From the NCBI GenBank assembly GCA_019856515.1, contig CP082230.1, forward strand, positions 3,410,001 to 3,474,000: a stretch of 64,000 bases of DNA. The letters run 5' to 3'. The translations under genes and the position numbers were made by a program. Under the pieces are notes generated by a model. The model saw nothing but the letters and a program-made list of their open reading frames with translations, ran no database searches and had not been told where the DNA came from. How positions within the stretch are numbered: the stretch's first letter is position 1; every line of letters begins with the position of its first letter. Source of the stretch: Prolixibacteraceae bacterium (lineage in GTDB: Bacteria; Bacteroidota; Bacteroidia; Bacteroidales; Prolixibacteraceae). Shown piece by piece: positions 1-64,000 of this stretch.

Positions 1-32
1 GATCTTCTTAATTTTTTCATAATTCAGTTCTA

Positions 33-539
33 TTATAGACCGATATCTTTCATCGCCATATCCTTTAAGTAGTCAAGCTCAAGATTACCAAACTCCCCAT
101 AGTAGGAAACAAGAAATGATCCTTGATCTTCTTTCTCTGTTCTTATAAGAATATGGAACTCTTGAATCTTTGATTTCTCATGAATAACCCAGGCATTAAA
201 TGAGATATCTTTACGGTCAATATTCATTTCATTAACAATATCATAAAATTTGAAAGGCTTTTTACCGAATGCCTTACAAACAAACTTCTCAAAAGAGGGT
301 TTTAAATCATTCTTTGAGACGTCGTAATGAATAAAACGCACTTCATCAATATGGTTAACAATCTCTGCTTGTTGTGCTCCGAGGTCTGTAGAAGACATGC
401 TAATAAATGGTCTTGACATCTCCATGTATGTTGCAGCTTCACTCGCTTCTATAGAGTCATAAATGTCATCTGACTTCGATTGTGCTATCGCAACACATGA
501 AAATAGAAGTAAGATTAGAGAGAGGAATGTATTTTTCAT
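33..539 (-). CDS. DUF4252-like secreted protein
   Basis: A 168-residue protein with an N-terminal signal peptide (basic start, hydrophobic stretch, cleavage near Ala-Gln at about residue 20). The body resembles small DUF4252 proteins of Bacteroidota: a short helical part, then a segment with a VRFIHYD-like strand, and a C-terminal region starting around residue 110 that ends in a DIGL tail. The family assignment is from memory of its general pattern and is not certain; no catalytic residues are visible. It lies downstream of the PspC-domain gene on the same strand, 137 bases after its stop, so it may belong to the same PadR-controlled unit. Function unknown. Confidence 0.6.
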   Translation of the reverse strand: MKNTFLSLILLLFSCVAIAQSKSDDIYDSIEASEAATYMEMSRPFISMSSTDLGAQQAEIVNHIDEVRFIHYDVSKNDLKPSFEKFVCKAFGKKPFKFYDIVNEMNIDRKDISFNAWVIHEKSKIQEFHILIRTEKEDQGSFLVSYYGEFGNLELDYLKDMAMKDIGL

Positions 540-676
540 GCTATTATTAAAAGTTTGATTGATATATTGTTTCTAAAACATAGTTTGTGTAAAAATAGAA
601 AACAATATGGTTATATTATAATAGCATTGCGATTGATATGCTTTTTATTTTGTTCAATTACATCACTTTCAGTATG

Positions 677-2128
677 CTACTTGCTTACATTCTTCAATCC
701 TTTAGGTGTTTGTTTCCAAAATTTATCAACCATCTCATAGTCCCATGTATTGTCTATGTTCTTCACATCATCTAGGGTATTTGATAGTGACTTATCGATG
801 AAAATAGTTCGACCTACTGGAAGTTTAAGCTTAAAATATAGCTCCTCCACCATTGGATCTCCTTCGTATATATGAGTCGATAACAAAAGAGTATCACCTT
901 TTAGTTCATAATACATCTTTGCATTCTCAAGGTGACCTTCTGATAGGCCCGCTTTTATCTGAAGAGCAAGATTGTTCGACTTGTGCTTCGTAATATTAAG
1001 TTTTGATATGTTCACTAATTCACCCTCTGATTCGATCTCCTTCTTCTCTTTGATCCAAAGTGTGTCTGGGTGAGACTTTAATACGTAATTGAAAGACTGT
1101 TTTATTGTGCTTTGAGAGAACGAACGATCTGCAAAATTAGACCATGACACCCCTTTAAATGAGTTGTTGTTAAACTGTTTTAGATAATGATTAACTCCTT
1201 TAAAAGTCTGTATACCACAACCAATCCATAGAATTATAAGAAATACACTGACCCACCTTTTGGTGTTTAAATCCCAATCGATACTCTTTAGTTTGTATAT
1301 TAAGATGATAATTAATGGTATAACAAATAAACCAGCAACTGCAGCCGATTCTAATGAACTAAAATGAAGTGCATCCATGGTTAAATTTGTTCCATTGATA
1401 ACCATGTGATTTCCGATAATTGAAGGAAAGACCATCAAAAGAGGAAGAAGAAGAATCATTACCAATAGCACAATGAAAAATGGGAGTAGGCATAGAAACA
1501 ATATTATTCCGAACAACCACTTTAGGCATCCACTACCACTGTTTCGAAACATCATCTCTTCATCTATCTCTTGAGAATATTTCTGTATATTTTCTACAGT
1601 AGGAGGGATCCCCTTCATCTGCATGTAATTTATACGTGTCCGTGCTTTGGGTATAATGATCCATAGCAGAATATATATAAGAATACCAGAACCAGCAAAT
1701 AGACATGATAATATAAACAATAGTCTCAATATAGCTACATTGACATTCAGATATACTGATATCCCTGCAAGTACTCCTCCTATGATTCCTCTTTGAGGAT
1801 ACCTAAATAGCTTCTTGCTAGGTTTCTGTGGAGTTGGAGCTTCATTCACATTTTCTTGATCCTCTTCATCATCAAATAGTGATGGATCACCTAATTGGTC
1901 TATAACCCTATTTGCGGTAGCAATATTGATAGAACGATCCTCTTTAATTCTCTCTTCAATAAATAGCTCTGCAATTCGCCCTTCAATATCTTTAATGATC
2001 TCTAATGCCCCTTCTTGGCCATTGAAATGCTTATTTAATTTATCTAGGTAAAGGTTCATTACTTCGTACGCATCCTCGTCAATAAGGAAGGTAGTACCTG
2101 CGAGATTAATAAAAACGGTCTTTTTCAT
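677..2128 (-). CDS. PspC-domain membrane protein
   Basis: A 483-residue integral membrane protein. Residues 1-95 are an acidic soluble region. Residues about 105-165 form a PspC domain (basic YPQRGIIGGVLAGI entry, then two hydrophobic segments ending IIIPKARTR). Further membrane segments follow near 205-240, 263-285 and 292-310. The last 150 residues are hydrophilic and probably outside the membrane. PspC proteins are linked to envelope stress in other bacteria; the role of this longer Bacteroidota form is not established. The start lies 14 bases after the PadR stop codon, so the two genes are almost certainly co-transcribed and self-regulated through the operator upstream of padR. Confidence 0.85.
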   Translation of the reverse strand: MKKTVFINLAGTTFLIDEDAYEVMNLYLDKLNKHFNGQEGALEIIKDIEGRIAELFIEERIKEDRSINIATANRVIDQLGDPSLFDDEEDQENVNEAPTPQKPSKKLFRYPQRGIIGGVLAGISVYLNVNVAILRLLFILSCLFAGSGILIYILLWIIIPKARTRINYMQMKGIPPTVENIQKYSQEIDEEMMFRNSGSGCLKWLFGIILFLCLLPFFIVLLVMILLLPLLMVFPSIIGNHMVINGTNLTMDALHFSSLESAAVAGLFVIPLIIILIYKLKSIDWDLNTKRWVSVFLIILWIGCGIQTFKGVNHYLKQFNNNSFKGVSWSNFADRSFSQSTIKQSFNYVLKSHPDTLWIKEKKEIESEGELVNISKLNITKHKSNNLALQIKAGLSEGHLENAKMYYELKGDTLLLSTHIYEGDPMVEELYFKLKLPVGRTIFIDKSLSNTLDDVKNIDNTWDYEMVDKFWKQTPKGLKNVSK

Positions 2129-2142
2129 GTCGATATTTAAGA

Positions 2143-2469
2143 TTATAGATTTTTTATGTTATTCACTGTACTAGACAACTCTGTCCATGATTCTTCAAGC
2201 CCTGCCAAAAATTGACTACCATCTTCTGTGAGTGTGTAGTATTTGCGTGGTGGCCCTTGTTGTGACTCTTGCCATTGATATTCAAGAAGTCCTGCATTCT
2301 TTAGTCTTGTAAGTAGAGGATAGAGTGTTCCTTCCACAATAATCAACTTGGCATTTTTAAGCTCCTGAATCAATTCTGAAGCATATAATGGCCTCTTAGA
2401 TAAAAGTAGAAGTACGCAATACTCAAGTATCCCTTTACGCATCTGTGCTTTTGTATTGTCTAACTTCAT
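2143..2469 (-). CDS. PadR-family transcriptional regulator
   Basis: A 108-residue winged-helix protein of the short PadR type. It has the family pattern: an N-terminal MRKGxLEYCVLLLL helix, a recognition region with SELIQELK, the wing motif GTLYPLLTRLKNAGLLEYQW and GPPRKYYTLTEDG. PadR proteins are dimeric repressors that respond to envelope or antimicrobial stress in several bacteria; the ligand here is unknown. It is the first gene of the padR-pspC unit. A perfect 9-bp inverted repeat 56-78 bases upstream of its start (2525-2547) is a likely autoregulatory operator. Confidence 0.9.
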   Translation of the reverse strand: MKLDNTKAQMRKGILEYCVLLLLSKRPLYASELIQELKNAKLIIVEGTLYPLLTRLKNAGLLEYQWQESQQGPPRKYYTLTEDGSQFLAGLEESWTELSSTVNNIKNL

Positions 2470-2524
2470 AACTAATAAGGTTGGTGATTTTCATCTTTGA
2501 TATTACAAAGGTTATAAAAAATAT

Positions 2525-2563
2525 AGTACTATGCAATACATAGTACTGTGTAAATGCATAGTA
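2525..2563. promoter_or_regulatory. Candidate PadR operator (inverted repeat plus half-site)
   Basis: AGTACTATG (2525-2533), a 5-base spacer, then CATAGTACT (2539-2547) form a perfect inverted repeat. A third half-site CATAGTA follows at 2557-2563. It sits just upstream of padR. The ATG...CAT core resembles the ATGT-N8-ACAT pattern described for PadR proteins. On the minus strand a near-consensus -7 box (AACCTTTG) lies between it and the padR start, so binding here would affect that promoter. Confidence 0.65.
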
Positions 2564-2569
2564 TTATAT

Positions 2570-2853
2570 GTTCTGTAAGGATAGATCGGACAGAATTGAT
2601 ATGGTTAAAAAAAGTTAACTGATGTTTATCTATACTTTTGTCTATATTGAGTTCTTTGTATTTGATGATAAATATTGATGTATATCTTTTAACTCAACGA
2701 AGAAGAGCTTGTTTGGATTAAGACCCCTATTGAATTAAGTAATACGGAGATATCACTCTCCCAAATAGTTTTAGAGAATAGATAGGTCTTTAAATATGAA
2801 TGTGTATATATCCGACCAAAGATTGACAGTAAAACAAAAAATAGTCTTAAGAT
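2570..2853. other. Intergenic stretch left of IS4 copy A
   Basis: About 280 AT-rich bases between the padR operator and the IS element. I see no convincing gene, RNA or hairpin. Its last seven bases, TTAAGAT (2847-2853), are the target-site duplicate of the adjoining IS. Confidence 0.6.
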
Positions 2854-4435
2854 CTGATGTTTCCCATGTCTTTATTCAGGTTCATAAACCATTGATTCAA
2901 TGAGCCTAAAGAATTTATTATTTTCGGGTTTATTTTTAAGTGCACTGATTATCAATTCATTAAAATCACTATCGATGATTTCTGCGAGAGTTCTCATCAA
3001 TTCGAGGATAAAACCCCAAATTCGTTGTACTATTACAAGTTCCATTCCTTGATCTTTTACATGAGCAAAGATTCCACCTAGCGTCTCATATGCCTCGAAC
3101 CTTTTTGCTAAACTAAAAACGTTAAACTCAATAATAGCTACAGATAGATCTGCTATTTGAGCATCAAAATCACTCGATTGAGATTTTCCTAAACCAAAAT
3201 AGTTCTTTGATTCCTTAAAAAAGACCTCAATACTCCATCTAATACTATATATCTGATAAGCTTTCTCTATGCTCAGCTTTGTATTTGAAGATACCAATAA
3301 ATGCCATTTCCCTCGCTTACTGTTCTTGCAAAAGAATAGTTTTACATCTGTACCTTTATATTTCACTGTGACTTCTGCACAATATAGACTAAGTGACTTT
3401 ACCCATTTTACTCTCTTTCGCTGTTTAAGTAAGAGAGCAAGTTCTTTGGTGCTATATTCTTTGTCTTTGAAAGAATATTTAGCACTAGACATCTTAGCCA
3501 TTGCAACAAGATGCATACCATTAGAGATCACAGTTTTTAATATTGAATCACAGAAGAACCAACTGTCCATAAGTATGTAGTCTACTGTAATTCCTTGTTT
3601 AATAGCATTTACCATCATCTCTTTTGCCATCGTTATTTTATCAATAACGAGTTCTTTCTCTCGGTTAAACCCATTACTCTTTGTTGATCGTTTCTTTGAG
3701 AACTGTTTTTTACGTTGTTTGGCAGTGAGTCCAAATGGAGTCTTTTTATTCTTCCCTCTTTCTTTATGTAGAGAGAAGTCCAATGTAAAATAGCTTTTGC
3801 CATCCCATAAACCTAGAAATAATCCTTTAAAACCAAATATATAACGATGGGTTACATGCGACCATATTTTACTAACATGTTCAGTTTTGTAGGTAGACTT
3901 CTCAAAATCAGTATCGTCAATAATTAAGCATCTTTCTGCTTGATTACAGTCATCAGAGTGAGAGTTTTTGGCTATTTGACCAAAGAGTTTATTATTACAT
4001 GATGAAACTATAGTACGCCAATCTATCTGGCTGTTATTTTTAAATCGATAGAATGTATTCTTTTGTGCTTCTAACATCTCTGATAGATAATGCTTACTGT
4101 AGCTATAAATATTAGGGATAGAGAAAATTGGGAAAAGTAGTAAGCCTAATAGTATGTCACCTTTGAAGTAAGTAGACTGAGGCAACTCTTTATTTCCTAA
4201 TTTCAGTTGTCTTAAGTTGAGTAACTTGTAAAGGCTAATAATTCGATTAATTCCTTTTTCACTTGAACTGAAAAAACTCTGTGTCTCTGAAAAAACTTTT
4301 GTACTTTTATTCTGAAGCATGATTTATTTGGTTATTGGAACAACATTAATTTACTGATAATTAATGAATTATCAAAATAAACATGCTTCTTTTTATGCTG
4401 TAAATCAAGATGTTAGCCTACATGGGAAACATCAG
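2854..4435 (-). mobile_element. IS4-family insertion sequence, copy A
   Basis: A complete 1582-bp element. Its ends are a perfect 16-bp inverted repeat, CTGATGTTTCCCATGT at 2854-2869 and its complement at 4420-4435. It is flanked by the 7-bp target duplication TTAAGAT (2847-2853 and 4436-4442). It carries one transposase gene on the minus strand. A second copy of identical length lies at 42981-44562. The clean duplication and near-identity of the copies indicate recent transposition. Confidence 0.95.
2872..4320 (-). CDS. IS4-family DDE transposase (copy A)
   Basis: A 482-residue transposase. The IS4 signature Y-x2-R-x3-E-x6-K is present exactly as YSIRWSIEVFFKESK (around residues 360-374), supplying the catalytic Glu. 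Candidate catalytic Asp residues are in LIIDDTDFEKS (near residue 135) and ILMDSWFFCDS (near residue 250). Length fits the family and no frameshift is seen, so it should be active. Its product is identical to that of copy B except for Ala instead of Val in IISALKNKPENN near the C terminus. Confidence 0.95.
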   Translation of the reverse strand: MLQNKSTKVFSETQSFFSSSEKGINRIISLYKLLNLRQLKLGNKELPQSTYFKGDILLGLLLFPIFSIPNIYSYSKHYLSEMLEAQKNTFYRFKNNSQIDWRTIVSSCNNKLFGQIAKNSHSDDCNQAERCLIIDDTDFEKSTYKTEHVSKIWSHVTHRYIFGFKGLFLGLWDGKSYFTLDFSLHKERGKNKKTPFGLTAKQRKKQFSKKRSTKSNGFNREKELVIDKITMAKEMMVNAIKQGITVDYILMDSWFFCDSILKTVISNGMHLVAMAKMSSAKYSFKDKEYSTKELALLLKQRKRVKWVKSLSLYCAEVTVKYKGTDVKLFFCKNSKRGKWHLLVSSNTKLSIEKAYQIYSIRWSIEVFFKESKNYFGLGKSQSSDFDAQIADLSVAIIEFNVFSLAKRFEAYETLGGIFAHVKDQGMELVIVQRIWGFILELMRTLAEIIDSDFNELIISALKNKPENNKFFRLIESMVYEPE

Positions 4436-4442
4436 TTAAGAT

Positions 4443-5120
4443 ATTATTAGCATAGAATATTCATCTATTTATCATTTTTGATGAATGAAGTATCAATAAA
4501 GTATCCTTGAAGTATCAACAAACTACGGAGGAGACCTATGGTAATCCAAGGATTGTTGGACGTTTTATGACAATTTGGTATGGAATGTTATCAATATTTC
4601 AGGGGTATGGTTGATGTAAATTAATCTCTTTATGGGAAACAGTCTGATATCTGATTTATTTTTTGATTCTTTCATTTTGCATATTTATTAGCGATAAAGC
4701 ATCTCTAAGAGGAGAACTCTTTAAAGCCTCTTTCCTTTGATTAACATGCTACTATCCCCTGCTTTCGTATGAATATTATTTGAAGTACATTCGAATTTCC
4801 CTCACCCAAAATGGAAAATCGATGAATGAACTTCGAGTGAACTTTGGGTAATCTTCGAGCCATCTCAGAGGAAAGGTATAGGAAGGTAGCTTGTTAGTGT
4901 GAGCTTGGTGTATTAAGATATGCTAATGATATAATAAATATCCTTTTAATCATTATGACAGAAGTGCATATCATATTAAAGCTTTAGGGTCGACAGTTTG
5001 GCACTTTCAAAGAGTTGTTGTCGTAGACGTGTGATGATTATCTTATGGCGAAATTATGGTATCTGAGTATAGCGTACCATTCCCTATGGCTATCATCAAA
5101 GAAGGTCTCTTGGGTCTGCA
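4443..5120. other. Gene-free region right of IS4 copy A
   Basis: About 680 bases with no ORF that looks coding. Imperfect short repeats occur at 4485-4530 (GAAGTATCAA-like units) and around 4825-4860 (two CTTCGAG units). It could be the remains of an older mobile element, but I recognise none. Confidence 0.5.
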
Positions 5121-5127
5121 TAAAAAA

Positions 5128-5155
5128 AGAGCATTGACAGTTGTCAATGCTCTTT
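5128..5155 (-). terminator. Rho-independent terminator of typA
   Basis: AGAGCATTGACA and TGTCAATGCTCT pair as a perfect 12-bp stem with a 2-base loop. On the minus strand the stem is followed by a run of seven T. It lies about 35 bases after the typA stop. A shorter T run on the plus side could make it bidirectional. Confidence 0.9.
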
Positions 5156-5188
5156 TGGTAATATATTCGTGCGACAAATTTATCGGTC

Positions 5189-6994
5189 TTATCCGATCTG
5201 CTTTGAAGCTCTTTTTCTTTCGTTCTCATCCAAAATGATCTTACGAATACGGATAGACTCTGGAGTCACCTCTACGTACTCATCTTTTTGGATATACTCT
5301 AATGCTTCTTCCAAGCTAAAGCGAATAGGAGGAGCAAGTTTTACTTTATCATCAGTACCAGAAGAACGTACGTTAGATTGTTTCTTACTTTTTGTTACGT
5401 TCAAAACAATATCATCCGCTCTACTACTTTCACCTACAACTTGACCTACATAGATATTCTCTTGAGGGTCTACAAAGTAGTTACCTCTATCTTGAAGTTT
5501 GTTAAGTGCATATGCAAAAGTTGTACCTGTCTCCATTGCAATCAATGAACCATTTGTACGTGTTGGAATAGCACCTTTGTATGGTTCGTAAGCTACAAAA
5601 CGGTGTGACATAACAGCCTCACCTTGGGTTGCAGTAAGCATATTTGTACGAAGACCAATGATACCACGTGATGGAATACGGAATTCTAAATGGATTCTGT
5701 CTTCCTTACGTTCCATGTTCAACATTTCTCCTTTACGGCGAGATACAAGATCGACAGCAGTTGAAGAAAGTTCTTCTGGAAGGTCGATACTTAACTCTTC
5801 AATAGGCTCGTGCTTCACTCCATCAATCTCTTTGATTAACACCTGAGGCTGTCCTACCTGTAGTTCGTATCCTTCACGACGCATTGTTTCGATTAGTACT
5901 GACAAATGTAGTACACCACGACCATATACATTCCATGCATCCGCAGAAGCTGTTGGCTCTACTCTTAGTGCAAGGTTTTTCTCTAGCTCCGCTTTTAGAC
6001 GATCACTGATGTGTCTACTTGTAACATATTTACCCTCTTTTCCGAAGAATGGAGAGTTGTTAATAGTAAACAACATACTCATTGTTGGTTCGTCAACAGC
6101 AATAGGCTTTAATGGTTCTGGATTTTCGAAATCACAGATGGTATCTCCAATGTCAAAACCGTTAATACCAACGATAGAACAGATATCACCATTGCTAACA
6201 GATTCTACTTTCTCTTTACCAAGACCTGAGAATGTATAGATCTCTTTAATTTTAGTTCTTTTGATAGAACCATCACGTTTTGCAAGAGATACGTTCATTC
6301 CCTCTTTCAATTCTCCTCTATTAATACGACCGATCGCAATACGACCAACATAGTTAGAGAAATCAAGAGATGTAATCAACATCTGTGGAGTTCCAGGATT
6401 CTCGATAGGAGCTGGAATGTTCTCAACAATCGAATCAAGTAGTGCAGTGATGTTGTCTGTTGGATTATTCCAATCCGTACTCATCCATCCTTGTTTTGCA
6501 GAACCGTAAATTGTTGGGAATTCTAATTGCTCTTCTGTAGCTCCAAGGCTAAACATTAGATCGAATACCTGCTCTTGAACTTCTTCAGGGCGACAGTTTG
6601 GTTTGTCTACCTTATTTACAACAACGATAGGCTTTAAACCTAAATTGATTGCTTTCTCTAGTACGAAACGTGTTTGAGGCATCGTTCCTTCGAATGCATC
6701 TACTAACAATAGAACACCATCGGCCATATTCAATACACGCTCTACTTCACCACCAAAGTCCGAGTGACCAGGAGTATCGATAATGTTGATTTTAGTGTCG
6801 TTATATTGAACCGATACGTTCTTCGATAGAATAGTAATTCCTCTCTCTCTCTCTAGATCGTTGCTATCAAGAATAAGGTCTTTTGTTTCCTGATTTTTTC
6901 TAAGAACATTCGCTTGCAGAATCATCTTATCCACCAAGGTTGTCTTACCGTGGTCAACGTGAGCGATGATCGCAATATTTCTAATATTTTGCAT
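5189..6994 (-). CDS. typA: Ribosome-associated GTPase TypA/BipA
   Basis: A translational GTPase of about 601 residues, the usual TypA length. The G1 motif AHVDHGKTTL, G2 region RERGITI, G3 DTPGHSDFGGEV and G4 NKVDKP are all present. They are followed by EF-G-like domains and the BipA-specific C-terminal domain. TypA binds the ribosome at low temperature or stress and helps 50S assembly. I start it at ATG 6994 (MQNIRNIAI) rather than seven codons earlier, because the promoter -7 box at 7013-7020 would leave only a short leader and the family begins with this sequence. It is monocistronic, with its own promoter and terminator. Confidence 0.97.
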   Translation of the reverse strand: MQNIRNIAIIAHVDHGKTTLVDKMILQANVLRKNQETKDLILDSNDLERERGITILSKNVSVQYNDTKINIIDTPGHSDFGGEVERVLNMADGVLLLVDAFEGTMPQTRFVLEKAINLGLKPIVVVNKVDKPNCRPEEVQEQVFDLMFSLGATEEQLEFPTIYGSAKQGWMSTDWNNPTDNITALLDSIVENIPAPIENPGTPQMLITSLDFSNYVGRIAIGRINRGELKEGMNVSLAKRDGSIKRTKIKEIYTFSGLGKEKVESVSNGDICSIVGINGFDIGDTICDFENPEPLKPIAVDEPTMSMLFTINNSPFFGKEGKYVTSRHISDRLKAELEKNLALRVEPTASADAWNVYGRGVLHLSVLIETMRREGYELQVGQPQVLIKEIDGVKHEPIEELSIDLPEELSSTAVDLVSRRKGEMLNMERKEDRIHLEFRIPSRGIIGLRTNMLTATQGEAVMSHRFVAYEPYKGAIPTRTNGSLIAMETGTTFAYALNKLQDRGNYFVDPQENIYVGQVVGESSRADDIVLNVTKSKKQSNVRSSGTDDKVKLAPPIRFSLEEALEYIQKDEYVEVTPESIRIRKIILDENERKRASKQIG

Positions 6995-7012
6995 GATTTC
7001 AAATTTAGTGCG

Positions 7013-7020
7013 CAAAAATA
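7013..7020 (-). promoter_or_regulatory. typA promoter -7 box
   Basis: On the minus strand this reads TATTTTTG, matching the Bacteroidota -7 consensus TAnnTTTG, about 18 bases before the chosen typA start. No clear -33 TTG at ideal spacing. Confidence 0.5.
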
Positions 7021-8198
7021 CATATAAATATCACGCAATGAACATATTTCCTTGTTAAAAATCATAGATCTTTGATTATTAACGTTCTGTTCACTTTAAA
7101 GTATGCGTATTGCCCACTTTTTATTGGAGTTTATCCATTTGCTGAAATAATTATTCAAAAATAAAGATTTTAATGATATAGCACTACGTGTTTATAAAAT
7201 AAAGATTTTAACGACACAAAACGATAATGATATGATCTCTCCTTATTGTATTTTTAAATGGTTCATACTTCGAATATAAATATTATCACAAGAGAAGTCA
7301 GATGGCTGTTTTTTCTTCTGTATAGGTGAAAAAGTGCTGACATGATTCACTCTTCATTTCAATATATAGATTGGCTAAAAAAAGACACTTCAATATTATA
7401 TCACAATGTCATTTACCCCATTCTGGTTCCAATTATCTTCATGTTTTGGGTAAGCAGCTGGGTACTTAATATAATGAGTAATCGATGTGGATAAAATTCT
7501 TAATAGGTTAATCGAATTACACTATTTTGATTAATTAGGGGGTTCCTTTCGTAGGTAGAGATCAGTATTTAATGATGAAAGTAGTTCATCGAGCCAATAG
7601 AGTTCAATAATTATGAAAAAGTGTAGATGTTTAAGAACAGTTGGCTTGAAGTAATATGAAAACTGGAATAGCTTGTGGATTGTTGTTGGATTTCGATTTG
7701 TGTTGATGATTTAAAGGTTTAATTGGGTGCTAGATGGGTAAATGTTAGTTTGTGATTCTCTATTCTTTCATATTTATAACACAATGGATTTCTGTCATTA
7801 GTTTAATATAATACTTATTGTCTTCTATAGCATATAGTTGTATGATTTAAGTCACCTTGATCATGTTAATGAAGTGTTAACTTGCTCGTCCTTATCTAAA
7901 AAAAATGATTAAGAGTTTTTTAGGGGGATTAAAGTATTATGTGTTTGATTTAAAGTCTATTAAAGATAATATTTTAAAAATTATTTTTTAGATAGTTAAT
8001 ATTAATTTAATCAACTGCATTGAAATTAAGACTTATTTTGTTGTCAAAATGTTAAACCAACTACCTGTTTTAATAAAATTTAATACAGGGATATATTGAG
8101 AGAGAATTAAGAGGCACATCTGTGTGGTGTGTTTCTGAAAAAATTGAAATCAAGCTTTAGAAAGCTGACTTATATTTAAAACCCTTTAAATCTAAACG
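7021..8198. other. Long intergenic region before the TonB receptor
   Basis: About 1.18 kb, strongly AT-rich. It contains a 16-bp direct repeat, AAAATAAAGATTTTAA, at 7158-7173 and 7196-7211 (38 bases apart), followed by AyGA in both copies. It also holds one small ORF candidate (7342-7494). The last 100 bases form the presumed leader of the receptor gene. I found no exact TAnnTTTG box close to that gene. Confidence 0.5.
7342..7494 (+). CDS. Possible 50-residue membrane peptide
   Basis: An ATG-initiated ORF of 50 codons. It encodes a short polar head (MIHSSFQYIDWLKKDTS), one hydrophobic segment of about 25 residues (around VIYPILVPIIFMFW) and a short basic tail. It is the only plausible coding segment in this 1.2-kb gap. 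There is no recognisable family and no good translation signal, so it may be chance. Confidence 0.2.
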   Translation: MIHSSFQYIDWLKKDTSILYHNVIYPILVPIIFMFWVSSWVLNIMSNRCG

Positions 8199-10766
8199 AT
8201 GAGAAGAACTGCTATTTGTTTTTATCTCCTAATCTGTTTATGCTTAACATCCTTTGCAGCACTTGCAGATGGAATCATAACTGGTAAAGTTGTGGATGCA
8301 ACGACCGGAGAAGAGCTAATCGGATCAACAGTGATGTTGAAAGGAACAACACGAGGCACTGCCACTAAATTTGATGGTACTTTTGAATTGAAATCACCAG
8401 CTGGGAAACAGACATTGGTGTTTAGCTATGTCGGTTATGCTGATTTAGAGAAAACGATAACTGTCACGAACGGTTCAACTGTTGATTTAGGTCAAGTTGG
8501 ACTAGATGATAATGCTATTGGTATTGCCGAGGTGAGTGTTTTGGCTTCTGTTGCAGTAAATCGTGAGACCCCTGTTGCGATCTCTACGATTAAACCAGAG
8601 ATCATTCAAGAAAAGTTGGGATCACAAGAGTTTCCTGAAATTCTTCGTTCTACACCATCTGTATATGTAACACGTCAAGGTGGTGGATATGGTGATTCTC
8701 GTATTAACCTACGTGGTTTTGACTCTAGAAATATTGCTGTTCTGATTAATGGTGTACCTATTAATGGAATGGAGAATGGTAAAGTATATTGGAGTAACTG
8801 GGCTGGATTGAGTGATGTAACTCGTTCAATGCAGGTGCAACGTGGACTTGGAGCTGCTAAGGTTGCTGTACCTTCTGTTGGTGGAACGATCAATATTTTG
8901 ACCAATACAACAGACTCGAAGCGTGGAGGTAGTGCATATTACGGAACAGGTAATGATGGTCGTCAAAAAGAGGCGATTACTCTTTCTACAGGTATGACAG
9001 AAGATGGATGGGCAGCATCTGTTAACTTTGCACACAACTCAGGTAAAGGTTGGGTTAATGCTACTGATTATGATTCATGGTCATATTTTGCAAATGTATC
9101 AAAACGTATTAATGACTACCATAGTTTATCATTAACTGTTTTTGGTGCACCACAGACACATGGACAGCGTTACCAAAGAATGAAAATCAGTGAGTATCAG
9201 ACTATCGCAAGAGATGATTACCGTTACAACCCAGATTGGGGATGGAAGAATGGCGAGAAATATAATTCATCTCAAAACTATTACCATAAACCACAGGCGA
9301 TCTTGAATCACTTCTGGACATTGAACCCTTCTACTTCTATATCAACTGCCCTTTATGGTTCAGTAGGTAGAGGTGGTGGACGTCGTACTGCAGGAGATAA
9401 TAGAAACGCGTGGGGTTATAAGAGTACAGACTATCGTGTAGAGGGGCAAATTGACTATGACAAAATAGTAGATGAGAATATTGCTGCAAAAGATCAAGGT
9501 TCTCAGGCATACTTTGTTAACAGTGTGAACAATCATGAATGGGTTGGTATTTTATCGAATCTAACTCATGAGATTGATGATCGTCTGAAATTGACTGGTG
9601 GTTATGACTTACGTTGGTATAAAGGAATGCATTATAAAGAGGTGGATGACCTTTTAGGAGGATCTTTTGCTATTGATGATGGTGATGTGAATAATCCCAA
9701 CAGATCAGTATGGGAGAATGATACTGTGAGTTATTATAATGAAGGTAAAATCCTTTGGGAAGGTGGTTTTGCACAGTTAGAGTATTCTAATGATATCATT
9801 TCGGCATTTGTTTCAGGATCATTCTCAGCGAAACAGTATAAGAGAATTGATTACTTTAAGTATAAGCCAGGTAACCAAGAGACGGATTGGAATAACTTCT
9901 TTGGTTTTAGTATTAAAGGAGGAGCAAACTATAATATTACAGAGAAGCATAATGTGTTTGTTAATGCAGGATATTTTGAGCGTCAGCCTGACTTTAATGC
10001 GGTATATACAGATAACTCGAACAATTTTAATGAACAAGCAGCTCCAGAAAGGGTGACTAGTTTTGAAATTGGGTATGGATTTACTACGCCAACATTCCAA
10101 GCGAATCTTAATGGATACTACACTTTATGGTTAGATAAAACCATGAATAGTACGGTATATGATCAGGGTGGAAACAGATATACTGCAACACTTTTAGGTC
10201 TTGATGCACTTCATATGGGTCTTGAGTTAGATATGCGATTTACTCCTACAAGAGAATTAACGATTACAGGACAAGCTTCTATTGGTGATTGGAAATGGCA
10301 AAACAATGTGACAGATGTGCAGTTGTTTGATGAGAATCAGAATCCATACGGAGAAACTTTAGATGTTTATATTAAAGACGTACACGTTGGAGATGCTGCT
10401 CAAACTACTATTAGTGCGGGAATTGACTACGAAGTATTGAAAGATGTTAAGATTGGTGCGGACTATAGTTATTATGCAAAGAACTTTGCACAATTCTATT
10501 TAACAAGTAGAAAGACAGCTGAACCAGATGGAGCAAGTAATCCAGATTCATGGCAACTGCCTAACTACGGGTTAGTTGATTTAAACATAAGATGGGATTT
10601 CAAGCTTGGAGGATTAAGTTCAACCCTTTATGGAAAAGCAAATAATATATTGAATACGGAGTATGTTTCAGATGCTTTAGATGGAACGAATCACACTTGG
10701 CAAGAAGCTGACGTATATTATGGAATGGGTACTACATGGTCAATGGGATTTAGAGTACGTTTCTAA
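8199..10766 (+). CDS. TonB-dependent outer-membrane receptor
   Basis: An 855-residue receptor. There is a signal peptide (residues 1-24, ending ALADG). A carboxypeptidase-D-regulatory-like domain follows at about 25-105 (ITGKVVDATTGEELIGSTV ... FSYVGY). The plug domain at about 120-235 has the INLRGFDSRNIAVLINGVPI and GGTINILT motifs. The rest is a 22-strand-type barrel ending in aromatic FRVRF. It has no SusC-specific features and no SusD neighbour, so the substrate is open (siderophore, cofactor or glycan). The next gene, 41 bases downstream, encodes a lipoprotein that is probably its partner. Confidence 0.9.
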   Translation: MRRTAICFYLLICLCLTSFAALADGIITGKVVDATTGEELIGSTVMLKGTTRGTATKFDGTFELKSPAGKQTLVFSYVGYADLEKTITVTNGSTVDLGQVGLDDNAIGIAEVSVLASVAVNRETPVAISTIKPEIIQEKLGSQEFPEILRSTPSVYVTRQGGGYGDSRINLRGFDSRNIAVLINGVPINGMENGKVYWSNWAGLSDVTRSMQVQRGLGAAKVAVPSVGGTINILTNTTDSKRGGSAYYGTGNDGRQKEAITLSTGMTEDGWAASVNFAHNSGKGWVNATDYDSWSYFANVSKRINDYHSLSLTVFGAPQTHGQRYQRMKISEYQTIARDDYRYNPDWGWKNGEKYNSSQNYYHKPQAILNHFWTLNPSTSISTALYGSVGRGGGRRTAGDNRNAWGYKSTDYRVEGQIDYDKIVDENIAAKDQGSQAYFVNSVNNHEWVGILSNLTHEIDDRLKLTGGYDLRWYKGMHYKEVDDLLGGSFAIDDGDVNNPNRSVWENDTVSYYNEGKILWEGGFAQLEYSNDIISAFVSGSFSAKQYKRIDYFKYKPGNQETDWNNFFGFSIKGGANYNITEKHNVFVNAGYFERQPDFNAVYTDNSNNFNEQAAPERVTSFEIGYGFTTPTFQANLNGYYTLWLDKTMNSTVYDQGGNRYTATLLGLDALHMGLELDMRFTPTRELTITGQASIGDWKWQNNVTDVQLFDENQNPYGETLDVYIKDVHVGDAAQTTISAGIDYEVLKDVKIGADYSYYAKNFAQFYLTSRKTAEPDGASNPDSWQLPNYGLVDLNIRWDFKLGGLSSTLYGKANNILNTEYVSDALDGTNHTWQEADVYYGMGTTWSMGFRVRF

Positions 10767-10807
10767 ATATTTGCATGTAATTGTTAACCAGTAAATTAGA
10801 AGATACA

Positions 10808-12133
10808 ATGAAAAAATATATATATTATTTAGTCCTAGGTGCTGTTACGCTTACGGCATGTGACCCGATGTCAGATATAAATGATGAGGTTAGTAAGGAT
10901 ATATCAGCAATGAAAAAACTTCAAGCAGAGCAGGCTTCACAAACTAAGTTAGATGCTACTGCTGAAGAGTTCATGATGTCAAGTAGTGATATTGGTATTT
11001 TGAACACATTAATTACAGGTGAGGAAAAGGATAAGAAGAAAGATGAAGAGCATGCAAAAAATAAGGAGTATATTCTGTCTCAGCTAAATTCTACTGATTT
11101 CACTCAAGAGGAGTTAGATGAGATGTTTGTGTCATTTAATATGGCAGCAGCTAAAAATGCATTTCCTGTTAGCACGAAGGATAAATACCTAAGTGAGGGG
11201 CTTCGAGTTATTTTAACGAAGAACTATAATGCAACAAGTGGACAACTTGTTAAAGTGAAATATAATGTGAATAACCCTTTATCTCTAAAAGAGGCTAAAG
11301 ATACTTATACAGCAACAGATGCTGATTATAAGTCAGCAGGAGAGCGATTTGATAACTTTAGTAGGGAATCAAACATTGTGAAATTCTTAACGGCTAAATA
11401 TGATGTTACCACTTTTGACAGAGGTGATTATGTGAAATTGACATACAAATATTATGATGGTAAGTCACATTCATATACAGCAGTACCGATGGTTTTTGAT
11501 GGAGAAGCTTTTATTATTCCAACAAAATTAGAGAGTAGTGAATATACCGCGATGGGGCTTAAATATCCTAACTTCTCTAGTGACGCTCAGGCAGATGAAT
11601 ATGTTTCGAAATATTATACATATAATAATATCTTCGCTAAAGAAGGAGCTGTATTAAACAAGATTGTTACTGTTCGGAAGAAAGTTGAAGGTTCGTACAA
11701 GAGTCTAAGTTATTTAGTAAGAATGGTATATAAGAGTGGTTCTTACCAGATATTAGGTGATAATGAAGAACAAGGTAAGCATTATGTATATATCGCTGAA
11801 GTTGGATTAGCATACAAATATAAATGGATCTCAATTCCTCCTTTTGTAGCAGAAAAAGTAGAGGGAGATGTAACTCCAGACAAAAAGTATACTTTCACTC
11901 ATGAAGATTATGAGATGGTTGGCAATGGTAGATACAACAACTTTGATATGGAGCCAACTCATACATGGGCGCAAGAAAGTGATGAGAAGGTTTTCATAAA
12001 GATGTTAGAGAAAGTTCTTCGTATTCGTTTTGCGACAGTAGAATCTGGAACTGTTATCGAAGTCACTTATGAGAGATATACTAAGGATACAAATGCAGTA
12101 ACATCAAAGATACTAATAAGTCTGAACCTATAA
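10808..12133 (+). CDS. Lipoprotein of unknown function, receptor partner
   Basis: About 441 residues. I start it at ATG 10808 (MKKYIYYLVLGAVTLTAC) rather than nine codons upstream, because this gives a canonical lipoprotein signal with lipobox LTAC. The mature protein begins DPMSDINDEV, has a helical, lysine- and glutamate-rich stretch up to about residue 130, then mixed beta-rich sequence. I recognise no domain. It directly follows the TonB receptor gene and ends at a terminator, so the two form a transcription unit. A surface-exposed, ligand-binding partner of the receptor is a reasonable inference. Confidence 0.7.
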   Translation: MKKYIYYLVLGAVTLTACDPMSDINDEVSKDISAMKKLQAEQASQTKLDATAEEFMMSSSDIGILNTLITGEEKDKKKDEEHAKNKEYILSQLNSTDFTQEELDEMFVSFNMAAAKNAFPVSTKDKYLSEGLRVILTKNYNATSGQLVKVKYNVNNPLSLKEAKDTYTATDADYKSAGERFDNFSRESNIVKFLTAKYDVTTFDRGDYVKLTYKYYDGKSHSYTAVPMVFDGEAFIIPTKLESSEYTAMGLKYPNFSSDAQADEYVSKYYTYNNIFAKEGAVLNKIVTVRKKVEGSYKSLSYLVRMVYKSGSYQILGDNEEQGKHYVYIAEVGLAYKYKWISIPPFVAEKVEGDVTPDKKYTFTHEDYEMVGNGRYNNFDMEPTHTWAQESDEKVFIKMLEKVLRIRFATVESGTVIEVTYERYTKDTNAVTSKILISLNL

Positions 12134-12187
12134 TTCTTAAGTTGTTGAGAGTTACGTGATTCATAATTATTAATGTCATAATTAAAG

Positions 12188-12222
12188 AGGGCTATTCCTA
12201 TTTGTATAGGGATAGCCTTTTG
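12188..12222 (+). terminator. Terminator of the TonB receptor unit
   Basis: GGGCTATTCCTAT pairs with ATAGGGATAGCC (one G.T pair) around a TTGT loop and is followed by TTTTG. It lies about 55 bases after the lipoprotein stop. Confidence 0.75.
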
Positions 12223-12244
12223 TATTTGTGATTAAATTAAAATG

Positions 12245-12252
12245 TATCTTTG
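12245..12252 (+). promoter_or_regulatory. -7 box upstream of the patatin gene
   Basis: TATCTTTG matches TAnnTTTG and lies 17 bases before the ATG at 12269. TTG triplets occur upstream at near-suitable distances. Confidence 0.5.
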
Positions 12253-12268
12253 ATAAAACGATAAAATA

Positions 12269-13105
12269 ATGGGAAAAGAGATTGTTTTAGTTTTAGGTGG
12301 AGGTGGAGCTAAAGGGTTAGCCCATATTGGAGCTATTAGAGCACTAGAGGAGAATGGTTTTGTCATAAAAGAGGTGGTTGGAACCTCAATTGGAGCTTTG
12401 GTTGGTGGTGTTTATTGTGCGGGTGGATTGGATGCGATGGAGAAGAAAATGGTTTCTATGAAGCGTACTGATTATCTTAAGCTCGTGGATGTAACCATTG
12501 GAAAGGAAGGCTGGGTTAAAGGGGAAAAGATATTTGGTATCATGAAGAGTGAGGTAACTAAGGATCAAGATATTTCTTCTTTATCTATTCCATTTACAGC
12601 CGTTGCTACTGATTTGATAACACATGAAGCAGTAGCGCTTTCCAACGGAAGTTTGTATGAAGCCATACGTGCTTCGATTTCGATACCTGATTTTTTCGTT
12701 CCTGTTTATCGTGAAGGGATGAAGTTGGTGGATGGGGGTCTTCTTTCTCCTCTTCCTCTTGAGTTCGTAATAAATAAACATCTTCCTGTTGTTGCTGTTA
12801 ATTTAAGTGGTAAACCTACTAGAGCAGATTCAAGTCAAGATGATGGTGGTAAGAAGGTCTCGATTATCTCTAAGTTACATCTTCCTTCGTTGAAGATCGC
12901 AAGTTTGGATATTTTAACCTCTTCCTTGGAGTTGATGTTAATGAAGATTTGTGAGCAATCAATTCAATTTAATCAACCGAAACAGGTTGTCTCTATTCCT
13001 TGGGATAGCTGTCAGTTTCATGAGTTCTATAAAGCAAAAGAGCAGATAGAATTAGGGTACCATCTGACTTTAGATAGCTTGGACAACCATATTACTGATA
13101 ATTGA
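12269..13105 (+). CDS. Patatin-like phospholipase
   Basis: A 278-residue RssA/YchK-type serine hydrolase. The oxyanion loop GGGGAKGLAHIG is at residues 8-19, the nucleophile elbow GTSIG follows with Ser near residue 40, and the catalytic Asp lies in VDGGLLSPLP near residue 157. Together these give the Ser-Asp dyad of patatins. There is no signal peptide, so it is probably cytoplasmic or membrane-associated and acts on phospholipid or lysophospholipid. It is followed by a Crp-like regulator on the same strand. Confidence 0.93.
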   Translation: MGKEIVLVLGGGGAKGLAHIGAIRALEENGFVIKEVVGTSIGALVGGVYCAGGLDAMEKKMVSMKRTDYLKLVDVTIGKEGWVKGEKIFGIMKSEVTKDQDISSLSIPFTAVATDLITHEAVALSNGSLYEAIRASISIPDFFVPVYREGMKLVDGGLLSPLPLEFVINKHLPVVAVNLSGKPTRADSSQDDGGKKVSIISKLHLPSLKIASLDILTSSLELMLMKICEQSIQFNQPKQVVSIPWDSCQFHEFYKAKEQIELGYHLTLDSLDNHITDN

Positions 13106-13188
13106 ATGGATCTTTTAGACGTGTTTGTAGGGTTGGATTTTTTTATATTTGATGGGTATTTATGAATCAAATGATTATATAACACTTT

Positions 13189-13809
13189 ATGGCTTATAGT
13201 AGACTTGACAATATGGTTGATGAGGTATTCGATCGCCTTGAGAGAGAGGTGGAGATGACTGTTTCTGATAGAGACGAAGTAAAAAAGCATGCTTTTATCC
13301 ACAACTTTAATCCTACTTATAATATTGAAGATCGAAAGATATTACCTCAAGGACTTATTTACATTATCAGTGGGACGATTCGTAGCTTTTATTACGATGA
13401 TAATGGGGATATAAACACTGGAATCTTCTTCACTGCTAATGATTGCTTTTTGTTTAGTAAGGATATTCCTCAAGGTCACTTTATTCATGGAATCGATTTT
13501 GAGGTAATGGAACCTGCACAGTGTTTAATTATACCAGGCCAAACTATTTCGAAATTAAGACATGAATCCATTGTATACGCTAATCTTTGTTACTTATTAA
13601 CAGTGGTTAATTTGTCAAAGTTCTTTATTGAGGAGCGTACCTATCGACCATTAAAACCGTATGAGAAATATAAGCGTTTTGTGAAAGAGCATCCTGAGTT
13701 AATTGATCGAATATCACAACGGGCAATTGCTTCATACCTGGGAGTTACACCTGTTTCTCTGAGTCGCTTAAAACGTCGCTATTTGGACGATTTCGATGGG
13801 ATTGATTAG
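13189..13809 (+). CDS. Crp/Fnr-family transcriptional regulator (1)
   Basis: A 206-residue regulator with an N-terminal cyclic-nucleotide-binding-like beta fold (ILPQGLIYIISGTIRSFYYDDNG). The C-terminal part has the Bacteroidota pattern RPLKPYEKYKRF, then a helix-turn-helix with QRAIASYLGVTPVSLSRLKRRYL. No cAMP-binding arginine motif is obvious. Its stop codon is nested with that of the convergent efflux outer-membrane gene (13806-13809). It resembles the second Crp-like gene at 24231-24827, which precedes the other pump, suggesting duplicated regulators serving the efflux island. Confidence 0.88.
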   Translation: MAYSRLDNMVDEVFDRLEREVEMTVSDRDEVKKHAFIHNFNPTYNIEDRKILPQGLIYIISGTIRSFYYDDNGDINTGIFFTANDCFLFSKDIPQGHFIHGIDFEVMEPAQCLIIPGQTISKLRHESIVYANLCYLLTVVNLSKFFIEERTYRPLKPYEKYKRFVKEHPELIDRISQRAIASYLGVTPVSLSRLKRRYLDDFDGID

Positions 13810-15185
13810 TTCCAGTTACCTCCTAAAGCCTTGTAAAGTGTGATATAAGATTCCAAGAGTTGACTCTTAAGACGTAGAACATTTAATTGATAATTAAGAT
13901 AGGTGTTTTCGGTGTTCAGTAATGTATCATAATCATCAAGTCCAGCATTGTATCTGTCCATAGCCATAAGATAAACTTCATGTGCTTTCTCCATTTGTAT
14001 GGTGTTGTTTTCAAATTGAATTTTTAAAAGATCTATATTGCTAAGTGCATCTTGTACTTCTGTAAATGCCGTTTCAACAGTCCATTGGTAATTTAATTTT
14101 GCTTCATTGGTTTCTTCTTGGGCTAACTTTACCTTTAACTTGTTGGATTTAAAATTAAATATTGGTCCGAATAGATCAAGTGTACCACCACCTATTAATG
14201 GACTTCCATTGTTAAATGATATTAAGTCTCCGCTTGCTACTCCTAATAAGCCTGTAAGGTTGAAGCTAGGAAGTCGCATGGCTTGGTATACCCCAATGTT
14301 GGCATTAGAAGCAATCACCATCTGTTCGGCTTGACGTATATCTGGTCTTCTCGCTAAAAGTAATGATGGAATACCCACTTGAACTTCTTGTGTATGAAGA
14401 GGAGATAGGGAGATGTTTGTATAGTAACTTGAATCTTGAATTCCACTTAGAAGAGTTAGTTGATTTAGGATAAGCTTCTGCTGTTGAAGGTAGTTAAATA
14501 CTAAATTCTCTGCATCTTTGACCTGTATTTCTGCTCTTTTAATATCAAATATTGTAATTAGACCATGGTCATATTTTTGCAGCATATTTTGATATTGTGT
14601 GTTACGAGAAATGGCTGTCTTTTTCGCTACATCAATACAATCCTTATAGTATCCTAGTTGGATATAGTTGGTCGATATTAGTGCTGCGAAGTTAAGTTGT
14701 AACGCTTGTTTATTGAATATTGTTCCTTGATAGTTAGCTTCCGCTATTTCATCAAGTCTTCTATATTTACCCCATAAATCTACCTCCCAATTTACCGTCG
14801 CACTTGCTGATCCTGATATCTTTGCAGAGGAGGCTGAAGGTTGTCCTTTAGAGTTTCCGAAGCTTAGTTCACTCTGATACCCAAAGGTAGGTAAACTTTG
14901 ATTTCGTACTAACTGTTTATTTAGACTGCTTTGCGCTACTTTGCTCCAGGCTTGTTGAATCAACTTATTACTTTCAAGTCCCTCAGAGATAAGAGAGCAT
15001 AGAGTACTGTCTTGGAAGAAAACACCTATTCCTTCCACTCCTCCTATACTATCTAATTCGTTTAGTTCCGCAAAGCCTTCTGGAATAATGGACTCAGGAC
15101 GTTCGTAATTGGGGCCGACTGTTTTACAGCTAGGAGTCTGTCGGACTTAAACTAATGAACTAAAATAAATTATTATCTTAGGAGT

Positions 15186-16553
15186 ATGAGATGTTTTAAG
15201 AGTGCAGATAGAACCCAAGGCTTACTTATGCCACCGTCTATTAATGATTGGCTCCCAGAGAACCATCAGGCTAGATTCATTGTAGATATTGTAGAAGAAC
15301 TTGATTTAAGATCCGTTTATAGACAATACCGAGGGTCTGGTACTATGGCCTATGATCCAAGGCTCATTTTATCACTCATACTTTATGGTTACTCTACAGG
15401 TGTATTTAGTTCAAGAAAGATAGAGGCGGCGACTTATGACTCAGTAGCATTTCGATTTATTTCAGGCAATCATCATCCTGATCATGATACTATTGCAAAT
15501 TTCAGGAAAAGATTCCTGCCAGAGATTAAAGGTTGGTTTAAACAGGTTTTATTGATAGGAAAAGAGTTAGGGTTATTAAATCTTGGCAACATCTATATAG
15601 ATGGAACTAAAGTTCAAGCTAACGCATCAAAACACAAAGCGATGAGTTATGAATATATGAAACGATTAGAGGAAAAACTTGAAACAGAAATAGACTCACT
15701 TTTAGAGTTAGCCAATCAAACAGACAATAAAGAAACTGATACAGACCTTGATATTCCTAAAGAAATAAGACGCAGGGAAACTAGACTTGTAAAGATAAGA
15801 GAAGCAAAATCGGTTGTGGAAGATCGTGCCAAGGAACGTTATTCAAAAGAGAAGAAGACGTATGATGCTAAAATACAGAAGCGCAACGATCATATAGATA
15901 AGACGGGAAAGAATCCAAGAGGCAGAGAGCCCAAAGCACCTAACCCATCCCCTAATGAATCTGATCAATACAATTTCACTGATCCAGAATCACGAATAAT
16001 GAAGACCAAAGATGGTTTCAATCAATGTTTTAATGGTCAAGCTGCTGTAAATGATGACATGATAATCTTAGGTGCTTATAGTAATGCCCATGCAAATGAC
16101 AAACGAGAGTTCATACCAACCATAAATACAATACCTACTGAGTTAGGAGAGATATCCATTGCTGTTGCTGACACAGGCTACTTTAGTGAAGACAATATTA
16201 CAGAATGTCAAGACAAAGAAATAATCCCACTGATTTCTACTGCTCGTCAAAAGCATAATAGTTATTTAGACAAAAAGCTCAATGAGAATAGTTCATCTAA
16301 TGATAATCAGGAACAGGAACAGGAACAGGAACAAACACCTATCGACAAGATGAATCAACTCTTAAATTCTCCCAAATACAATGAAATATACCGTAAAAGG
16401 AAACAGACTGTAGAACCCGTTTTCGGCATAATAAAAAAGGTTCTTGGTTTTAGACAATTTTCATTAAGAGGAGAAACAGAAACAGACTGCGAATGGTCAT
16501 TGGTGTGTCTTGGATATAACTTAAAGAGGTTATTTAAGATGAAAATAGCCTAA
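15186..16553 (+). CDS. IS1182-family transposase
   Basis: A 455-residue DDE transposase. The N-terminal domain (DUF772-like) includes DPRLILSLILYGYSTG and HHPDHDTIANFRKRF. Candidate catalytic residues are Asp in YIDGTKVQANAS (near 140), Asp in AVADTGYFSEDNI (near 330) and Glu in KRKQTVEPVFGIIKK (near 420). A charged coiled-coil insert spans about 155-275. A Gln-Glu low-complexity run near residue 375 is encoded by four tandem CAGGAA units (16308-16331). The frame is open throughout. Confidence 0.95.
   Translation: MRCFKSADRTQGLLMPPSINDWLPENHQARFIVDIVEELDLRSVYRQYRGSGTMAYDPRLILSLILYGYSTGVFSSRKIEAATYDSVAFRFISGNHHPDHDTIANFRKRFLPEIKGWFKQVLLIGKELGLLNLGNIYIDGTKVQANASKHKAMSYEYMKRLEEKLETEIDSLLELANQTDNKETDTDLDIPKEIRRRETRLVKIREAKSVVEDRAKERYSKEKKTYDAKIQKRNDHIDKTGKNPRGREPKAPNPSPNESDQYNFTDPESRIMKTKDGFNQCFNGQAAVNDDMIILGAYSNAHANDKREFIPTINTIPTELGEISIAVADTGYFSEDNITECQDKEIIPLISTARQKHNSYLDKKLNENSSSNDNQEQEQEQEQTPIDKMNQLLNSPKYNEIYRKRKQTVEPVFGIIKKVLGFRQFSLRGETETDCEWSLVCLGYNLKRLFKMKIA
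16308..16331 (+). repeat. In-frame CAGGAA microsatellite
   Basis: Four exact 6-bp units CAGGAA within the IS1182 transposase encode alternating Gln-Glu. It lies in a linker between catalytic segments, so length changes would keep the frame. Confidence 0.85.
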
Positions 16554-16758
16554 TATGACTACATATGGCGTTTAAATATACTTCATTAGAACTAAATTTA
16601 GGAGCATTATAAGCTTCTTAGACCGAATAACTGCCAAATATCAGAACTTAAATCAGGTTATAGATCAGAATCGGAAATCACTCGATATCCCATTGCTTAA
16701 GTCCGACAGACTCCTAGTAACGAAGAATATAGCTTGTATGATAAGCAATAAAAATATT

Positions 16759-18687
16759 TTATTCATGGTGAGATTCTTTTTTGATTAGATAAAGAAGGTA
16801 TGATATCTCATATCTAGCATCCTTTTTTGTATCATGGAATTCATCTTTAATGAACTGGATGAATGATTCTGTCTCTTTATTGTGTGACTCTTTCCCTAAA
16901 TTCTTTACAACTCCTTTAAACTTGCTTCGCATCATTTTATATTGCTCTTTGCTAAGGAATGAACAGCAATCTTTCATTTGACAAACGATATTGTATAGTG
17001 TAAATAACTGCTTTGCAAGTTGGTTGTTCTTTTCTCGTGATTCTGGGATTTGTGAAATACTTTTTGTTCTAGCTATCGTTTTAAAGAGCTGTTCAATATC
17101 ACTGAACTTTCTTTTTGTAAACCGTATCATATCGTAACGAGATGCACGTAAAACACTTTTCTTTATTCCTTTAGTGGATTCTGGAAAGACAGTATTGAGT
17201 ACTAGTACTACAGTAAACATGGATAGTATTACGGTGACACATGTGTTCAGGAAATTGTCGAGATTGTAATCCATTTTATTTGTAAATGGAACTAATATAA
17301 TAAGATTAATAGCGACCTCTGTTGCAAAGATATTGTACTTTTTCTTCCCTTTTAACCATATCCAAGTGATCCAGAATGGTAGTTGAACGACAATGTATAT
17401 TAAAAAGGTGTTTATTAGAGGAAATACAATAAACATATAGAAATAGCTAATAAGTATTCCTGTGATCACAGCAGGTAATAAGACTAATATTAGTCTTTTG
17501 GGATCTGGATACCTCGCATTCATTAATGTTGAGATTACTGCTACAACAATATATGTGCTTCCATCTGGGATCTTAAAATAATAGAAAATAAGAGCTGTGA
17601 TCGTCATTGTAACTAATGGACGTAATGCACGCTTTAATGCCAGTGAATGCACTGTATGATAAAAACGTTTTATCCACCTTTTCTTGAGACTAAGAATCTT
17701 TGAACTGAGTGAATTTGATGCAATATGAAGTAGCTCTATATAGGTATCTACCACATTAATGATATCGTTTTGGACTGTCTTCGGAAGTCTCTTTTCGAAA
17801 CTATCATGAAGGATCTCTGTTCTAAAAAGTTTCGCAATCTTTAGTTTCTCATTGAGAGATGTTTTGCCATAGATGCCTGTTAAAGTCTTAGCATAGTCGT
17901 TTTGAAACTCGTTTTGACTAATTCCATGGTATGAAAGAGAATAAGAGAGTTTCAAAAGATAGCACTGCAATTTACCTAGGTGATATATAAAATATCTGTT
18001 TTCATTGATTGCATCAAAATTTAAAAAATGATTTGCTTTGATCTCTATTTCATAACCTTGAATTTTGGTTGTAAGTTCAGTGAAGAAGAGATCTAGATCT
18101 TTGGCTTTTTGTTTGCCTATAAGTTGTTTTTCAATGCTATTGATCCACTTTGTATATTCGTTTTTCATCATATGATGAATAGGATTTGGAAAGAATAAAT
18201 TTCCAAAAACATAGAGTAGGATGATAGCGAGTGAAATTTGAAGTATCCTATTTATTGTTTCATAAATAATTGATGATGATAAGGGCCTTTCTAGAGTATG
18301 CCAAGCCAATATCATAATTGTTAAGTTGGCAACTTGGTATGCATAATAGTTGTCTCCATGATCTAATTCGCCTAGAAGTGTTGTTACAAAGATCCATAAT
18401 CCAAATCCAAATAATGCGAGTTCCATCACTTGTGCAAAGTTTGGATAGATGATGAGAAAACCTAATCCCCCCATAACTGTACCCAGGAGTCGCAATCGCA
18501 TCTTTTGGTGAAGGGCACCTGATGAAGCTTGTGTCAGGACAATGATTGTTGCAATGCCACTATTGGCAGAACCAATGTCTAACCGCATACAAATCCATTC
18601 TAACAAAATGAGAGCTGGAAGTATCATCATTAGTCTAGAAGTAAACTTGTATGCTTCGTGATCTCTCGATAGAAAATTATTTGTCAT
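16759..18687 (-). CDS. FUSC/ArAE-family efflux transporter
   Basis: About 642 residues. It has two membrane bundles of roughly six segments (about 15-190 and 355-500), each followed by a long soluble region, as in AaeB/YdhK proteins (aromatic acid exporter or fusaric acid resistance). I start it at ATG 18687 (MTNNFLSRDHEAYKF), which overlaps the HlyD stop by 11 bases, rather than six codons earlier. It forms the inner-membrane component of a pump with DUF1656 and HlyD partners on one transcript. Its outer-membrane partner gene overlaps its 3' end and is broken by an IS. Confidence 0.88.
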   Translation of the reverse strand: MTNNFLSRDHEAYKFTSRLMMILPALILLEWICMRLDIGSANSGIATIIVLTQASSGALHQKMRLRLLGTVMGGLGFLIIYPNFAQVMELALFGFGLWIFVTTLLGELDHGDNYYAYQVANLTIMILAWHTLERPLSSSIIYETINRILQISLAIILLYVFGNLFFPNPIHHMMKNEYTKWINSIEKQLIGKQKAKDLDLFFTELTTKIQGYEIEIKANHFLNFDAINENRYFIYHLGKLQCYLLKLSYSLSYHGISQNEFQNDYAKTLTGIYGKTSLNEKLKIAKLFRTEILHDSFEKRLPKTVQNDIINVVDTYIELLHIASNSLSSKILSLKKRWIKRFYHTVHSLALKRALRPLVTMTITALIFYYFKIPDGSTYIVVAVISTLMNARYPDPKRLILVLLPAVITGILISYFYMFIVFPLINTFLIYIVVQLPFWITWIWLKGKKKYNIFATEVAINLIILVPFTNKMDYNLDNFLNTCVTVILSMFTVVLVLNTVFPESTKGIKKSVLRASRYDMIRFTKRKFSDIEQLFKTIARTKSISQIPESREKNNQLAKQLFTLYNIVCQMKDCCSFLSKEQYKMMRSKFKGVVKNLGKESHNKETESFIQFIKDEFHDTKKDARYEISYLLYLIKKESHHE

Positions 18688-19549
18688 TTTGATTTTCAAT
18701 TTCAATGGTTGCTGTTAATCCCGATGTTAATCTTACCTCTGGTGGGACATAGGTGATGTTTATTAGTACAGGTACACGTTGAGCTAGACGTGCCCACTCA
18801 TATGTGGGATCTACTTTATGTAGAGATCCTGAACTTGAAGTGTTACTGTAGTCTGCAATTCCTCGTGCAACATTAATTACTTCGCCATAAATCATTTGGT
18901 CAGGGTAAGCCATCAACTTAATTATAGCACGATCACCTGGTGTTATATTGGCTAATTGTGTTTCCATAAAATAGCCATAGAAGTAGAAGCCATTAGCATC
19001 GATTAAGCTCATAATTTGTTGCCCAACTTTAATATATGACCCTTTGAAGCTGGATATATTCGTAATGTAACCATCGACGGTGGCCAATGTTGCGATACGA
19101 GAGAGTGCTATTCGAGCCTTCTCCACCTTTGTTAGTTGTTGACTGTATTTACTTTTGGCAATGGATAGATTAAAGCTTTTTTGATCTACTTCTTCTTTAC
19201 TAACTAAGCCTTTGGGAAGTTCTATCCTACGGTTATATTCAGACTGTGCCTGATTTCTCTCTTCGTTTAAAACGGCTAACGTTCTTTGGGCTTCTTTGTA
19301 AGCGTTAATATAGTCGCGTTTATCAACGGAGAATAATGTGTCTCCTTTATGTACAAACTGATTTTCTTTGACATAAACGGAGTCTACTTTAGCATTCAGG
19401 TAAGAGGCTATACCTATTACATTGTTTCTTAATCTTGCATCACGTGTCCATGGTTTAATCATATAGTGATCCCAGAGTTTTACTGCAGAAAGATACCCGC
19501 ATGCTAGGAGTAAAATGATTAAAGCAATTTTTATAATATTTTTCACCAT
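18677..19549 (-). CDS. HlyD-family periplasmic adaptor (FUSC pump)
   Basis: A 290-residue membrane-fusion protein. It has one N-terminal anchor (about residues 5-24), a split lipoyl-like domain (ASYLNAKVDSVYVKENQFVHKGDTLF, and later DGYITNISSFKGSYIKVGQQ), a coiled-coil hairpin at about 80-150, and a beta-barrel domain. Its short length is typical of AaeA/YdhJ adaptors. It sits between the DUF1656 and FUSC genes and overlaps the latter. Confidence 0.9.
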   Translation of the reverse strand: MVKNIIKIALIILLLACGYLSAVKLWDHYMIKPWTRDARLRNNVIGIASYLNAKVDSVYVKENQFVHKGDTLFSVDKRDYINAYKEAQRTLAVLNEERNQAQSEYNRRIELPKGLVSKEEVDQKSFNLSIAKSKYSQQLTKVEKARIALSRIATLATVDGYITNISSFKGSYIKVGQQIMSLIDANGFYFYGYFMETQLANITPGDRAIIKLMAYPDQMIYGEVINVARGIADYSNTSSSGSLHKVDPTYEWARLAQRVPVLINITYVPPEVRLTSGLTATIEIENQNDK

Positions 19550-19563
19550 CTTATTAACCTGTA

Positions 19564-19758
19564 TTAAAATATATATGTCATCACTAAATAGATGCTAAAA
19601 AGCATTATCAGCATACTGTTTATTCTACGAAAAGATGGGTATGCTTTGTGATTGATTGTTTGTAAAAGAGTATTTAATAGAAACCATAATCCGAGGCTTA
19701 CTATGATAAGAAATGGGAAAGTGGAAAAGTCCATTCCCAACAGTGTTATTCGATTCAT
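19564..19758 (-). CDS. DUF1656 small membrane protein
   Basis: A 64-residue protein with two hydrophobic segments (about 14-34 and 44-63). The pattern is that of DUF1656/YdhI, a small subunit that regularly precedes HlyD and FUSC genes. It ends 14 bases before the HlyD start, so it is the first gene of the operon. Its exact role in the pump is unknown. Confidence 0.8.
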   Translation of the reverse strand: MNRITLLGMDFSTFPFLIIVSLGLWFLLNTLLQTINHKAYPSFRRINSMLIMLFSIYLVMTYIF

Positions 19759-20132
19759 TTTAATGTCTATTTATTGAGTAGGGTATTCTTGAATAGGGAT
19801 TTTGGTAGAAGAGCCAATTTTAGTTTTAAAGAGTAAGACAAGGCGTATGAATTGCCCAACTTGATAATATTAGGATGTTTGATAGGTAGTTAGACTTGTT
19901 GTATATAATCGATGTTAATTTTGCTTATATGATTTCATCATATATCATTTTTAATATTCTCCATATTTGCATCTTCTGACTTTGTTAATACAAAGGTAGT
20001 AGTAGTCTATTGTTGACTTCTTATCTTTTGTTTAGTACCTATTAGAAAGGTCTTTGCTTTAATATTCTTTAAGGCTATCGATGAATAAGACGTCAGATTA
20101 TCACGAAAGATTTTCTTAGTTAAAAGAAAAAA
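19759..20132. other. Leader/upstream region of the FUSC pump operon
   Basis: About 370 bases without a gene. It contains a good -7 box at 19991-19998 that would give a leader of about 230 bases, and a palindromic ATGATTTCATCATATATCAT stretch near 19927-19948. No leader ORF is convincing. Confidence 0.45.
19991..19998 (-). promoter_or_regulatory. -7 box for the DUF1656-HlyD-FUSC operon
   Basis: Minus-strand TACCTTTG is an exact TAnnTTTG match. There is no clear -33 element. Confidence 0.45.
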
Positions 20133-20165
20133 TAATGCCTTACACATGGATCGTATAAGGCATTA
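20133..20165 (-). terminator. Terminator of the MFS pump operon
   Basis: TAATGCCTTA-CA and TATAAGGCATTA pair around a short loop. On the minus strand the stem is followed by TTTTTTC-TTTT. It lies about 60 bases after the stop of the DHA2 transporter gene. Confidence 0.8.
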
Positions 20166-20226
20166 ATATCTACTTAATTTAAAGAAAGAGGCGTCTTTAT
20201 TATGAGTCTTTGTTCATAAGAATAAA

Positions 20227-21789
20227 TTAGGATATACTTTTTTTCTTACTGATTAATGCAAAGACAATAACGATTATTATAGAAATTAAGAATGTGACGA
20301 AAGTGATGGCATAAGCATCACGATAACCAGCAAATGTCACTTGATCCATATAGTTATTGTGGATAATATTGTAAGCTTTTTGACTTGCTTCTGACAGAGG
20401 TGTTCCCAATGAATGAATCTTGTCTGTTAACTGTTGTAGATGATACTGGTATCCAAAACTAGACGGCTGGATCATAGATCCGATCTGTTGTTCTTTGACT
20501 GGTAGTCTATGTGATATAAATGTAGCAGTTAATGCGACTCCCATTGTTTGACTTAGTTTTCGAATCGTACTATAGGTACTTGATGCATCTGAAATGTATT
20601 TCCTATCGATGTTCATAAAGGTAAGAGTATTCAAAGGGGAAAACATCAATGCAAAACCGATACTACGAACGACATATATCCAAGTGATACTATGACCAGA
20701 GATAGATGGTGTTGTTTGAAAAAACAGAACAGAGAACGACATCATAAACACAGAACACAGAAGATTAGCGATGATCAGAAAGGACATTTTCTTGGGGATC
20801 TTTCCCACTAATGGTGTCAAAAATAGGGTGACCATAGTAGCAGGAAGGATTAGTAATGCATTTTGAAGAGGGGAATAACCTAATATCTGTTGTGTAAATA
20901 TTGGAGCTGAGAATGTACTTGAATACATTCCAATGGCCGATAGTATATTGACAATGTTGAAGACCATGAAATTTCGATCCTTAAACAGATGAAAATTAAT
21001 TACAGGGTATTTGGATCTTGATGCAATATAGGTATAGTATACAAATGAAATAATAGACACAAAAAACAGTATTCGTATATAGGGTTCTGCAAACCAATCT
21101 TCGCGATCACCATTCTCTAAAACGGTAATCAGAGAGATGATGAATAACGAAAGAACAGCATATTGTTTCATATCTAATTTGGCCTTTTTATCTCTGTAGG
21201 GACTATCTTCAACAAGAAGATATAGTGCTATCGCGGCGATAATTCCTAATGGGATATTGATGTAAAAGATATATGGCCACGATAGTGTTTCTGTTAAAAA
21301 CCCACCTAAAACAGGACCTAATGCAGGGCCTAAAATAAGTCCCATTGTGAAGATTGCATTTGCCATTTGAAGCTTCTCTTTGGGAAAAGATTCTATAACT
21401 ATCGTTTGACCTGTAACAAGAAATGCTCCACCTCCTGCTCCTTGAATAAAACGGAAGAAAATGAGTTCCCAGATATTGGTTGCATTACCGCAGAAAAGTG
21501 AGCCAATGGTAAATATTAACATTGATCCAACCATATAGTTGCGTCTCCCAACCTTATTTGCCATCCAAGGGGCAATAATCACAGTTAGTAGATTGGCAAT
21601 AGAGTAAGCATTTGTTGCCCAGCCAATTTGATCAAGTGTAGCACCTAAGTTTCCCATTATATTCGGGGTGGCTACATTTACTACTGTTGCATCTATAATC
21701 TCTAGAAGTGCACTGAATGTGACGGTGGCAACAAGGATGATGGTATGCCATCCTATTTTACCTGAGTTTGTTTTGGTCTCTTGAATCAT
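20227..21789 (-). CDS. DHA2-family MFS drug transporter (EmrB-like)
   Basis: A 520-residue, 14-segment proton-driven transporter. The first helix carries the DHA2 motif IIDATVVNVATPNIMGNLGA. Motif A (WMANKVGRRN) and motif C (GLILGPALGPVLGG) are present. It is the inner-membrane part of an EmrAB-TolC-type tripartite pump: the adaptor gene ends 9 bases upstream and the outer-membrane gene precedes that. Substrate unknown; relatives export hydrophobic drugs and uncouplers. Confidence 0.93.
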   Translation of the reverse strand: MIQETKTNSGKIGWHTIILVATVTFSALLEIIDATVVNVATPNIMGNLGATLDQIGWATNAYSIANLLTVIIAPWMANKVGRRNYMVGSMLIFTIGSLFCGNATNIWELIFFRFIQGAGGGAFLVTGQTIVIESFPKEKLQMANAIFTMGLILGPALGPVLGGFLTETLSWPYIFYINIPLGIIAAIALYLLVEDSPYRDKKAKLDMKQYAVLSLFIISLITVLENGDREDWFAEPYIRILFFVSIISFVYYTYIASRSKYPVINFHLFKDRNFMVFNIVNILSAIGMYSSTFSAPIFTQQILGYSPLQNALLILPATMVTLFLTPLVGKIPKKMSFLIIANLLCSVFMMSFSVLFFQTTPSISGHSITWIYVVRSIGFALMFSPLNTLTFMNIDRKYISDASSTYSTIRKLSQTMGVALTATFISHRLPVKEQQIGSMIQPSSFGYQYHLQQLTDKIHSLGTPLSEASQKAYNIIHNNYMDQVTFAGYRDAYAITFVTFLISIIIVIVFALISKKKSIS

Positions 21790-21798
21790 ATACTTTCT

Positions 21799-22803
21799 TT
21801 AGTCGATAACTCTTACATTTACATTCAATCCTGGTATCAAATTGGAGAAGTTCTGATTTTTATCAAATAGAATTTTTACGGGTACGCGTTGTACTACTTT
21901 GATAAAGTTCCCAGTGGCATTATCCTTAGGAAAAAGAGCAAAACGAGCACCTGTAGCAGGAGAATATGAGTCAATATACCCATTGAGTTTTATGTCGGGA
22001 TAGGCATCAACTTCGATGCTCACATGTTTACCATGTTGAAGATATGCTACTTTTGTTTCTTTAAAGTTCGCTGTAACCCAGATGTTTTGATTGTCCGTTA
22101 ACTCTGTGATGAGTTGAGACTGCTTGATAAATTGTCCTTTTTTAATGTCTACTTTGTATATCTTTCCAGCGTATGGAGCTACGATTGTTGTATATGATAA
22201 GCTAAGGTATGCTTTCCTTAGTTTAATTAATGTCTCTTTGATTTGAGCCTTGGTAATTCTGATCTGTTCTTTTTGATCATTGAGGTCGATCAATGCTTTT
22301 TGGGTTACAAGTTTCTGACCTTTAAGCTTGTTGTCATAAATCAAGTCCTTGGCTTTCGATTCGTTATAATTGTCTAGAGTTGAGGCATTATTGGAGAACA
22401 TCTTTTCTGTTCGTTGAAAGTTATCATGTATCTGCCAATATTCAGTTGAAATTTCGTTCTGTCTTAATGTTTGTATTTTGTACTCCATCTGCTTACCCAA
22501 AAGGATGACAGAGTCTGATTGTAATTTAGATCTAAGTCCATTAATTTGTGCCTCTATTTCATGTATATCCAATATAAATGGTATGGTGTCGAGTTGAATA
22601 AGAGTATCACCTCGTTTAATATTACAGTGGTCGGTGATATAGACAGAATCAACAAAGGCATCTAAGCGTGAAATAATAGGAGTTATTTTGGCATCTATTT
22701 GTGCATCATCTGTCTCGATTCTTTGGAATATGAGATATATGTAAACAGCAGAAGCGATTGTACAAATGCATAGTAGTGGATAAAGTATATGTTTTTTTTT
22801 CAT
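21799..22803 (-). CDS. HlyD/EmrA-family adaptor protein
   Basis: About 334 residues from ATG 22803 (MKKKHILYPLL). The longer reading that starts 78 bases upstream would overlap the TolC gene deeply and hide the N-terminal anchor, so I reject it. It has one transmembrane anchor, a lipoyl half-motif (DAQIDAKITPIISRLDAFVDSVYI), a coiled-coil hairpin at about 80-190, and a second lipoyl half-motif (VAPYAGKIYKVDIKKGQFIKQ). The C-terminal LIPGLNVNVRV is typical of EmrA. It pairs with the following DHA2 transporter. Confidence 0.92.
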   Translation of the reverse strand: MKKKHILYPLLCICTIASAVYIYLIFQRIETDDAQIDAKITPIISRLDAFVDSVYITDHCNIKRGDTLIQLDTIPFILDIHEIEAQINGLRSKLQSDSVILLGKQMEYKIQTLRQNEISTEYWQIHDNFQRTEKMFSNNASTLDNYNESKAKDLIYDNKLKGQKLVTQKALIDLNDQKEQIRITKAQIKETLIKLRKAYLSLSYTTIVAPYAGKIYKVDIKKGQFIKQSQLITELTDNQNIWVTANFKETKVAYLQHGKHVSIEVDAYPDIKLNGYIDSYSPATGARFALFPKDNATGNFIKVVQRVPVKILFDKNQNFSNLIPGLNVNVRVID

Positions 22804-22810
22804 GATATGT

Positions 22811-24139
22811 CTATAATTGAGTGATTTCAGTAATTCGTCCTTCATAGTATAAGACCTCCAGTTTGGCAGTCTGCAACTCAAATTCTTTTTGGGTATATAT
22901 GACGTTATTCTCTAGTAGTTTTTCCTGAGATTGAAGAAGATCATTCACTACAATTTTTCCCTGTTTATATTTCTGATATGAAACGTCGAGAACTTGTTTA
23001 GAAAGGATTTTCTTTTGTTTGGCTAATAAAATGTCTGTTTGCGAGGCTTTAAATTTAGCGATGGCATTAGAATATGCAGTCTCTACATCAGATATGACTT
23101 GTTGAACTTGATGTTTCTCGTATTCTAGTTTTCTTTGCGTAATTTGATTCCTCGTCTTTCCTGATGTATAGATTGGGATCGTTAACTTAATACCAACAGA
23201 CCCTATATCAGACCAGTAGGGAGAGGATGTTAAACCATTTATGTCTAGCGATAGATTTTGAGCACCATAGTTGGCAAAAAGAGAGATCTTGGGGTATCTC
23301 ATTGCTTTAATATGAAGAATAGATATTGAGTCAACTCTCTTTTGTTGTTGGATCTTTATTACAGATTTTAATTCTGATGTGAGTTGCTCATGCTTTAGTG
23401 ATAAAACTTCTTGAGAATGTTTGTTATTTAGTGTAACTGTATCATTGATGTTGATATTGAGTATGGATTTCAACTGGTTTAGTAGGTTTGTTTTTTCGAC
23501 ATGTAAAGAGCTGTTTTTCGATTTTATATCTAATAACTCCACTTGCATTTGCTGAAGATCGGTTTCTAAAGAGAAGCCATTAAGAATCCGGATCTTCGTC
23601 TCTTCCATAATGCTAGTTTGAATTTTATTCTGTTCGTCAATAACTTTTTGCATCTCTATGGTTGAACAAACTGCATAGAAGAGGATACAAGTCTTATAAA
23701 TTAGATCTTCTTTAATTTGATCTAATTCAGTAGAGGTAAGTTTGACTCTCTCTCTTTGTAACTGGATATTTGTCTTTGATGATTTGTTGAACAAGGACTG
23801 CTCTGCATGTAGTGTTACTAAAGTCTGAATATTAGGCCCTAAACTGACAGGAATTTCTTCTCCTGGAAGTAGCATGCTTCCAACTTGATAGTGATCAGTA
23901 AAACTGATATCAGCTCCTACCTGAGGACGAGAATTTGCAATTCCATTTTGAACTTCGAACTGTTGTTGAGTTATGCTTATTTGTTGATTCTTTATTGTCA
24001 GATTTTGATTCAGAAGAATCTCAATACACTGTTCTAATGACAAATTGTATGTGCTATTTTTTTCTTTTGCCGTTAATCTAAACCCTACAATCGTAAGGAA
24101 TAATAGAATAATAAACCGGCACTTTGTGCTATGAACCAT
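22811..24139 (-). CDS. TolC-family outer-membrane efflux protein
   Basis: A 442-residue outer-membrane factor with a signal peptide (MVHSTKCRFIILLFLTIVGFRLTA). It has two TolC-type repeats, each with long amphipathic helices, and the characteristic GVKLTIPIYTSGKTRN-like strand-turn near residue 310. It is the first gene of the TolC-EmrA-EmrB operon. With the neighbouring efflux lipoprotein gene destroyed, it is the only intact outer-membrane factor in this island. Confidence 0.92.
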   Translation of the reverse strand: MVHSTKCRFIILLFLTIVGFRLTAKEKNSTYNLSLEQCIEILLNQNLTIKNQQISITQQQFEVQNGIANSRPQVGADISFTDHYQVGSMLLPGEEIPVSLGPNIQTLVTLHAEQSLFNKSSKTNIQLQRERVKLTSTELDQIKEDLIYKTCILFYAVCSTIEMQKVIDEQNKIQTSIMEETKIRILNGFSLETDLQQMQVELLDIKSKNSSLHVEKTNLLNQLKSILNININDTVTLNNKHSQEVLSLKHEQLTSELKSVIKIQQQKRVDSISILHIKAMRYPKISLFANYGAQNLSLDINGLTSSPYWSDIGSVGIKLTIPIYTSGKTRNQITQRKLEYEKHQVQQVISDVETAYSNAIAKFKASQTDILLAKQKKILSKQVLDVSYQKYKQGKIVVNDLLQSQEKLLENNVIYTQKEFELQTAKLEVLYYEGRITEITQL

Positions 24140-24166
24140 TACACTTCTTGTTGTGATTTATATGTG

Positions 24167-24174
24167 CAAAAGTA
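24167..24174 (-). promoter_or_regulatory. -7 box of the TolC-EmrAB operon
   Basis: Minus-strand TACTTTTG matches TAnnTTTG, 28 bases before the TolC start. The palindrome at 24197-24210 overlaps the expected -33 region. Confidence 0.55.
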
Positions 24175-24196
24175 GATTGTGTTCTTTTTTTTCTAC

Positions 24197-24210
24197 TTAA
24201 CACGTGTAAA
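24197..24210. promoter_or_regulatory. Candidate operator upstream of TolC-EmrAB
   Basis: TTAACACGTGTAAA is a near-perfect 14-bp palindrome (core CACGTG, one mismatched pair). It lies 23 bases upstream of the -7 box, where a repressor or the adjacent Crp-like regulator could act. Confidence 0.5.
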
Positions 24211-24230
24211 GAAGTGCAGTGTACTTGAGA

Positions 24231-24827
24231 TTATTTTTTCAGTGATTCAAGATAACGTTTGTTCATGCGGCTAAGTGATACAGGAGTCATATTTAGGTAA
24301 GAAGCAATAAATTGTTGTGGAACATTATTAAAAACACTAGGCATATGTTCTCTTACAAAAAGATATCTATCATATGGTTTTAATAGGTCAAGTTTGCTTC
24401 GTCTTTTTAGTATTCGAGATATTGTCCGAATTAATAGTTGAATCATTAATAGTGAAAAGCTTGGATGTCTAGATAGGAAATCAACGTACTTCTCTTTAGG
24501 GATTTTTATTACAAATGATTCATCCACAGTAACTATATTCGTTGATGAAATTTCATTATTTTCATAAGATTCGTAGTTTGTAAAAAGGAGTTGTCTAGAG
24601 AATATGAACTTTGTTTTCTCATCACCCTTGTCTGTATATTGAAAACCTCTTAATGTTCCTGAAGAGAGAAAATAGAAGAAATCACAACGTTCTTCAGAAG
24701 TAAGAATTGTCTCTTTGGGACTATAGCTATTTACTTGGCAGATCGTTTTTAACTCCTCCCAGCAATTATTTACATCAGGAGATTCTGTTATAAGGTATTG
24801 TTTGAAATTATTAAGATGATTGTTCAT
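24231..24827 (-). CDS. Crp/Fnr-family transcriptional regulator (2)
   Basis: A 198-residue regulator with an N-terminal cNMP-binding-like fold (EERCDFFYFLSSGTLRGFQYTDKGDE) and a C-terminal helix-turn-helix (PQQFIASYLNMTPVSLSRMNKRYL). The HTH closely resembles that of the regulator at 13189-13809. It lies on the same strand, 91 bases upstream of the TolC-EmrAB operon, and so probably controls it. It has its own -7 box at 24865-24872. Confidence 0.9.
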   Translation of the reverse strand: MNNHLNNFKQYLITESPDVNNCWEELKTICQVNSYSPKETILTSEERCDFFYFLSSGTLRGFQYTDKGDEKTKFIFSRQLLFTNYESYENNEISSTNIVTVDESFVIKIPKEKYVDFLSRHPSFSLLMIQLLIRTISRILKRRSKLDLLKPYDRYLFVREHMPSVFNNVPQQFIASYLNMTPVSLSRMNKRYLESLKK

Positions 24828-25264
24828 TAGAATTGATTCTTTGTCCCCAATTATTTATCCATTACAAATATACTAGGATTATTTATCAGCCGAATTTCTT
24901 ATTCCATATGACTAGCCCTTTTCACGTTATTTAATTATACCCGAGAAGAGGTGAGTATTAAAGATATTAGACTGACTTTATACTCAGAAGACATGGTTTA
25001 AACAGGGTGTTTGGGTAGTGAAAATGTCTTAACTTTTATCTGGAACTGTTTTATCTCTACGCATGAATGACTCATAATAAATAGCTAGCTACTTATAGGT
25101 ATTATAAGAACTGATGATTGTCATGCAACTTTTGTTAGAGTGTTGATTTTATGTGTATTGTTAAAAAATGATTGCTAGTGTGAAATTATAATTATACCCG
25201 ATTGTAGGTATTATATTCAATAGTGAAAATTATTACACATAAGAATTATCCAAATAAATGATGA
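24828..25264. other. Intergenic region before the giant C11 protein gene
   Basis: About 440 AT-rich bases between divergent genes. The sequence AATTATACCCGA occurs twice (24933-24944 and 25190-25201). Otherwise I see only the two promoters at its edges. Confidence 0.45.
24865..24872 (-). promoter_or_regulatory. -7 box of the second Crp-like gene
   Basis: Minus-strand TATATTTG matches TAnnTTTG, about 38 bases before the start codon. Confidence 0.5.
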
Positions 25265-25295
25265 TTGTCCCCCCTTTATTGCCCATCTATCTTTG
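25265..25295 (+). promoter_or_regulatory. Promoter of the giant C11 protein gene
   Basis: TTG at 25265-25267 and TATCTTTG at 25288-25295 are 20 bases apart. Both elements fit the Bacteroidota sigma-A consensus (TTG ... TAnnTTTG). The predicted transcript would begin just before the ATG at 25316, which supports that ATG as the real start. Confidence 0.75.
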
Positions 25296-25315
25296 GACTT
25301 TTAAACTGTAAATTT

Positions 25316-28300
25316 ATGAGAAACGTAATTCTACTATCTTTATTTCTGTTTGTTTCTTTGGGTTCTAAAGCTCAAGTTCTTACAGAAGGTTTTGAAGACG
25401 ACCCTACCTAACGTGGATGGAGCTTGAAATCTATCCCATTGGGAAGTGATTGGTCCATCAACAATGGAACCAATAGAGGTCCTAATTCAGTATATGAAGG
25501 TGCCAATGCAGCCATGTTTAATAACTATAGCTTTCAAAAGGGAACCAGAGGAATTCTAGAGAGTCCTCTGTTTAGTCTCACTAATGTTAAATCTCCTGAA
25601 CTTACATTTTATTGGTGGAATGGAGATAGCTCATCTCAACCTGCAAGTATCGAGATAAAAGTGAATGAGGGAGATGGACAATGGAAGAGTAAAGGTCTAT
25701 ATCCATTACATTCATCTTCTGATTGGACAAAGATGTCTATACCATTAACTAACTCGGTTGTCAAGGTTCAATTAATTGGGATCTCTGATTATGGAGCGAA
25801 GAATACCTTTATAGATAAACTTGTTATTAAATCTGCAGATCCATATGTATTTAATGTATCTATTTCTGAAGTTGCCAAAGAACTAGGGTTAGGTACTGAA
25901 GTGGAAGTTCCATTTGAAATAGAAAACAGAGGTTCTTCTAGTGATACTTATGCTCTGTCGTTTGAAAATATTGAAGCTGGATGGCAGCAGAGAGTCGTAA
26001 AATCGGATGGTACCGAGATTAATAATATTTCGATTGCAAATGGAGCATCTCAATCACTGAAACTTATTGTTCGTTCACCGAATCAGGGAGCTGTAAATGG
26101 TTATATCTATGCACCATCACTTGTCATTACTTCAAGTGAAAATAGTATAACAGATAAAAGTATTAATATTTCTTTAACCACTTTAGTAGAAAACCGAACT
26201 TATCCGATAAGTGTTAATTTTAATGGCTCGAATACTTTACCTACGGGATGGAGTAGCTTGAATTTAGATAATAACAGTAATCAGTGGTCTTTATCGTCAA
26301 CAAAAGGGGTTTCGAATTCTCCTGTATTAGAATTTAACTCTAAATATAATAATGCAAATGATATTGCAGTAACTCAAGCTATGTATTTATCTTCAAGTAA
26401 GATTTATCGCTTAAGTTATCAATTAAAAGGTGGATCGAAGTATCGAAATGCCCAATTAAAGGTAAAAGTTTCTAGCGATAAGTCTACTTTATTAGATGAT
26501 AATGGTATCGTAGGCAATATATCTGACTTCTATCAATCAGATTTTGTAAAAAAAGATCATGCGATTAGTGTTTCAAAGGATGGTATTTATTTCATAGGTT
26601 TTCATACTACTTCATCGACAAACTTGTATCTTGATGACTTTGTGTTAGAGTATGCCCCGAGTTATGATGTACAACTTTCGGTTAATTCTCCAAGCAAAAC
26701 TTGGGTTGAGACAGAGCCTTTATTGTACAACTTTAAAGTCGTTAATAAAGGTCAGAAACAGGATACTTATACATTATCACTAAGTAATGGTTTGACTGGA
26801 ACATTTGTTGTTGATGGGAGTGATGTGACAGAGCTTTCATTAGTTAGCGGAGAAGAAAAAGAAGTCGTTTTGACTTTGAATGGGATTAAAGGAAGTTATG
26901 CGCACCAATCTAAGATTTCACAAAAGGTGTCTATTACAAGTAGTCAATCGTCAGGTTTAACTAAAGAAGTCGATATTATTTCGACAACAATGGTTCCATT
27001 GACATATCCTTTTAAAGATGACAATAGTTCATTGAATAGTTATAATCTTTCTTCTGAAACACAAGTCGAATTATTAAAATCGACTACATCGAGCCGTAAA
27101 AATTCTGTTTGGTTGAAGGCAGATAGCAGTGAAGATGTGGATATCAATACCAACGCATTTATAGATCTTTCGAGTGCAACGACACCAACATTATATTTGG
27201 ATGTAAATGGATCATTGGGACCATTTGATGACTTTAGAGTTTTTATTATAGATCATGAAACAGGGGTAAAAGAGGAACTGGATAATACGATTTATACAGG
27301 AAGTCCTCTATTAAATGGTTCTCGTTTTAAAGCATCTTCATTTGGACAATGGGTTAACACAGGTCAGTTCGAAGATGCTGGGTGGCAAAGGTTGTTGTTT
27401 GATCTAACCAAGTATAAGGACAAAAAGATATATGTTGGAGTCGATTTTAATACTGGATATAACTCAAGAGGTGAAGGGCTTCTATTATCTAATATTCAAA
27501 TTGCCGAAGCCCCTTCATTTGTGTCTGTGGTGAAGCAAGAAACGAATTCATTAACTGAAATGATTGGTAAATGGCATACTTTATTATTTACCATTCAGAA
27601 CAAAGGATCGAAAGCAGATACTTATGATTTCTCATTTGTAAAGAATGGATGGGAAGCTACTGTTACTAAAGATGATGCAATTGTAACTTCTTGCGAAATA
27701 CTACCTTCAGAAAGTCAGATCTTTAAATTAAAGATTAGAGCAAAAGAGGGAGAAGTTGTAGCTGGTAATGTGGATAATATTGTGGTGGAGGTCACATCAC
27801 AGGGTAATTCCGAATTACAGGAGTTAACTTGGCAAACGAAGTCGTATGGAGTGTTAGATATTCCATATTATGAAGGTTTCGAAGATGCAAACTCAACGAA
27901 CCTTTATGGTTGGAGAAGCATCAATATTAATGGTGATCAAAAAGAGTGGGAGATTGATGATTCTTATCATTCACAAAATTCAAAGAGATGTGTATCGATC
28001 ATCAACTCTTATACTTCTTCTCCAATGGACGATTGGATCTGTAGTGCTCCAGTTAAACTAAAGAAGGGGCAGAAATATAGAATAATTTCCAATATAAGAG
28101 GGGTTAATACAAAAACGGAGAAGTATAGTGTTGTGTTATTTAATTCTCATGATGTAGAGGTTTCTGTATTACAAGATAATGTTGAAGTCTCAAGAAATAC
28201 ATATGAGCTTACATCTGATGAATTTACGGTGTCTAATGATGGAGTATACTATTGGGGTTATCATGGAACAAGTGATGCTGCTTCTAGTGGATTAGCTATT

Positions 28301-31300
28301 GACAATATCTCTATCGATAAGGTACTCCCGAATGATTTAAAACTAGAATCATTAAAACATAATGCATCGAGTTTTATACAAGTAACTAATGATATTACTT
28401 TTGAGGTAGTTATAAGCAACAATGGTGATAATGCTCAAAGTGGCAATACGGTTAAAGTATATAATAAATCAACTTTAATTGAGACATTACACTTACCTAC
28501 AATTGAGAAGCAACAAAGTCATACCCTTACTTATCAATGGCACGCTAATGAGAAAGGAATGCATGCTATTAAGTTTGTGTTATCGGATGATGATAACCTA
28601 AGTAATAATCGATTAACTGAAAGCGTATCAGTACTTGCTGAACATGTCTTACTTGATGATTTTGAAGGAACTGCTTTCCCTTCTACCGATTGGCAGAACC
28701 TCAAAATGACTAAATCTACTTGGAGTCTTTATAAGAGTGATTCTTACAAAGGAAGTAATCATGCAAGGTTGAAAGCTAATTATAGTTATGCAAGCGAATC
28801 TCGTTTGGTTACACCTAAAGTCGTTGGAGATGGTGTTACTCCATTGGTATTTTATGCAAGAGCCTCTTCTTCATCAAATCAATTAACGATAGAAAAGAGT
28901 ATTGATGGCTCAACTTTCACATCAATAATGGATGTCGATCTTACAGATGAATACCAGAAAATCGAAATTTTATTGGCTAAAGAAGAGGAAGTTTATATTG
29001 CATTTCATGGTGTGACAGAAGCAAAGTATAGAGCTTTTATTAGTGTCGATTATGTGAGTGGACCAACCTTAACTTCCGCATCAAAGATTGCATATAAACT
29101 AAATGATGATTTCTTAGCACAGAAGCCTTTTTCTTTTAAAGATATTCATCAGGGGGTAAGTATGCAAACTTATGATTTTGAGTTATCCAATGAGGGAAAT
29201 ACGTCCTTTAGTGTGACTTCTGAACTATTGAAATTAGAAGGAGCTAATTTAGATCAGTTTGAAGTTGTAAACACTTTACCTTTAACCGTGTCACCTAGCT
29301 CCAAAGTAACTTTGTCAGTGAGAGCTCTTGCCAACAAAGTGGGTATCCAAAATGCAAATATTGTATTCAAGGGGTCATTATTAGATGGAGATGATTACTC
29401 TAAAGTGATTCAAGTTCGAGTATTCCCTGGAGACATTACAGGGATGACTCCAAAGAAAGGTGATGAAGATGTGATATTAACACCAGTATTATCATGGGTA
29501 AATGGAGCAGGAGCTAAGACTGTGGATTTATTTTTCTCAGAAAAACTTCCATTGAGTGATGCTAATAAAATAAGTGTCTCAAATGATTTGTTTACATCTT
29601 ATCAGTTGCCCCAAAAGTTAAAGAATGGAACAAGTTATTTTTGGAAAGTCATTAACAGTGCAACGGATTCAAAAGGTACTGTTTTCTCTACAACATCAGA
29701 AGTAAATAGATTTGAAACGGAGTTAGGGGGATCCATTATTAAAACATATAGTTCCGAAAATGAAGAAACTGGACTAGGGGCTTTGCCTTTAAGTTGTGGA
29801 GTTGCTGGTTCCCCATTTTATACTTACAGCCAAAGTATATATCCTGCTTCAATGTTTTCCTCGTTAAACGGCAAACGGATTAGTCGTATTTTCTATTATT
29901 ACAATGGTGTGGTTCAAGCTGAAGAAGATATTACAATTTTTATGGCAAATACCACGAGACGTAATTTTGGAGATGGACAAAAATGGGAGCCGTATGCTAA
30001 TTTGACAAAAGTATATGAAGGACCAATGCATTTGCCAAATCAAGCTGGATGGGTCGCTATTGATTTAGAAATTCCATTTATTTATGAAGTGGGTAAGAAT
30101 TTGGTGATAGGCCTAGATTCCAATGGTCACGTATTAGGTAATGATCAAGCAGGATTTGCGATATCTCCAAAACAAGAAGAACTAGTATCTTATTATAAGA
30201 GACATCATAATGTTGATGGAAATCCTGATCCAATAACAATAGATGGAAGAGATGGTCTAATGGTATCATTTGTTCCTTCGATGCGTGTTGAGGTGATTGA
30301 TGCGCCTATTACTCCAATTATACATCATCGTTATATTAATTTTGATGCTCCAACGATTGGGCTACATGAGCATCCAAGTTATAAGTTTAATTTCAAGAAT
30401 ATAGGAGTTGGTCCATTAAATGTTACCAGTGTTGTAATTGAAGGAGTTAATAAATCAGAATTCACTGTTAAAAAGCAGTCGATTTCTATTGCAGAAACAG
30501 AAGTCGGCGAGATTCAGGTTGACTTTAACCCTGTAAATATTGGAAATAAGTCGGTTGACTTAGTCATCAATCATAATGGTCCATCTAAAGTTGTTCGTAT
30601 CCCGATTAAAGTTAATGTGACGGATGCTGAAGTGAGACATTTTCCATTCTATGAAGGGTTTGAAGGAAATCAATTCCCTGTTCCTGGATGGTCTTCACCT
30701 AATGATTCATGGCATCTCGGAAGAATAACGCATGATGGATTTGGTGCTGCTAGTGCAAATTGGAAGTATGATGGTGATGCAATATTGGTAACTCCTCCTA
30801 TTCATTTACCCGAAAACTATCAACTTTCGTTTTGGTGGATGAATAGATATTCTCCAGAACCGAGACAAGGAGCATACGACTTTACTTTTGTGGAAATAAG
30901 TTCAGATAATGGTCTAAGTTGGACGGAATTAGGATCTTATTCCACCTCTCTGATTAGTGATTCTTATCATCACATTAAAATTGATCTTTCTCCATATGCT
31001 AACCAAAGGGTATTTATTCGATGGAGGCATGATATGACTCCTGGATATGAAAACATGGCTAGAGGGGTAACAATTGATGATGTATTGATTGATGAAATAC
31101 CATTTACACCTGAAGTTGAAGGATTTCAAGTCGCAGTGGAAGACTACAATAATGTGCAGATACAATGGAATGCCCCTGTATTATCTGATCCACAAAGAAC
31201 AAATAAAGTTGAATCATATTGGTTGTATCGAGACGGTAGGCTTTTGACGAAACTAGATGAGAATACGCTAACCTATAAAGATGAGCACCTTAAACGTGGA

Positions 31301-34300
31301 GAATATGAGTATTATGTTCGAGTAAAATATGAGAAAGGTACTTCTGATGGATCATTTCCTGAGGTTGTGTTTATTGATATTGAGAATGATTTTCCTCCTA
31401 CACACCTTGATGCAGAGGTGAAAACACAATCGGATAACACGAATAATGTGTTTTTGACATGGGATCGTCCGATCAAAAAAGAGTATATCAATGTTTACCC
31501 TGAGGGGGATACTTACGGTCCAGCAAAAACGGGGAAGTATAGTGATGAACAATTGTGGGTTGCAAACTATGCTCCCAAGGGACATCATGAGGTTTCTATG
31601 ATTAAGTTTGATATAGAACAATTTAAAGGTAAAGAGATCGAGAGTGTCAAGTTAAGATTGAATCAGATTTTTATGGCCAATGACCATAATACTGAGCCTT
31701 CAAAGATTTATGCAATTGATGAATCATGGGATGAAAGTACGTTTGACTTTAGCTCAAAGATATCCTATGATGATCAAAAGGTTTGGGGAGAGTATTACTT
31801 TGGATCGAATGGATGGCAAGAAGTTGATATTACAGACCTCGTTAAAGCATGGATTTCAGGTAAACTGCCCAATAATGGATTGTGTCTCGTTGCAGCAGAA
31901 GGAGACCGTTTGAGAGTCTTTGACTCGAAAGACTGTTTTGTTCCAGAGAATCGTCCACATTTGAAAGTGGGAGTAAATGCAGAAAAGGGTAGTACTGGAA
32001 ACGATAAAGGGAAAGGTATTGGATATCGGATTTATCGTAATGGAAAAATGATTCATCAAATAGATGATTTCAAAACAACAACTTATACTGATGTAAACTT
32101 AGATCCGAACTTTTACACCTACTCTGTATCGGCACTTTATAGTTATGCTGGGGAGAGTGAAAAGAGTTCTCCTGATGTTGTAAATGTTGCATTAAATAAT
32201 ACGTCGGCATGGACTTGGATGATCTATTTATATGAAGACAATACTGGTTTAGATGGAGCCGAAGATATTAATGAGCTTGAATTCAATGGGTCCGTGCCAG
32301 GTTTGGTTAACTACATTGTTCTTTATGATGCAGATGATGATTCTAAGGATGGTGTTTATTATGTGACCAAAGATCCTGAAGGAGAAAATAACACAATAGT
32401 GTCGAAAAAGATTTCAGATATGTTTGGTGTGGATCCTAAAATGTCCGATTGGAATACTTTGGATAAATTCTTGGCTTTTGCACAAAAGAGTTTCCCTGCC
32501 GAAAGATATGGACTAACTCTTTGGGATCATGGTAATGGTATTTTTAGAGATGGAGAAGTGACTGAAAGGTCATTTGTTGGTGGTATGAACTTGTGGGAAT
32601 TAGATAAAGCGTTGGCAAATTCAGTAAAGCGTACTGGTAAGAAGATTGATATTCTAGGATTTGATTTGTGTCTACTTGGTCAAACAGAAACAGCTTATCA
32701 GGTTATGCCGTATGCAAAATACTTATTGGCTTCTGAGAAGACTGAGCCAGGAGATGGATGGGACTACAAAGTGGCATTTGAAAGAATGAATTCTAATCCA
32801 TTGATCACCAGTGAAGAGATGAGTAGATATTTGGTTACTGACTATGTGGAGAGTTACACTGTTGGTGGAAATTCGAACCCTGCAGATGTTACACAAGCGG
32901 CTACGGATTTAACCATGTATCAAAATGAATATATCTCGACATTGAATGATTTTGCTAGATCATTGATTGATCATGTGTATGATCATAAGAAAGAGATTGA
33001 AACAGCACGAGAGTTAAGTTGGTATTCGAAACGCAATAAAGATCATCGCGATTTAGGCCATTTTACAAGATTGATCATGATCAATGATCAACTTCCTCAA
33101 GCTTTAAGAGATAAAGCGAGAACTTTCTATGATGTGTACCAAAATACTATTGTAGAAAGTGGTTCTACCGGTAAAGCGAATGCATCAGTAACAGGGCATA
33201 GGGTTTGGTTTCCAAAGACTATCAGTACTGAGTTAGATAAAGAGTTGTATCTAGATCCGCTTAATTATCTAAACTTTAGTGAAACACTTTGGGATGAGTT
33301 TCTTTTTAGTTATGAAAACCCTCAAAAGAACCCGAGTGTGATGAGTGTAAACAATCAAATGTTTGATATTGATGCTTCAATTCAGACGATAACCCTTTTA
33401 GCAACTCTTGCTGGAGATGCAGAGGTTAGTTGGGAGATTAACAGCAATGTTCCATGGTTAAAGCTCTCCAAAACAAGTTACCAGAATAGTGCATCTATAT
33501 CAATTGCTGTAGATAAGAACACTGTAGAAGCCCGTGATGGGGTATTGGTGATTAATGCGGAAGGTGTTGTTGGTTGTCCAATGAAGATTATTGTTCACCA
33601 AAACAAAATGGAACTAGGTCTAAGGTCATTTGATGCATCAATTGAAGGGCCTGAGGCTAGACTTTCATGGAAATATTATGGATTTAAGGAGTTGTTTGAT
33701 CATTACAATATCCTGAAAGAAGGTAAGTCAATAACTGAAATTAGAGATGTTGATGTCAATGAGTATGTTGATCAAAGCTTCAAAAAAGGAGTTGCTGTTT
33801 ATCAATTAGAGGTGGTATTAAAAAATGGTTCGATAATTCAAAGTGATGAAAAAACTATCCGTGTCATAGATGAATTGACTATTGATAAATTACTGGTTGA
33901 AGAAGGTACTGATGCTGTCAATATCATTTGGCATACAACAAAAATTGATAAAGATGTAAGAGCATTTTTAATTTTTAGAGATGGGAAAATAATAGAAAGG
34001 ATTACAGATCTAGATTTAAGAAAGTACCAAGATAAGAATGTGGTTAAAGGCCTTCATAAATATTGGATGCAAATGGAGTACTTGTATTTAGTTTCTCCAA
34101 AAACAGAAGAAATAGAACTGGATGTACTACTTCTTTCAAGTGTATGGCCTAATAGTGAATTTAATGAAATTAAGGTGTTTCCAAACCCACTTGTTGATAG
34201 CAGGTTGCATGTAACTGTTAGTTCAGGGGTTTCCGTGGAAAGGATGGAAATTTATAATTCACAAGGTGTTTTATTATATATTCTTTACGATTTCGATAAT

Positions 34301-34402
34301 GATTTAAATATTCAGAGAAATGTAAAACTTGATACAGGTGTTTATATTCTAAGAATACATAGTTCATTGGGAATTAAAACATTTAAGTTGATCAAAAAGT
34401 AA
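25316..34402 (+). pseudogene. Giant T9SS-secreted clostripain-like (C11) protein with an in-frame stop
   Basis: One frame of 3029 codons, broken only by TAA at 25409-25411. Codons 1-31 encode a signal peptide (MRNVILLSLFLFVSLGSKAQ) and TEGFEDDPT. After the stop the frame runs on unbroken for about 2990 residues. Numbering from the TTG at 25424, the N-terminal half is a series of MAM/jelly-roll-like modules alternating with Ig-like modules that share N(R/K)G-x3-DTY (three copies). A choice-of-anchor-D-like part lies near 1660-1740 and an Fn3 module near 1895-1985. A DNRLRE-type domain lies at about 2015-2180. The peptidase C11 domain at about 2262-2630 has catalytic His2369 (LWDHGNG) and Cys2416 (FDLCLLG). 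A BACON-like domain is at 2640-2726 and a T9SS sorting domain at 2912-2992 (FPNP ... GVYILRI ... KLIKK). Without readthrough or an error in the sequence, the export signal is lost. Confidence 0.85.
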
Positions 34403-34424
34403 ATAAGTCTAAGTAGTCTTATAG

Positions 34425-34455
34425 AGGTGGGGAAACATTTGTTTTCCCACCTTTT
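34425..34455 (+). terminator. Terminator after the giant C11 protein gene
   Basis: AGGTGGGGAAAC and GTTTTCCCACCT pair (one G.T) around ATTT and are followed by TTTT. It ends only 15 bases before the SusC start. No exact -7 box lies between, so partial readthrough may supply SusCD expression. Confidence 0.85.
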
Positions 34456-34469
34456 AACGTTTTAATCGT

Positions 34470-37370
34470 ATGAAAAGAATAATTATTTGGGGTGTTCTGT
34501 CCATCTTATCTTGCCATATAAAGGGGCAAAATAAAGAAATAACAGGTGCTGTCTTTGATGGTAATACGCATGAAATAATGGTTGGAGCTACTGTATATAA
34601 TAAAAATAATAATACTGGAGTTGTAACAGATATACAGGGAAGATACAAGTTAAAAGCCAATATAGGAGATACAATAGGTGTTCGATTTATTGGATATAGA
34701 GAAAAATTTTTTTTGTGTGAAAAATCGGATAATAATAAAGTCATACTTTTCCCAGTTACGAAGATCCTAGAAGAAACGATTGTTGTTGCTTATGGCCGTC
34801 GGTCGAAGAAGAAATTAAATGGAGCAGTAACCTCTATTAATGATAATAATCTACGTACATCTGTTTCAAATATAGGTGCTTTGCTTCAAGGTAGGGTAAG
34901 TGGGTTGCAGTCTATAACTGAATCGGGAGATCCAAATGCTGCTCCCATTATGTTTTTAAGAGGGGCAAGTTCTGTTCATGCATACGCTGGGCCTTTGTAT
35001 GTTTTGAATGGATTGGTTGTCGAGGCTTCTTTTATACAAAAGATAACCCCTTCAAATATCTCGTCAATATCAATTCTTAAGGATGCGACGGCAACAGCTT
35101 TGTATGGTTCTAGAGGGGCGAATGGAGTAATTGTTATAGAAACCAAACAAGCAAAAACAAAAGGGTTTCATGTGGGGGCATCTGTTACCTATGGTTTAAG
35201 GTACCCTAATTTGCTACCTGTTGACTTGATGAGCTCAAAAGAGAAATTACAATATGAAGTCTTACTGGGGATTAAAAGATTGTCAGAGGAGCGTATTGAT
35301 GAGTTGGCAGCCAATCCAACAAATTGGGAAAAAGAAGTTTTGAGAAGAGGTACTTCTACAGAATTGGGTGTAAATATCGAAGGAGGAAAAGGTAAAGCCG
35401 CTTTCCGTCATCAGCTATCGTATCGAAAAGATGTGGGTACTTTACAAAATTCTTCATTGGATAATTTCTCATTTACAAGTCGATTGAATCATCACCTAGG
35501 AGATAAAATCACCACCTCTTTGTTCTTCTATGGGAATTACCTAGATGCTAAGAATCCTACAGGTATAGGTGATAAATTGGTGAAAAATAGTCCTGTAATT
35601 CAGGCATATTTGAATAATCCTTATGATGCACCTAGAGATGAAAAAGGAAATTATATTTCAACATCTTTAGGACCGAATGCAATACGTGATTTAGAAATGA
35701 TTAACAATGAAACAAAAACGTATCATTTGCGAATGCAAGGCAATTTTAAATGGGATATTTTAGCAGGATTTTATTTTACAGGGTTGTACTCTTGGAATTA
35801 TTCTCATTCTCTATTAGATCAATTTAATCCTCCTGGAATTAGTATGTATCAATTAGATCCTTCATCTTCAATTCAAGGAGATAAAAAGAGAAGTTATTCA
35901 GGCAATACACGTTTACAGTCATCAAACCAATTGCATTATAAACATCATCTTTCGAATCATCATATTGAGTTGATGGGGGCCTTTGAGACTGACTACCGAA
36001 AGGAAGATGGCTTTATCGCTTTAGCCAAAGGGTATGTATCTCCATTACTTTCTTCTTTGTCTTCAGCAGAAAAGCCATTTCAAACAGCAGAGCGATATTG
36101 GGAACGAAATATGCTGAGTTATATATCATTTATAAAGTATGATTGGAATAATATTATCTTCTTTGATGGATCATTTAGAAGGGATGGCTCCTCTGTTTTT
36201 GGTAAGAATAACCCCTACTCGAACTTCTACTCTTTAGGTTCTGGATTAGATCTATCTGGTTGTGTTTTTAATGAGAACGTAGATCTATTTAAAATAAGAT
36301 TCAGTTATGGAACGTCTGGAAATGAAAGTATTTCCCCGTACCAAACAATGAAGTTATATAAGTTTAATCAATATTATAGCGGTAAAAAAGCTGGTGCTGC
36401 AAAACAGGTTGGGAATAAAGCATTAGGTTGGGAGAAAAGTCTATCCAAAAGTATAGGATTTGATTTTTTGTCTAAAGGTAGCAAGTATGGTATCAGTCTT
36501 GATTGGTATGAACAATATACCGATGATTTACTCCTAGATGTACAACTATCTCGATTGTACGGTTTCTCTACGAAGATGATGAACGCGGGTGCTGTACGTA
36601 ATCGTGGTTTTGAAACTTCTTTTACTGCAACGCCATGGACGAAAGGCTTTTGGAGTTTAACCTTTGAAGCACAATATTCGTATAATGATAATGAGGTAAC
36701 ACATACACCTAACGGAGAAGATATAGTCAATAATTTTACGATTATCAGAGAAGGAGAGGCCTTAGGTAGTGTTTATTTGGTTCCTTATGGAGGTGTTAAT
36801 GTATCGAACGGATCACCAATTTGGGTTAAGAAGGATGGTCGTTTAACTGAGACTTATGATCAATCAGATGCCGTTGTGATTGGTACAGGAATACCACCAC
36901 ATAATGGATCATTCAGAGTTCGTCTTCAAAATGAAAATCTTGAAATAGCTGTATTATTTACAGGTGCAGCTGGCAACAAAGTAGTGAACAATAATCGATA
37001 TTTCTTTGAATCAGATGGTGAGTTTATGATATATAACCAAGACCGCAGGTTATTAACTGAGGCTTGGGAAATACCAGGTGATATGACAAAGATCCCCAAA
37101 CAAGTTGCAAATGGAAATAACCACCAGATGTCAACTCGCTATGTTGAATCGGGTAACTATATAAAACTTAAGAATGTCAGAATTGCTTATAGTATTGGTC
37201 GTCATGATTTTGGCTTTTTACCTTTTAATACGACATTAAGTGTTGAGGCAACCAATTTATATACGTGGACCAATTACAGTGGAATAGATCCAGAAATGGC
37301 ACGTTCTGTCGATGCTTTCCGATATCCATCCAATCAATCTATCTTTTTCGGTATAACAATGAATTTTTAA
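34470..37370 (+). CDS. SusC-family TonB-dependent transporter
   Basis: A 966-residue outer-membrane importer with a signal peptide (residues 1-19). A carboxypeptidase-D-regulatory-like domain spans about 22-95 (ITGAVFDGNTHEIMVGATV ... VRFIGYRE). The SusC plug at about 105-230 carries LLQGRVSGLQ, FLRGASSVHAYAGPLYVLNG and SISILKDATATALYGSRGANGVIVIET. A long barrel ends FGITMNF. It is followed 10 bases later by SusD. The pair forms a lidded importer for peptides or glycans. Being next to a giant secreted protease suggests a peptide ligand; this is inference. Confidence 0.95.
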   Translation: MKRIIIWGVLSILSCHIKGQNKEITGAVFDGNTHEIMVGATVYNKNNNTGVVTDIQGRYKLKANIGDTIGVRFIGYREKFFLCEKSDNNKVILFPVTKILEETIVVAYGRRSKKKLNGAVTSINDNNLRTSVSNIGALLQGRVSGLQSITESGDPNAAPIMFLRGASSVHAYAGPLYVLNGLVVEASFIQKITPSNISSISILKDATATALYGSRGANGVIVIETKQAKTKGFHVGASVTYGLRYPNLLPVDLMSSKEKLQYEVLLGIKRLSEERIDELAANPTNWEKEVLRRGTSTELGVNIEGGKGKAAFRHQLSYRKDVGTLQNSSLDNFSFTSRLNHHLGDKITTSLFFYGNYLDAKNPTGIGDKLVKNSPVIQAYLNNPYDAPRDEKGNYISTSLGPNAIRDLEMINNETKTYHLRMQGNFKWDILAGFYFTGLYSWNYSHSLLDQFNPPGISMYQLDPSSSIQGDKKRSYSGNTRLQSSNQLHYKHHLSNHHIELMGAFETDYRKEDGFIALAKGYVSPLLSSLSSAEKPFQTAERYWERNMLSYISFIKYDWNNIIFFDGSFRRDGSSVFGKNNPYSNFYSLGSGLDLSGCVFNENVDLFKIRFSYGTSGNESISPYQTMKLYKFNQYYSGKKAGAAKQVGNKALGWEKSLSKSIGFDFLSKGSKYGISLDWYEQYTDDLLLDVQLSRLYGFSTKMMNAGAVRNRGFETSFTATPWTKGFWSLTFEAQYSYNDNEVTHTPNGEDIVNNFTIIREGEALGSVYLVPYGGVNVSNGSPIWVKKDGRLTETYDQSDAVVIGTGIPPHNGSFRVRLQNENLEIAVLFTGAAGNKVVNNNRYFFESDGEFMIYNQDRRLLTEAWEIPGDMTKIPKQVANGNNHQMSTRYVESGNYIKLKNVRIAYSIGRHDFGFLPFNTTLSVEATNLYTWTNYSGIDPEMARSVDAFRYPSNQSIFFGITMNF

Positions 37371-37380
37371 AAAGGATATT

Positions 37381-38760
37381 ATGAAATATATTCTATCAAT
37401 ATTATCAATATTTACGCTCATCACAGGTTGTACATTATCCTTAGATTATCAACCTCGGGATGCTTTTGGTGAGCAAATGGCATTTAAAGATTATGCATCT
37501 TGGGAGGTAATGGTTAGGGGATGCTATAGTTCATTAGGTGATGAAGCTTTATATGGTGGTTTCTTATCTATGGGAATAGGTGATCTCTTGACTGATAATG
37601 TGGAGGCAAGTCCTCAAAATAATGGAGAGTATCAACAAATATATCATTGGACTTTTCACGCTATGAACCCACAACTGACAGCAATATGGGAAAAAGCCTA
37701 TCATACAGTATATCTTGCAAATACGATCATAGACCAATCTTTCCCTACTAACGATTATGAGAATCATAAAGAACGATATGAGCAGATGAAAGCCGAAGCA
37801 AAGCTAATACGTTCTATGGTGCATTTTGACTTAATCCGTCTTTTTTCTTCTTATCCGTTTGATGAAAATTCAATGGGAGTACCATATATCAAGCAACGAG
37901 TTTTTTCATTATATCAAAGAGAAACCATAGTTTCTAATCTTTCCAATTGTATCGATGATATTAATGAGGCATTACCACTACTTGATAAATCAACTTCTCC
38001 GACAACAGCCAATCAAAGAGTAGCCTATTATTTGTTAGCCAAGATATATGAGTATCAGGATCAAAAAGATAAGGCAATAAATACGTTACTACATATAGAT
38101 CTCAACTCGAGTGATTGGATAGACCAAAGCAAGTATCGTGATTCATGGACTTCATATACATCGGAAGGAGTTTTGTTTGAAATAATTAAAACGGATAAGG
38201 ATAATCCCCAAAATGCATGGATATATTATGACACAAGAAATCAGAGACCTAAGTGGTATGCACCTTCTACTGTTGTAAATAGTTATGGTGACTCTGATGT
38301 ACGTAAAAATCTATTTTTCCGAAAAGTTGGAAGCAACTATGAGATAACTAAGTATATGGGTCAACCAGGGGCAGATATGCCAAATGGTGGAACAGTCAAG
38401 CTTTTAAGAATGGCAGAAGTACACTTTCTATTATGGTTTTTACAGATTGACAATGGAGATGTAACAACATCAGTTGTAGAGGATCTAAATGTATATCTCA
38501 AACAGAGAGGTGAAAGTCCATATACTTTTGTGGATCGCTCCTCTTTGCTTGATTTTATTGAAAAGGAATATAGAAAGGAATTTGTGTATGAGTCGAAACA
38601 TTTCTTTCGCCTCAAAATACGTCAACAGAAAATAGTACGTTTGATTTCTACTCAGACGATGTTACTTCCTGCAAATGATCATCGATTTACGATGCCTATA
38701 CCTTCAGTTGAAATGAATGCAAACAAAAAAATGAAACAAAATGATGGATATGAGTCGTAA
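37381..38760 (+). CDS. SusD-family surface lipoprotein
   Basis: A 459-residue SusD/RagB protein. The lipoprotein signal ends at lipobox LITGC (Cys near residue 17). The body is helical with TPR-like segments (ANTIIDQSF, QMKAEAKLIRSMVHFDLIRLF) and a C-terminal LLRMAEVHFLLWF ... RKEFVYESKHFFRLK pattern. It acts as the lid of the preceding SusC. Its stop overlaps the start of the following lipoprotein gene, indicating tight coupling. Confidence 0.95.
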   Translation: MKYILSILSIFTLITGCTLSLDYQPRDAFGEQMAFKDYASWEVMVRGCYSSLGDEALYGGFLSMGIGDLLTDNVEASPQNNGEYQQIYHWTFHAMNPQLTAIWEKAYHTVYLANTIIDQSFPTNDYENHKERYEQMKAEAKLIRSMVHFDLIRLFSSYPFDENSMGVPYIKQRVFSLYQRETIVSNLSNCIDDINEALPLLDKSTSPTTANQRVAYYLLAKIYEYQDQKDKAINTLLHIDLNSSDWIDQSKYRDSWTSYTSEGVLFEIIKTDKDNPQNAWIYYDTRNQRPKWYAPSTVVNSYGDSDVRKNLFFRKVGSNYEITKYMGQPGADMPNGGTVKLLRMAEVHFLLWFLQIDNGDVTTSVVEDLNVYLKQRGESPYTFVDRSSLLDFIEKEYRKEFVYESKHFFRLKIRQQKIVRLISTQTMLLPANDHRFTMPIPSVEMNANKKMKQNDGYES

Positions 38761-39607
38761 GTATATAAGTATATTCTGGGTGCTCTGTTGCATAATGCTT
38801 TATTCTTGTCAACAAAAAAAGGATGTCTTTTATGATGGTCTCCCCCAAATACAGTTCTCCAAACATATCGCAAATATCGAGATGTCCCCTAAAGTAAAAG
38901 ATATAGAGCTAAAAGTGGAACTTGTATATGGTCAGATTGAAGAGAACTTAGATTTTCATATTGAGGTTGAAAGGATCTCAGGAAGTTCGGAACTTAGTTT
39001 GGATACTAATATATTTAGGTTTGAAAAGGGAATGTATGGTTTGTCAATTAAAATTCCTGTTGATTATGAGACGATATATGATAAAACAAAATGGAGTCTC
39101 AAGCTCGTTTCAAATAATCGTGAATCTCTTACCATTGCGCATCGTTCTACTTTTGAGTTGACTGTTACTCCTTATGATTGGACTGAAGACATATCAGGTA
39201 AGTATCAACTATCTTTTAAGGATCACTATATGAAGAAACATCTTTATCGTGTCGATGTGGAGTATGTTCGAGATCAAGATAATCAATTTATCCGCATTTC
39301 GGACTTACCTGTTTGGTCATTCTATGGTGGCCCCAAAAAGTATCCACAGAGAATATCTTTTAAGATAAATACGATCGAAAGAAACAACGTTTTTATGGGG
39401 ATTGACCAAATGCTATTAGGGACTTATACAAGTTATAAAAAGTGGTTTATGAGACGTAATTATGGAGACTTCTATATCGAAAAAACGGAGGTTCAGAGCT
39501 GTGTATATGACAAAAGTGATCAAAGTATTTTATTGAGCTATAGGTCCTTCTTGACTAAAGGGAAGAAATATGAGCTTAAAGGTGTAACGCTTAAGAAGGA
39601 GTTATAG
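38741..39607 (+). CDS. DUF4843-like lipoprotein
   Basis: About 288 residues. The start is 38741, 38744 or 38750 within MMDMSRKY. All of these give a signal peptide ending at lipobox MLYSC. The mature part starts QQKKDVFYDGLPQIQFSK and contains the IELKVELVYGQ / DFHIEVE pattern that I associate with DUF4843 proteins encoded next to SusCD pairs. The gene overlaps the SusD stop by 20 bases. Probably an accessory surface lipoprotein of the SusCD importer. Confidence 0.7.
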   Translation: MMDMSRKYISIFWVLCCIMLYSCQQKKDVFYDGLPQIQFSKHIANIEMSPKVKDIELKVELVYGQIEENLDFHIEVERISGSSELSLDTNIFRFEKGMYGLSIKIPVDYETIYDKTKWSLKLVSNNRESLTIAHRSTFELTVTPYDWTEDISGKYQLSFKDHYMKKHLYRVDVEYVRDQDNQFIRISDLPVWSFYGGPKKYPQRISFKINTIERNNVFMGIDQMLLGTYTSYKKWFMRRNYGDFYIEKTEVQSCVYDKSDQSILLSYRSFLTKGKKYELKGVTLKKEL

Positions 39608-39744
39608 TGAGATTAATATAGAGGGGGTAAAGAAGGGGTGAGATATTAGATGTTGTGGGCTTCATTAAGATATAAAGAGCAATGTAGCATGCTTAAGATA
39701 TAAAGGTTTGTAGGTTATTCTTATAGAGTTACAAAAAGGTTTCT

Positions 39745-39752
39745 TATTTTTG
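39745..39752 (+). promoter_or_regulatory. -7 box of nadA
   Basis: TATTTTTG matches TAnnTTTG, about 60 bases before the nadA start. No -33 element at the proper spacing. Confidence 0.4.
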
Positions 39753-39813
39753 GAGCCCGTATCATCCTTTGAAAAAAGGACAAAAATGAAATATTAACAC
39801 ATTCAATAATAGT

Positions 39814-40806
39814 ATGGAACCCATACAGATTAAAGAGATGTTAGATGAGAAAGGGTATATTGATATGCCAATCTCAAATGAAGAGGACATCGTTAGCCAA
39901 ATAGAGAAATTAAAAAAGGAGAAGAATGCAGTGATTTTAGGTCACTTCTATATCTCTCCTGAACTACAGGATATTTCAGACTTCTTAGGTGATAGTTTGG
40001 CTTTAGCAAGAAAAGCTCAAGAAACAGAAGCAGATATTATTGTATTTTTAGGCGTTCACTTTATGGGTGAAACTGCTAAAATATTAAACCCTTCTAAAAA
40101 GGTGATTATACCAGATTTAAATGCTGGTTGTTCATTGGCTGAATCTGCTCCTAAAGATGCTTTTGCTGCTTTCAAGGCAAAATATCCAGATCATAAAGTT
40201 ATATCATATATAAATTGCACTGCCGATATTAAGACCCTTACTGATGTTGTTGTAACATCGTCAAATGCAAGACAGATTGTCGATTCTTTTCCAGAAGATG
40301 CAAAGTTGATTTTTGCTCCAGATAAAAATCTAGGTAATTATATGAACTCTGTTACAGGTCGTGATATGATCTTATGGGATGGTGCTTGTATGGTACATGA
40401 GAAGTATTCTTTGGAGAAAATCATTAAGTTGATGGACGAAAATAAAGATGCTAAATTCATTGCACACCCTGAATGTGAACAACCAGTTTTGTTGGTCGCT
40501 GATTTTGTGGGGTCGACAACAGCTTTACTTAACTACGTGAAAGAGAGTAATAATAAGAAATTTATTATTGCTACGGAAAGTGGAATACTACATCAGATGA
40601 GTAAAGAGTGTCCTGATAAGATACTTATTCCAGCACCATCAATTGATTCAACTTGTGGTTGTAATGACTGTACATTCATGAAACTAAATACTTTACCTAA
40701 GTTATACAATGCTCTAAAGTATGAGTTGCCTGAAATTATATTGTCAGAAGAGACTATTGAACAAGCGAAGTCTCCAATCTTAAGAATGTTGGAGTTATCT
40801 AAGTGA
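39814..40806 (+). CDS. nadA: Quinolinate synthase A
   Basis: A 330-residue NadA, the [4Fe-4S] enzyme that condenses iminoaspartate with dihydroxyacetone phosphate to quinolinate in NAD synthesis. Likely cluster cysteines are C106 (NAGCSLAE), C192 (DGACMVHEK) and one in the C-terminal TCGCNDCTFM motif (C281/C283/C286). The ILGHFYISPELQDISDF substrate region (about 42-58) is conserved. nadB and nadC are not in this window, so it stands alone between the Sus locus and a surface lipoprotein. Confidence 0.97.
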   Translation: MEPIQIKEMLDEKGYIDMPISNEEDIVSQIEKLKKEKNAVILGHFYISPELQDISDFLGDSLALARKAQETEADIIVFLGVHFMGETAKILNPSKKVIIPDLNAGCSLAESAPKDAFAAFKAKYPDHKVISYINCTADIKTLTDVVVTSSNARQIVDSFPEDAKLIFAPDKNLGNYMNSVTGRDMILWDGACMVHEKYSLEKIIKLMDENKDAKFIAHPECEQPVLLVADFVGSTTALLNYVKESNNKKFIIATESGILHQMSKECPDKILIPAPSIDSTCGCNDCTFMKLNTLPKLYNALKYELPEIILSEETIEQAKSPILRMLELSK

Positions 40807-40833
40807 TGTTCAAGAAAATAAAATAAATATCAA

Positions 40834-40864
40834 TAATCTCTGTTACAATTGTGGCAGGGATTTT
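40834..40864 (+). terminator. Terminator of nadA
   Basis: AATCTCTGTTAC pairs with GTGGCAGGGATT (several G.U pairs) around AATT and is followed by TTTG-TATTTT. It lies about 28 bases after the nadA stop. Confidence 0.65.
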
Positions 40865-40930
40865 GTATTTTAACGACTTGATATTTCGATCATCATTGAT
40901 CTATATGGAAACGACATGAATAAATTTGAT

Positions 40931-42232
40931 ATGAAAAAAATATTTAAATCCTTAAGCTTTCTTCTTCTCATCTCATCCTTAATTATCAGTGGATGTAAAA
41001 AGAGTAGTGATGACAATACAAGCACTACAACACCAACTGAGCCAGAAGTGCCTGGGACATATTACGGTTCGGTTACTATTAGTGGTTCTGATGCAGATGA
41101 GATCTTAAAGAAGTTTGCAGATGAGAAATATGATCGAATTAGTGGATCTCTTTCAATTACTTATGCACATGAGAACTTGTCTAGTTTAAGTACTGTTAGA
41201 GAAGTTACTGGAACTATTAGGATACAGTCAATAGATCTACCATCTGTTAATTTTATTCCAAAGTTAGATCAAGTTGGAGGTAGTGTTATATTGAGTGATC
41301 TGTCAAAGATCACAACACTATCAGGATTCTCATTGCTTGACAGTATTAGTGGTGGTCTTTCGATTAAGGATTGTCCCGAAATAGAGACATTAGAAGGTTT
41401 AGATGATTTATTATACCTTAAAGGAAGTCTATCTTTAGATAACTTGGCTAAATTGAATAGTACGACTAACCTTGCAAAGTTAAAAGCATTATATGGTTCT
41501 CTTATAGTTAATAACTGTAATGCTATTGAATCTCTTAATGGAACTGTTCTTATTGATTCTATTCCTGGGAATGTTGAATTGCGTAATTGTGCAAAGCTGA
41601 ATAATTTCAATGGATTAGACAATGTAAAGTATCTAAGTGGTAAGGTGGAAGTTAAAAACCTCTCATCTTTGGTTAGTTTATCTCTTCTTCCAAAATTAGA
41701 TACATTAAGAAAAAGTGTACTGATTTCAAATTGTAATATGCTTGAAACTGTTGGAGGTTTTGGTAGTGTTGAAGAGATCAAAGAGGGCCTTCATTTTCAA
41801 AACTGTCCAACTCTAACTACGATTGCAGGTTTTGCTAAACTAGATTCAATAGGAGGAACTTTATCTTCTCAATATTGTGATCATTTAGGTGATTTTAAAG
41901 GTCTATCTAATTTACGTTTAATAAAAGGAAATCTAGAGTTAATTGGATCTTCAGAGATGTCTGCATTAACTGGATTTGGTGATCCTCTTCGTATTAATGG
42001 AAAGTTGAATATCCGTGAAAACATGAAGTTAAATTCACTAGGAGATGAATCAAGCCGAACTGGACTTGGTGCCATTAGAGAGCTACATGGTGGTCTTGAT
42101 ATTTATTATAATAAGGCTCTAACGACCTATTGTCCATTAAAAAATATTACGACATTAGAGGGGGCATTCCAATGTTATGGCAATGGTACTGATCTTAACT
42201 CTATCGAAGAAATAAAGAACGCTTGTAATTAG
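40931..42232 (+). CDS. Receptor-L/leucine-rich-repeat-like surface lipoprotein
   Basis: About 433 residues from ATG 40931 (MKKIFKSLSFLL); an ATG five codons earlier (40916) is also possible. The lipoprotein signal ends at lipobox LIISGC, followed by a Ser/Thr linker (residues about 25-45). The rest is a solenoid of roughly a dozen 23- to 27-residue units of the type GGSVILSDLSKITTLSGFSLLDSI, resembling receptor-L-domain repeats. It is most likely surface-exposed and adhesive or ligand-binding. It ends at a strong terminator, behind which the group II introns are inserted. Confidence 0.8.
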   Translation: MKKIFKSLSFLLLISSLIISGCKKSSDDNTSTTTPTEPEVPGTYYGSVTISGSDADEILKKFADEKYDRISGSLSITYAHENLSSLSTVREVTGTIRIQSIDLPSVNFIPKLDQVGGSVILSDLSKITTLSGFSLLDSISGGLSIKDCPEIETLEGLDDLLYLKGSLSLDNLAKLNSTTNLAKLKALYGSLIVNNCNAIESLNGTVLIDSIPGNVELRNCAKLNNFNGLDNVKYLSGKVEVKNLSSLVSLSLLPKLDTLRKSVLISNCNMLETVGGFGSVEEIKEGLHFQNCPTLTTIAGFAKLDSIGGTLSSQYCDHLGDFKGLSNLRLIKGNLELIGSSEMSALTGFGDPLRINGKLNIRENMKLNSLGDESSRTGLGAIRELHGGLDIYYNKALTTYCPLKNITTLEGAFQCYGNGTDLNSIEEIKNACN

Positions 42233-42250
42233 TTGATTATATAGCAAAAA

Positions 42251-42287
42251 AGAGTCATACTGTACAAACAGTATGACTCTTTTTTTG
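42251..42287 (+). terminator. Terminator used as group IIC intron target
   Basis: A perfect 13-bp stem, AGAGTCATACTGT (42251-42263) with ACAGTATGACTCT (42268-42280), a 4-base loop and then a T tract. The first intron begins at 42288, 7 bases after the stem. Insertion directly behind a terminator stem is the known target preference of group IIC introns. Confidence 0.95.
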
Positions 42288-42980
42288 GTGTGCCATGCAT
42301 GTAAATTAACTAATCGGTGCAAGTCCGTAGTGGAGGTTTGTAGAGCCAACCACCTAGCAGAAGGCAAGGGTGCTTATCGTGAGGTATAACCTGAAGGAAG
42401 CCGTATGCAAAACTCTGATCCGAGGTATACGAATCGCATTAGGCGGTATATAACTGGATAAGCTTGCACGACAAAGTGAAGTCCGAATTCTACACGGAGT
42501 TTATACCGTAGATGTGGCGGATAGATGGAGTGAAAGTTAATTTCCTTACCATGGGAGGTCTCACAGATGGATACAGTGTATTTTTTTTCCTGTCCATTCA
42601 CAAAAAGTTAACTGTGAGAAGTCAGCCGAGGTCATAGTACTGTATCCACTTTACAGGAAGGACTGAATCTTAAATTGTTCATAATACAGACTGTTACCTA
42701 ATGAAGGGATCAATGCAGAAAATATCGGAAGATAGCTACTTGAGTGAAGGTAGAGCGGAACTCGATAATAACTCAAGAGCGCACACTTTCAATGGGATAA
42801 CTGAAGCCATTATGAAAACGACCATTACAACAGATAATTTATTAGAACGAGTCCTAGAATCAGATAACCTAAATAAGGCTTATTTACAGGTTTATCGAAA
42901 TAAAGGGAGTCATGGAGTTGATGAGATGCAGGTGGAATCCTTAAAAGATTATCTCAGATTTCATCGAAAAGTTTTAATAA

Positions 42981-44562
42981 CTGATGTTTCCCATGTAGGC
43001 TAACATCTTGATTTACAGCATAAAAAGAAGCATGTTTATTTTGATAATTCATTAATTATCAGTAAATTAATGTTGTTCCAATAACCAAATAAATCATGCT
43101 TCAGAATAAAAGTACAAAAGTTTTTTCAGAGACACAGAGTTTTTTCAGTTCAAGTGAAAAAGGAATTAATCGAATTATTAGCCTTTACAAGTTACTCAAC
43201 TTAAGACAACTGAAATTAGGAAATAAAGAGTTGCCTCAGTCTACTTACTTCAAAGGTGACATACTATTAGGCTTACTACTTTTCCCAATTTTCTCTATCC
43301 CTAATATTTATAGCTACAGTAAGCATTATCTATCAGAGATGTTAGAAGCACAAAAGAATACATTCTATCGATTTAAAAATAACAGCCAGATAGATTGGCG
43401 TACTATAGTTTCATCATGTAATAATAAACTCTTTGGTCAAATAGCCAAAAACTCTCACTCTGATGACTGTAATCAAGCAGAAAGATGCTTAATTATTGAC
43501 GATACTGATTTTGAGAAGTCTACCTACAAAACTGAACATGTTAGTAAAATATGGTCGCATGTAACCCATCGTTATATATTTGGTTTTAAAGGATTATTTC
43601 TAGGTTTATGGGATGGCAAAAGCTATTTTACATTGGACTTCTCTCTACATAAAGAAAGAGGGAAGAATAAAAAGACTCCATTTGGACTCACTGCCAAACA
43701 ACGTAAAAAACAGTTCTCAAAGAAACGATCAACAAAGAGTAATGGGTTTAACCGAGAGAAAGAACTCGTTATTGATAAAATAACGATGGCAAAAGAGATG
43801 ATGGTAAATGCTATTAAACAAGGAATTACAGTAGACTACATACTTATGGACAGTTGGTTCTTCTGTGATTCAATATTAAAAACTGTGATCTCTAATGGTA
43901 TGCATCTTGTTGCAATGGCTAAGATGTCTAGTGCTAAATATTCTTTCAAAGACAAAGAATATAGCACCAAAGAACTTGCTCTCTTACTTAAACAGCGAAA
44001 GAGAGTAAAATGGGTAAAGTCACTTAGTCTATATTGTGCAGAAGTCACAGTGAAATATAAAGGTACAGATGTAAAACTATTCTTTTGCAAGAACAGTAAG
44101 CGAGGGAAATGGCATTTATTGGTATCTTCAAATACAAAGCTGAGCATAGAGAAAGCTTATCAGATATATAGTATTAGATGGAGTATTGAGGTCTTTTTTA
44201 AGGAATCAAAGAACTATTTTGGTTTAGGAAAATCTCAATCGAGTGATTTTGATGCTCAAATAGCAGATCTATCTGTAGCTATTATTGAGTTTAACGTTTT
44301 TAGTTTAGCAAAAAGGTTCGAGGCATATGAGACGCTAGGTGGAATCTTTGCTCATGTAAAAGATCAAGGAATGGAACTTGTAATAGTACAACGAATTTGG
44401 GGTTTTATCCTCGAATTGATGAGAACTCTCGCAGAAATCATCGATAGTGATTTTAATGAATTGATAATCAGTGTACTTAAAAATAAACCCGAAAATAATA
44501 AATTCTTTAGGCTCATTGAATCAATGGTTTATGAACCTGAATAAAGACATGGGAAACATCAG
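42981..44562 (+). mobile_element. IS4-family insertion sequence, copy B
   Basis: 1582 bp, with the same 16-bp inverted repeats as copy A (42981-42996 and 44547-44562). It is flanked by the 7-bp duplication TTAATAA (42974-42980 and 44563-44569). It is inserted in the RT gene of the upstream group II intron. Confidence 0.95.
43096..44544 (+). CDS. IS4-family DDE transposase (copy B)
   Basis: A 482-residue protein with the IS4 signature YSIRWSIEVFFKESK and the same candidate Asp residues as copy A. It differs from copy A by one residue (Val in IISVLKNKPENN), caused by one C-to-T change. The reading frame is intact. It probably produced, or derives from, the other copy by recent transposition. 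Confidence 0.95.
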   Translation: MLQNKSTKVFSETQSFFSSSEKGINRIISLYKLLNLRQLKLGNKELPQSTYFKGDILLGLLLFPIFSIPNIYSYSKHYLSEMLEAQKNTFYRFKNNSQIDWRTIVSSCNNKLFGQIAKNSHSDDCNQAERCLIIDDTDFEKSTYKTEHVSKIWSHVTHRYIFGFKGLFLGLWDGKSYFTLDFSLHKERGKNKKTPFGLTAKQRKKQFSKKRSTKSNGFNREKELVIDKITMAKEMMVNAIKQGITVDYILMDSWFFCDSILKTVISNGMHLVAMAKMSSAKYSFKDKEYSTKELALLLKQRKRVKWVKSLSLYCAEVTVKYKGTDVKLFFCKNSKRGKWHLLVSSNTKLSIEKAYQIYSIRWSIEVFFKESKNYFGLGKSQSSDFDAQIADLSVAIIEFNVFSLAKRFEAYETLGGIFAHVKDQGMELVIVQRIWGFILELMRTLAEIIDSDFNELIISVLKNKPENNKFFRLIESMVYEPE

Positions 44563-44890
44563 TTAATAACAGAACTACGAAAAGGTAAGTGTTAACCCGA
44601 TGGCGAATTATCATTATTTCATGCGGCATATTTGATCGGAGTTTTGAAGAGCAAAGCGTATGAATATGCTAATACGAGGAAAAAGTATTGGCGCATTTCA
44701 TTTCAAAGAGTCCAATTCTACAAACGACTATAACGAATAAGAATTTGGAGAAGGCAGGCTATATTACGCTAAGTGATTATTATCAGAAAGTAAAGTCGTG
44801 ATTTAGGGAGTCGCCGTATACGAGACCCGTACGTACGGTGGTGTGGGAGGTGTACTGGAAGATTAAATATCTTCCAGCCATCTACCCGAT

Positions 44891-46783
44891 TGTGTGCCAT
44901 GCATGGAAATTAACTAATCGGTGTAAGTCCGTAGTGGAGGTTTGTAGAGCCAACCACCTAGCAGAAGGCAAGGGTGCTTATCGTGAGGTATAACCTGAAG
45001 GAAGCCGTATGCAAAACTCTGATCCGAGGTATACGAATCGCATTAGGCGGTATATAACTGGATAAGCTTGCACAACAAAGTAAAGTCCGAATTCTACACG
45101 GAGTTTATACCGTAGATGTGGCGGATAGATGGAGTGAAAGTTAATTTCCTTACCATGGGAGGTCTCGCAGATGGATACAATGTATTTCCCTGTCCATTCA
45201 TAAAAAGTTAACTGTGAGAAGTCAGCCGAGGTCATAGTACTGTAGCCACTTTACAGGAAGGACTGAATCTTAAATTGTTCATAATACAGACTGTTACCTA
45301 ATGAAAGGATCAATGCAGAAAATATCGGAAGATAGCTACTTAAGTGAAGGTAGAGCGGAACTCGAGAATAACTCAAGAGCGCACACTTTCAAGGGATAAC
45401 TGAAGGCATTATGGAAACGAACATTACAACAGATAATTTATTAGAACGTGTCCTAGAATCAGGTAACCTAAATAAGGCTTATTTACAGGTTTATCGTAAT
45501 AAAGGGAGTCATGGAGTTGATGAGATGCAAGTGGAATCCTTAAAAGATTATCTCAGACTTCATCGAGAAGTTTTAATAGCAGAACTACGAGAAGGGAAGT
45601 ACCTTCCCAATCCTGTACGACGAGTCGAAATACCCAAAGAACCAGGTAAAACACGCCCTTTAGGTATTCCTACTGTCGTGGATCGAGTTATTCAACAAGC
45701 CATTTCACAAGTTCTTAGTCCTATTTATGAGGAACAGTTTTCCAATTATAGCTTTGGATTCCGTCCGAATAAAGGAGCACATACAGCTATTATAGCCTGT
45801 AGCCAAACGATCACATCAGGTTATCATTATGCTATCGATATGGATATGGAAAGATTTTTCGATACCGTAAATCATAGCAAGTTGATAGAGATCTTATCAC
45901 GAACGATAAAAGATGGTCGATTAGTTTCCTTAATCCATAAATATCTAAGAGCCGGAGTTGTTGTTGAAGAGCAGTTTCAAGAAACAGAAACAGGAGTTCC
46001 TCAAGGAGGACCATTAAGTCCATTGCTAAGCAACATTATGCTGAATGAATTAGACCATGAACTCACAAGACGAGGTCATGAGTTTGTTCGTTATGCAGAT
46101 GATATTGTCATCTTATGTAAAAGCAAGCGAGGAGCTACACGCACGATGAATTCTACAATTCGTTTTATAGAAGATACTCTATTCTTAAAAGTGAATCGAG
46201 ATAAAACAGAAGTGGTGCGCTACAATCAGATTAAGTTTCTTGGCTACAGTTTTTACAAAACAAAAGGTGTCGTTCGTTTTCGATTGTCGAAAAAGACACA
46301 ACGGAAAGTGAAGCGCTCTTTGGAAGGAATTGTAGCACGGAATAATAGTATTGGTCACGATGAAATCAAATCCAAGCTTAAAAGCTATATTCAAGGATGG
46401 GTAACCTATTATCGATTGGCAGATATGAAATCATTTCTGAAACAAGTAGATGAATGGCTAAGACGACGTATCCGTATGGTAATATGGAAATGTTGGAAAA
46501 GAGTAAGAACGAAGATGAAGAATTTAATGAAACTCGGAGTTTCGAAGAACAAAGCGTATGAATATGTAAATACGAGGAAAAAGTATTGGCGCATTTCAAA
46601 GAGTCCAATTCTACAAACGACTATAACGAATAAGAATTTGGAGAAGGCAGGCTATATTACGCTAAGTGATTATTATCAGAAAGTAAAGTCGTGATTTAGG
46701 GAGTCGCCGTATACGAGACCCGTACGTACGGTGGTGTGGGAGGTGTACTGGAAGATAAAATATCTTCCAGCCATCTACCCGAT
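44891..46783 (+). mobile_element. Group IIC intron, downstream intact copy
   Basis: About 1.89 kb, directly abutting the upstream intron. Its 5' end reads TGTGCC, lacking the first G of the GTGTGCC start seen in the upstream copy. The domain I sequence is nearly identical to that copy. Domain V spans about 46704-46737 (CGCCGTA pairs with TACGGTG; triad CGC at 46706-46708). Domain VI is the CTGGAAGAT/ATCTTCCAG hairpin, and the 3' end is CTACCCGAT. It encodes a full RT-maturase without an endonuclease domain, as in class C. The 3' exon begins with TGCTGG, just before the ilvE stop on the opposite strand. Confidence 0.9.
45411..46694 (+). CDS. Group IIC intron reverse transcriptase-maturase
   Basis: A 427-residue intron-encoded protein. 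The RT domain has motifs IPTVVDRVIQQAISQVL, FGFRPNKGAH, AIDMDMERFFDTVNH, VPQGGPLSPLLSNIMLNELD and the catalytic FVRYADD (YADD at residues 228-231). The maturase (X) domain follows (YIQGWVTYYRLADMK ... RRRIRMVIWKCWK ... KNLEKAGYITLSDYY). There is no HNH endonuclease, consistent with class C. Its sequence resembles the well-known Eubacterium rectale group IIC RT. It splices its host intron RNA and drives retrohoming, and it may serve the dead upstream copy in trans. Confidence 0.95.
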   Translation: METNITTDNLLERVLESGNLNKAYLQVYRNKGSHGVDEMQVESLKDYLRLHREVLIAELREGKYLPNPVRRVEIPKEPGKTRPLGIPTVVDRVIQQAISQVLSPIYEEQFSNYSFGFRPNKGAHTAIIACSQTITSGYHYAIDMDMERFFDTVNHSKLIEILSRTIKDGRLVSLIHKYLRAGVVVEEQFQETETGVPQGGPLSPLLSNIMLNELDHELTRRGHEFVRYADDIVILCKSKRGATRTMNSTIRFIEDTLFLKVNRDKTEVVRYNQIKFLGYSFYKTKGVVRFRLSKKTQRKVKRSLEGIVARNNSIGHDEIKSKLKSYIQGWVTYYRLADMKSFLKQVDEWLRRRIRMVIWKCWKRVRTKMKNLMKLGVSKNKAYEYVNTRKKYWRISKSPILQTTITNKNLEKAGYITLSDYYQKVKS

Positions 46784-46798
46784 TGCTGGAGATATTGA

Positions 46799-47812
46799 TT
46801 ATTCAATAATATCAATCCATCCGTGCTTATCTTCTACTGTACCATACTGGATGCCTCGTAGTGTTTCGTAAAGCTTTGTACTTACTTTACCTGCATCGGT
46901 ACCATAGTTATATTCTTTATTCTCTTCGATATCAACAATACGTTTAATCGGAGAAATTACTGCAGCAGTACCACAGGCGCCTACTTCGTCAAAATTTGCT
47001 AGCTCTTCTTCCTCTATAGGACGTACTTCTACTTCCATGCCTAAGTCTGTAGCAATTTGTCTCAAGCTTTTATTTGTAATAGACTCTAATATTGAAGTTG
47101 AGCGAGGAGTAATGTATCTGTTTCCTTCAATTGCAAAGAAGTTTGCAGGACCACATTCATCAATATATTTCTTCTCTTTAGCATCTAAATACAATACTGC
47201 CGAGAATCCTTCTTCATGAGCTCTTTCACCAGCAGCCATACTTGCAGCATAATTTCCACCAACCTTAAACTTACCTGTTCCATGCGGTGCTGCACGATCG
47301 TATTCGCGATAGATCGCAAGATCAGTAGGTTTAAAACCTTCTTTGAAGTATGGTCCAACAGGCATTACAAATACGATGAAAAGATATTCATCTGCCGGTT
47401 TTACACCTACCTGTGCACCCGTTCCGATTAAAAGAGGTCTAATATATAGTGATGCACCACTTTCGTATGGAGGAATAAAATGTTCATTAAGTTTAATTGC
47501 TTTTTTGACAGCATTACAGAAAATGTCTTCAGGAATGGGTTGCATACGTATACCTTCTGCAGATTCAGACATGCGTTTCGCATTATCCTTCATTCTGAAA
47601 ACACGTATCTTACCATCCTTACCCTTAAATGCTTTTAAGCCTTCGAAACATTCTTGACCGTAGTGAAGACAAGTTGCACCCATGTGCATGGTTATTTCTT
47701 CAGAAGTATGTGTTTCTAATTGTCCCCACTTGCCATCTTTAAAATAGCAGCGTACATTATTATCGGTTTTAGAGTAACCAAACCCGAGATTCTTCCAGTC
47801 TTTAGTTTCCAT
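46799..47812 (-). CDS. ilvE: Branched-chain amino acid aminotransferase
   Basis: A 337-residue fold-type IV PLP aminotransferase of the longer (bacterial-eukaryotic) subclass. The Schiff-base lysine is K183 in HGTGKFKVGGNYAAS. The YGQECFEGLKAF entrance motif (about 51-62) and the GACGTAAVISPI phosphate-binding segment are present. It catalyses the last step of Val, Leu and Ile synthesis, or the first step of their breakdown. Its leader (47813-47956) has two hairpins and a small uORF ending 2 bases before the start. The tandem introns end 15 bases beyond its stop. Confidence 0.96.
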   Translation of the reverse strand: METKDWKNLGFGYSKTDNNVRCYFKDGKWGQLETHTSEEITMHMGATCLHYGQECFEGLKAFKGKDGKIRVFRMKDNAKRMSESAEGIRMQPIPEDIFCNAVKKAIKLNEHFIPPYESGASLYIRPLLIGTGAQVGVKPADEYLFIVFVMPVGPYFKEGFKPTDLAIYREYDRAAPHGTGKFKVGGNYAASMAAGERAHEEGFSAVLYLDAKEKKYIDECGPANFFAIEGNRYITPRSTSILESITNKSLRQIATDLGMEVEVRPIEEEELANFDEVGACGTAAVISPIKRIVDIEENKEYNYGTDAGKVSTKLYETLRGIQYGTVEDKHGWIDIIE

Positions 47813-47814
47813 CT

Positions 47815-47892
47815 CTATCGTTTAAGATTGTTATCAATAAAGAAGCCTTCTTTTGATTTAAGGCATCGTGTGTCGTTTAATATCGTTAGCAT
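47815..47892 (-). CDS. Possible leader peptide of ilvE
   Basis: A 25-codon ORF beginning MLTILNDTRCLKSKEGFF, with four Leu and two Ile codons. It ends with TAG two bases before the ilvE ATG, so translation could be coupled. Its own ATG lies inside the 9-bp hairpin stem at 47889-47916. It may be chance; no family is known to me. Confidence 0.25.
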   Translation of the reverse strand: MLTILNDTRCLKSKEGFFIDNNLKR

Positions 47893-47916
47893 AAGATGAA
47901 AGAGAGGATCTTATGC
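47889..47916 (-). promoter_or_regulatory. Hairpin in the ilvE leader
   Basis: GCATAAGAT (47889-47897) and ATCTTATGC (47908-47916) form a perfect 9-bp stem with a 10-base loop. A second, weaker hairpin, GCCTT/AAGGC (47845-47864), lies nearer ilvE and is followed on the minus strand by TTCTTT. Together they could form an attenuator-like leader. Confidence 0.45.
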
Positions 47917-47956
47917 CATATTTTAGAAGGAATTTTTGTTAATATCCTTATGAAAT

Positions 47957-47964
47957 CAAAGGTA
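47957..47964 (-). promoter_or_regulatory. -7 box of ilvE
   Basis: Minus-strand TACCTTTG is an exact TAnnTTTG match, about 145 bases before the ilvE start. It implies a long leader containing the hairpins. Confidence 0.5.
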
Positions 47965-48081
47965 CAAATAGTAAAAGTAAAATATACTAACAAATAAGCA
48001 TATAAATCTCAAAGAAAATAGATAAATTTACTCTTTGGTATATAGTGAATTAATATTAGGATCAATCTAAAAAAAACTTTT

Positions 48082-48498
48082 ATGAAACACACATTTTGGA
48101 CCATGGTATTGATTGGATTTGCTTTTACGTCATGTCATAGTCTAAAAAAAGCTTCTTCAGAAGAGACTCAAACGGTAAGTACAAAAGCAAAAGCAATTCC
48201 ACTAACGGTTAAAGAAGAGAAAGTCGTGGCAGCAAAAGGAGAGGATTCTTCTGTTGGCAACTTTAAATATTATATTATTTGGGGAAGTTTCCAACATCAG
48301 GAAAATGCTCTAAAATTAAAGAAGCAGTTAATCGACGAATACCAAACACAGGCTTTTATTCTAGTCAATGAAGAAGGTTGGTTTCGTGTCTGTTTCGAGA
48401 GTTATAATAAAGAGAAAAGCGCACGAGCACGTATTCAAGAGTTACGAGACAAATATCCTAATTTTGAGACAATGTGGTTGTTGATTAATAAGATGTAA
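48082..48498 (+). CDS. SPOR-domain lipoprotein
   Basis: 138 residues. The signal peptide ends at lipobox AFTSC (Cys near residue 19). A charged linker spans about 20-55. A C-terminal SPOR domain lies at about 62-138 (YYIIWGSFQHQENALKLKKQL ... FRVCFESYNKEKSARARIQELR). SPOR domains bind denuded peptidoglycan glycan strands, often at the division site. Transcribed divergently from ilvE and ending at a bidirectional terminator shared with frr. Confidence 0.9.
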   Translation: MKHTFWTMVLIGFAFTSCHSLKKASSEETQTVSTKAKAIPLTVKEEKVVAAKGEDSSVGNFKYYIIWGSFQHQENALKLKKQLIDEYQTQAFILVNEEGWFRVCFESYNKEKSARARIQELRDKYPNFETMWLLINKM

Positions 48499-48500
48499 GT

Positions 48501-48537
48501 AAAAATCCCAAAGCAAAATAGATGCTTTGGGATTTTT
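48501..48537. terminator. Bidirectional terminator between SPOR gene and frr
   Basis: AAAAATCCCAAAGCA and TGCTTTGGGATTTTT form a near-perfect stem with T runs on both strands, between convergent genes. Confidence 0.9.
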
Positions 48538-48553
48538 AATAGACTATCAAATC

Positions 48554-49120
48554 TTAAACTGTAAGAATATCAACTTCTTTAGCTTTTAGTTGTTCATCTA
48601 CTTTCTTGATGTATTTATCAGTAAGCACCTGTACATCTCCTAACGAATTCTTCTCTTGGTCTTCAGAAATCTCTGTTGCTTTTAACATCTTCTTGAAAGT
48701 GTCGTTCGCATCTTTACGTGCACCACGTATCGCGATCTTAGCATTTTCTCCAGCAGTATTAGCATCTTTAACAAGCCCTTTACGACGTTCTTCAGTCAAT
48801 GGTGGCACATTAAGACGAATAATCTCCCCATTATTATCAGGATTTAGCCCAAGATTAGAGTTTATTAGAGCCTTTTCGATATCTGGAATAAGTTGCTTCT
48901 CCCATGGCTGTACTGCAATTGTACGTGCATCAGGAGTATTGACATTTGCAACTTGAGATAGAGGGGTTGGAGCCCCATAGTACTCGACCATTACACCATC
49001 TAACATGCGAGGACTTGCTTTACCTGCACGAATACTTGCTAGTTCTTTATCAAGATGCTCAATCGTGTTGTCCATCTTTTCTTGAACCATATCTAAAATC
49101 ATTTGTAACTCTTCATTCAT
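48554..49120 (-). CDS. frr: Ribosome recycling factor
   Basis: 188 residues, the usual length for RRF. It has the conserved N-terminal IRAGKASPRMLDGVMVEYYG, the middle VQPWEKQLIPDIEKAL and the long C-terminal helices (EERRKGLVKDANTAGENAKIAIR). With EF-G it splits post-termination ribosomes. It lies 83 bases downstream of pyrH on the same strand, the classic pyrH-frr arrangement. Confidence 0.97.
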   Translation of the reverse strand: MNEELQMILDMVQEKMDNTIEHLDKELASIRAGKASPRMLDGVMVEYYGAPTPLSQVANVNTPDARTIAVQPWEKQLIPDIEKALINSNLGLNPDNNGEIIRLNVPPLTEERRKGLVKDANTAGENAKIAIRGARKDANDTFKKMLKATEISEDQEKNSLGDVQVLTDKYIKKVDEQLKAKEVDILTV

Positions 49121-49203
49121 TGCTTAGGAGTTTTTATGGTTGTTTTATCTATTTTATCAGAATAACTCAATCTATCCATATTTGTTCTTCAAATATAGTG
49201 AGA

Positions 49204-49917
49204 TTAGTTATTATACACATATGTTCCAATATTTTCTCCATCGATAACCTTTACAAGGTTGCCAATTGTATCCATATCAAAAACAATAACAGGTAAATTA
49301 TTTTCTTTACACATGGCTGTTGCTGTAAGGTCCATAATTTTTAACCCCTGACTGTATATCTCATCAAAAGTAATTTGATCATATTTTGTAGCTGTAGGAT
49401 CTTTCTCCGGATCTGCTGTATATATTCCGTCCACTCTTGTTCCTTTAAGCATCACATCTGCTTCAACTTCTATTCCCCGAAGGCTTGAACCTGTATCTGT
49501 TGTGAAATAAGGATTCCCTGTTCCTCCAGATAATATAACAACCTTACCTGATTCAAGACTTTCAATGGCTTTATCTTTGGAGTAATACTCTCCAACTGGT
49601 TCCATTCTTATTGCTGTTAATACTCTATTGGCAACACCATTGTTCTTTAGTGCAGATCCTAAAGCCAGACTATTAATCACTGTAGCAAGCATCCCCATTT
49701 GATCTCCTTTTACACGATCAAATCCTTGAGTGGACCCACTAAGCCCTCTAAAAATATTTCCTCCACCAATTACGATAGCTACTTGAACACCTTTCTCTAC
49801 AATTTCTTTAATTTGTATTGCATAGTCATTAAGTCTTTGAGAATCGATACCATATTCTTGGTCCCCCATTAATGATTCTCCAGATAGTTTAAGTAGTACT
49901 CTTTTAAATTTTGCCAT
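49204..49917 (-). CDS. pyrH: UMP kinase
   Basis: About 237 residues from ATG 49917 (MAKFKRVLLKLSGESLMG); an ATG eight codons upstream is less likely because the family starts here. It shows the amino acid kinase fold motifs: KLSGESL, VIGGGNIFRG, ILSGGTGNPYFTTDT and ADVMLKGTRVDGIYTADP. It phosphorylates UMP to UDP in pyrimidine synthesis and is typically feedback-regulated by UTP. It is the first gene of the pyrH-frr unit. Confidence 0.97.
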   Translation of the reverse strand: MAKFKRVLLKLSGESLMGDQEYGIDSQRLNDYAIQIKEIVEKGVQVAIVIGGGNIFRGLSGSTQGFDRVKGDQMGMLATVINSLALGSALKNNGVANRVLTAIRMEPVGEYYSKDKAIESLESGKVVILSGGTGNPYFTTDTGSSLRGIEVEADVMLKGTRVDGIYTADPEKDPTATKYDQITFDEIYSQGLKIMDLTATAMCKENNLPVIVFDMDTIGNLVKVIDGENIGTYVYNN

Positions 49918-49938
49918 GATTATAGAAAAATGTTTTGC

Positions 49939-49946
49939 CAAAATTA
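49939..49946 (-). promoter_or_regulatory. -7 box of pyrH-frr
   Basis: Minus-strand TAATTTTG matches TAnnTTTG, 22 bases before the pyrH start. Confidence 0.5.
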
Positions 49947-50234
49947 CGATAGATTAAGCATATACGAAAATTATATGATTATTCTGTTTAATTATTTTAT
50001 GCTATTGATCGTTTTTGCGTTCATCATGATTCCGAAGATCGTTATTGGATCTAAATTATTTGTAAAACAAGTATCTTTGATTCTAAATAAATGTACGAAT
50101 GTTGAAGTATTCTTAATTATGGATGAAATTAGGTATTAAATAATCTTCTTTTTATTAATTTTATTGAAAATATTAATGGGAATTTATCTTGTTATGAACA
50201 CTACTATTATACAAAACAGAGGATTGATGTATCG
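49947..50234. other. Intergenic region at left edge of glycan cluster
   Basis: About 290 very AT-rich bases between divergent pyrH and the first glycosyltransferase. A hydrophobic plus-strand ORF (69 codons from 49930) spans much of it but overlaps the pyrH promoter and has no recognised family. I see no clear promoter box for the glycosyltransferase. Confidence 0.4.
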
Positions 50235-51026
50235 ATGATAAAAGCTGGTATCTCATTAATAATAACGACCTATAATTGGCCGAAGGCACTTGATGTTGTT
50301 CTAGAACGCTTGCTTGATCAGACTTTATTTCCTGATGAGGTTATCATAGCGGACGATGGCTCTACAAGTGAAACCAAGGAGCTAATAGATCTGTGGCGTG
50401 GTAAACTGCCTTTTCCAATTATCCATTCTTGGATTGAGGATGATGGTTTTAGGGCTGCAATGAGCCGAAATATGGCAATTGAAAAAAGCAAGTATAATTA
50501 TATTATTTTTATTGATGGAGACATTCTTATTCGAAATCATTTCATTGAAGATCATCGAAAGTATAGACAGGATGGTTATTTTATCTCAGGATCTAGGGCT
50601 CGTTTGTCTAAAAGTTTAACATCTAAAATTCTAAATAAAGAAATAAAGCGTGAGAATTTCTTCACGAAGGGTGTTGGGCGAAGATTAACATTCATACGAT
50701 GGCCTTTTTACCATCGCATGTTCCCAGGAATACTAAATCATTATAGAAAGGTGAGAAGTTGTCATCTTTCAGTTTGGCGAGAAGATTTGATAGATGTAGA
50801 TGGTTTTGATGAATCATTTGAGGGTTGGGGCTTAGAAGATTCAGATCTAGTTGTACGTTTGATGAATAATGGTGTCAAAAGAAAAAACATTCATTTATTA
50901 GCGTCATGCTCTCATATTTATCATGAACAGAAAGAAAATGATCGCTTTGCTGAGAATGAAGAGTATTTAAAAGGTGCAATAGGTGAAAAATATATTTGTG
51001 CAAGGAAAGGAATTTCTACTCATTAA
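50235..51026 (+). CDS. Family 2 glycosyltransferase
   Basis: 263 residues. The N-terminal GT-A fold has SLIITTYNWPKALDVVLERLLDQ, the nucleotide-binding ADDGS (about 41-45) and a metal-binding IDGDI. The C-terminal half has the FEGWGLEDSDLVVRLMNNG motif of the galactosyltransferase-like (glyco_transf_7C) domain. Such proteins add sugars to lipopolysaccharide core or capsule. First plus-strand gene of the glycan cluster. Confidence 0.9.
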   Translation: MIKAGISLIITTYNWPKALDVVLERLLDQTLFPDEVIIADDGSTSETKELIDLWRGKLPFPIIHSWIEDDGFRAAMSRNMAIEKSKYNYIIFIDGDILIRNHFIEDHRKYRQDGYFISGSRARLSKSLTSKILNKEIKRENFFTKGVGRRLTFIRWPFYHRMFPGILNHYRKVRSCHLSVWREDLIDVDGFDESFEGWGLEDSDLVVRLMNNGVKRKNIHLLASCSHIYHEQKENDRFAENEEYLKGAIGEKYICARKGISTH

Positions 51027-51119
51027 TTTCAATAATAATTTAGGTTTAATCTTGAAGTTTATATTTTTCAGAGAATTCTTTTTAGTATTATGATTTTATC
51101 TTTCTCAAAAATATTAATG

Positions 51120-51127
51120 TATCTTTG
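51120..51127 (+). promoter_or_regulatory. -7 box upstream of the GT4 gene
   Basis: TATCTTTG matches TAnnTTTG, 58 bases before ATG 51185. No clear -33 element. Confidence 0.45.
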
Positions 51128-51184
51128 GTTCAAAGAGTGAGATCATTTCGATAATTAAGGATTAAATTAAGGAATAATAGTTTG

Positions 51185-52291
51185 ATGAAGATATTACATT
51201 TCTCAGATTCTAAAGTTTGGGGGGGCAGCGAGGAACAACTCTTCTACCTATTAAAAAATGATTGTTCATGTGAACACATATTGGTCTGCTTAGATGAAAC
51301 ACCTTCTTCGATACGAAAGAAGGATTTATCTTGTCGTGTAATATGTTTGAAAAAAAGAAAGAAATATCATTTTCAGATATTACGTGATTATATTGATGTG
51401 TTGAAAAATGAAGAACCTGATATTATACATATACATACTAGAGTTGGGCTTACGCTGCACTATGTTTTATCTAAGTTCTTCCATTTAAAAGCCCCAATTG
51501 TATTTAGTAAGAAAAATCTAGGGGTAAATTCTGCATATATTAAGAGAAAGAAATATAATTCTGATATCATAAAAAGATATATTTGTATTTCAAATGCAGT
51601 GAAAGATGATTTGGTCTCTATTTTAACAGAAGATAATAGAAAAAATGTCACTGTTATTTATGATGGTATTCCTACAGATAAAATAGGAAATAGTAATCTA
51701 CCTTCACTAAAAAAACACTATAGCCTTCCTTCTGATGCTTTTATTGTTGGTAATATTGCAAATCACACTAGAGCCAAAGACTTGTTAACTCTAGTTGAAG
51801 TGGTCAATATTCTTGTAAATATAAATGGGTACAAGAATATTTTTGTAATCCAAGTAGGTGAAGACAATAAACTCACAGAACAGATGAAAAATAAGATTGA
51901 GGAATATGATATTTCCTCAAATCTCATACTTCATGGATTTCAAAAAAATGCAATACAACTTGTACCTCAGTTTGATCTATATACACTAACATCTGAGAGA
52001 GAAGGCCTCAGTGTTTCCATTCTTGAAGCATTAGCTCAAGGAAAGGCTGTTGTTGCAACAAATGCTGGGGGTATTCCTGAGGCTGTGAAGGACAATTATG
52101 TTGGATTATTGTCTCCTGTCAAAGATGCCCAATCATTAGCCAATAATATAACTAGATTATATGAAGATCGTGATTTACTAAGAACATTTGAAAGTAATGC
52201 AATACCATATGTAGAAGAGAATTTCTCATTATCGAAATATGTGAAAGATACTTGTCGAGTTTATCATGAGTTGTATGGTGAGTTTTATTAG
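51185..52291 (+). CDS. Family 4 (GT-B) glycosyltransferase
   Basis: About 368 residues from ATG 51185; the TTG just before it is not needed. It has a GT-B fold with N-terminal HFSDSKVWGGSEEQLFYLL and the C-terminal nucleotide-sugar site FDLYTLTSEREGLSVSILEALAQGKAVVATNAGGIPE (E-x7-E motif of GT4). Retaining glycosyltransferase of surface-polysaccharide assembly. Followed 50 bases later by another transferase on the same strand. Confidence 0.92.
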   Translation: MKILHFSDSKVWGGSEEQLFYLLKNDCSCEHILVCLDETPSSIRKKDLSCRVICLKKRKKYHFQILRDYIDVLKNEEPDIIHIHTRVGLTLHYVLSKFFHLKAPIVFSKKNLGVNSAYIKRKKYNSDIIKRYICISNAVKDDLVSILTEDNRKNVTVIYDGIPTDKIGNSNLPSLKKHYSLPSDAFIVGNIANHTRAKDLLTLVEVVNILVNINGYKNIFVIQVGEDNKLTEQMKNKIEEYDISSNLILHGFQKNAIQLVPQFDLYTLTSEREGLSVSILEALAQGKAVVATNAGGIPEAVKDNYVGLLSPVKDAQSLANNITRLYEDRDLLRTFESNAIPYVEENFSLSKYVKDTCRVYHELYGEFY

Positions 52292-52341
52292 AGAAGGGAT
52301 ATTTAGACGTAATTATAGACAAAAAGTAAATTAATAATCAT

Positions 52342-53274
52342 ATGTGTAACTCTATTTTATCAATAATCATACCCATTTATAATGTGGAAGACTTTATCGA
52401 TAAATGTGTCAGGTCTGTAGTTTCTTCATCATCGAATAAATATGAAGTTATTTTGGTAAACGATGGTTCACCTGATAATTCTGCAATAATTGCAAAGAAA
52501 TATGCTGAAAAGTATGATTTCGTGAAATTCGTAAATAAGAAAAATGGGGGATTATCTTCTGCAAGGAATGAAGGACTAAAGTTTGTAACGGGTAAATATA
52601 TTTGGTTTGTAGATTCTGATGATTGGATTGAGGACGGAGCTATCGATAAATTGATCGAGTTAATTGAGAAAAATAATTCAATTGATATGTTTCACTTTTC
52701 TGCGGTTAGCTACTTCAATGAGAACCATATTGAATTTTTAAGACGTTCACCTCTTAAAAGAGAACAAATAAAGGCCGCTAATTTCTATAATAAGGAAATA
52801 TACCAACCCAATGTTTGGTTAAATTTATATCGTACAGAATTGCTAAAAGAGCATGGTCTTATTTTTAACGAGGAGCTTAGTAATCATGAAGATGATTATT
52901 TCATGCAAGACTTCATTCAATGCGCAAATAATGTTATGCTGTTGCCTGAATCTCTTTATTATTATCGACAAGATAGTAGAAGTTTATCTACTGTTAATAC
53001 TTGGAGCCGAGCGGAATCACTTTATTTATTATTAGATAAAACACATATTACCGCAAGGCTTAATCAAGATGAAAAATTCTTTCTTTGGTATACTTATTTT
53101 ATTACAAAAGAATTTTATAAATGTGTTAAAGGGATTGATGATATTAATAGTCATAAAATTGATTTTATGAAATCTCATAAAATCCCATATTTAAAAAATC
53201 CCATTACTAAATGGAAATTAAAGAAATTTATAATAAATCACGTTCCATTGATATATTATAAATTCGTTCTTTAG
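52342..53274 (+). CDS. Family 2 glycosyltransferase
   Basis: 310 residues. It starts SIIIPIYNVEDFIDKCVRSV. The NDGSPDNS uridine-binding loop is near residue 40 and the DSDDW metal/donor motif near residue 93. The C-terminal region (LYYYRQDSRSLST) is typical of capsule or O-antigen transferases. The stop overlaps by 4 bases the stop of the convergent glycosyltransferase gene. Confidence 0.92.
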   Translation: MCNSILSIIIPIYNVEDFIDKCVRSVVSSSSNKYEVILVNDGSPDNSAIIAKKYAEKYDFVKFVNKKNGGLSSARNEGLKFVTGKYIWFVDSDDWIEDGAIDKLIELIEKNNSIDMFHFSAVSYFNENHIEFLRRSPLKREQIKAANFYNKEIYQPNVWLNLYRTELLKEHGLIFNEELSNHEDDYFMQDFIQCANNVMLLPESLYYYRQDSRSLSTVNTWSRAESLYLLLDKTHITARLNQDEKFFLWYTYFITKEFYKCVKGIDDINSHKIDFMKSHKIPYLKNPITKWKLKKFIINHVPLIYYKFVL

Positions 53275-54323
53275 GAATAAAGAACGAATTGTATACAGAA
53301 TCTCGTAAATGCATTTAATCTTTGTAGCTTTTTTTGTATAGAGTCAAAAAAGATTACATGTATTGGCTTTGGTGCAATAATATATTTTAGTATTACTAGG
53401 TCTTTATAACTGATCTTTATACTCCTCCTTATTAATGTTTTGAACATACATTTGTTAAACTCAAATGGTTCAAAGTATTTAACCCTATTGTTTTGCTTTA
53501 TTAATTCAATAATATTGGTTCTAAATAGAGCTTGTTTGTCTCTATCTTTAAATTTTGTTTTATCCCAAATTACATTACTTATAAAGTTAATATGAGGTAT
53601 GTTATGAAATGGACTATTGTATAACATCATTGAATGTGAGACAATTGTGTTGTTAATCTGCTCTTTTCGTTTAATGTGCGTTATTTGTTTATTATGAACA
53701 CGATAATGAAGTAGAACTTCATTAAGGTTTGCGATTTTTACATTCAACATCATTCTTGTCCACAAATCATAGTCTTGTGCAGATTTGTAATCTTCATTAT
53801 AGAAGAATTTATTTTCAATCACCACAGACTTTCTTATCATAACAGATGGATGAGAGATACAGCATTTAAAGAATAGCTTTGTTTTAAGATCATCAGGTTC
53901 AGAAGGGAATATCTTGACATTATTCTTATCTCCAAATTTCTTTATTTGTGTTCCTAATACAGCTATTTCTTTATTTTGTTCTAAATATTTAACTTGTTTG
54001 GCAATACGCTGAGGTGAAGATATATCGTCTGCATCCATTCTTGCAATATAAGTTCCTTGAGATGCTTTTATTGCGATGTTCATACTTTTAGCTAATCCGA
54101 AATTAGTTGGATTATCAATTATCTGTATACGGTTGTCCTTGTGTTGAATTTCTTTGAGTAGATTGGTGTTAACCTTGTTCTGTATATTGTCATTAACTAC
54201 GATTACCTCTAGGTTAGTGTAGGTTTGATTTAGTATTGAATTGATCGCTTTTCTTATCCACTCACTTTCTTCATTATAAACGGACATAATGATCGATACC
54301 AATAAAGAGTTAGTTTTTCTCAT
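53271..54323 (-). CDS. Family 2 glycosyltransferase
   Basis: 350 residues. GT-A motifs SIIMSVYNEESEWIRKAINSIL, VVNDN near residue 44 and ARMDADDIS near residue 95 are present, followed by LKTKLFFKCCISHPSVMIRKS and DYDLWTRMM. It lies 472 bases downstream of the dideoxysugar operon on the same strand, so it may have its own promoter. Confidence 0.92.
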   Translation of the reverse strand: MRKTNSLLVSIIMSVYNEESEWIRKAINSILNQTYTNLEVIVVNDNIQNKVNTNLLKEIQHKDNRIQIIDNPTNFGLAKSMNIAIKASQGTYIARMDADDISSPQRIAKQVKYLEQNKEIAVLGTQIKKFGDKNNVKIFPSEPDDLKTKLFFKCCISHPSVMIRKSVVIENKFFYNEDYKSAQDYDLWTRMMLNVKIANLNEVLLHYRVHNKQITHIKRKEQINNTIVSHSMMLYNSPFHNIPHINFISNVIWDKTKFKDRDKQALFRTNIIELIKQNNRVKYFEPFEFNKCMFKTLIRRSIKISYKDLVILKYIIAPKPIHVIFFDSIQKKLQRLNAFTRFCIQFVLYS

Positions 54324-54795
54324 TTTAACACAACAATTTCTTTATGATTAAATAATCATTTCTATATAAAAATAGCAGCAGAACCTATGGAGTTATGTGA
54401 TGATATTGCCCTATTTAAAAATTGAGAATAATCACTTATAATCGCAAAATTAAAGAATAACTTTCAATTCACAAGTATTAAACAATCTATTGATATCAAA
54501 AAGTTATTATTACATCCTCGTAGACTATATTAAATATGTGTGTCTACACCATTGTATGAGTCTTTAACAATTTAAAATAATATCCTCCAATTTGAAAACG
54601 TATTTTTTCATTTTGTGTAATAGATGCTTTTGGCTTACCATATATACATTAAATAACCTATGACTATTCATGTTTAATTTAGGAAGTCTTACAGTTGATG
54701 ATTACGACGTAATTAATAATTATTTTCTCTAAGTGGAAAATAGATTTTAATAACACCTCTAGTCAATAATTGAATGTACGCTTAAGAATGCGTAA
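54324..54795. other. Intergenic region inside the glycan cluster
   Basis: About 470 bases, very AT-rich. It probably holds the promoter of the minus-strand glycosyltransferase and the end of the dideoxysugar operon. I find no strong hairpin, RNA gene or ORF. Confidence 0.45.
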
Positions 54796-55683
54796 TTAGT
54801 CTGATTGATGTAAGAGCTTTAATCCTTCAGCCAGGCTTATTTTTGATTCCCAGTTTGGCATAATTTGTCCTACCGAAAAAGGATTCATTACTTCCCTTTT
54901 TCTATAAGCCCGTTTTCCCCAATTAATTTTTAGATTCTTCCCTGTTACTTGTTCAAAAAGATAAACCATTTCTTTCAAAGAATAATTAATATTACCTCTA
55001 ACAGAATATATCGGATGTGTGGTGTTAGTTTTATCTAATAATGTTAATGCAACTTTATAAGCATAACAGACATCTGAAATATGTACAAAGTAAAGTCTCT
55101 GTTCTCCTTTAGACATATCTAATACCTTTTTACTATCAGAAAATTGATGAAGAAGATTTATTAATTTACCTCTGTTGTCATTTTCACCATAAGTGTCATA
55201 AAGAATAAGGTCAATGGCTTTAAAACCTTCTGCTTGTATATAGTATTCAAGTATATTGCTAAATGCATGTTTTGTTGCTGCATAAAGTGATACAGGGTTA
55301 TATGTCTCTTGGTGATAGTACTGCCATGATGTCCCAGTGTTAATTATCTTTTTTACACCACACACTTTCATGGCTTCTAGTAATTGTGTTCCAAATAAAA
55401 TATTACTAGTAATTAGATTGTCAATATCATCAGTTTTGTGTTCTGCAATAAAAAGTGAAGCAAGATGTAATACTGTATCAATATTCTTATCCTTAATACC
55501 TTTCTTTAGGCTTGTAATCGTACCATCATAAAGAATTGTATCTATTTTATCATTAATGTCCTTCAAATTATAAAAAGAAGAACTATCTCGTACAGTCACT
55601 GTAACAGAATAACCTTGGTCAATAAAGTAATGTGTTAAATTTGAGCCAACAAAACCTGTTGCACCAGTTATTAGTATTCTCAT
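54796..55683 (-). CDS. NAD-dependent epimerase/reductase (CDP-sugar, AscF-like)
   Basis: A 295-residue extended SDR. The Rossmann motif GATGFVG is at residues 7-13 and the active-site Tyr-Lys in YAATK near residue 133, with GTSWQYY supplying the Ser/Thr. Placed last in a RfbH-RfbF-RfbG-epimerase string with a 4-base overlap, it is best explained as the 4-ketoreductase that finishes a CDP-3,6-dideoxyhexose, such as AscF in CDP-ascarylose synthesis. Paratose or abequose synthases (RfbS/RfbJ) are related alternatives. Confidence 0.75.
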   Translation of the reverse strand: MRILITGATGFVGSNLTHYFIDQGYSVTVTVRDSSSFYNLKDINDKIDTILYDGTITSLKKGIKDKNIDTVLHLASLFIAEHKTDDIDNLITSNILFGTQLLEAMKVCGVKKIINTGTSWQYYHQETYNPVSLYAATKHAFSNILEYYIQAEGFKAIDLILYDTYGENDNRGKLINLLHQFSDSKKVLDMSKGEQRLYFVHISDVCYAYKVALTLLDKTNTTHPIYSVRGNINYSLKEMVYLFEQVTGKNLKINWGKRAYRKREVMNPFSVGQIMPNWESKISLAEGLKLLHQSD

Positions 55684-56222
55684 TTGAATGGGGATTTAAA
55701 CATGTCTAAAGTTACGAAATTTAGATCTCTGTCAGAAATAATAGGATCTTCAATATGGTTCCATTCAAAACCAATAGAATTGTATTTAATGCCACAGTCA
55801 GATTCTGGGTTATATCCTGTTGATACATTATAAGTGCTAATTGTATTGTCCTCTAATGCAAGAAAGCCATGTGCAAACCCCTTAGGTATATATATAGATC
55901 GTTTGTTTCTGTCATTTAATTCAAAAAAGTCATATTTACCATATGTAGAAGAACTTTTCCTTAAATCGACCACTACGTCTAGAATAGATCCTGCTTGAAC
56001 ATTGACTAACTTGTAATGATCATGTGGAGGTAGTTGAAAATGCATCCCACGGATTGTATCTTTTTTTGAAATAGAGAAATATGATTCATTCCAAACCGTA
56101 TTTAAATTATTCTCTTCAAAGGTTTTACTGTTGAATGTTTTTACAAACTCACCTCTTGAATCTAAGGCATGGAAGTTTTCTATTATGTATACTCCTTCTA
56201 AGGTTGTGTTGATGATTTTCAT
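55680..56222 (-). CDS. RfbC/AscE-like sugar epimerase
   Basis: A 180-residue cupin of the dTDP-4-keto-rhamnose 3,5-epimerase family. The motifs RGEFVKTF, DTIRGMHFQ (catalytic His) and YIPKGFAHGFLAL are present. In this CDP-sugar operon, and without dTDP-rhamnose genes, it is more likely to be a CDP-3,6-dideoxy-4-ketohexose 5-epimerase (AscE type) than RmlC. It overlaps both neighbours by 4 bases. Confidence 0.8.
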   Translation of the reverse strand: MKIINTTLEGVYIIENFHALDSRGEFVKTFNSKTFEENNLNTVWNESYFSISKKDTIRGMHFQLPPHDHYKLVNVQAGSILDVVVDLRKSSSTYGKYDFFELNDRNKRSIYIPKGFAHGFLALEDNTISTYNVSTGYNPESDCGIKYNSIGFEWNHIEDPIISDRDLNFVTLDMFKSPFK

Positions 56223-57283
56223 TTACTTAAAAAATAATGGATTTGATCTGCACAAATATTATAAACATTTTCTGTTTGATATCTCTTATACCAATCAACC
56301 GTTAGCTTAATTGTTTCATCAATATTTAGCTTTGGTTTCCATCCAAGTTTAAAGAATGTTTTAGATATGTCGAGAGATAAGAGTTTTGCCTCATGAGGAT
56401 GATCAGAACTTGAAATATCAATAATTTGCCCACAGCCATATTCATTTACAATCTTAGTAGCAATATCCCAAACTGGGATTACAGACTCTAAGTGAGGTCC
56501 AAAATTCCATGGCTCATTAAAACTTCCGGGAGAATCCCACATTTTTTGTGCTAAAAGTAGATACCCAGATAGTGGCTCTAGCACATGCTCCCATGGTCTT
56601 ATTGATTTAGGAGACCTTACTTCAATAGGTATATTACTTTCAATTGACCTTATACAGTCTGGAATAATTCGATCATTAGCCCAGTCTCCACCTCCAATTA
56701 CATTCCCTGCTCTGACACTTGCGATTGTTTGTTTGTTAGATGAAGAGAAGAATGATCTTTGCCACGATTGTATCGCAATTTCACAGGCTCCTTTAGAACT
56801 TGAATAAGGATCAAAACCACCTAATGAATCAGTTTCCTTATATCCCCAGAGTTGCTCTTTATTTTCATAACATTTGTCTGTAGTTATAAGTACACTTGAT
56901 TGAACACTTGGAGTTTGTCTAATTGCTTCCATAACATGAATTGTCCCCATTACATTGGTTTCATATGTCTCAATCGGAGACAAGTATGAATCTCGGACTA
57001 ATGCTTGGGCTGCTAAATGAAAGACAATCTCTGGTTTGTATTTAGCAAAAACTGTATAAAGTTTCTCTTTATCTTTAATATCTCCTCTAATATCAATTAT
57101 TTTAGAAGATATTGAAGCTAAACTAAAATTATCTTTATTACTTATTGGATCTAAACTATAACCAATCACTTCAGCACCTAGCTCAAGTAAGAATATAGAC
57201 AACCATGACCCTTTGAATCCTGTGTGTCCAGTTACAAGGACTTTTTTGCCTTTGTAGAAGTTATTATAATGTTGTATTGTCAT
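56219..57283 (-). CDS. rfbG: CDP-glucose 4,6-dehydratase
   Basis: A 354-residue extended SDR. NAD-binding VTGHTGFKGSWLSIFLLELGAEV is characteristic of RfbG/DdhB. The active site includes TTDKCYEN and YSSSKGACE (Tyr-x3-Lys), followed by RAGNVIGGGDWANDRIIPD. It converts CDP-glucose to CDP-4-keto-6-deoxyglucose, the branch-point for 3,6-dideoxyhexoses. It lies 63 bases after rfbF. Confidence 0.96.
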   Translation of the reverse strand: MTIQHYNNFYKGKKVLVTGHTGFKGSWLSIFLLELGAEVIGYSLDPISNKDNFSLASISSKIIDIRGDIKDKEKLYTVFAKYKPEIVFHLAAQALVRDSYLSPIETYETNVMGTIHVMEAIRQTPSVQSSVLITTDKCYENKEQLWGYKETDSLGGFDPYSSSKGACEIAIQSWQRSFFSSSNKQTIASVRAGNVIGGGDWANDRIIPDCIRSIESNIPIEVRSPKSIRPWEHVLEPLSGYLLLAQKMWDSPGSFNEPWNFGPHLESVIPVWDIATKIVNEYGCGQIIDISSSDHPHEAKLLSLDISKTFFKLGWKPKLNIDETIKLTVDWYKRYQTENVYNICADQIHYFLSK

Positions 57284-57346
57284 GTTTCTGACTAATAATG
57301 GTTATATCTATTGTTTTTAGATTATTACAATAGATTGGTATACTTA

Positions 57347-58120
57347 CTACCACTGTTTCCATGGAGCATTTCCTTCGTCCCACAGTTTATTAAGTTCAAT
57401 ATTATCTCTGAGTATATCCATTGGCTTCCAAAATCCATGATGTCGATAAGCATACATTTCATTGTCCTCAGCTAGTTTCTCTAAAGGTTCTCTTTCAAAT
57501 ATTATATTGTCTCCCTCTTCAATGTAGTTTAGAACCTCAGGTTGACAAACAAAATAACCAGCATTAATCCAAGTGTTATCTCCTTTAGGTTTCTCTTGAA
57601 AAGAGTTTACGACACCACTATCACTGATCTCTAATGCGCCAAATTTACCTTGTGGCTTATAGGCTGTGACTGTAATTAGCTTGTTTTGTTGAAAATGTTG
57701 TTTAATAACATTTGATATATTAATGTCAGAAACCCCATCTCCATATGTTAGACAGAAAGGTTCATTTTGAATGAAATCTTTTACTTTTTTTATCCTAGAT
57801 CCTGTCATCGTATGAAGTCCAGTATCTACAAGAGTTACTTTCCAATCCTCTGAATCAGAATTATGCACTTGCATTTGGTTGTTCTTAAGATCAAAAGTGA
57901 CATCGGAATTATGTAAGTAATAGTTTGCAAACCATTCTTTGATAACATACCCTTTGTATCCACAACAAACGATAAATTCCTTTATTCCGTGAGCAGCATA
58001 AGATTTCATGATATGCCAAAGAATAGGTTTCCCTCCGATTTCAACCATTGGCTTAGGGATTAGGTGAGTCGATTCGCTCAGTCTTGTTCCAAATCCACCT
58101 GCTAAAATTACAGCTTTCAT
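57347..58120 (-). CDS. rfbF: Glucose-1-phosphate cytidylyltransferase
   Basis: A 257-residue nucleotidyltransferase. The N-terminal AVILAGGFGTRLSEST and KPMVEIGGKPILWHIMK are diagnostic of RfbF, as are ITVTAYKPQGKFGAL and FVCQPEVLNYI later. It makes CDP-glucose from CTP and glucose-1-phosphate, the first step of the pathway. It lies 25 bases after rfbH. Confidence 0.97.
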   Translation of the reverse strand: MKAVILAGGFGTRLSESTHLIPKPMVEIGGKPILWHIMKSYAAHGIKEFIVCCGYKGYVIKEWFANYYLHNSDVTFDLKNNQMQVHNSDSEDWKVTLVDTGLHTMTGSRIKKVKDFIQNEPFCLTYGDGVSDINISNVIKQHFQQNKLITVTAYKPQGKFGALEISDSGVVNSFQEKPKGDNTWINAGYFVCQPEVLNYIEEGDNIIFEREPLEKLAEDNEMYAYRHHGFWKPMDILRDNIELNKLWDEGNAPWKQW

Positions 58121-58145
58121 AATCTTGTATTTTGTGTTGTAATTA

Positions 58146-59471
58146 TTACGCTAATCCCTTCTTTTGAAAAAAACGATTAAATGATGATTTCATATGATCC
58201 ATCCTTTCGCTGTCAATACCAGGATATACTCCAATAAAAATCCCATTCTTCATTACATAATCAGTATTTTTCAATTCTCTTACAATTCTGTAGTTCACAT
58301 CCTCATATGCGGGTTGTCTTGTTAAGTTTCCAGCAAATAACTGTCTTGTTAAGATTCCTTCATCTTCAAGATGTTCCACTATATCTAATCTGGAAAAATG
58401 TTCATTTTCAACAATAGAAAACATAAAGCCAAACCAACTGGGATCTGAATTAGGTGTTGCCTCAGGTAGAATTAGATATGATGAATACTGTTGTAGGTGA
58501 TTCTTTAAAATTTTAAAATTTTGCTTTCTAGATTCAATGAATGAATCTAATTTGTCAAGCTGTGCAACCCCAACAGATGCTTGCATATCAGAAACTTTCA
58601 AATTGTATCCTATATGACTGTATACGTATTTATGATCATAGCCAGGAGGCAGTGTTCCAAATTGAAAATCAAAACGATGACCACAGGTATTGTCACTACC
58701 AGGTCCACAAAAACAATCACGTCCCCAATCTCTAAATGATAGTACGTTTCTATGAAGTGAACCACTTTTGGTTAGAACAGCTCCACCTTCTCCCATAGTG
58801 ATATGATGAGCTGGATAGAAGCTAACCGTTGCAAGATCACCATAAGTTCCAACCATCTTACCATTATATGTAGATCCAACAGCATCACAGCAGTCTTCAA
58901 TTAAGAAAAGATTATGTTTTCTACAAAAGGCAGATACTGTTTCTAGATCAAACGGATTCCCCAAAGTATGAGCAAGCATTACAGCACGAGTTTTGTCACT
59001 TAGAGCTTCTTCTAAATATGAGGTATCTATATTACATGTTGTGATTTCGATATCAACAAAAACAGGAATTAAACCATACTGTACAATTGGATTTACTGTC
59101 GTTGGAAAACCAGCTGCAACTGTTATTACTTCATCTCCTGGCTTTAATTGTTTTGCCTTCAGTTTAGGAGATGTAAGGGCTGAGAATGCTACTAGGTTTG
59201 CACTCGAACCTGAGTTAACTAAGGCACAGTACTTCTGTTGCATCTTGGTTGCAAAGCGTCTTTCAAATTCATCTGCATATCTTCCCGCCGTAAGCCAAAA
59301 GTCTAGAGATGAATCGACAAGGTTAACCATTTCTTTTTCATCGTATACTCTGCCTGCGAAACTTACTCTCGTTTTTCCAGGTATAAAAGACTCTTTCTCA
59401 TCTTCAACTGCATTGTAGTACATCTCTACTTTCTCAAGTATCTCTTTGCGTAATTGCTCTATCTTATTCAC
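58146..59471 (-). CDS. rfbH: CDP-4-keto-6-deoxyglucose 3-dehydrase (E1, RfbH/AscC)
   Basis: A 441-residue PMP-dependent enzyme with the aminotransferase fold. The usual lysine is replaced by His (H222/H223 in [13 protein letters not shown]), as in E1. The [2Fe-2S] cysteine pattern is complete: C195, then x57, C253, x, C255, x7, C263. It removes the 3-OH group with electrons from an E3-type reductase (AscD/DdhD), which is not encoded in this window. It leads the dideoxysugar string and sits 60 bases downstream of a glycosyltransferase gene. Confidence 0.97.
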
Positions 59472-59531
59472 AATAATTCTTTTTTGATTAATTTATTCAG
59501 TATAAATGCTATTTATATAGACTTAATATCA

Positions 59532-60482
59532 CTAAATATTAATCTTTTTCTTGTACAAGAAATTAATCATTCCTGTATAAAAAGACAAAATGATTAATTC
59601 CAATTTAAATAATAAAGACTTCTTTTGGTGATTTAACTTCTGTAACCGTTTTCTATTTGCTACTTTAATAATAGACAGCATCAGTCTTTTCTTCAATACA
59701 TTTATTTTCAGATTATTAATGCATTTTTTTTGAAGTATCAGATCTTTTTTACAAAAATCAAATTGAACTTTGATTTCACTAGAGGTGTTTCCCTCCATTC
59801 TAAAATAACCATATGATTTTGACCTATCGATAAGGTATGGACCTTCAGTATTTATATATCTGAGATATAGATCGTAATCTGAAGATGGATATAATGACTC
59901 ATCAAACCCACCAAGAGCTATCGCAATAGACCGTTTGTAAAAATTACCAACTGTTGAAGTTTGATTAGATAACAGCATATGAAATTTATTCTTTTCCCTT
60001 ACATGTTGTTTAAAAGTATTATTTCTAATATGATGTAAATCATCCTCTTTTGAAAAGATTTCATTCTTCAAACAAAAAAAACGGTAAGAAGTTCTTTTAA
60101 TAATATGTGTAGCTCTTGAGATAAAATCATTCTCAATCAAATCATCATCACAAAGTATGGTCACCCATTCACTTTTAGCTAGTCTCAAACCCCTATTCCA
60201 ATTACCGAACATGCCAATATTATCATGATTTTGGTAGTATGAAATTCTATCTGATTTGCAACTTCGAATCACTGCTTCAGTTTCGGGAGATTTATCAGAT
60301 GTATTTTCAACTATTACAATTTCATAATTAGTGTTAGTATCTTGTTGTATTGCACTAATAATTGCTTTACGTACTTTAAATGGACGCCTGTAAGTAGGAA
60401 TAATAATAGATATTAAGGGTGTATTAACTGAGGATTGTATAATCTCGTTATAACCTATATTGTCATGTTTATTGATATCCAT
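59532..60482 (-). CDS. Family 2 glycosyltransferase
   Basis: 316 residues. GT-A motifs ISIIIPTYRRPFKVRKAIISAIQQ, VIVENTSDKSPET, NRGLRLAKSEWVTILCDDD (metal site near residue 113) and GGFDESLYPSSDYDLYLRYI are present. It is the first gene of the minus-strand dideoxysugar operon and therefore a candidate for the transferase that attaches that sugar. Confidence 0.92.
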   Translation of the reverse strand: MDINKHDNIGYNEIIQSSVNTPLISIIIPTYRRPFKVRKAIISAIQQDTNTNYEIVIVENTSDKSPETEAVIRSCKSDRISYYQNHDNIGMFGNWNRGLRLAKSEWVTILCDDDLIENDFISRATHIIKRTSYRFFCLKNEIFSKEDDLHHIRNNTFKQHVREKNKFHMLLSNQTSTVGNFYKRSIAIALGGFDESLYPSSDYDLYLRYINTEGPYLIDRSKSYGYFRMEGNTSSEIKVQFDFCKKDLILQKKCINNLKINVLKKRLMLSIIKVANRKRLQKLNHQKKSLLFKLELIILSFYTGMINFLYKKKINI

Positions 60483-60920
60483 ATTTTGTGCGTGATATTA
60501 TTGAAATAACAACAATAATGTAAGTGATTTTATCGATAAGTAACTATTAACTCGATAAATATAGATATAATCTTTCGAATATTATATTGTTGTAATTTAG
60601 TATTTTTATCTAGTAGTTAAGTTGTATTAGCATTTTGTTATGAATGCTAATAACAGCAATTATTATTGTTGTTCAGTTCGAGGTGTAACTATATAGTAAT
60701 ATTTGCAAAGTATTAAAAATCAAATCATAGTAAAGTGATAGTGATGTGTCACGGCCGATTTAATACATAAAGAGATACCATTTAATGAATTTCATTATCT
60801 ATAAAGGATAAAAGAGTTTTTCTTTTGATTAGAATTAATTATATGTGTAATAATAAGATGAAATCAATGACATGTTGATAATCATATGTCTTTTACAATT
60901 CATATAGATATAAAAACAAA
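60483..60920. other. Intergenic region at right edge of glycan cluster
   Basis: About 440 AT-rich bases between the first glycosyltransferase of the operon and the tsf terminator. It presumably holds the operon promoter, but I see no exact TAnnTTTG box. No gene is visible. Confidence 0.45.
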
Positions 60921-60949
60921 AAAAGGGCACTCATTTGAGTGCCCTTTTT
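60921..60949 (-). terminator. Terminator of rpsB-tsf
   Basis: AAAAGGGCACTCA and TGAGTGCCCTTTT pair around a short TT loop. On the minus strand the stem is followed by seven T. It lies 25 bases after the tsf stop. Confidence 0.92.
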
Positions 60950-60973
60950 AGTGTATCTATAGTAGATCCAGAA

Positions 60974-61798
60974 TTATCCGTTCAAAGAGTTACGAACCAT
61001 TCCTGTTACATTAACACCTTTAGCTTCTTGAGCTAGGTATTGAGAAACAGTCATTTTTCCATCTTTTACGAATGCTTGCTCGATAAGAGTATTCTCTTTG
61101 AACCACTTGTTAAGTGATCCTTGAGCAATCTTCTCAAGCATATTCTCTGGCTTACCTTCTTGGCGGAATTTCTCCATTGCAATACGCAACTCGTTCTCAA
61201 CAGTTTCAGCAGCAACTGCATCTTTGTTGATTGCGATAGGTGCCATTGCAGCAGCTTGCATTGCAACGTCTTTTCCAACTTGCTCAGGAACTACACCGTC
61301 AAAACCGATCATAGTAGAAAGCTTGTTTCCAGCGTGAATGTAAGGAGCAACATAAGCTGCTTCTAAACATGCATAGAAAGAAAGATCTAGCTTCTCTCCA
61401 ACAACACCAGTCTGCTCAGCGATAAACTCACCAACAGTAGTGTTATCAATAGCAAGTGCTTTCAACGCCTCAAGATCTGCCACTTTGTTTTCAATCGCTA
61501 CATCAAGGATTCTTGTTGCAAGAGCAATATAGCTTTCGTTTTTCGCTACGAAATCAGTTTCACAGTTCAAAACTAGCATTGCACCAAAAGTATTATCAGC
61601 TGAAGTTTTTGCGATACAAACTCCTTCAGTTGCTTCACGATCAGCACGCTTGTTTGCGATTGCTTTACCACGCTCACGGATGATCTCAACAGCACGATCG
61701 TAATCACCTTCAGCCTCAGTTAAAGCTTTCTTACAATCCATCATACCAGCGCCTGTTGCTTTACGCAACTTCATTACATCTTTTGCATTTACAGACAT
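60974..61798 (-). CDS. tsf: Elongation factor Ts
   Basis: 274 residues. The N-terminal UBA-like part has LRKATGAGMMDCKKALTEAEGDYDRAVEIIRERG, and the core has LNCETDFVAKNE with two dimerisation repeats. It is the nucleotide exchange factor for EF-Tu. It follows rpsB by 25 bases on the same strand. Confidence 0.98.
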   Translation of the reverse strand: MSVNAKDVMKLRKATGAGMMDCKKALTEAEGDYDRAVEIIRERGKAIANKRADREATEGVCIAKTSADNTFGAMLVLNCETDFVAKNESYIALATRILDVAIENKVADLEALKALAIDNTTVGEFIAEQTGVVGEKLDLSFYACLEAAYVAPYIHAGNKLSTMIGFDGVVPEQVGKDVAMQAAAMAPIAINKDAVAAETVENELRIAMEKFRQEGKPENMLEKIAQGSLNKWFKENTLIEQAFVKDGKMTVSQYLAQEAKGVNVTGMVRNSLNG

Positions 61799-61823
61799 GG
61801 GTCAGAAAATATTAGGTTGAAAA

Positions 61824-62582
61824 TTATTTATCTTCTTTAGCAGCCTCTTTCTTAGAAGCTTCTTTCTCTTTATTATCCTTTTCACGATCCATCTTACGCT
61901 CAGTAAGCCCTTCTTTAATAGCATCAGCCATAATAGAAAGAACAAGCTCGATAGATTGAGAAGCGTCATCGTTAGCTGGAATTACAAAGTCAATATCTTG
62001 TGGATTTGAGTTTGTATCAACCATACCGAAAACTGGAATACCAAGGCGTTTTGCCTCACGTACAGCAATCTTCTCTTTCATCACGTCAACTACAAATAAT
62101 GCAGCTGGAAGACGAGATAGATCAGAGATAGATCCCAATACTTTCTCTAGTTTCGCACGTTGACGAGTAATTTGAAGCTTTTCACGCTTAGATAAGTTTG
62201 ACCAGCTACTCTCATCTTTCATCAACTTGTCGATAGTAGTCATTTTCTTAACTGCCTTACGGATAGTAGGGAAGTTAGTTAACATACCACCAGCCCAACG
62301 CTCAGCGATATAAGGCATGTTGATTTCGCTAATTTTTTCAGCTACGATAGTTTTCGCTTGCTTCTTAGTAGCAACGAAAAGAATTTTACGACCAGACTTC
62401 GCAATTTGCTTAAGTGCAGCAGCAGATTCGTCAATCTTAACTACAGTCTTCTGAAGATCGATAATATGAATACCGTTTTTCTCCATGAAGATGTATGGAG
62501 CCATATTTGGGTTCCATTTTCTTTTAAGGTGACCAAAATGTACACCTGCTTCTAGCAATTGCTGAAAATCAGTTCTAGGCAT
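61824..62582 (-). CDS. rpsB: 30S ribosomal protein S2
   Basis: 252 residues. Conserved LLEAGVHFGHLKRKWNPNM, IHIIDLQKTV, FVATKKQAK, AERWAGGMLTNF and GIPVFGMVDTNSNP are present. A Lys/Glu-rich C-terminal tail of about 25 residues is added, as is common in this phylum. It has its own -7 box and a structured leader. Confidence 0.98.
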   Translation of the reverse strand: MPRTDFQQLLEAGVHFGHLKRKWNPNMAPYIFMEKNGIHIIDLQKTVVKIDESAAALKQIAKSGRKILFVATKKQAKTIVAEKISEINMPYIAERWAGGMLTNFPTIRKAVKKMTTIDKLMKDESSWSNLSKREKLQITRQRAKLEKVLGSISDLSRLPAALFVVDVMKEKIAVREAKRLGIPVFGMVDTNSNPQDIDFVIPANDDASQSIELVLSIMADAIKEGLTERKMDREKDNKEKEASKKEAAKEDK

Positions 62583-62611
62583 AATAAATAATGTTTACTT
62601 TCTGTTTAAGC

Positions 62612-62649
62612 AACCTCAAAGTAGTTCCATAAAGGAGATCTTCGAGGTT
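62612..62649 (-). promoter_or_regulatory. Structured rpsB leader (candidate S2 autoregulatory element)
   Basis: On the rpsB mRNA, AACCTCGAAG pairs with CTTTGAGGTT as a 10-bp stem (one G.U) around an 18-base loop. Its 5' arm overlaps a second short palindrome, GTTTAG-ATA-CTAAAC (62647-62661), so the two hairpins may compete. Confidence 0.55.
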
Positions 62650-62660
62650 TAGATACTAAA

Positions 62661-62668
62661 CAAAAATA
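62661..62668 (-). promoter_or_regulatory. -7 box of rpsB-tsf
   Basis: Minus-strand TATTTTTG matches TAnnTTTG, about 80 bases before the rpsB start. Confidence 0.45.
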
Positions 62669-62687
62669 TGTTTTAATAAAAATGATA

Positions 62688-63074
62688 TTAACGCTTCGAG
62701 AATTGGAATTGTTTACGAGCTTTAGGCTGACCTGGTTTCTTACGTTCAACCTCACGAGGGTCACGTGTCATGAATCCAGCTTTACGAAGATCAGACTTAA
62801 CTGCTTCGTCAATCATTACTAAAGCACGAGAAATACCAAGACGAGCAGCTTCCGCTTGTCCTTTGTATCCACCACCATCAAGGTTGATTTTGATGTCATA
62901 CTTCTCAACTACATCAAGAAGAAGTAGAGGTTGTTTCACGATATACTGTAGTATATCTGATGGGAAGTAAGTTGCAATATCACGCTTGTTAATTGTGATT
63001 TTACCAGCACCCTCTTTCACGTAAACACGTGCAACTGCGGCTTTTCTTCTACCAATTGCGTTTATAGTCTCCAT
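62688..63074 (-). CDS. rpsI: 30S ribosomal protein S9
   Basis: 128 residues. IGRRKAAVARVYVKEGAGKITIN at the start and the invariant C-terminal tail KKPGQPKARKQFQFSKR, which reaches the P-site tRNA, are present. The gene starts 5 bases after the rplM stop. Confidence 0.98.
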   Translation of the reverse strand: METINAIGRRKAAVARVYVKEGAGKITINKRDIATYFPSDILQYIVKQPLLLLDVVEKYDIKINLDGGGYKGQAEAARLGISRALVMIDEAVKSDLRKAGFMTRDPREVERKKPGQPKARKQFQFSKR

Positions 63075-63079
63075 ACTAC

Positions 63080-63535
63080 TTATTTAATGTCATCTAGGTT
63101 AATAACTCTAGGCTGTTGAGCTTCTTGGTTGTGCTCACCACCTACATAAACTTTTAAGTTTGTAAAGATCTTACGACCTAGACGGTTTTTAGGTAACATA
63201 CCTTTAACCGCTTTCTCTACTAAACGCTCTGGGTATTTAGCAAGAATATCTTCCGCAGTCATAGAACGTTGTCCCCCTGGGAATCCAGTGTGACGAAGGT
63301 ACTCTTTCTGTGTAAGTTTCTTACCTGTCAAACGAACCTTCTCTGCATTGATGATGATTACGTTATCTCCACAATCCACGTGAGGTGTGAATGATGGTTT
63401 GTTCTTTCCACGCAAAATTTTAGCAACTTTACTGGCAAGACGTCCTAGTACTAGGTCTGTAGCATCTACTACAACCCACTCTTTTTTTACCGTCGCGTTA
63501 TTCGCCGATACGGTTTTGTAGCTTAAAGTATCCAC
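63080..63535 (-). CDS. rplM: 50S ribosomal protein L13
   Basis: 151 residues. WVVVDATDLVLGRLASKVAKILRGK, DCGDNVIIINAEKVRLTGKK and VKGMLPKNRLGR are diagnostic. It is the first gene of the rplM-rpsI pair. A leader of about 160 bases precedes it, with a strong promoter at 63700-63728. Confidence 0.98.
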   Translation of the reverse strand: MDTLSYKTVSANNATVKKEWVVVDATDLVLGRLASKVAKILRGKNKPSFTPHVDCGDNVIIINAEKVRLTGKKLTQKEYLRHTGFPGGQRSMTAEDILAKYPERLVEKAVKGMLPKNRLGRKIFTNLKVYVGGEHNQEAQQPRVINLDDIK

Positions 63536-63610
63536 TTGCTTCTTTTTAATTTAAATAAATATAAAAATTAACAATTACGTTTTGTTCTTAAAAACTCATC
63601 ATCTTCGGAC

Positions 63611-63657
63611 GTGTCTGATGTCCATAAAGTGGAGCTAACACCAATGTTTCCAGACAC
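63611..63657 (-). promoter_or_regulatory. Structured rplM leader (candidate L13 autoregulatory element)
   Basis: GTGTCTG (63611-63617) and CAGACAC (63651-63657) form a perfect 7-bp closing stem. An inner GTG/CAC-closed hairpin (about 63629-63642) lies within. The position between promoter and start codon fits a ribosomal-protein leader. Confidence 0.55.
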
Positions 63658-63699
63658 ATTCAAGACTACAGTTCACAAGTATGGATGGTAATTGAGCCG

Positions 63700-63728
63700 C
63701 AAAGATAGTGTTTTTTACTGTATTTCAA
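63700..63728 (-). promoter_or_regulatory. Promoter of rplM-rpsI
   Basis: On the minus strand, TTG (63728-63726), 18 bases, then TATCTTTG (63707-63700) match the Bacteroidota housekeeping promoter. The start codon is about 165 bases downstream. Confidence 0.75.
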
Positions 63729-64000
63729 TAAGAAAGCCTTTTTTTTTGACGCTGTACCATTCCGTGTCAAAAATGATTCCCATACAGATGTCGTAGATTA
63801 TGAATCGACAACTTAAATAAATTCACTAAACCCACTAAAATATATAATTTTCACTGCCTTACTCTTATGGATTTTGTCTATCTTGATATACTAATGGGTG
63901 AAAACACACATGTGCCTCATATACTGCATACTCCTGCTCATTCAAGACTCTTTAAGATTTCAATTTAACTATCGATGGTATATTACGCTACTCCAAATCA
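63729..64000. other. Right-edge intergenic sequence
   Basis: About 270 bases up to the window edge. No ORF, hairpin or RNA gene is recognised. Confidence 0.45.

Follow-up and report, generated by a model that had tools for sequence, protein, structure and literature searches.

The closest described counterparts of the gene analyzed here are bacterial nonsense pseudogenes, clostripain-family (C11) peptidases with a T9SS tail, and two Shigella genes that hold premature stops. According to one account, T9SS cargo carries a signal peptide for Sec together with a C-terminal domain for the T9SS (PMC5445135). For Shigella dgcQ and dgcN, one report describes premature stops and yet a band of full-length size, the cause of which its authors call unclear (PMC11327459). 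Reinitiation is considered frequent in prokaryotes by a further source (PMC5972666). The present gene lies in a stretch of 64,000 nucleotides from a Prolixibacteraceae bacterium, which we call the window and whose coordinates are used below unless the contig of the window's own genome (G000:C1) or a relative is named. We consider it probable, at roughly 70%, that an in-frame TAA near the start of this gene is genuine and marks a nonsense allele of very recent origin and familiar type. The locus is best read as not being a new system, and new decoding is not supported.

An in-frame stop codon in a giant protease gene

The TAA at 25409-25411, reported in the first-pass annotation to lie in frame with ATG 25316, is confirmed from both the sequence and its translation. 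The 31-codon frame (25316..25411, +) reads MRNVILLSLFLFVSLGSKAQVLTEGFEDDPT and then TAA, and covers a signal peptide and the first mature residues. Behind the stop, the same frame continues for 2996 codons with no other stop and no frameshift, much as the initial estimate of about 2990 codons had it, and across 3029 codons (both stops counted) the only two stops are this TAA and the terminal TAA at 34400-34402. Around 3000 open codons, with coding composition both 5′ and 3′ of the stop, are beyond chance. Later in-frame starts within 120 codons are TTG 25424 (the first), TTG 25439, ATG 25514, GTG 25661 and ATG 25733; from TTG 25424, the remaining protease frame comprises 2992 codons (25424..34402, +) by ORF reading and sister comparison.

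Its domain content identifies the predicted product as a giant protease of the clostripain family (C11) that ends in a T9SS-type tail. The Peptidase_C11 (clostripain family) domain at 32258..33301 (+) scores 121.4 bits in Pfam against a cut-off of 25.8, and the stop at codon 32 lies ahead of the functional domains. Codons for the catalytic positions are present (His 32528-32530, Cys 32669-32671), both motif residues are invariant across an alignment with four full-length homologues, and a solved C11 protease aligns over both motifs; we take the two residues to be the catalytic dyad. Domain search also finds a CBM96-like domain (31541..31933, +) and several Ig-like or related repeat domains in the frame. 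The T9SS C-terminal sorting domain (Por_Secre_tail, Pfam) that had been noted at the end of the frame is found at 34175..34390 (+), slightly under the curated level: its scores of 26.5 and 18.3 bits fall short of the Pfam cut-off of 27 bits, which 42 other T9SS tails in the genome exceed. The signal peptide and this below-cut-off tail share one frame, with the TAA between them.

The 5′ end and the downstream genes

The promoter stands as first described, with TTG at 25265-25267, a 20-base spacer and TAtcTTTG at 25288-25295, and was judged against what we take to be the Bacteroidota -33/-7 consensus. Conservation of this promoter-like element (25265..25295, +) extends to the sister genome. In four genomes of the genus, a search for a 32-base pattern, leaving two positions free and allowing up to three mismatches, gave a single hit each in the window's genome and the sister genome and none in the two others. 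The signal peptide expected after ATG 25316 is likewise borne out, the frame opening with MRNVILLSLFLFVSLGSKA and continuing with QVLTEGFEDDPT. By eye, it is a predicted Sec signal peptide of 19 residues (25316..25372, +), ending ...SKA before Q, and its 12-mer VILLSLFLFVSL has a mean hydropathy of 3.0.

Much of this 5′ end (window region 25265-25375) is shared with the sister gene at the level of single bases. Thirty of 32 promoter bases, spacer included, are identical, and third-position identity over the first 20 codons is 0.85, the top value of 18 genes with less than 70% protein identity (the runner-up among these 18 of 48 genes reaches 0.60, and the mean of the 48 genes is 0.61). The unusually conserved 5′ end may hold an operator or a translation-control element.

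Following the protease are intact genes for a SusC-like TonB-dependent receptor (34470..37370, +) and a SusD-like protein (37381..38760, +), both recognized by domain and sister comparison, then a gene for a 288-aa protein with no Pfam match that is 43% identical to its sister-locus counterpart (38741..39607, +), and next nadA. The same gene order, intact, lies 3′ of the protease in the sister genome. The protease gene appears to head a protease-SusC-SusD operon, and the locus probably serves protein breakdown outside the cell and peptide import. Between the protease and the SusC-like gene is a 14-pair hairpin (34423..34454, +; fold z -5.8) that a simple terminator scan does not list. The sister hairpin at L011 18995-19024 has 13 pairs and a z of -5.5, and its bases differ while the pairing is kept; the element is perhaps an attenuator or mRNA stabilizer that sets protease against SusC levels.

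Relatives and the column of the stop codon

Relatives of the gene are few in the genomes searched. The 392 N-terminal residues behind the stop, used as a query against 61 genomes, matched in four: the window's own, G003 (56%) and, weakly and partially, G001 and G039. The C11 part matched in five of 120 family genomes, the window's own included, and only the match in G003 was close (78%). This sister locus, L011 (G003:C8), is JAOARB010000022.1 of the MAG Prolixibacteraceae bacterium McBI.27, of the same genus. The sister gene starts at L011 9887 behind the same promoter, has a matching signal peptide and runs for 3028 codons with no internal stop. Protein searches, in each of which the best approximately 8000 candidates by word sharing were scored, returned among the scored candidates one protein matching the N-terminal part (P0001, from the sister MAG) and seven matching the C-terminal part; a plasmid DNA search gave no match. 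Homologue counts here use the full-length P0001-P0004 (3014-3207 aa) and leave out P0005-P0007, which are shorter or remote, as well as L012, a 4.8-kb contig with 38% identity over query residues 2017-2194.

All four full-length homologues hold a sense residue at the column of the stop. These residues are Ser, Ser, Gly and Ser, which leaves the initial guess of an ancestral TTA (Leu) codon unsupported. Signal peptides, judged by eye, are found in three of the four: P0003 and P0004 show them, and that of P0001 appears in its DNA. P0002 is annotated from a Met adjoining the mature start, so that its signal peptide cannot be judged. A homologue that starts naturally at the TTG and lacks a signal peptide was not seen among them.

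The reading frame behind the stop shows no sign of release from selection. The codon-level comparison uses one close relative, the sister gene, whose protein aligns over 3026 columns at 63% identity, with 4 gap columns. For this pair, dN is 0.28 (lowest, at 0.10, in the catalytic-domain segment) and dS about 1.8, which is saturated; by these estimates the pair is under purifying selection. Relative-rate counts with three outgroups (181 versus 180, 168 versus 177 and 197 versus 176) give no excess change on the window lineage. After the stop, 26964 single changes are possible across the 2996 codons, 1442 of which would create a further stop, and none has been taken; if the gene has been evolving neutrally, the stop is therefore very young. 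The corresponding 95% bound on its age is less than 0.0062 substitutions per site, or less than 0.0028 with an indel ratio of 0.1; this calculation takes every base change to be equally frequent and sets the indel ratio to 0, 0.05 or 0.1. A gene very recently dead, a wrong base and a gene still at work all fit this integrity.

Gene damage and repeats elsewhere in the genome

Other interrupted genes were observed in the same genome. A 131-bp element (both TA copies included) splits two SusC-like genes, at G000:C1 213767-213897 and 5050346-5050476. The element ends TAAGTAC...GTACTTA (AGTAC/GTACT), and the net insert in these genes is 129 nt, so that the frame resumes behind it. By its sequence it looks like a TA-targeting miniature inverted-repeat element, presumably of Tc1/mariner or IS630 type. 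Its end pattern has seven copies in the genome, compared with one for a reversed control pattern, and none in three relatives of the genus; the copies measure 126, 131 (five) and 133 bp and by eye form two or more subfamilies. Another match to the C11 family, at G000:C1 4028716-4029201 (-), contains an in-frame TGA a short way ahead of the His motif; approximately 4 kb away, at 4032724, lies a further partial C11 match. Together, the split SusC-like genes and this TGA make a real nonsense allele in the protease less surprising.

Twelve tRNA-Lys(UUU) genes of the genome stand in tandem at an exact spacing of 121 bases (G000:C1 4477514-4478917). There are thirteen Ile-Ala tRNA pairs, several of them in tandem at exactly 5238 bases (among them G000:C1 2960764-2971418, 3340990-3346406, 3523479-3528895, 3821432-3826848 and 4066175-4071591), which suggests about 13 rRNA operons, several in tandem.

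Possible sources of the stop codon

There are several possible explanations for the TAA. Besides a real nonsense allele, the first is a sequencing or assembly base error, in which case the strain itself would carry a sense codon and an intact gene. We regard this as unlikely, and it is the alternative that survives best. One difference in a gene with no other decay is exactly the signature of one error, and isolated substitution errors are invisible to gene-level checks. A generally poor assembly is rejected on the basis of a comparison in which 94 ORFs of sister contig C8, each 120 aa or longer, were set against 304 kb around the window. Matches were found for 57 of these ORFs (37 had none). 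Each of the 53 with 40% identity or more aligns in a single piece that spans 90% or more of its length, a measure that damage in the last tenth would escape. The best alignments of five of the 57 hold a stop; four of these stops precede a conserved Met that is likely the start, leaving only the one in the protease. Scanning the 304 kb alone for coding potential flagged five stops, and the scan retrained on 704 kb flagged 18, an earlier call at 3541804 (short frames) having dropped out. Inspected by eye, ten of the 18 fall where two neighbor genes join and a Met follows after a few codons, six have frames below about 110 codons on both sides, one lies in a transposase-like remnant (4906692) and the last is the protease TAA, which alone among them combines a long frame behind it, no ATG for a restart in the next few codons and a place outside any remnant. 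The absence of frameshifts from 53 matched genes and the lone internal stop make widespread error unlikely; a single base error may still have occurred. The apparently clean assembly, its single contig with 99.57% completeness, and the nonsense and insertion damage apparent elsewhere, by which damage as such is not odd, all tell against an error here.

Second, the TAA could be read functionally, with an amino acid inserted at the codon often enough to give exported protease. Such recoding was one of the options raised at the outset; it gained no positive support and we reject it as very improbable. In its favor are the downstream frame, which the relative-rate counts show to be unrelaxed, and the precedent of a full-length band despite premature stops reported for dgcQ and dgcN (PMC11327459). 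Against it, the stop occurs in none of the four full-length homologues, and the region around it has no unusual RNA structure (fold z-score 0.64). No suppressor tRNA is among the tRNAs found: the ARAGORN output over loci covering the Rfam tRNA matches has no anticodon that reads TAA, the Rfam model having at least 127 matches with the best 150 of 462 candidates scored, such that an atypical tRNA could escape. Three release-factor-family genes are all open. Additionally, TAA is the commonest terminator, closing 201 of the 323 ORFs that reach 250 codons (TAG 90, TGA 32), and it is also the protease gene's own terminal stop. A weaker form of the same idea, to which we give an equally small chance, is that the TAA is tolerated, with few ribosomes reading through and a costly protease made at a low level or in few cells; such low-level readthrough would explain the undiminished constraint on the rest of the gene.

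Third, reinitiation at TTG 25424 (or 25439) might purposely yield a cytoplasmic protease, which seems to us still a little less probable. TTG 25424 lies only 12 bases 3′ of the stop, and reinitiation is described as frequent in prokaryotes (PMC5972666). The aligned position in the sister gene is not a start codon, however, and with signal peptides in three of four homologues a natural TTG start is rejected. The product would end in an export domain and yet lack a Sec signal peptide: its best 12-mer has a mean hydropathy of 1.0, compared with 3.0 in the signal peptide, and this lack of a hydrophobic export segment supports the early view that a TTG-started protein could not leave the cytoplasm. 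Since T9SS cargo is described in one source as needing the Sec signal peptide (PMC5445135), the reinitiated product would be missing one of two export signals.

Last and least, a phase- or population-variable switch at the site, also raised initially, is rejected as having almost no chance: between 24900 and 25800, a search for repeats found two direct families and a palindrome, all upstream of the gene, and an imperfect inverted pair (25029-25044 / 25650-25665; 16 nt, 88% complementary, 605 nt apart) that does bracket promoter, signal peptide and stop, and the promoter spacer has a six-C run (25269-25274), but the pair is short, imperfect and maybe due to chance, flipping the segment between its arms would reverse the entire 5′ end and could not alter the TAA, the stop itself has no homopolymer or short repeat by eye, and the 5′ region has no second copy in the genome, its only other match across four genomes of the genus being the sister gene.

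A probable very young nonsense allele and its meaning

The option of a very young pseudogene, also proposed from the start, fits everything found, and we infer a real allele, without function and fixed in the strain. Under this reading, the giant clostripain-family protease gene, whose product is probably exported by the T9SS, would have undergone a recent point mutation that made its codon 32 a TAA. Translation from ATG 25316 would then end after 31 residues, scarcely more than the signal peptide, and no exported protease would be made. A protein reinitiated at TTG 25424 or further along would have no export signal, and the remainder of the gene would have had too little time to decay. Because the protease is first in the apparent operon, polarity may allow the stop to depress expression of the SusC and SusD uptake genes as well.

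If real, the allele cleanly captures the first step of gene loss, within a protease-SusCD locus whose genome seems to hold further broken genes for surface nutrition. A secreted protease is a shared good, and loss alleles would therefore be expected. For annotation, the 2992-residue TTG-start protein is, as the record stands, predicted not to be exported.

Compared with known systems, the gene has the single premature stop, the intact remainder and the intact orthologue at the same place that are common to bacterial nonsense pseudogenes, and nothing essential differs; it is very large and has decayed very little. Much like Shigella dgcQ and dgcN as reported (PMC11327459), it combines an early in-frame stop with an otherwise intact frame, whereas it is known from sequence alone and its stop is not conserved. 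With clostripain-family C11 peptidases that carry a T9SS tail it shares the C11 His and Cys, the repeats and the sorting domain (partly below cut-off), and it differs from them in its approximately 3000 residues and in adjoining a SusC/SusD pair; four proteins annotated at 3014-3207 aa are all the close kin that turned up.
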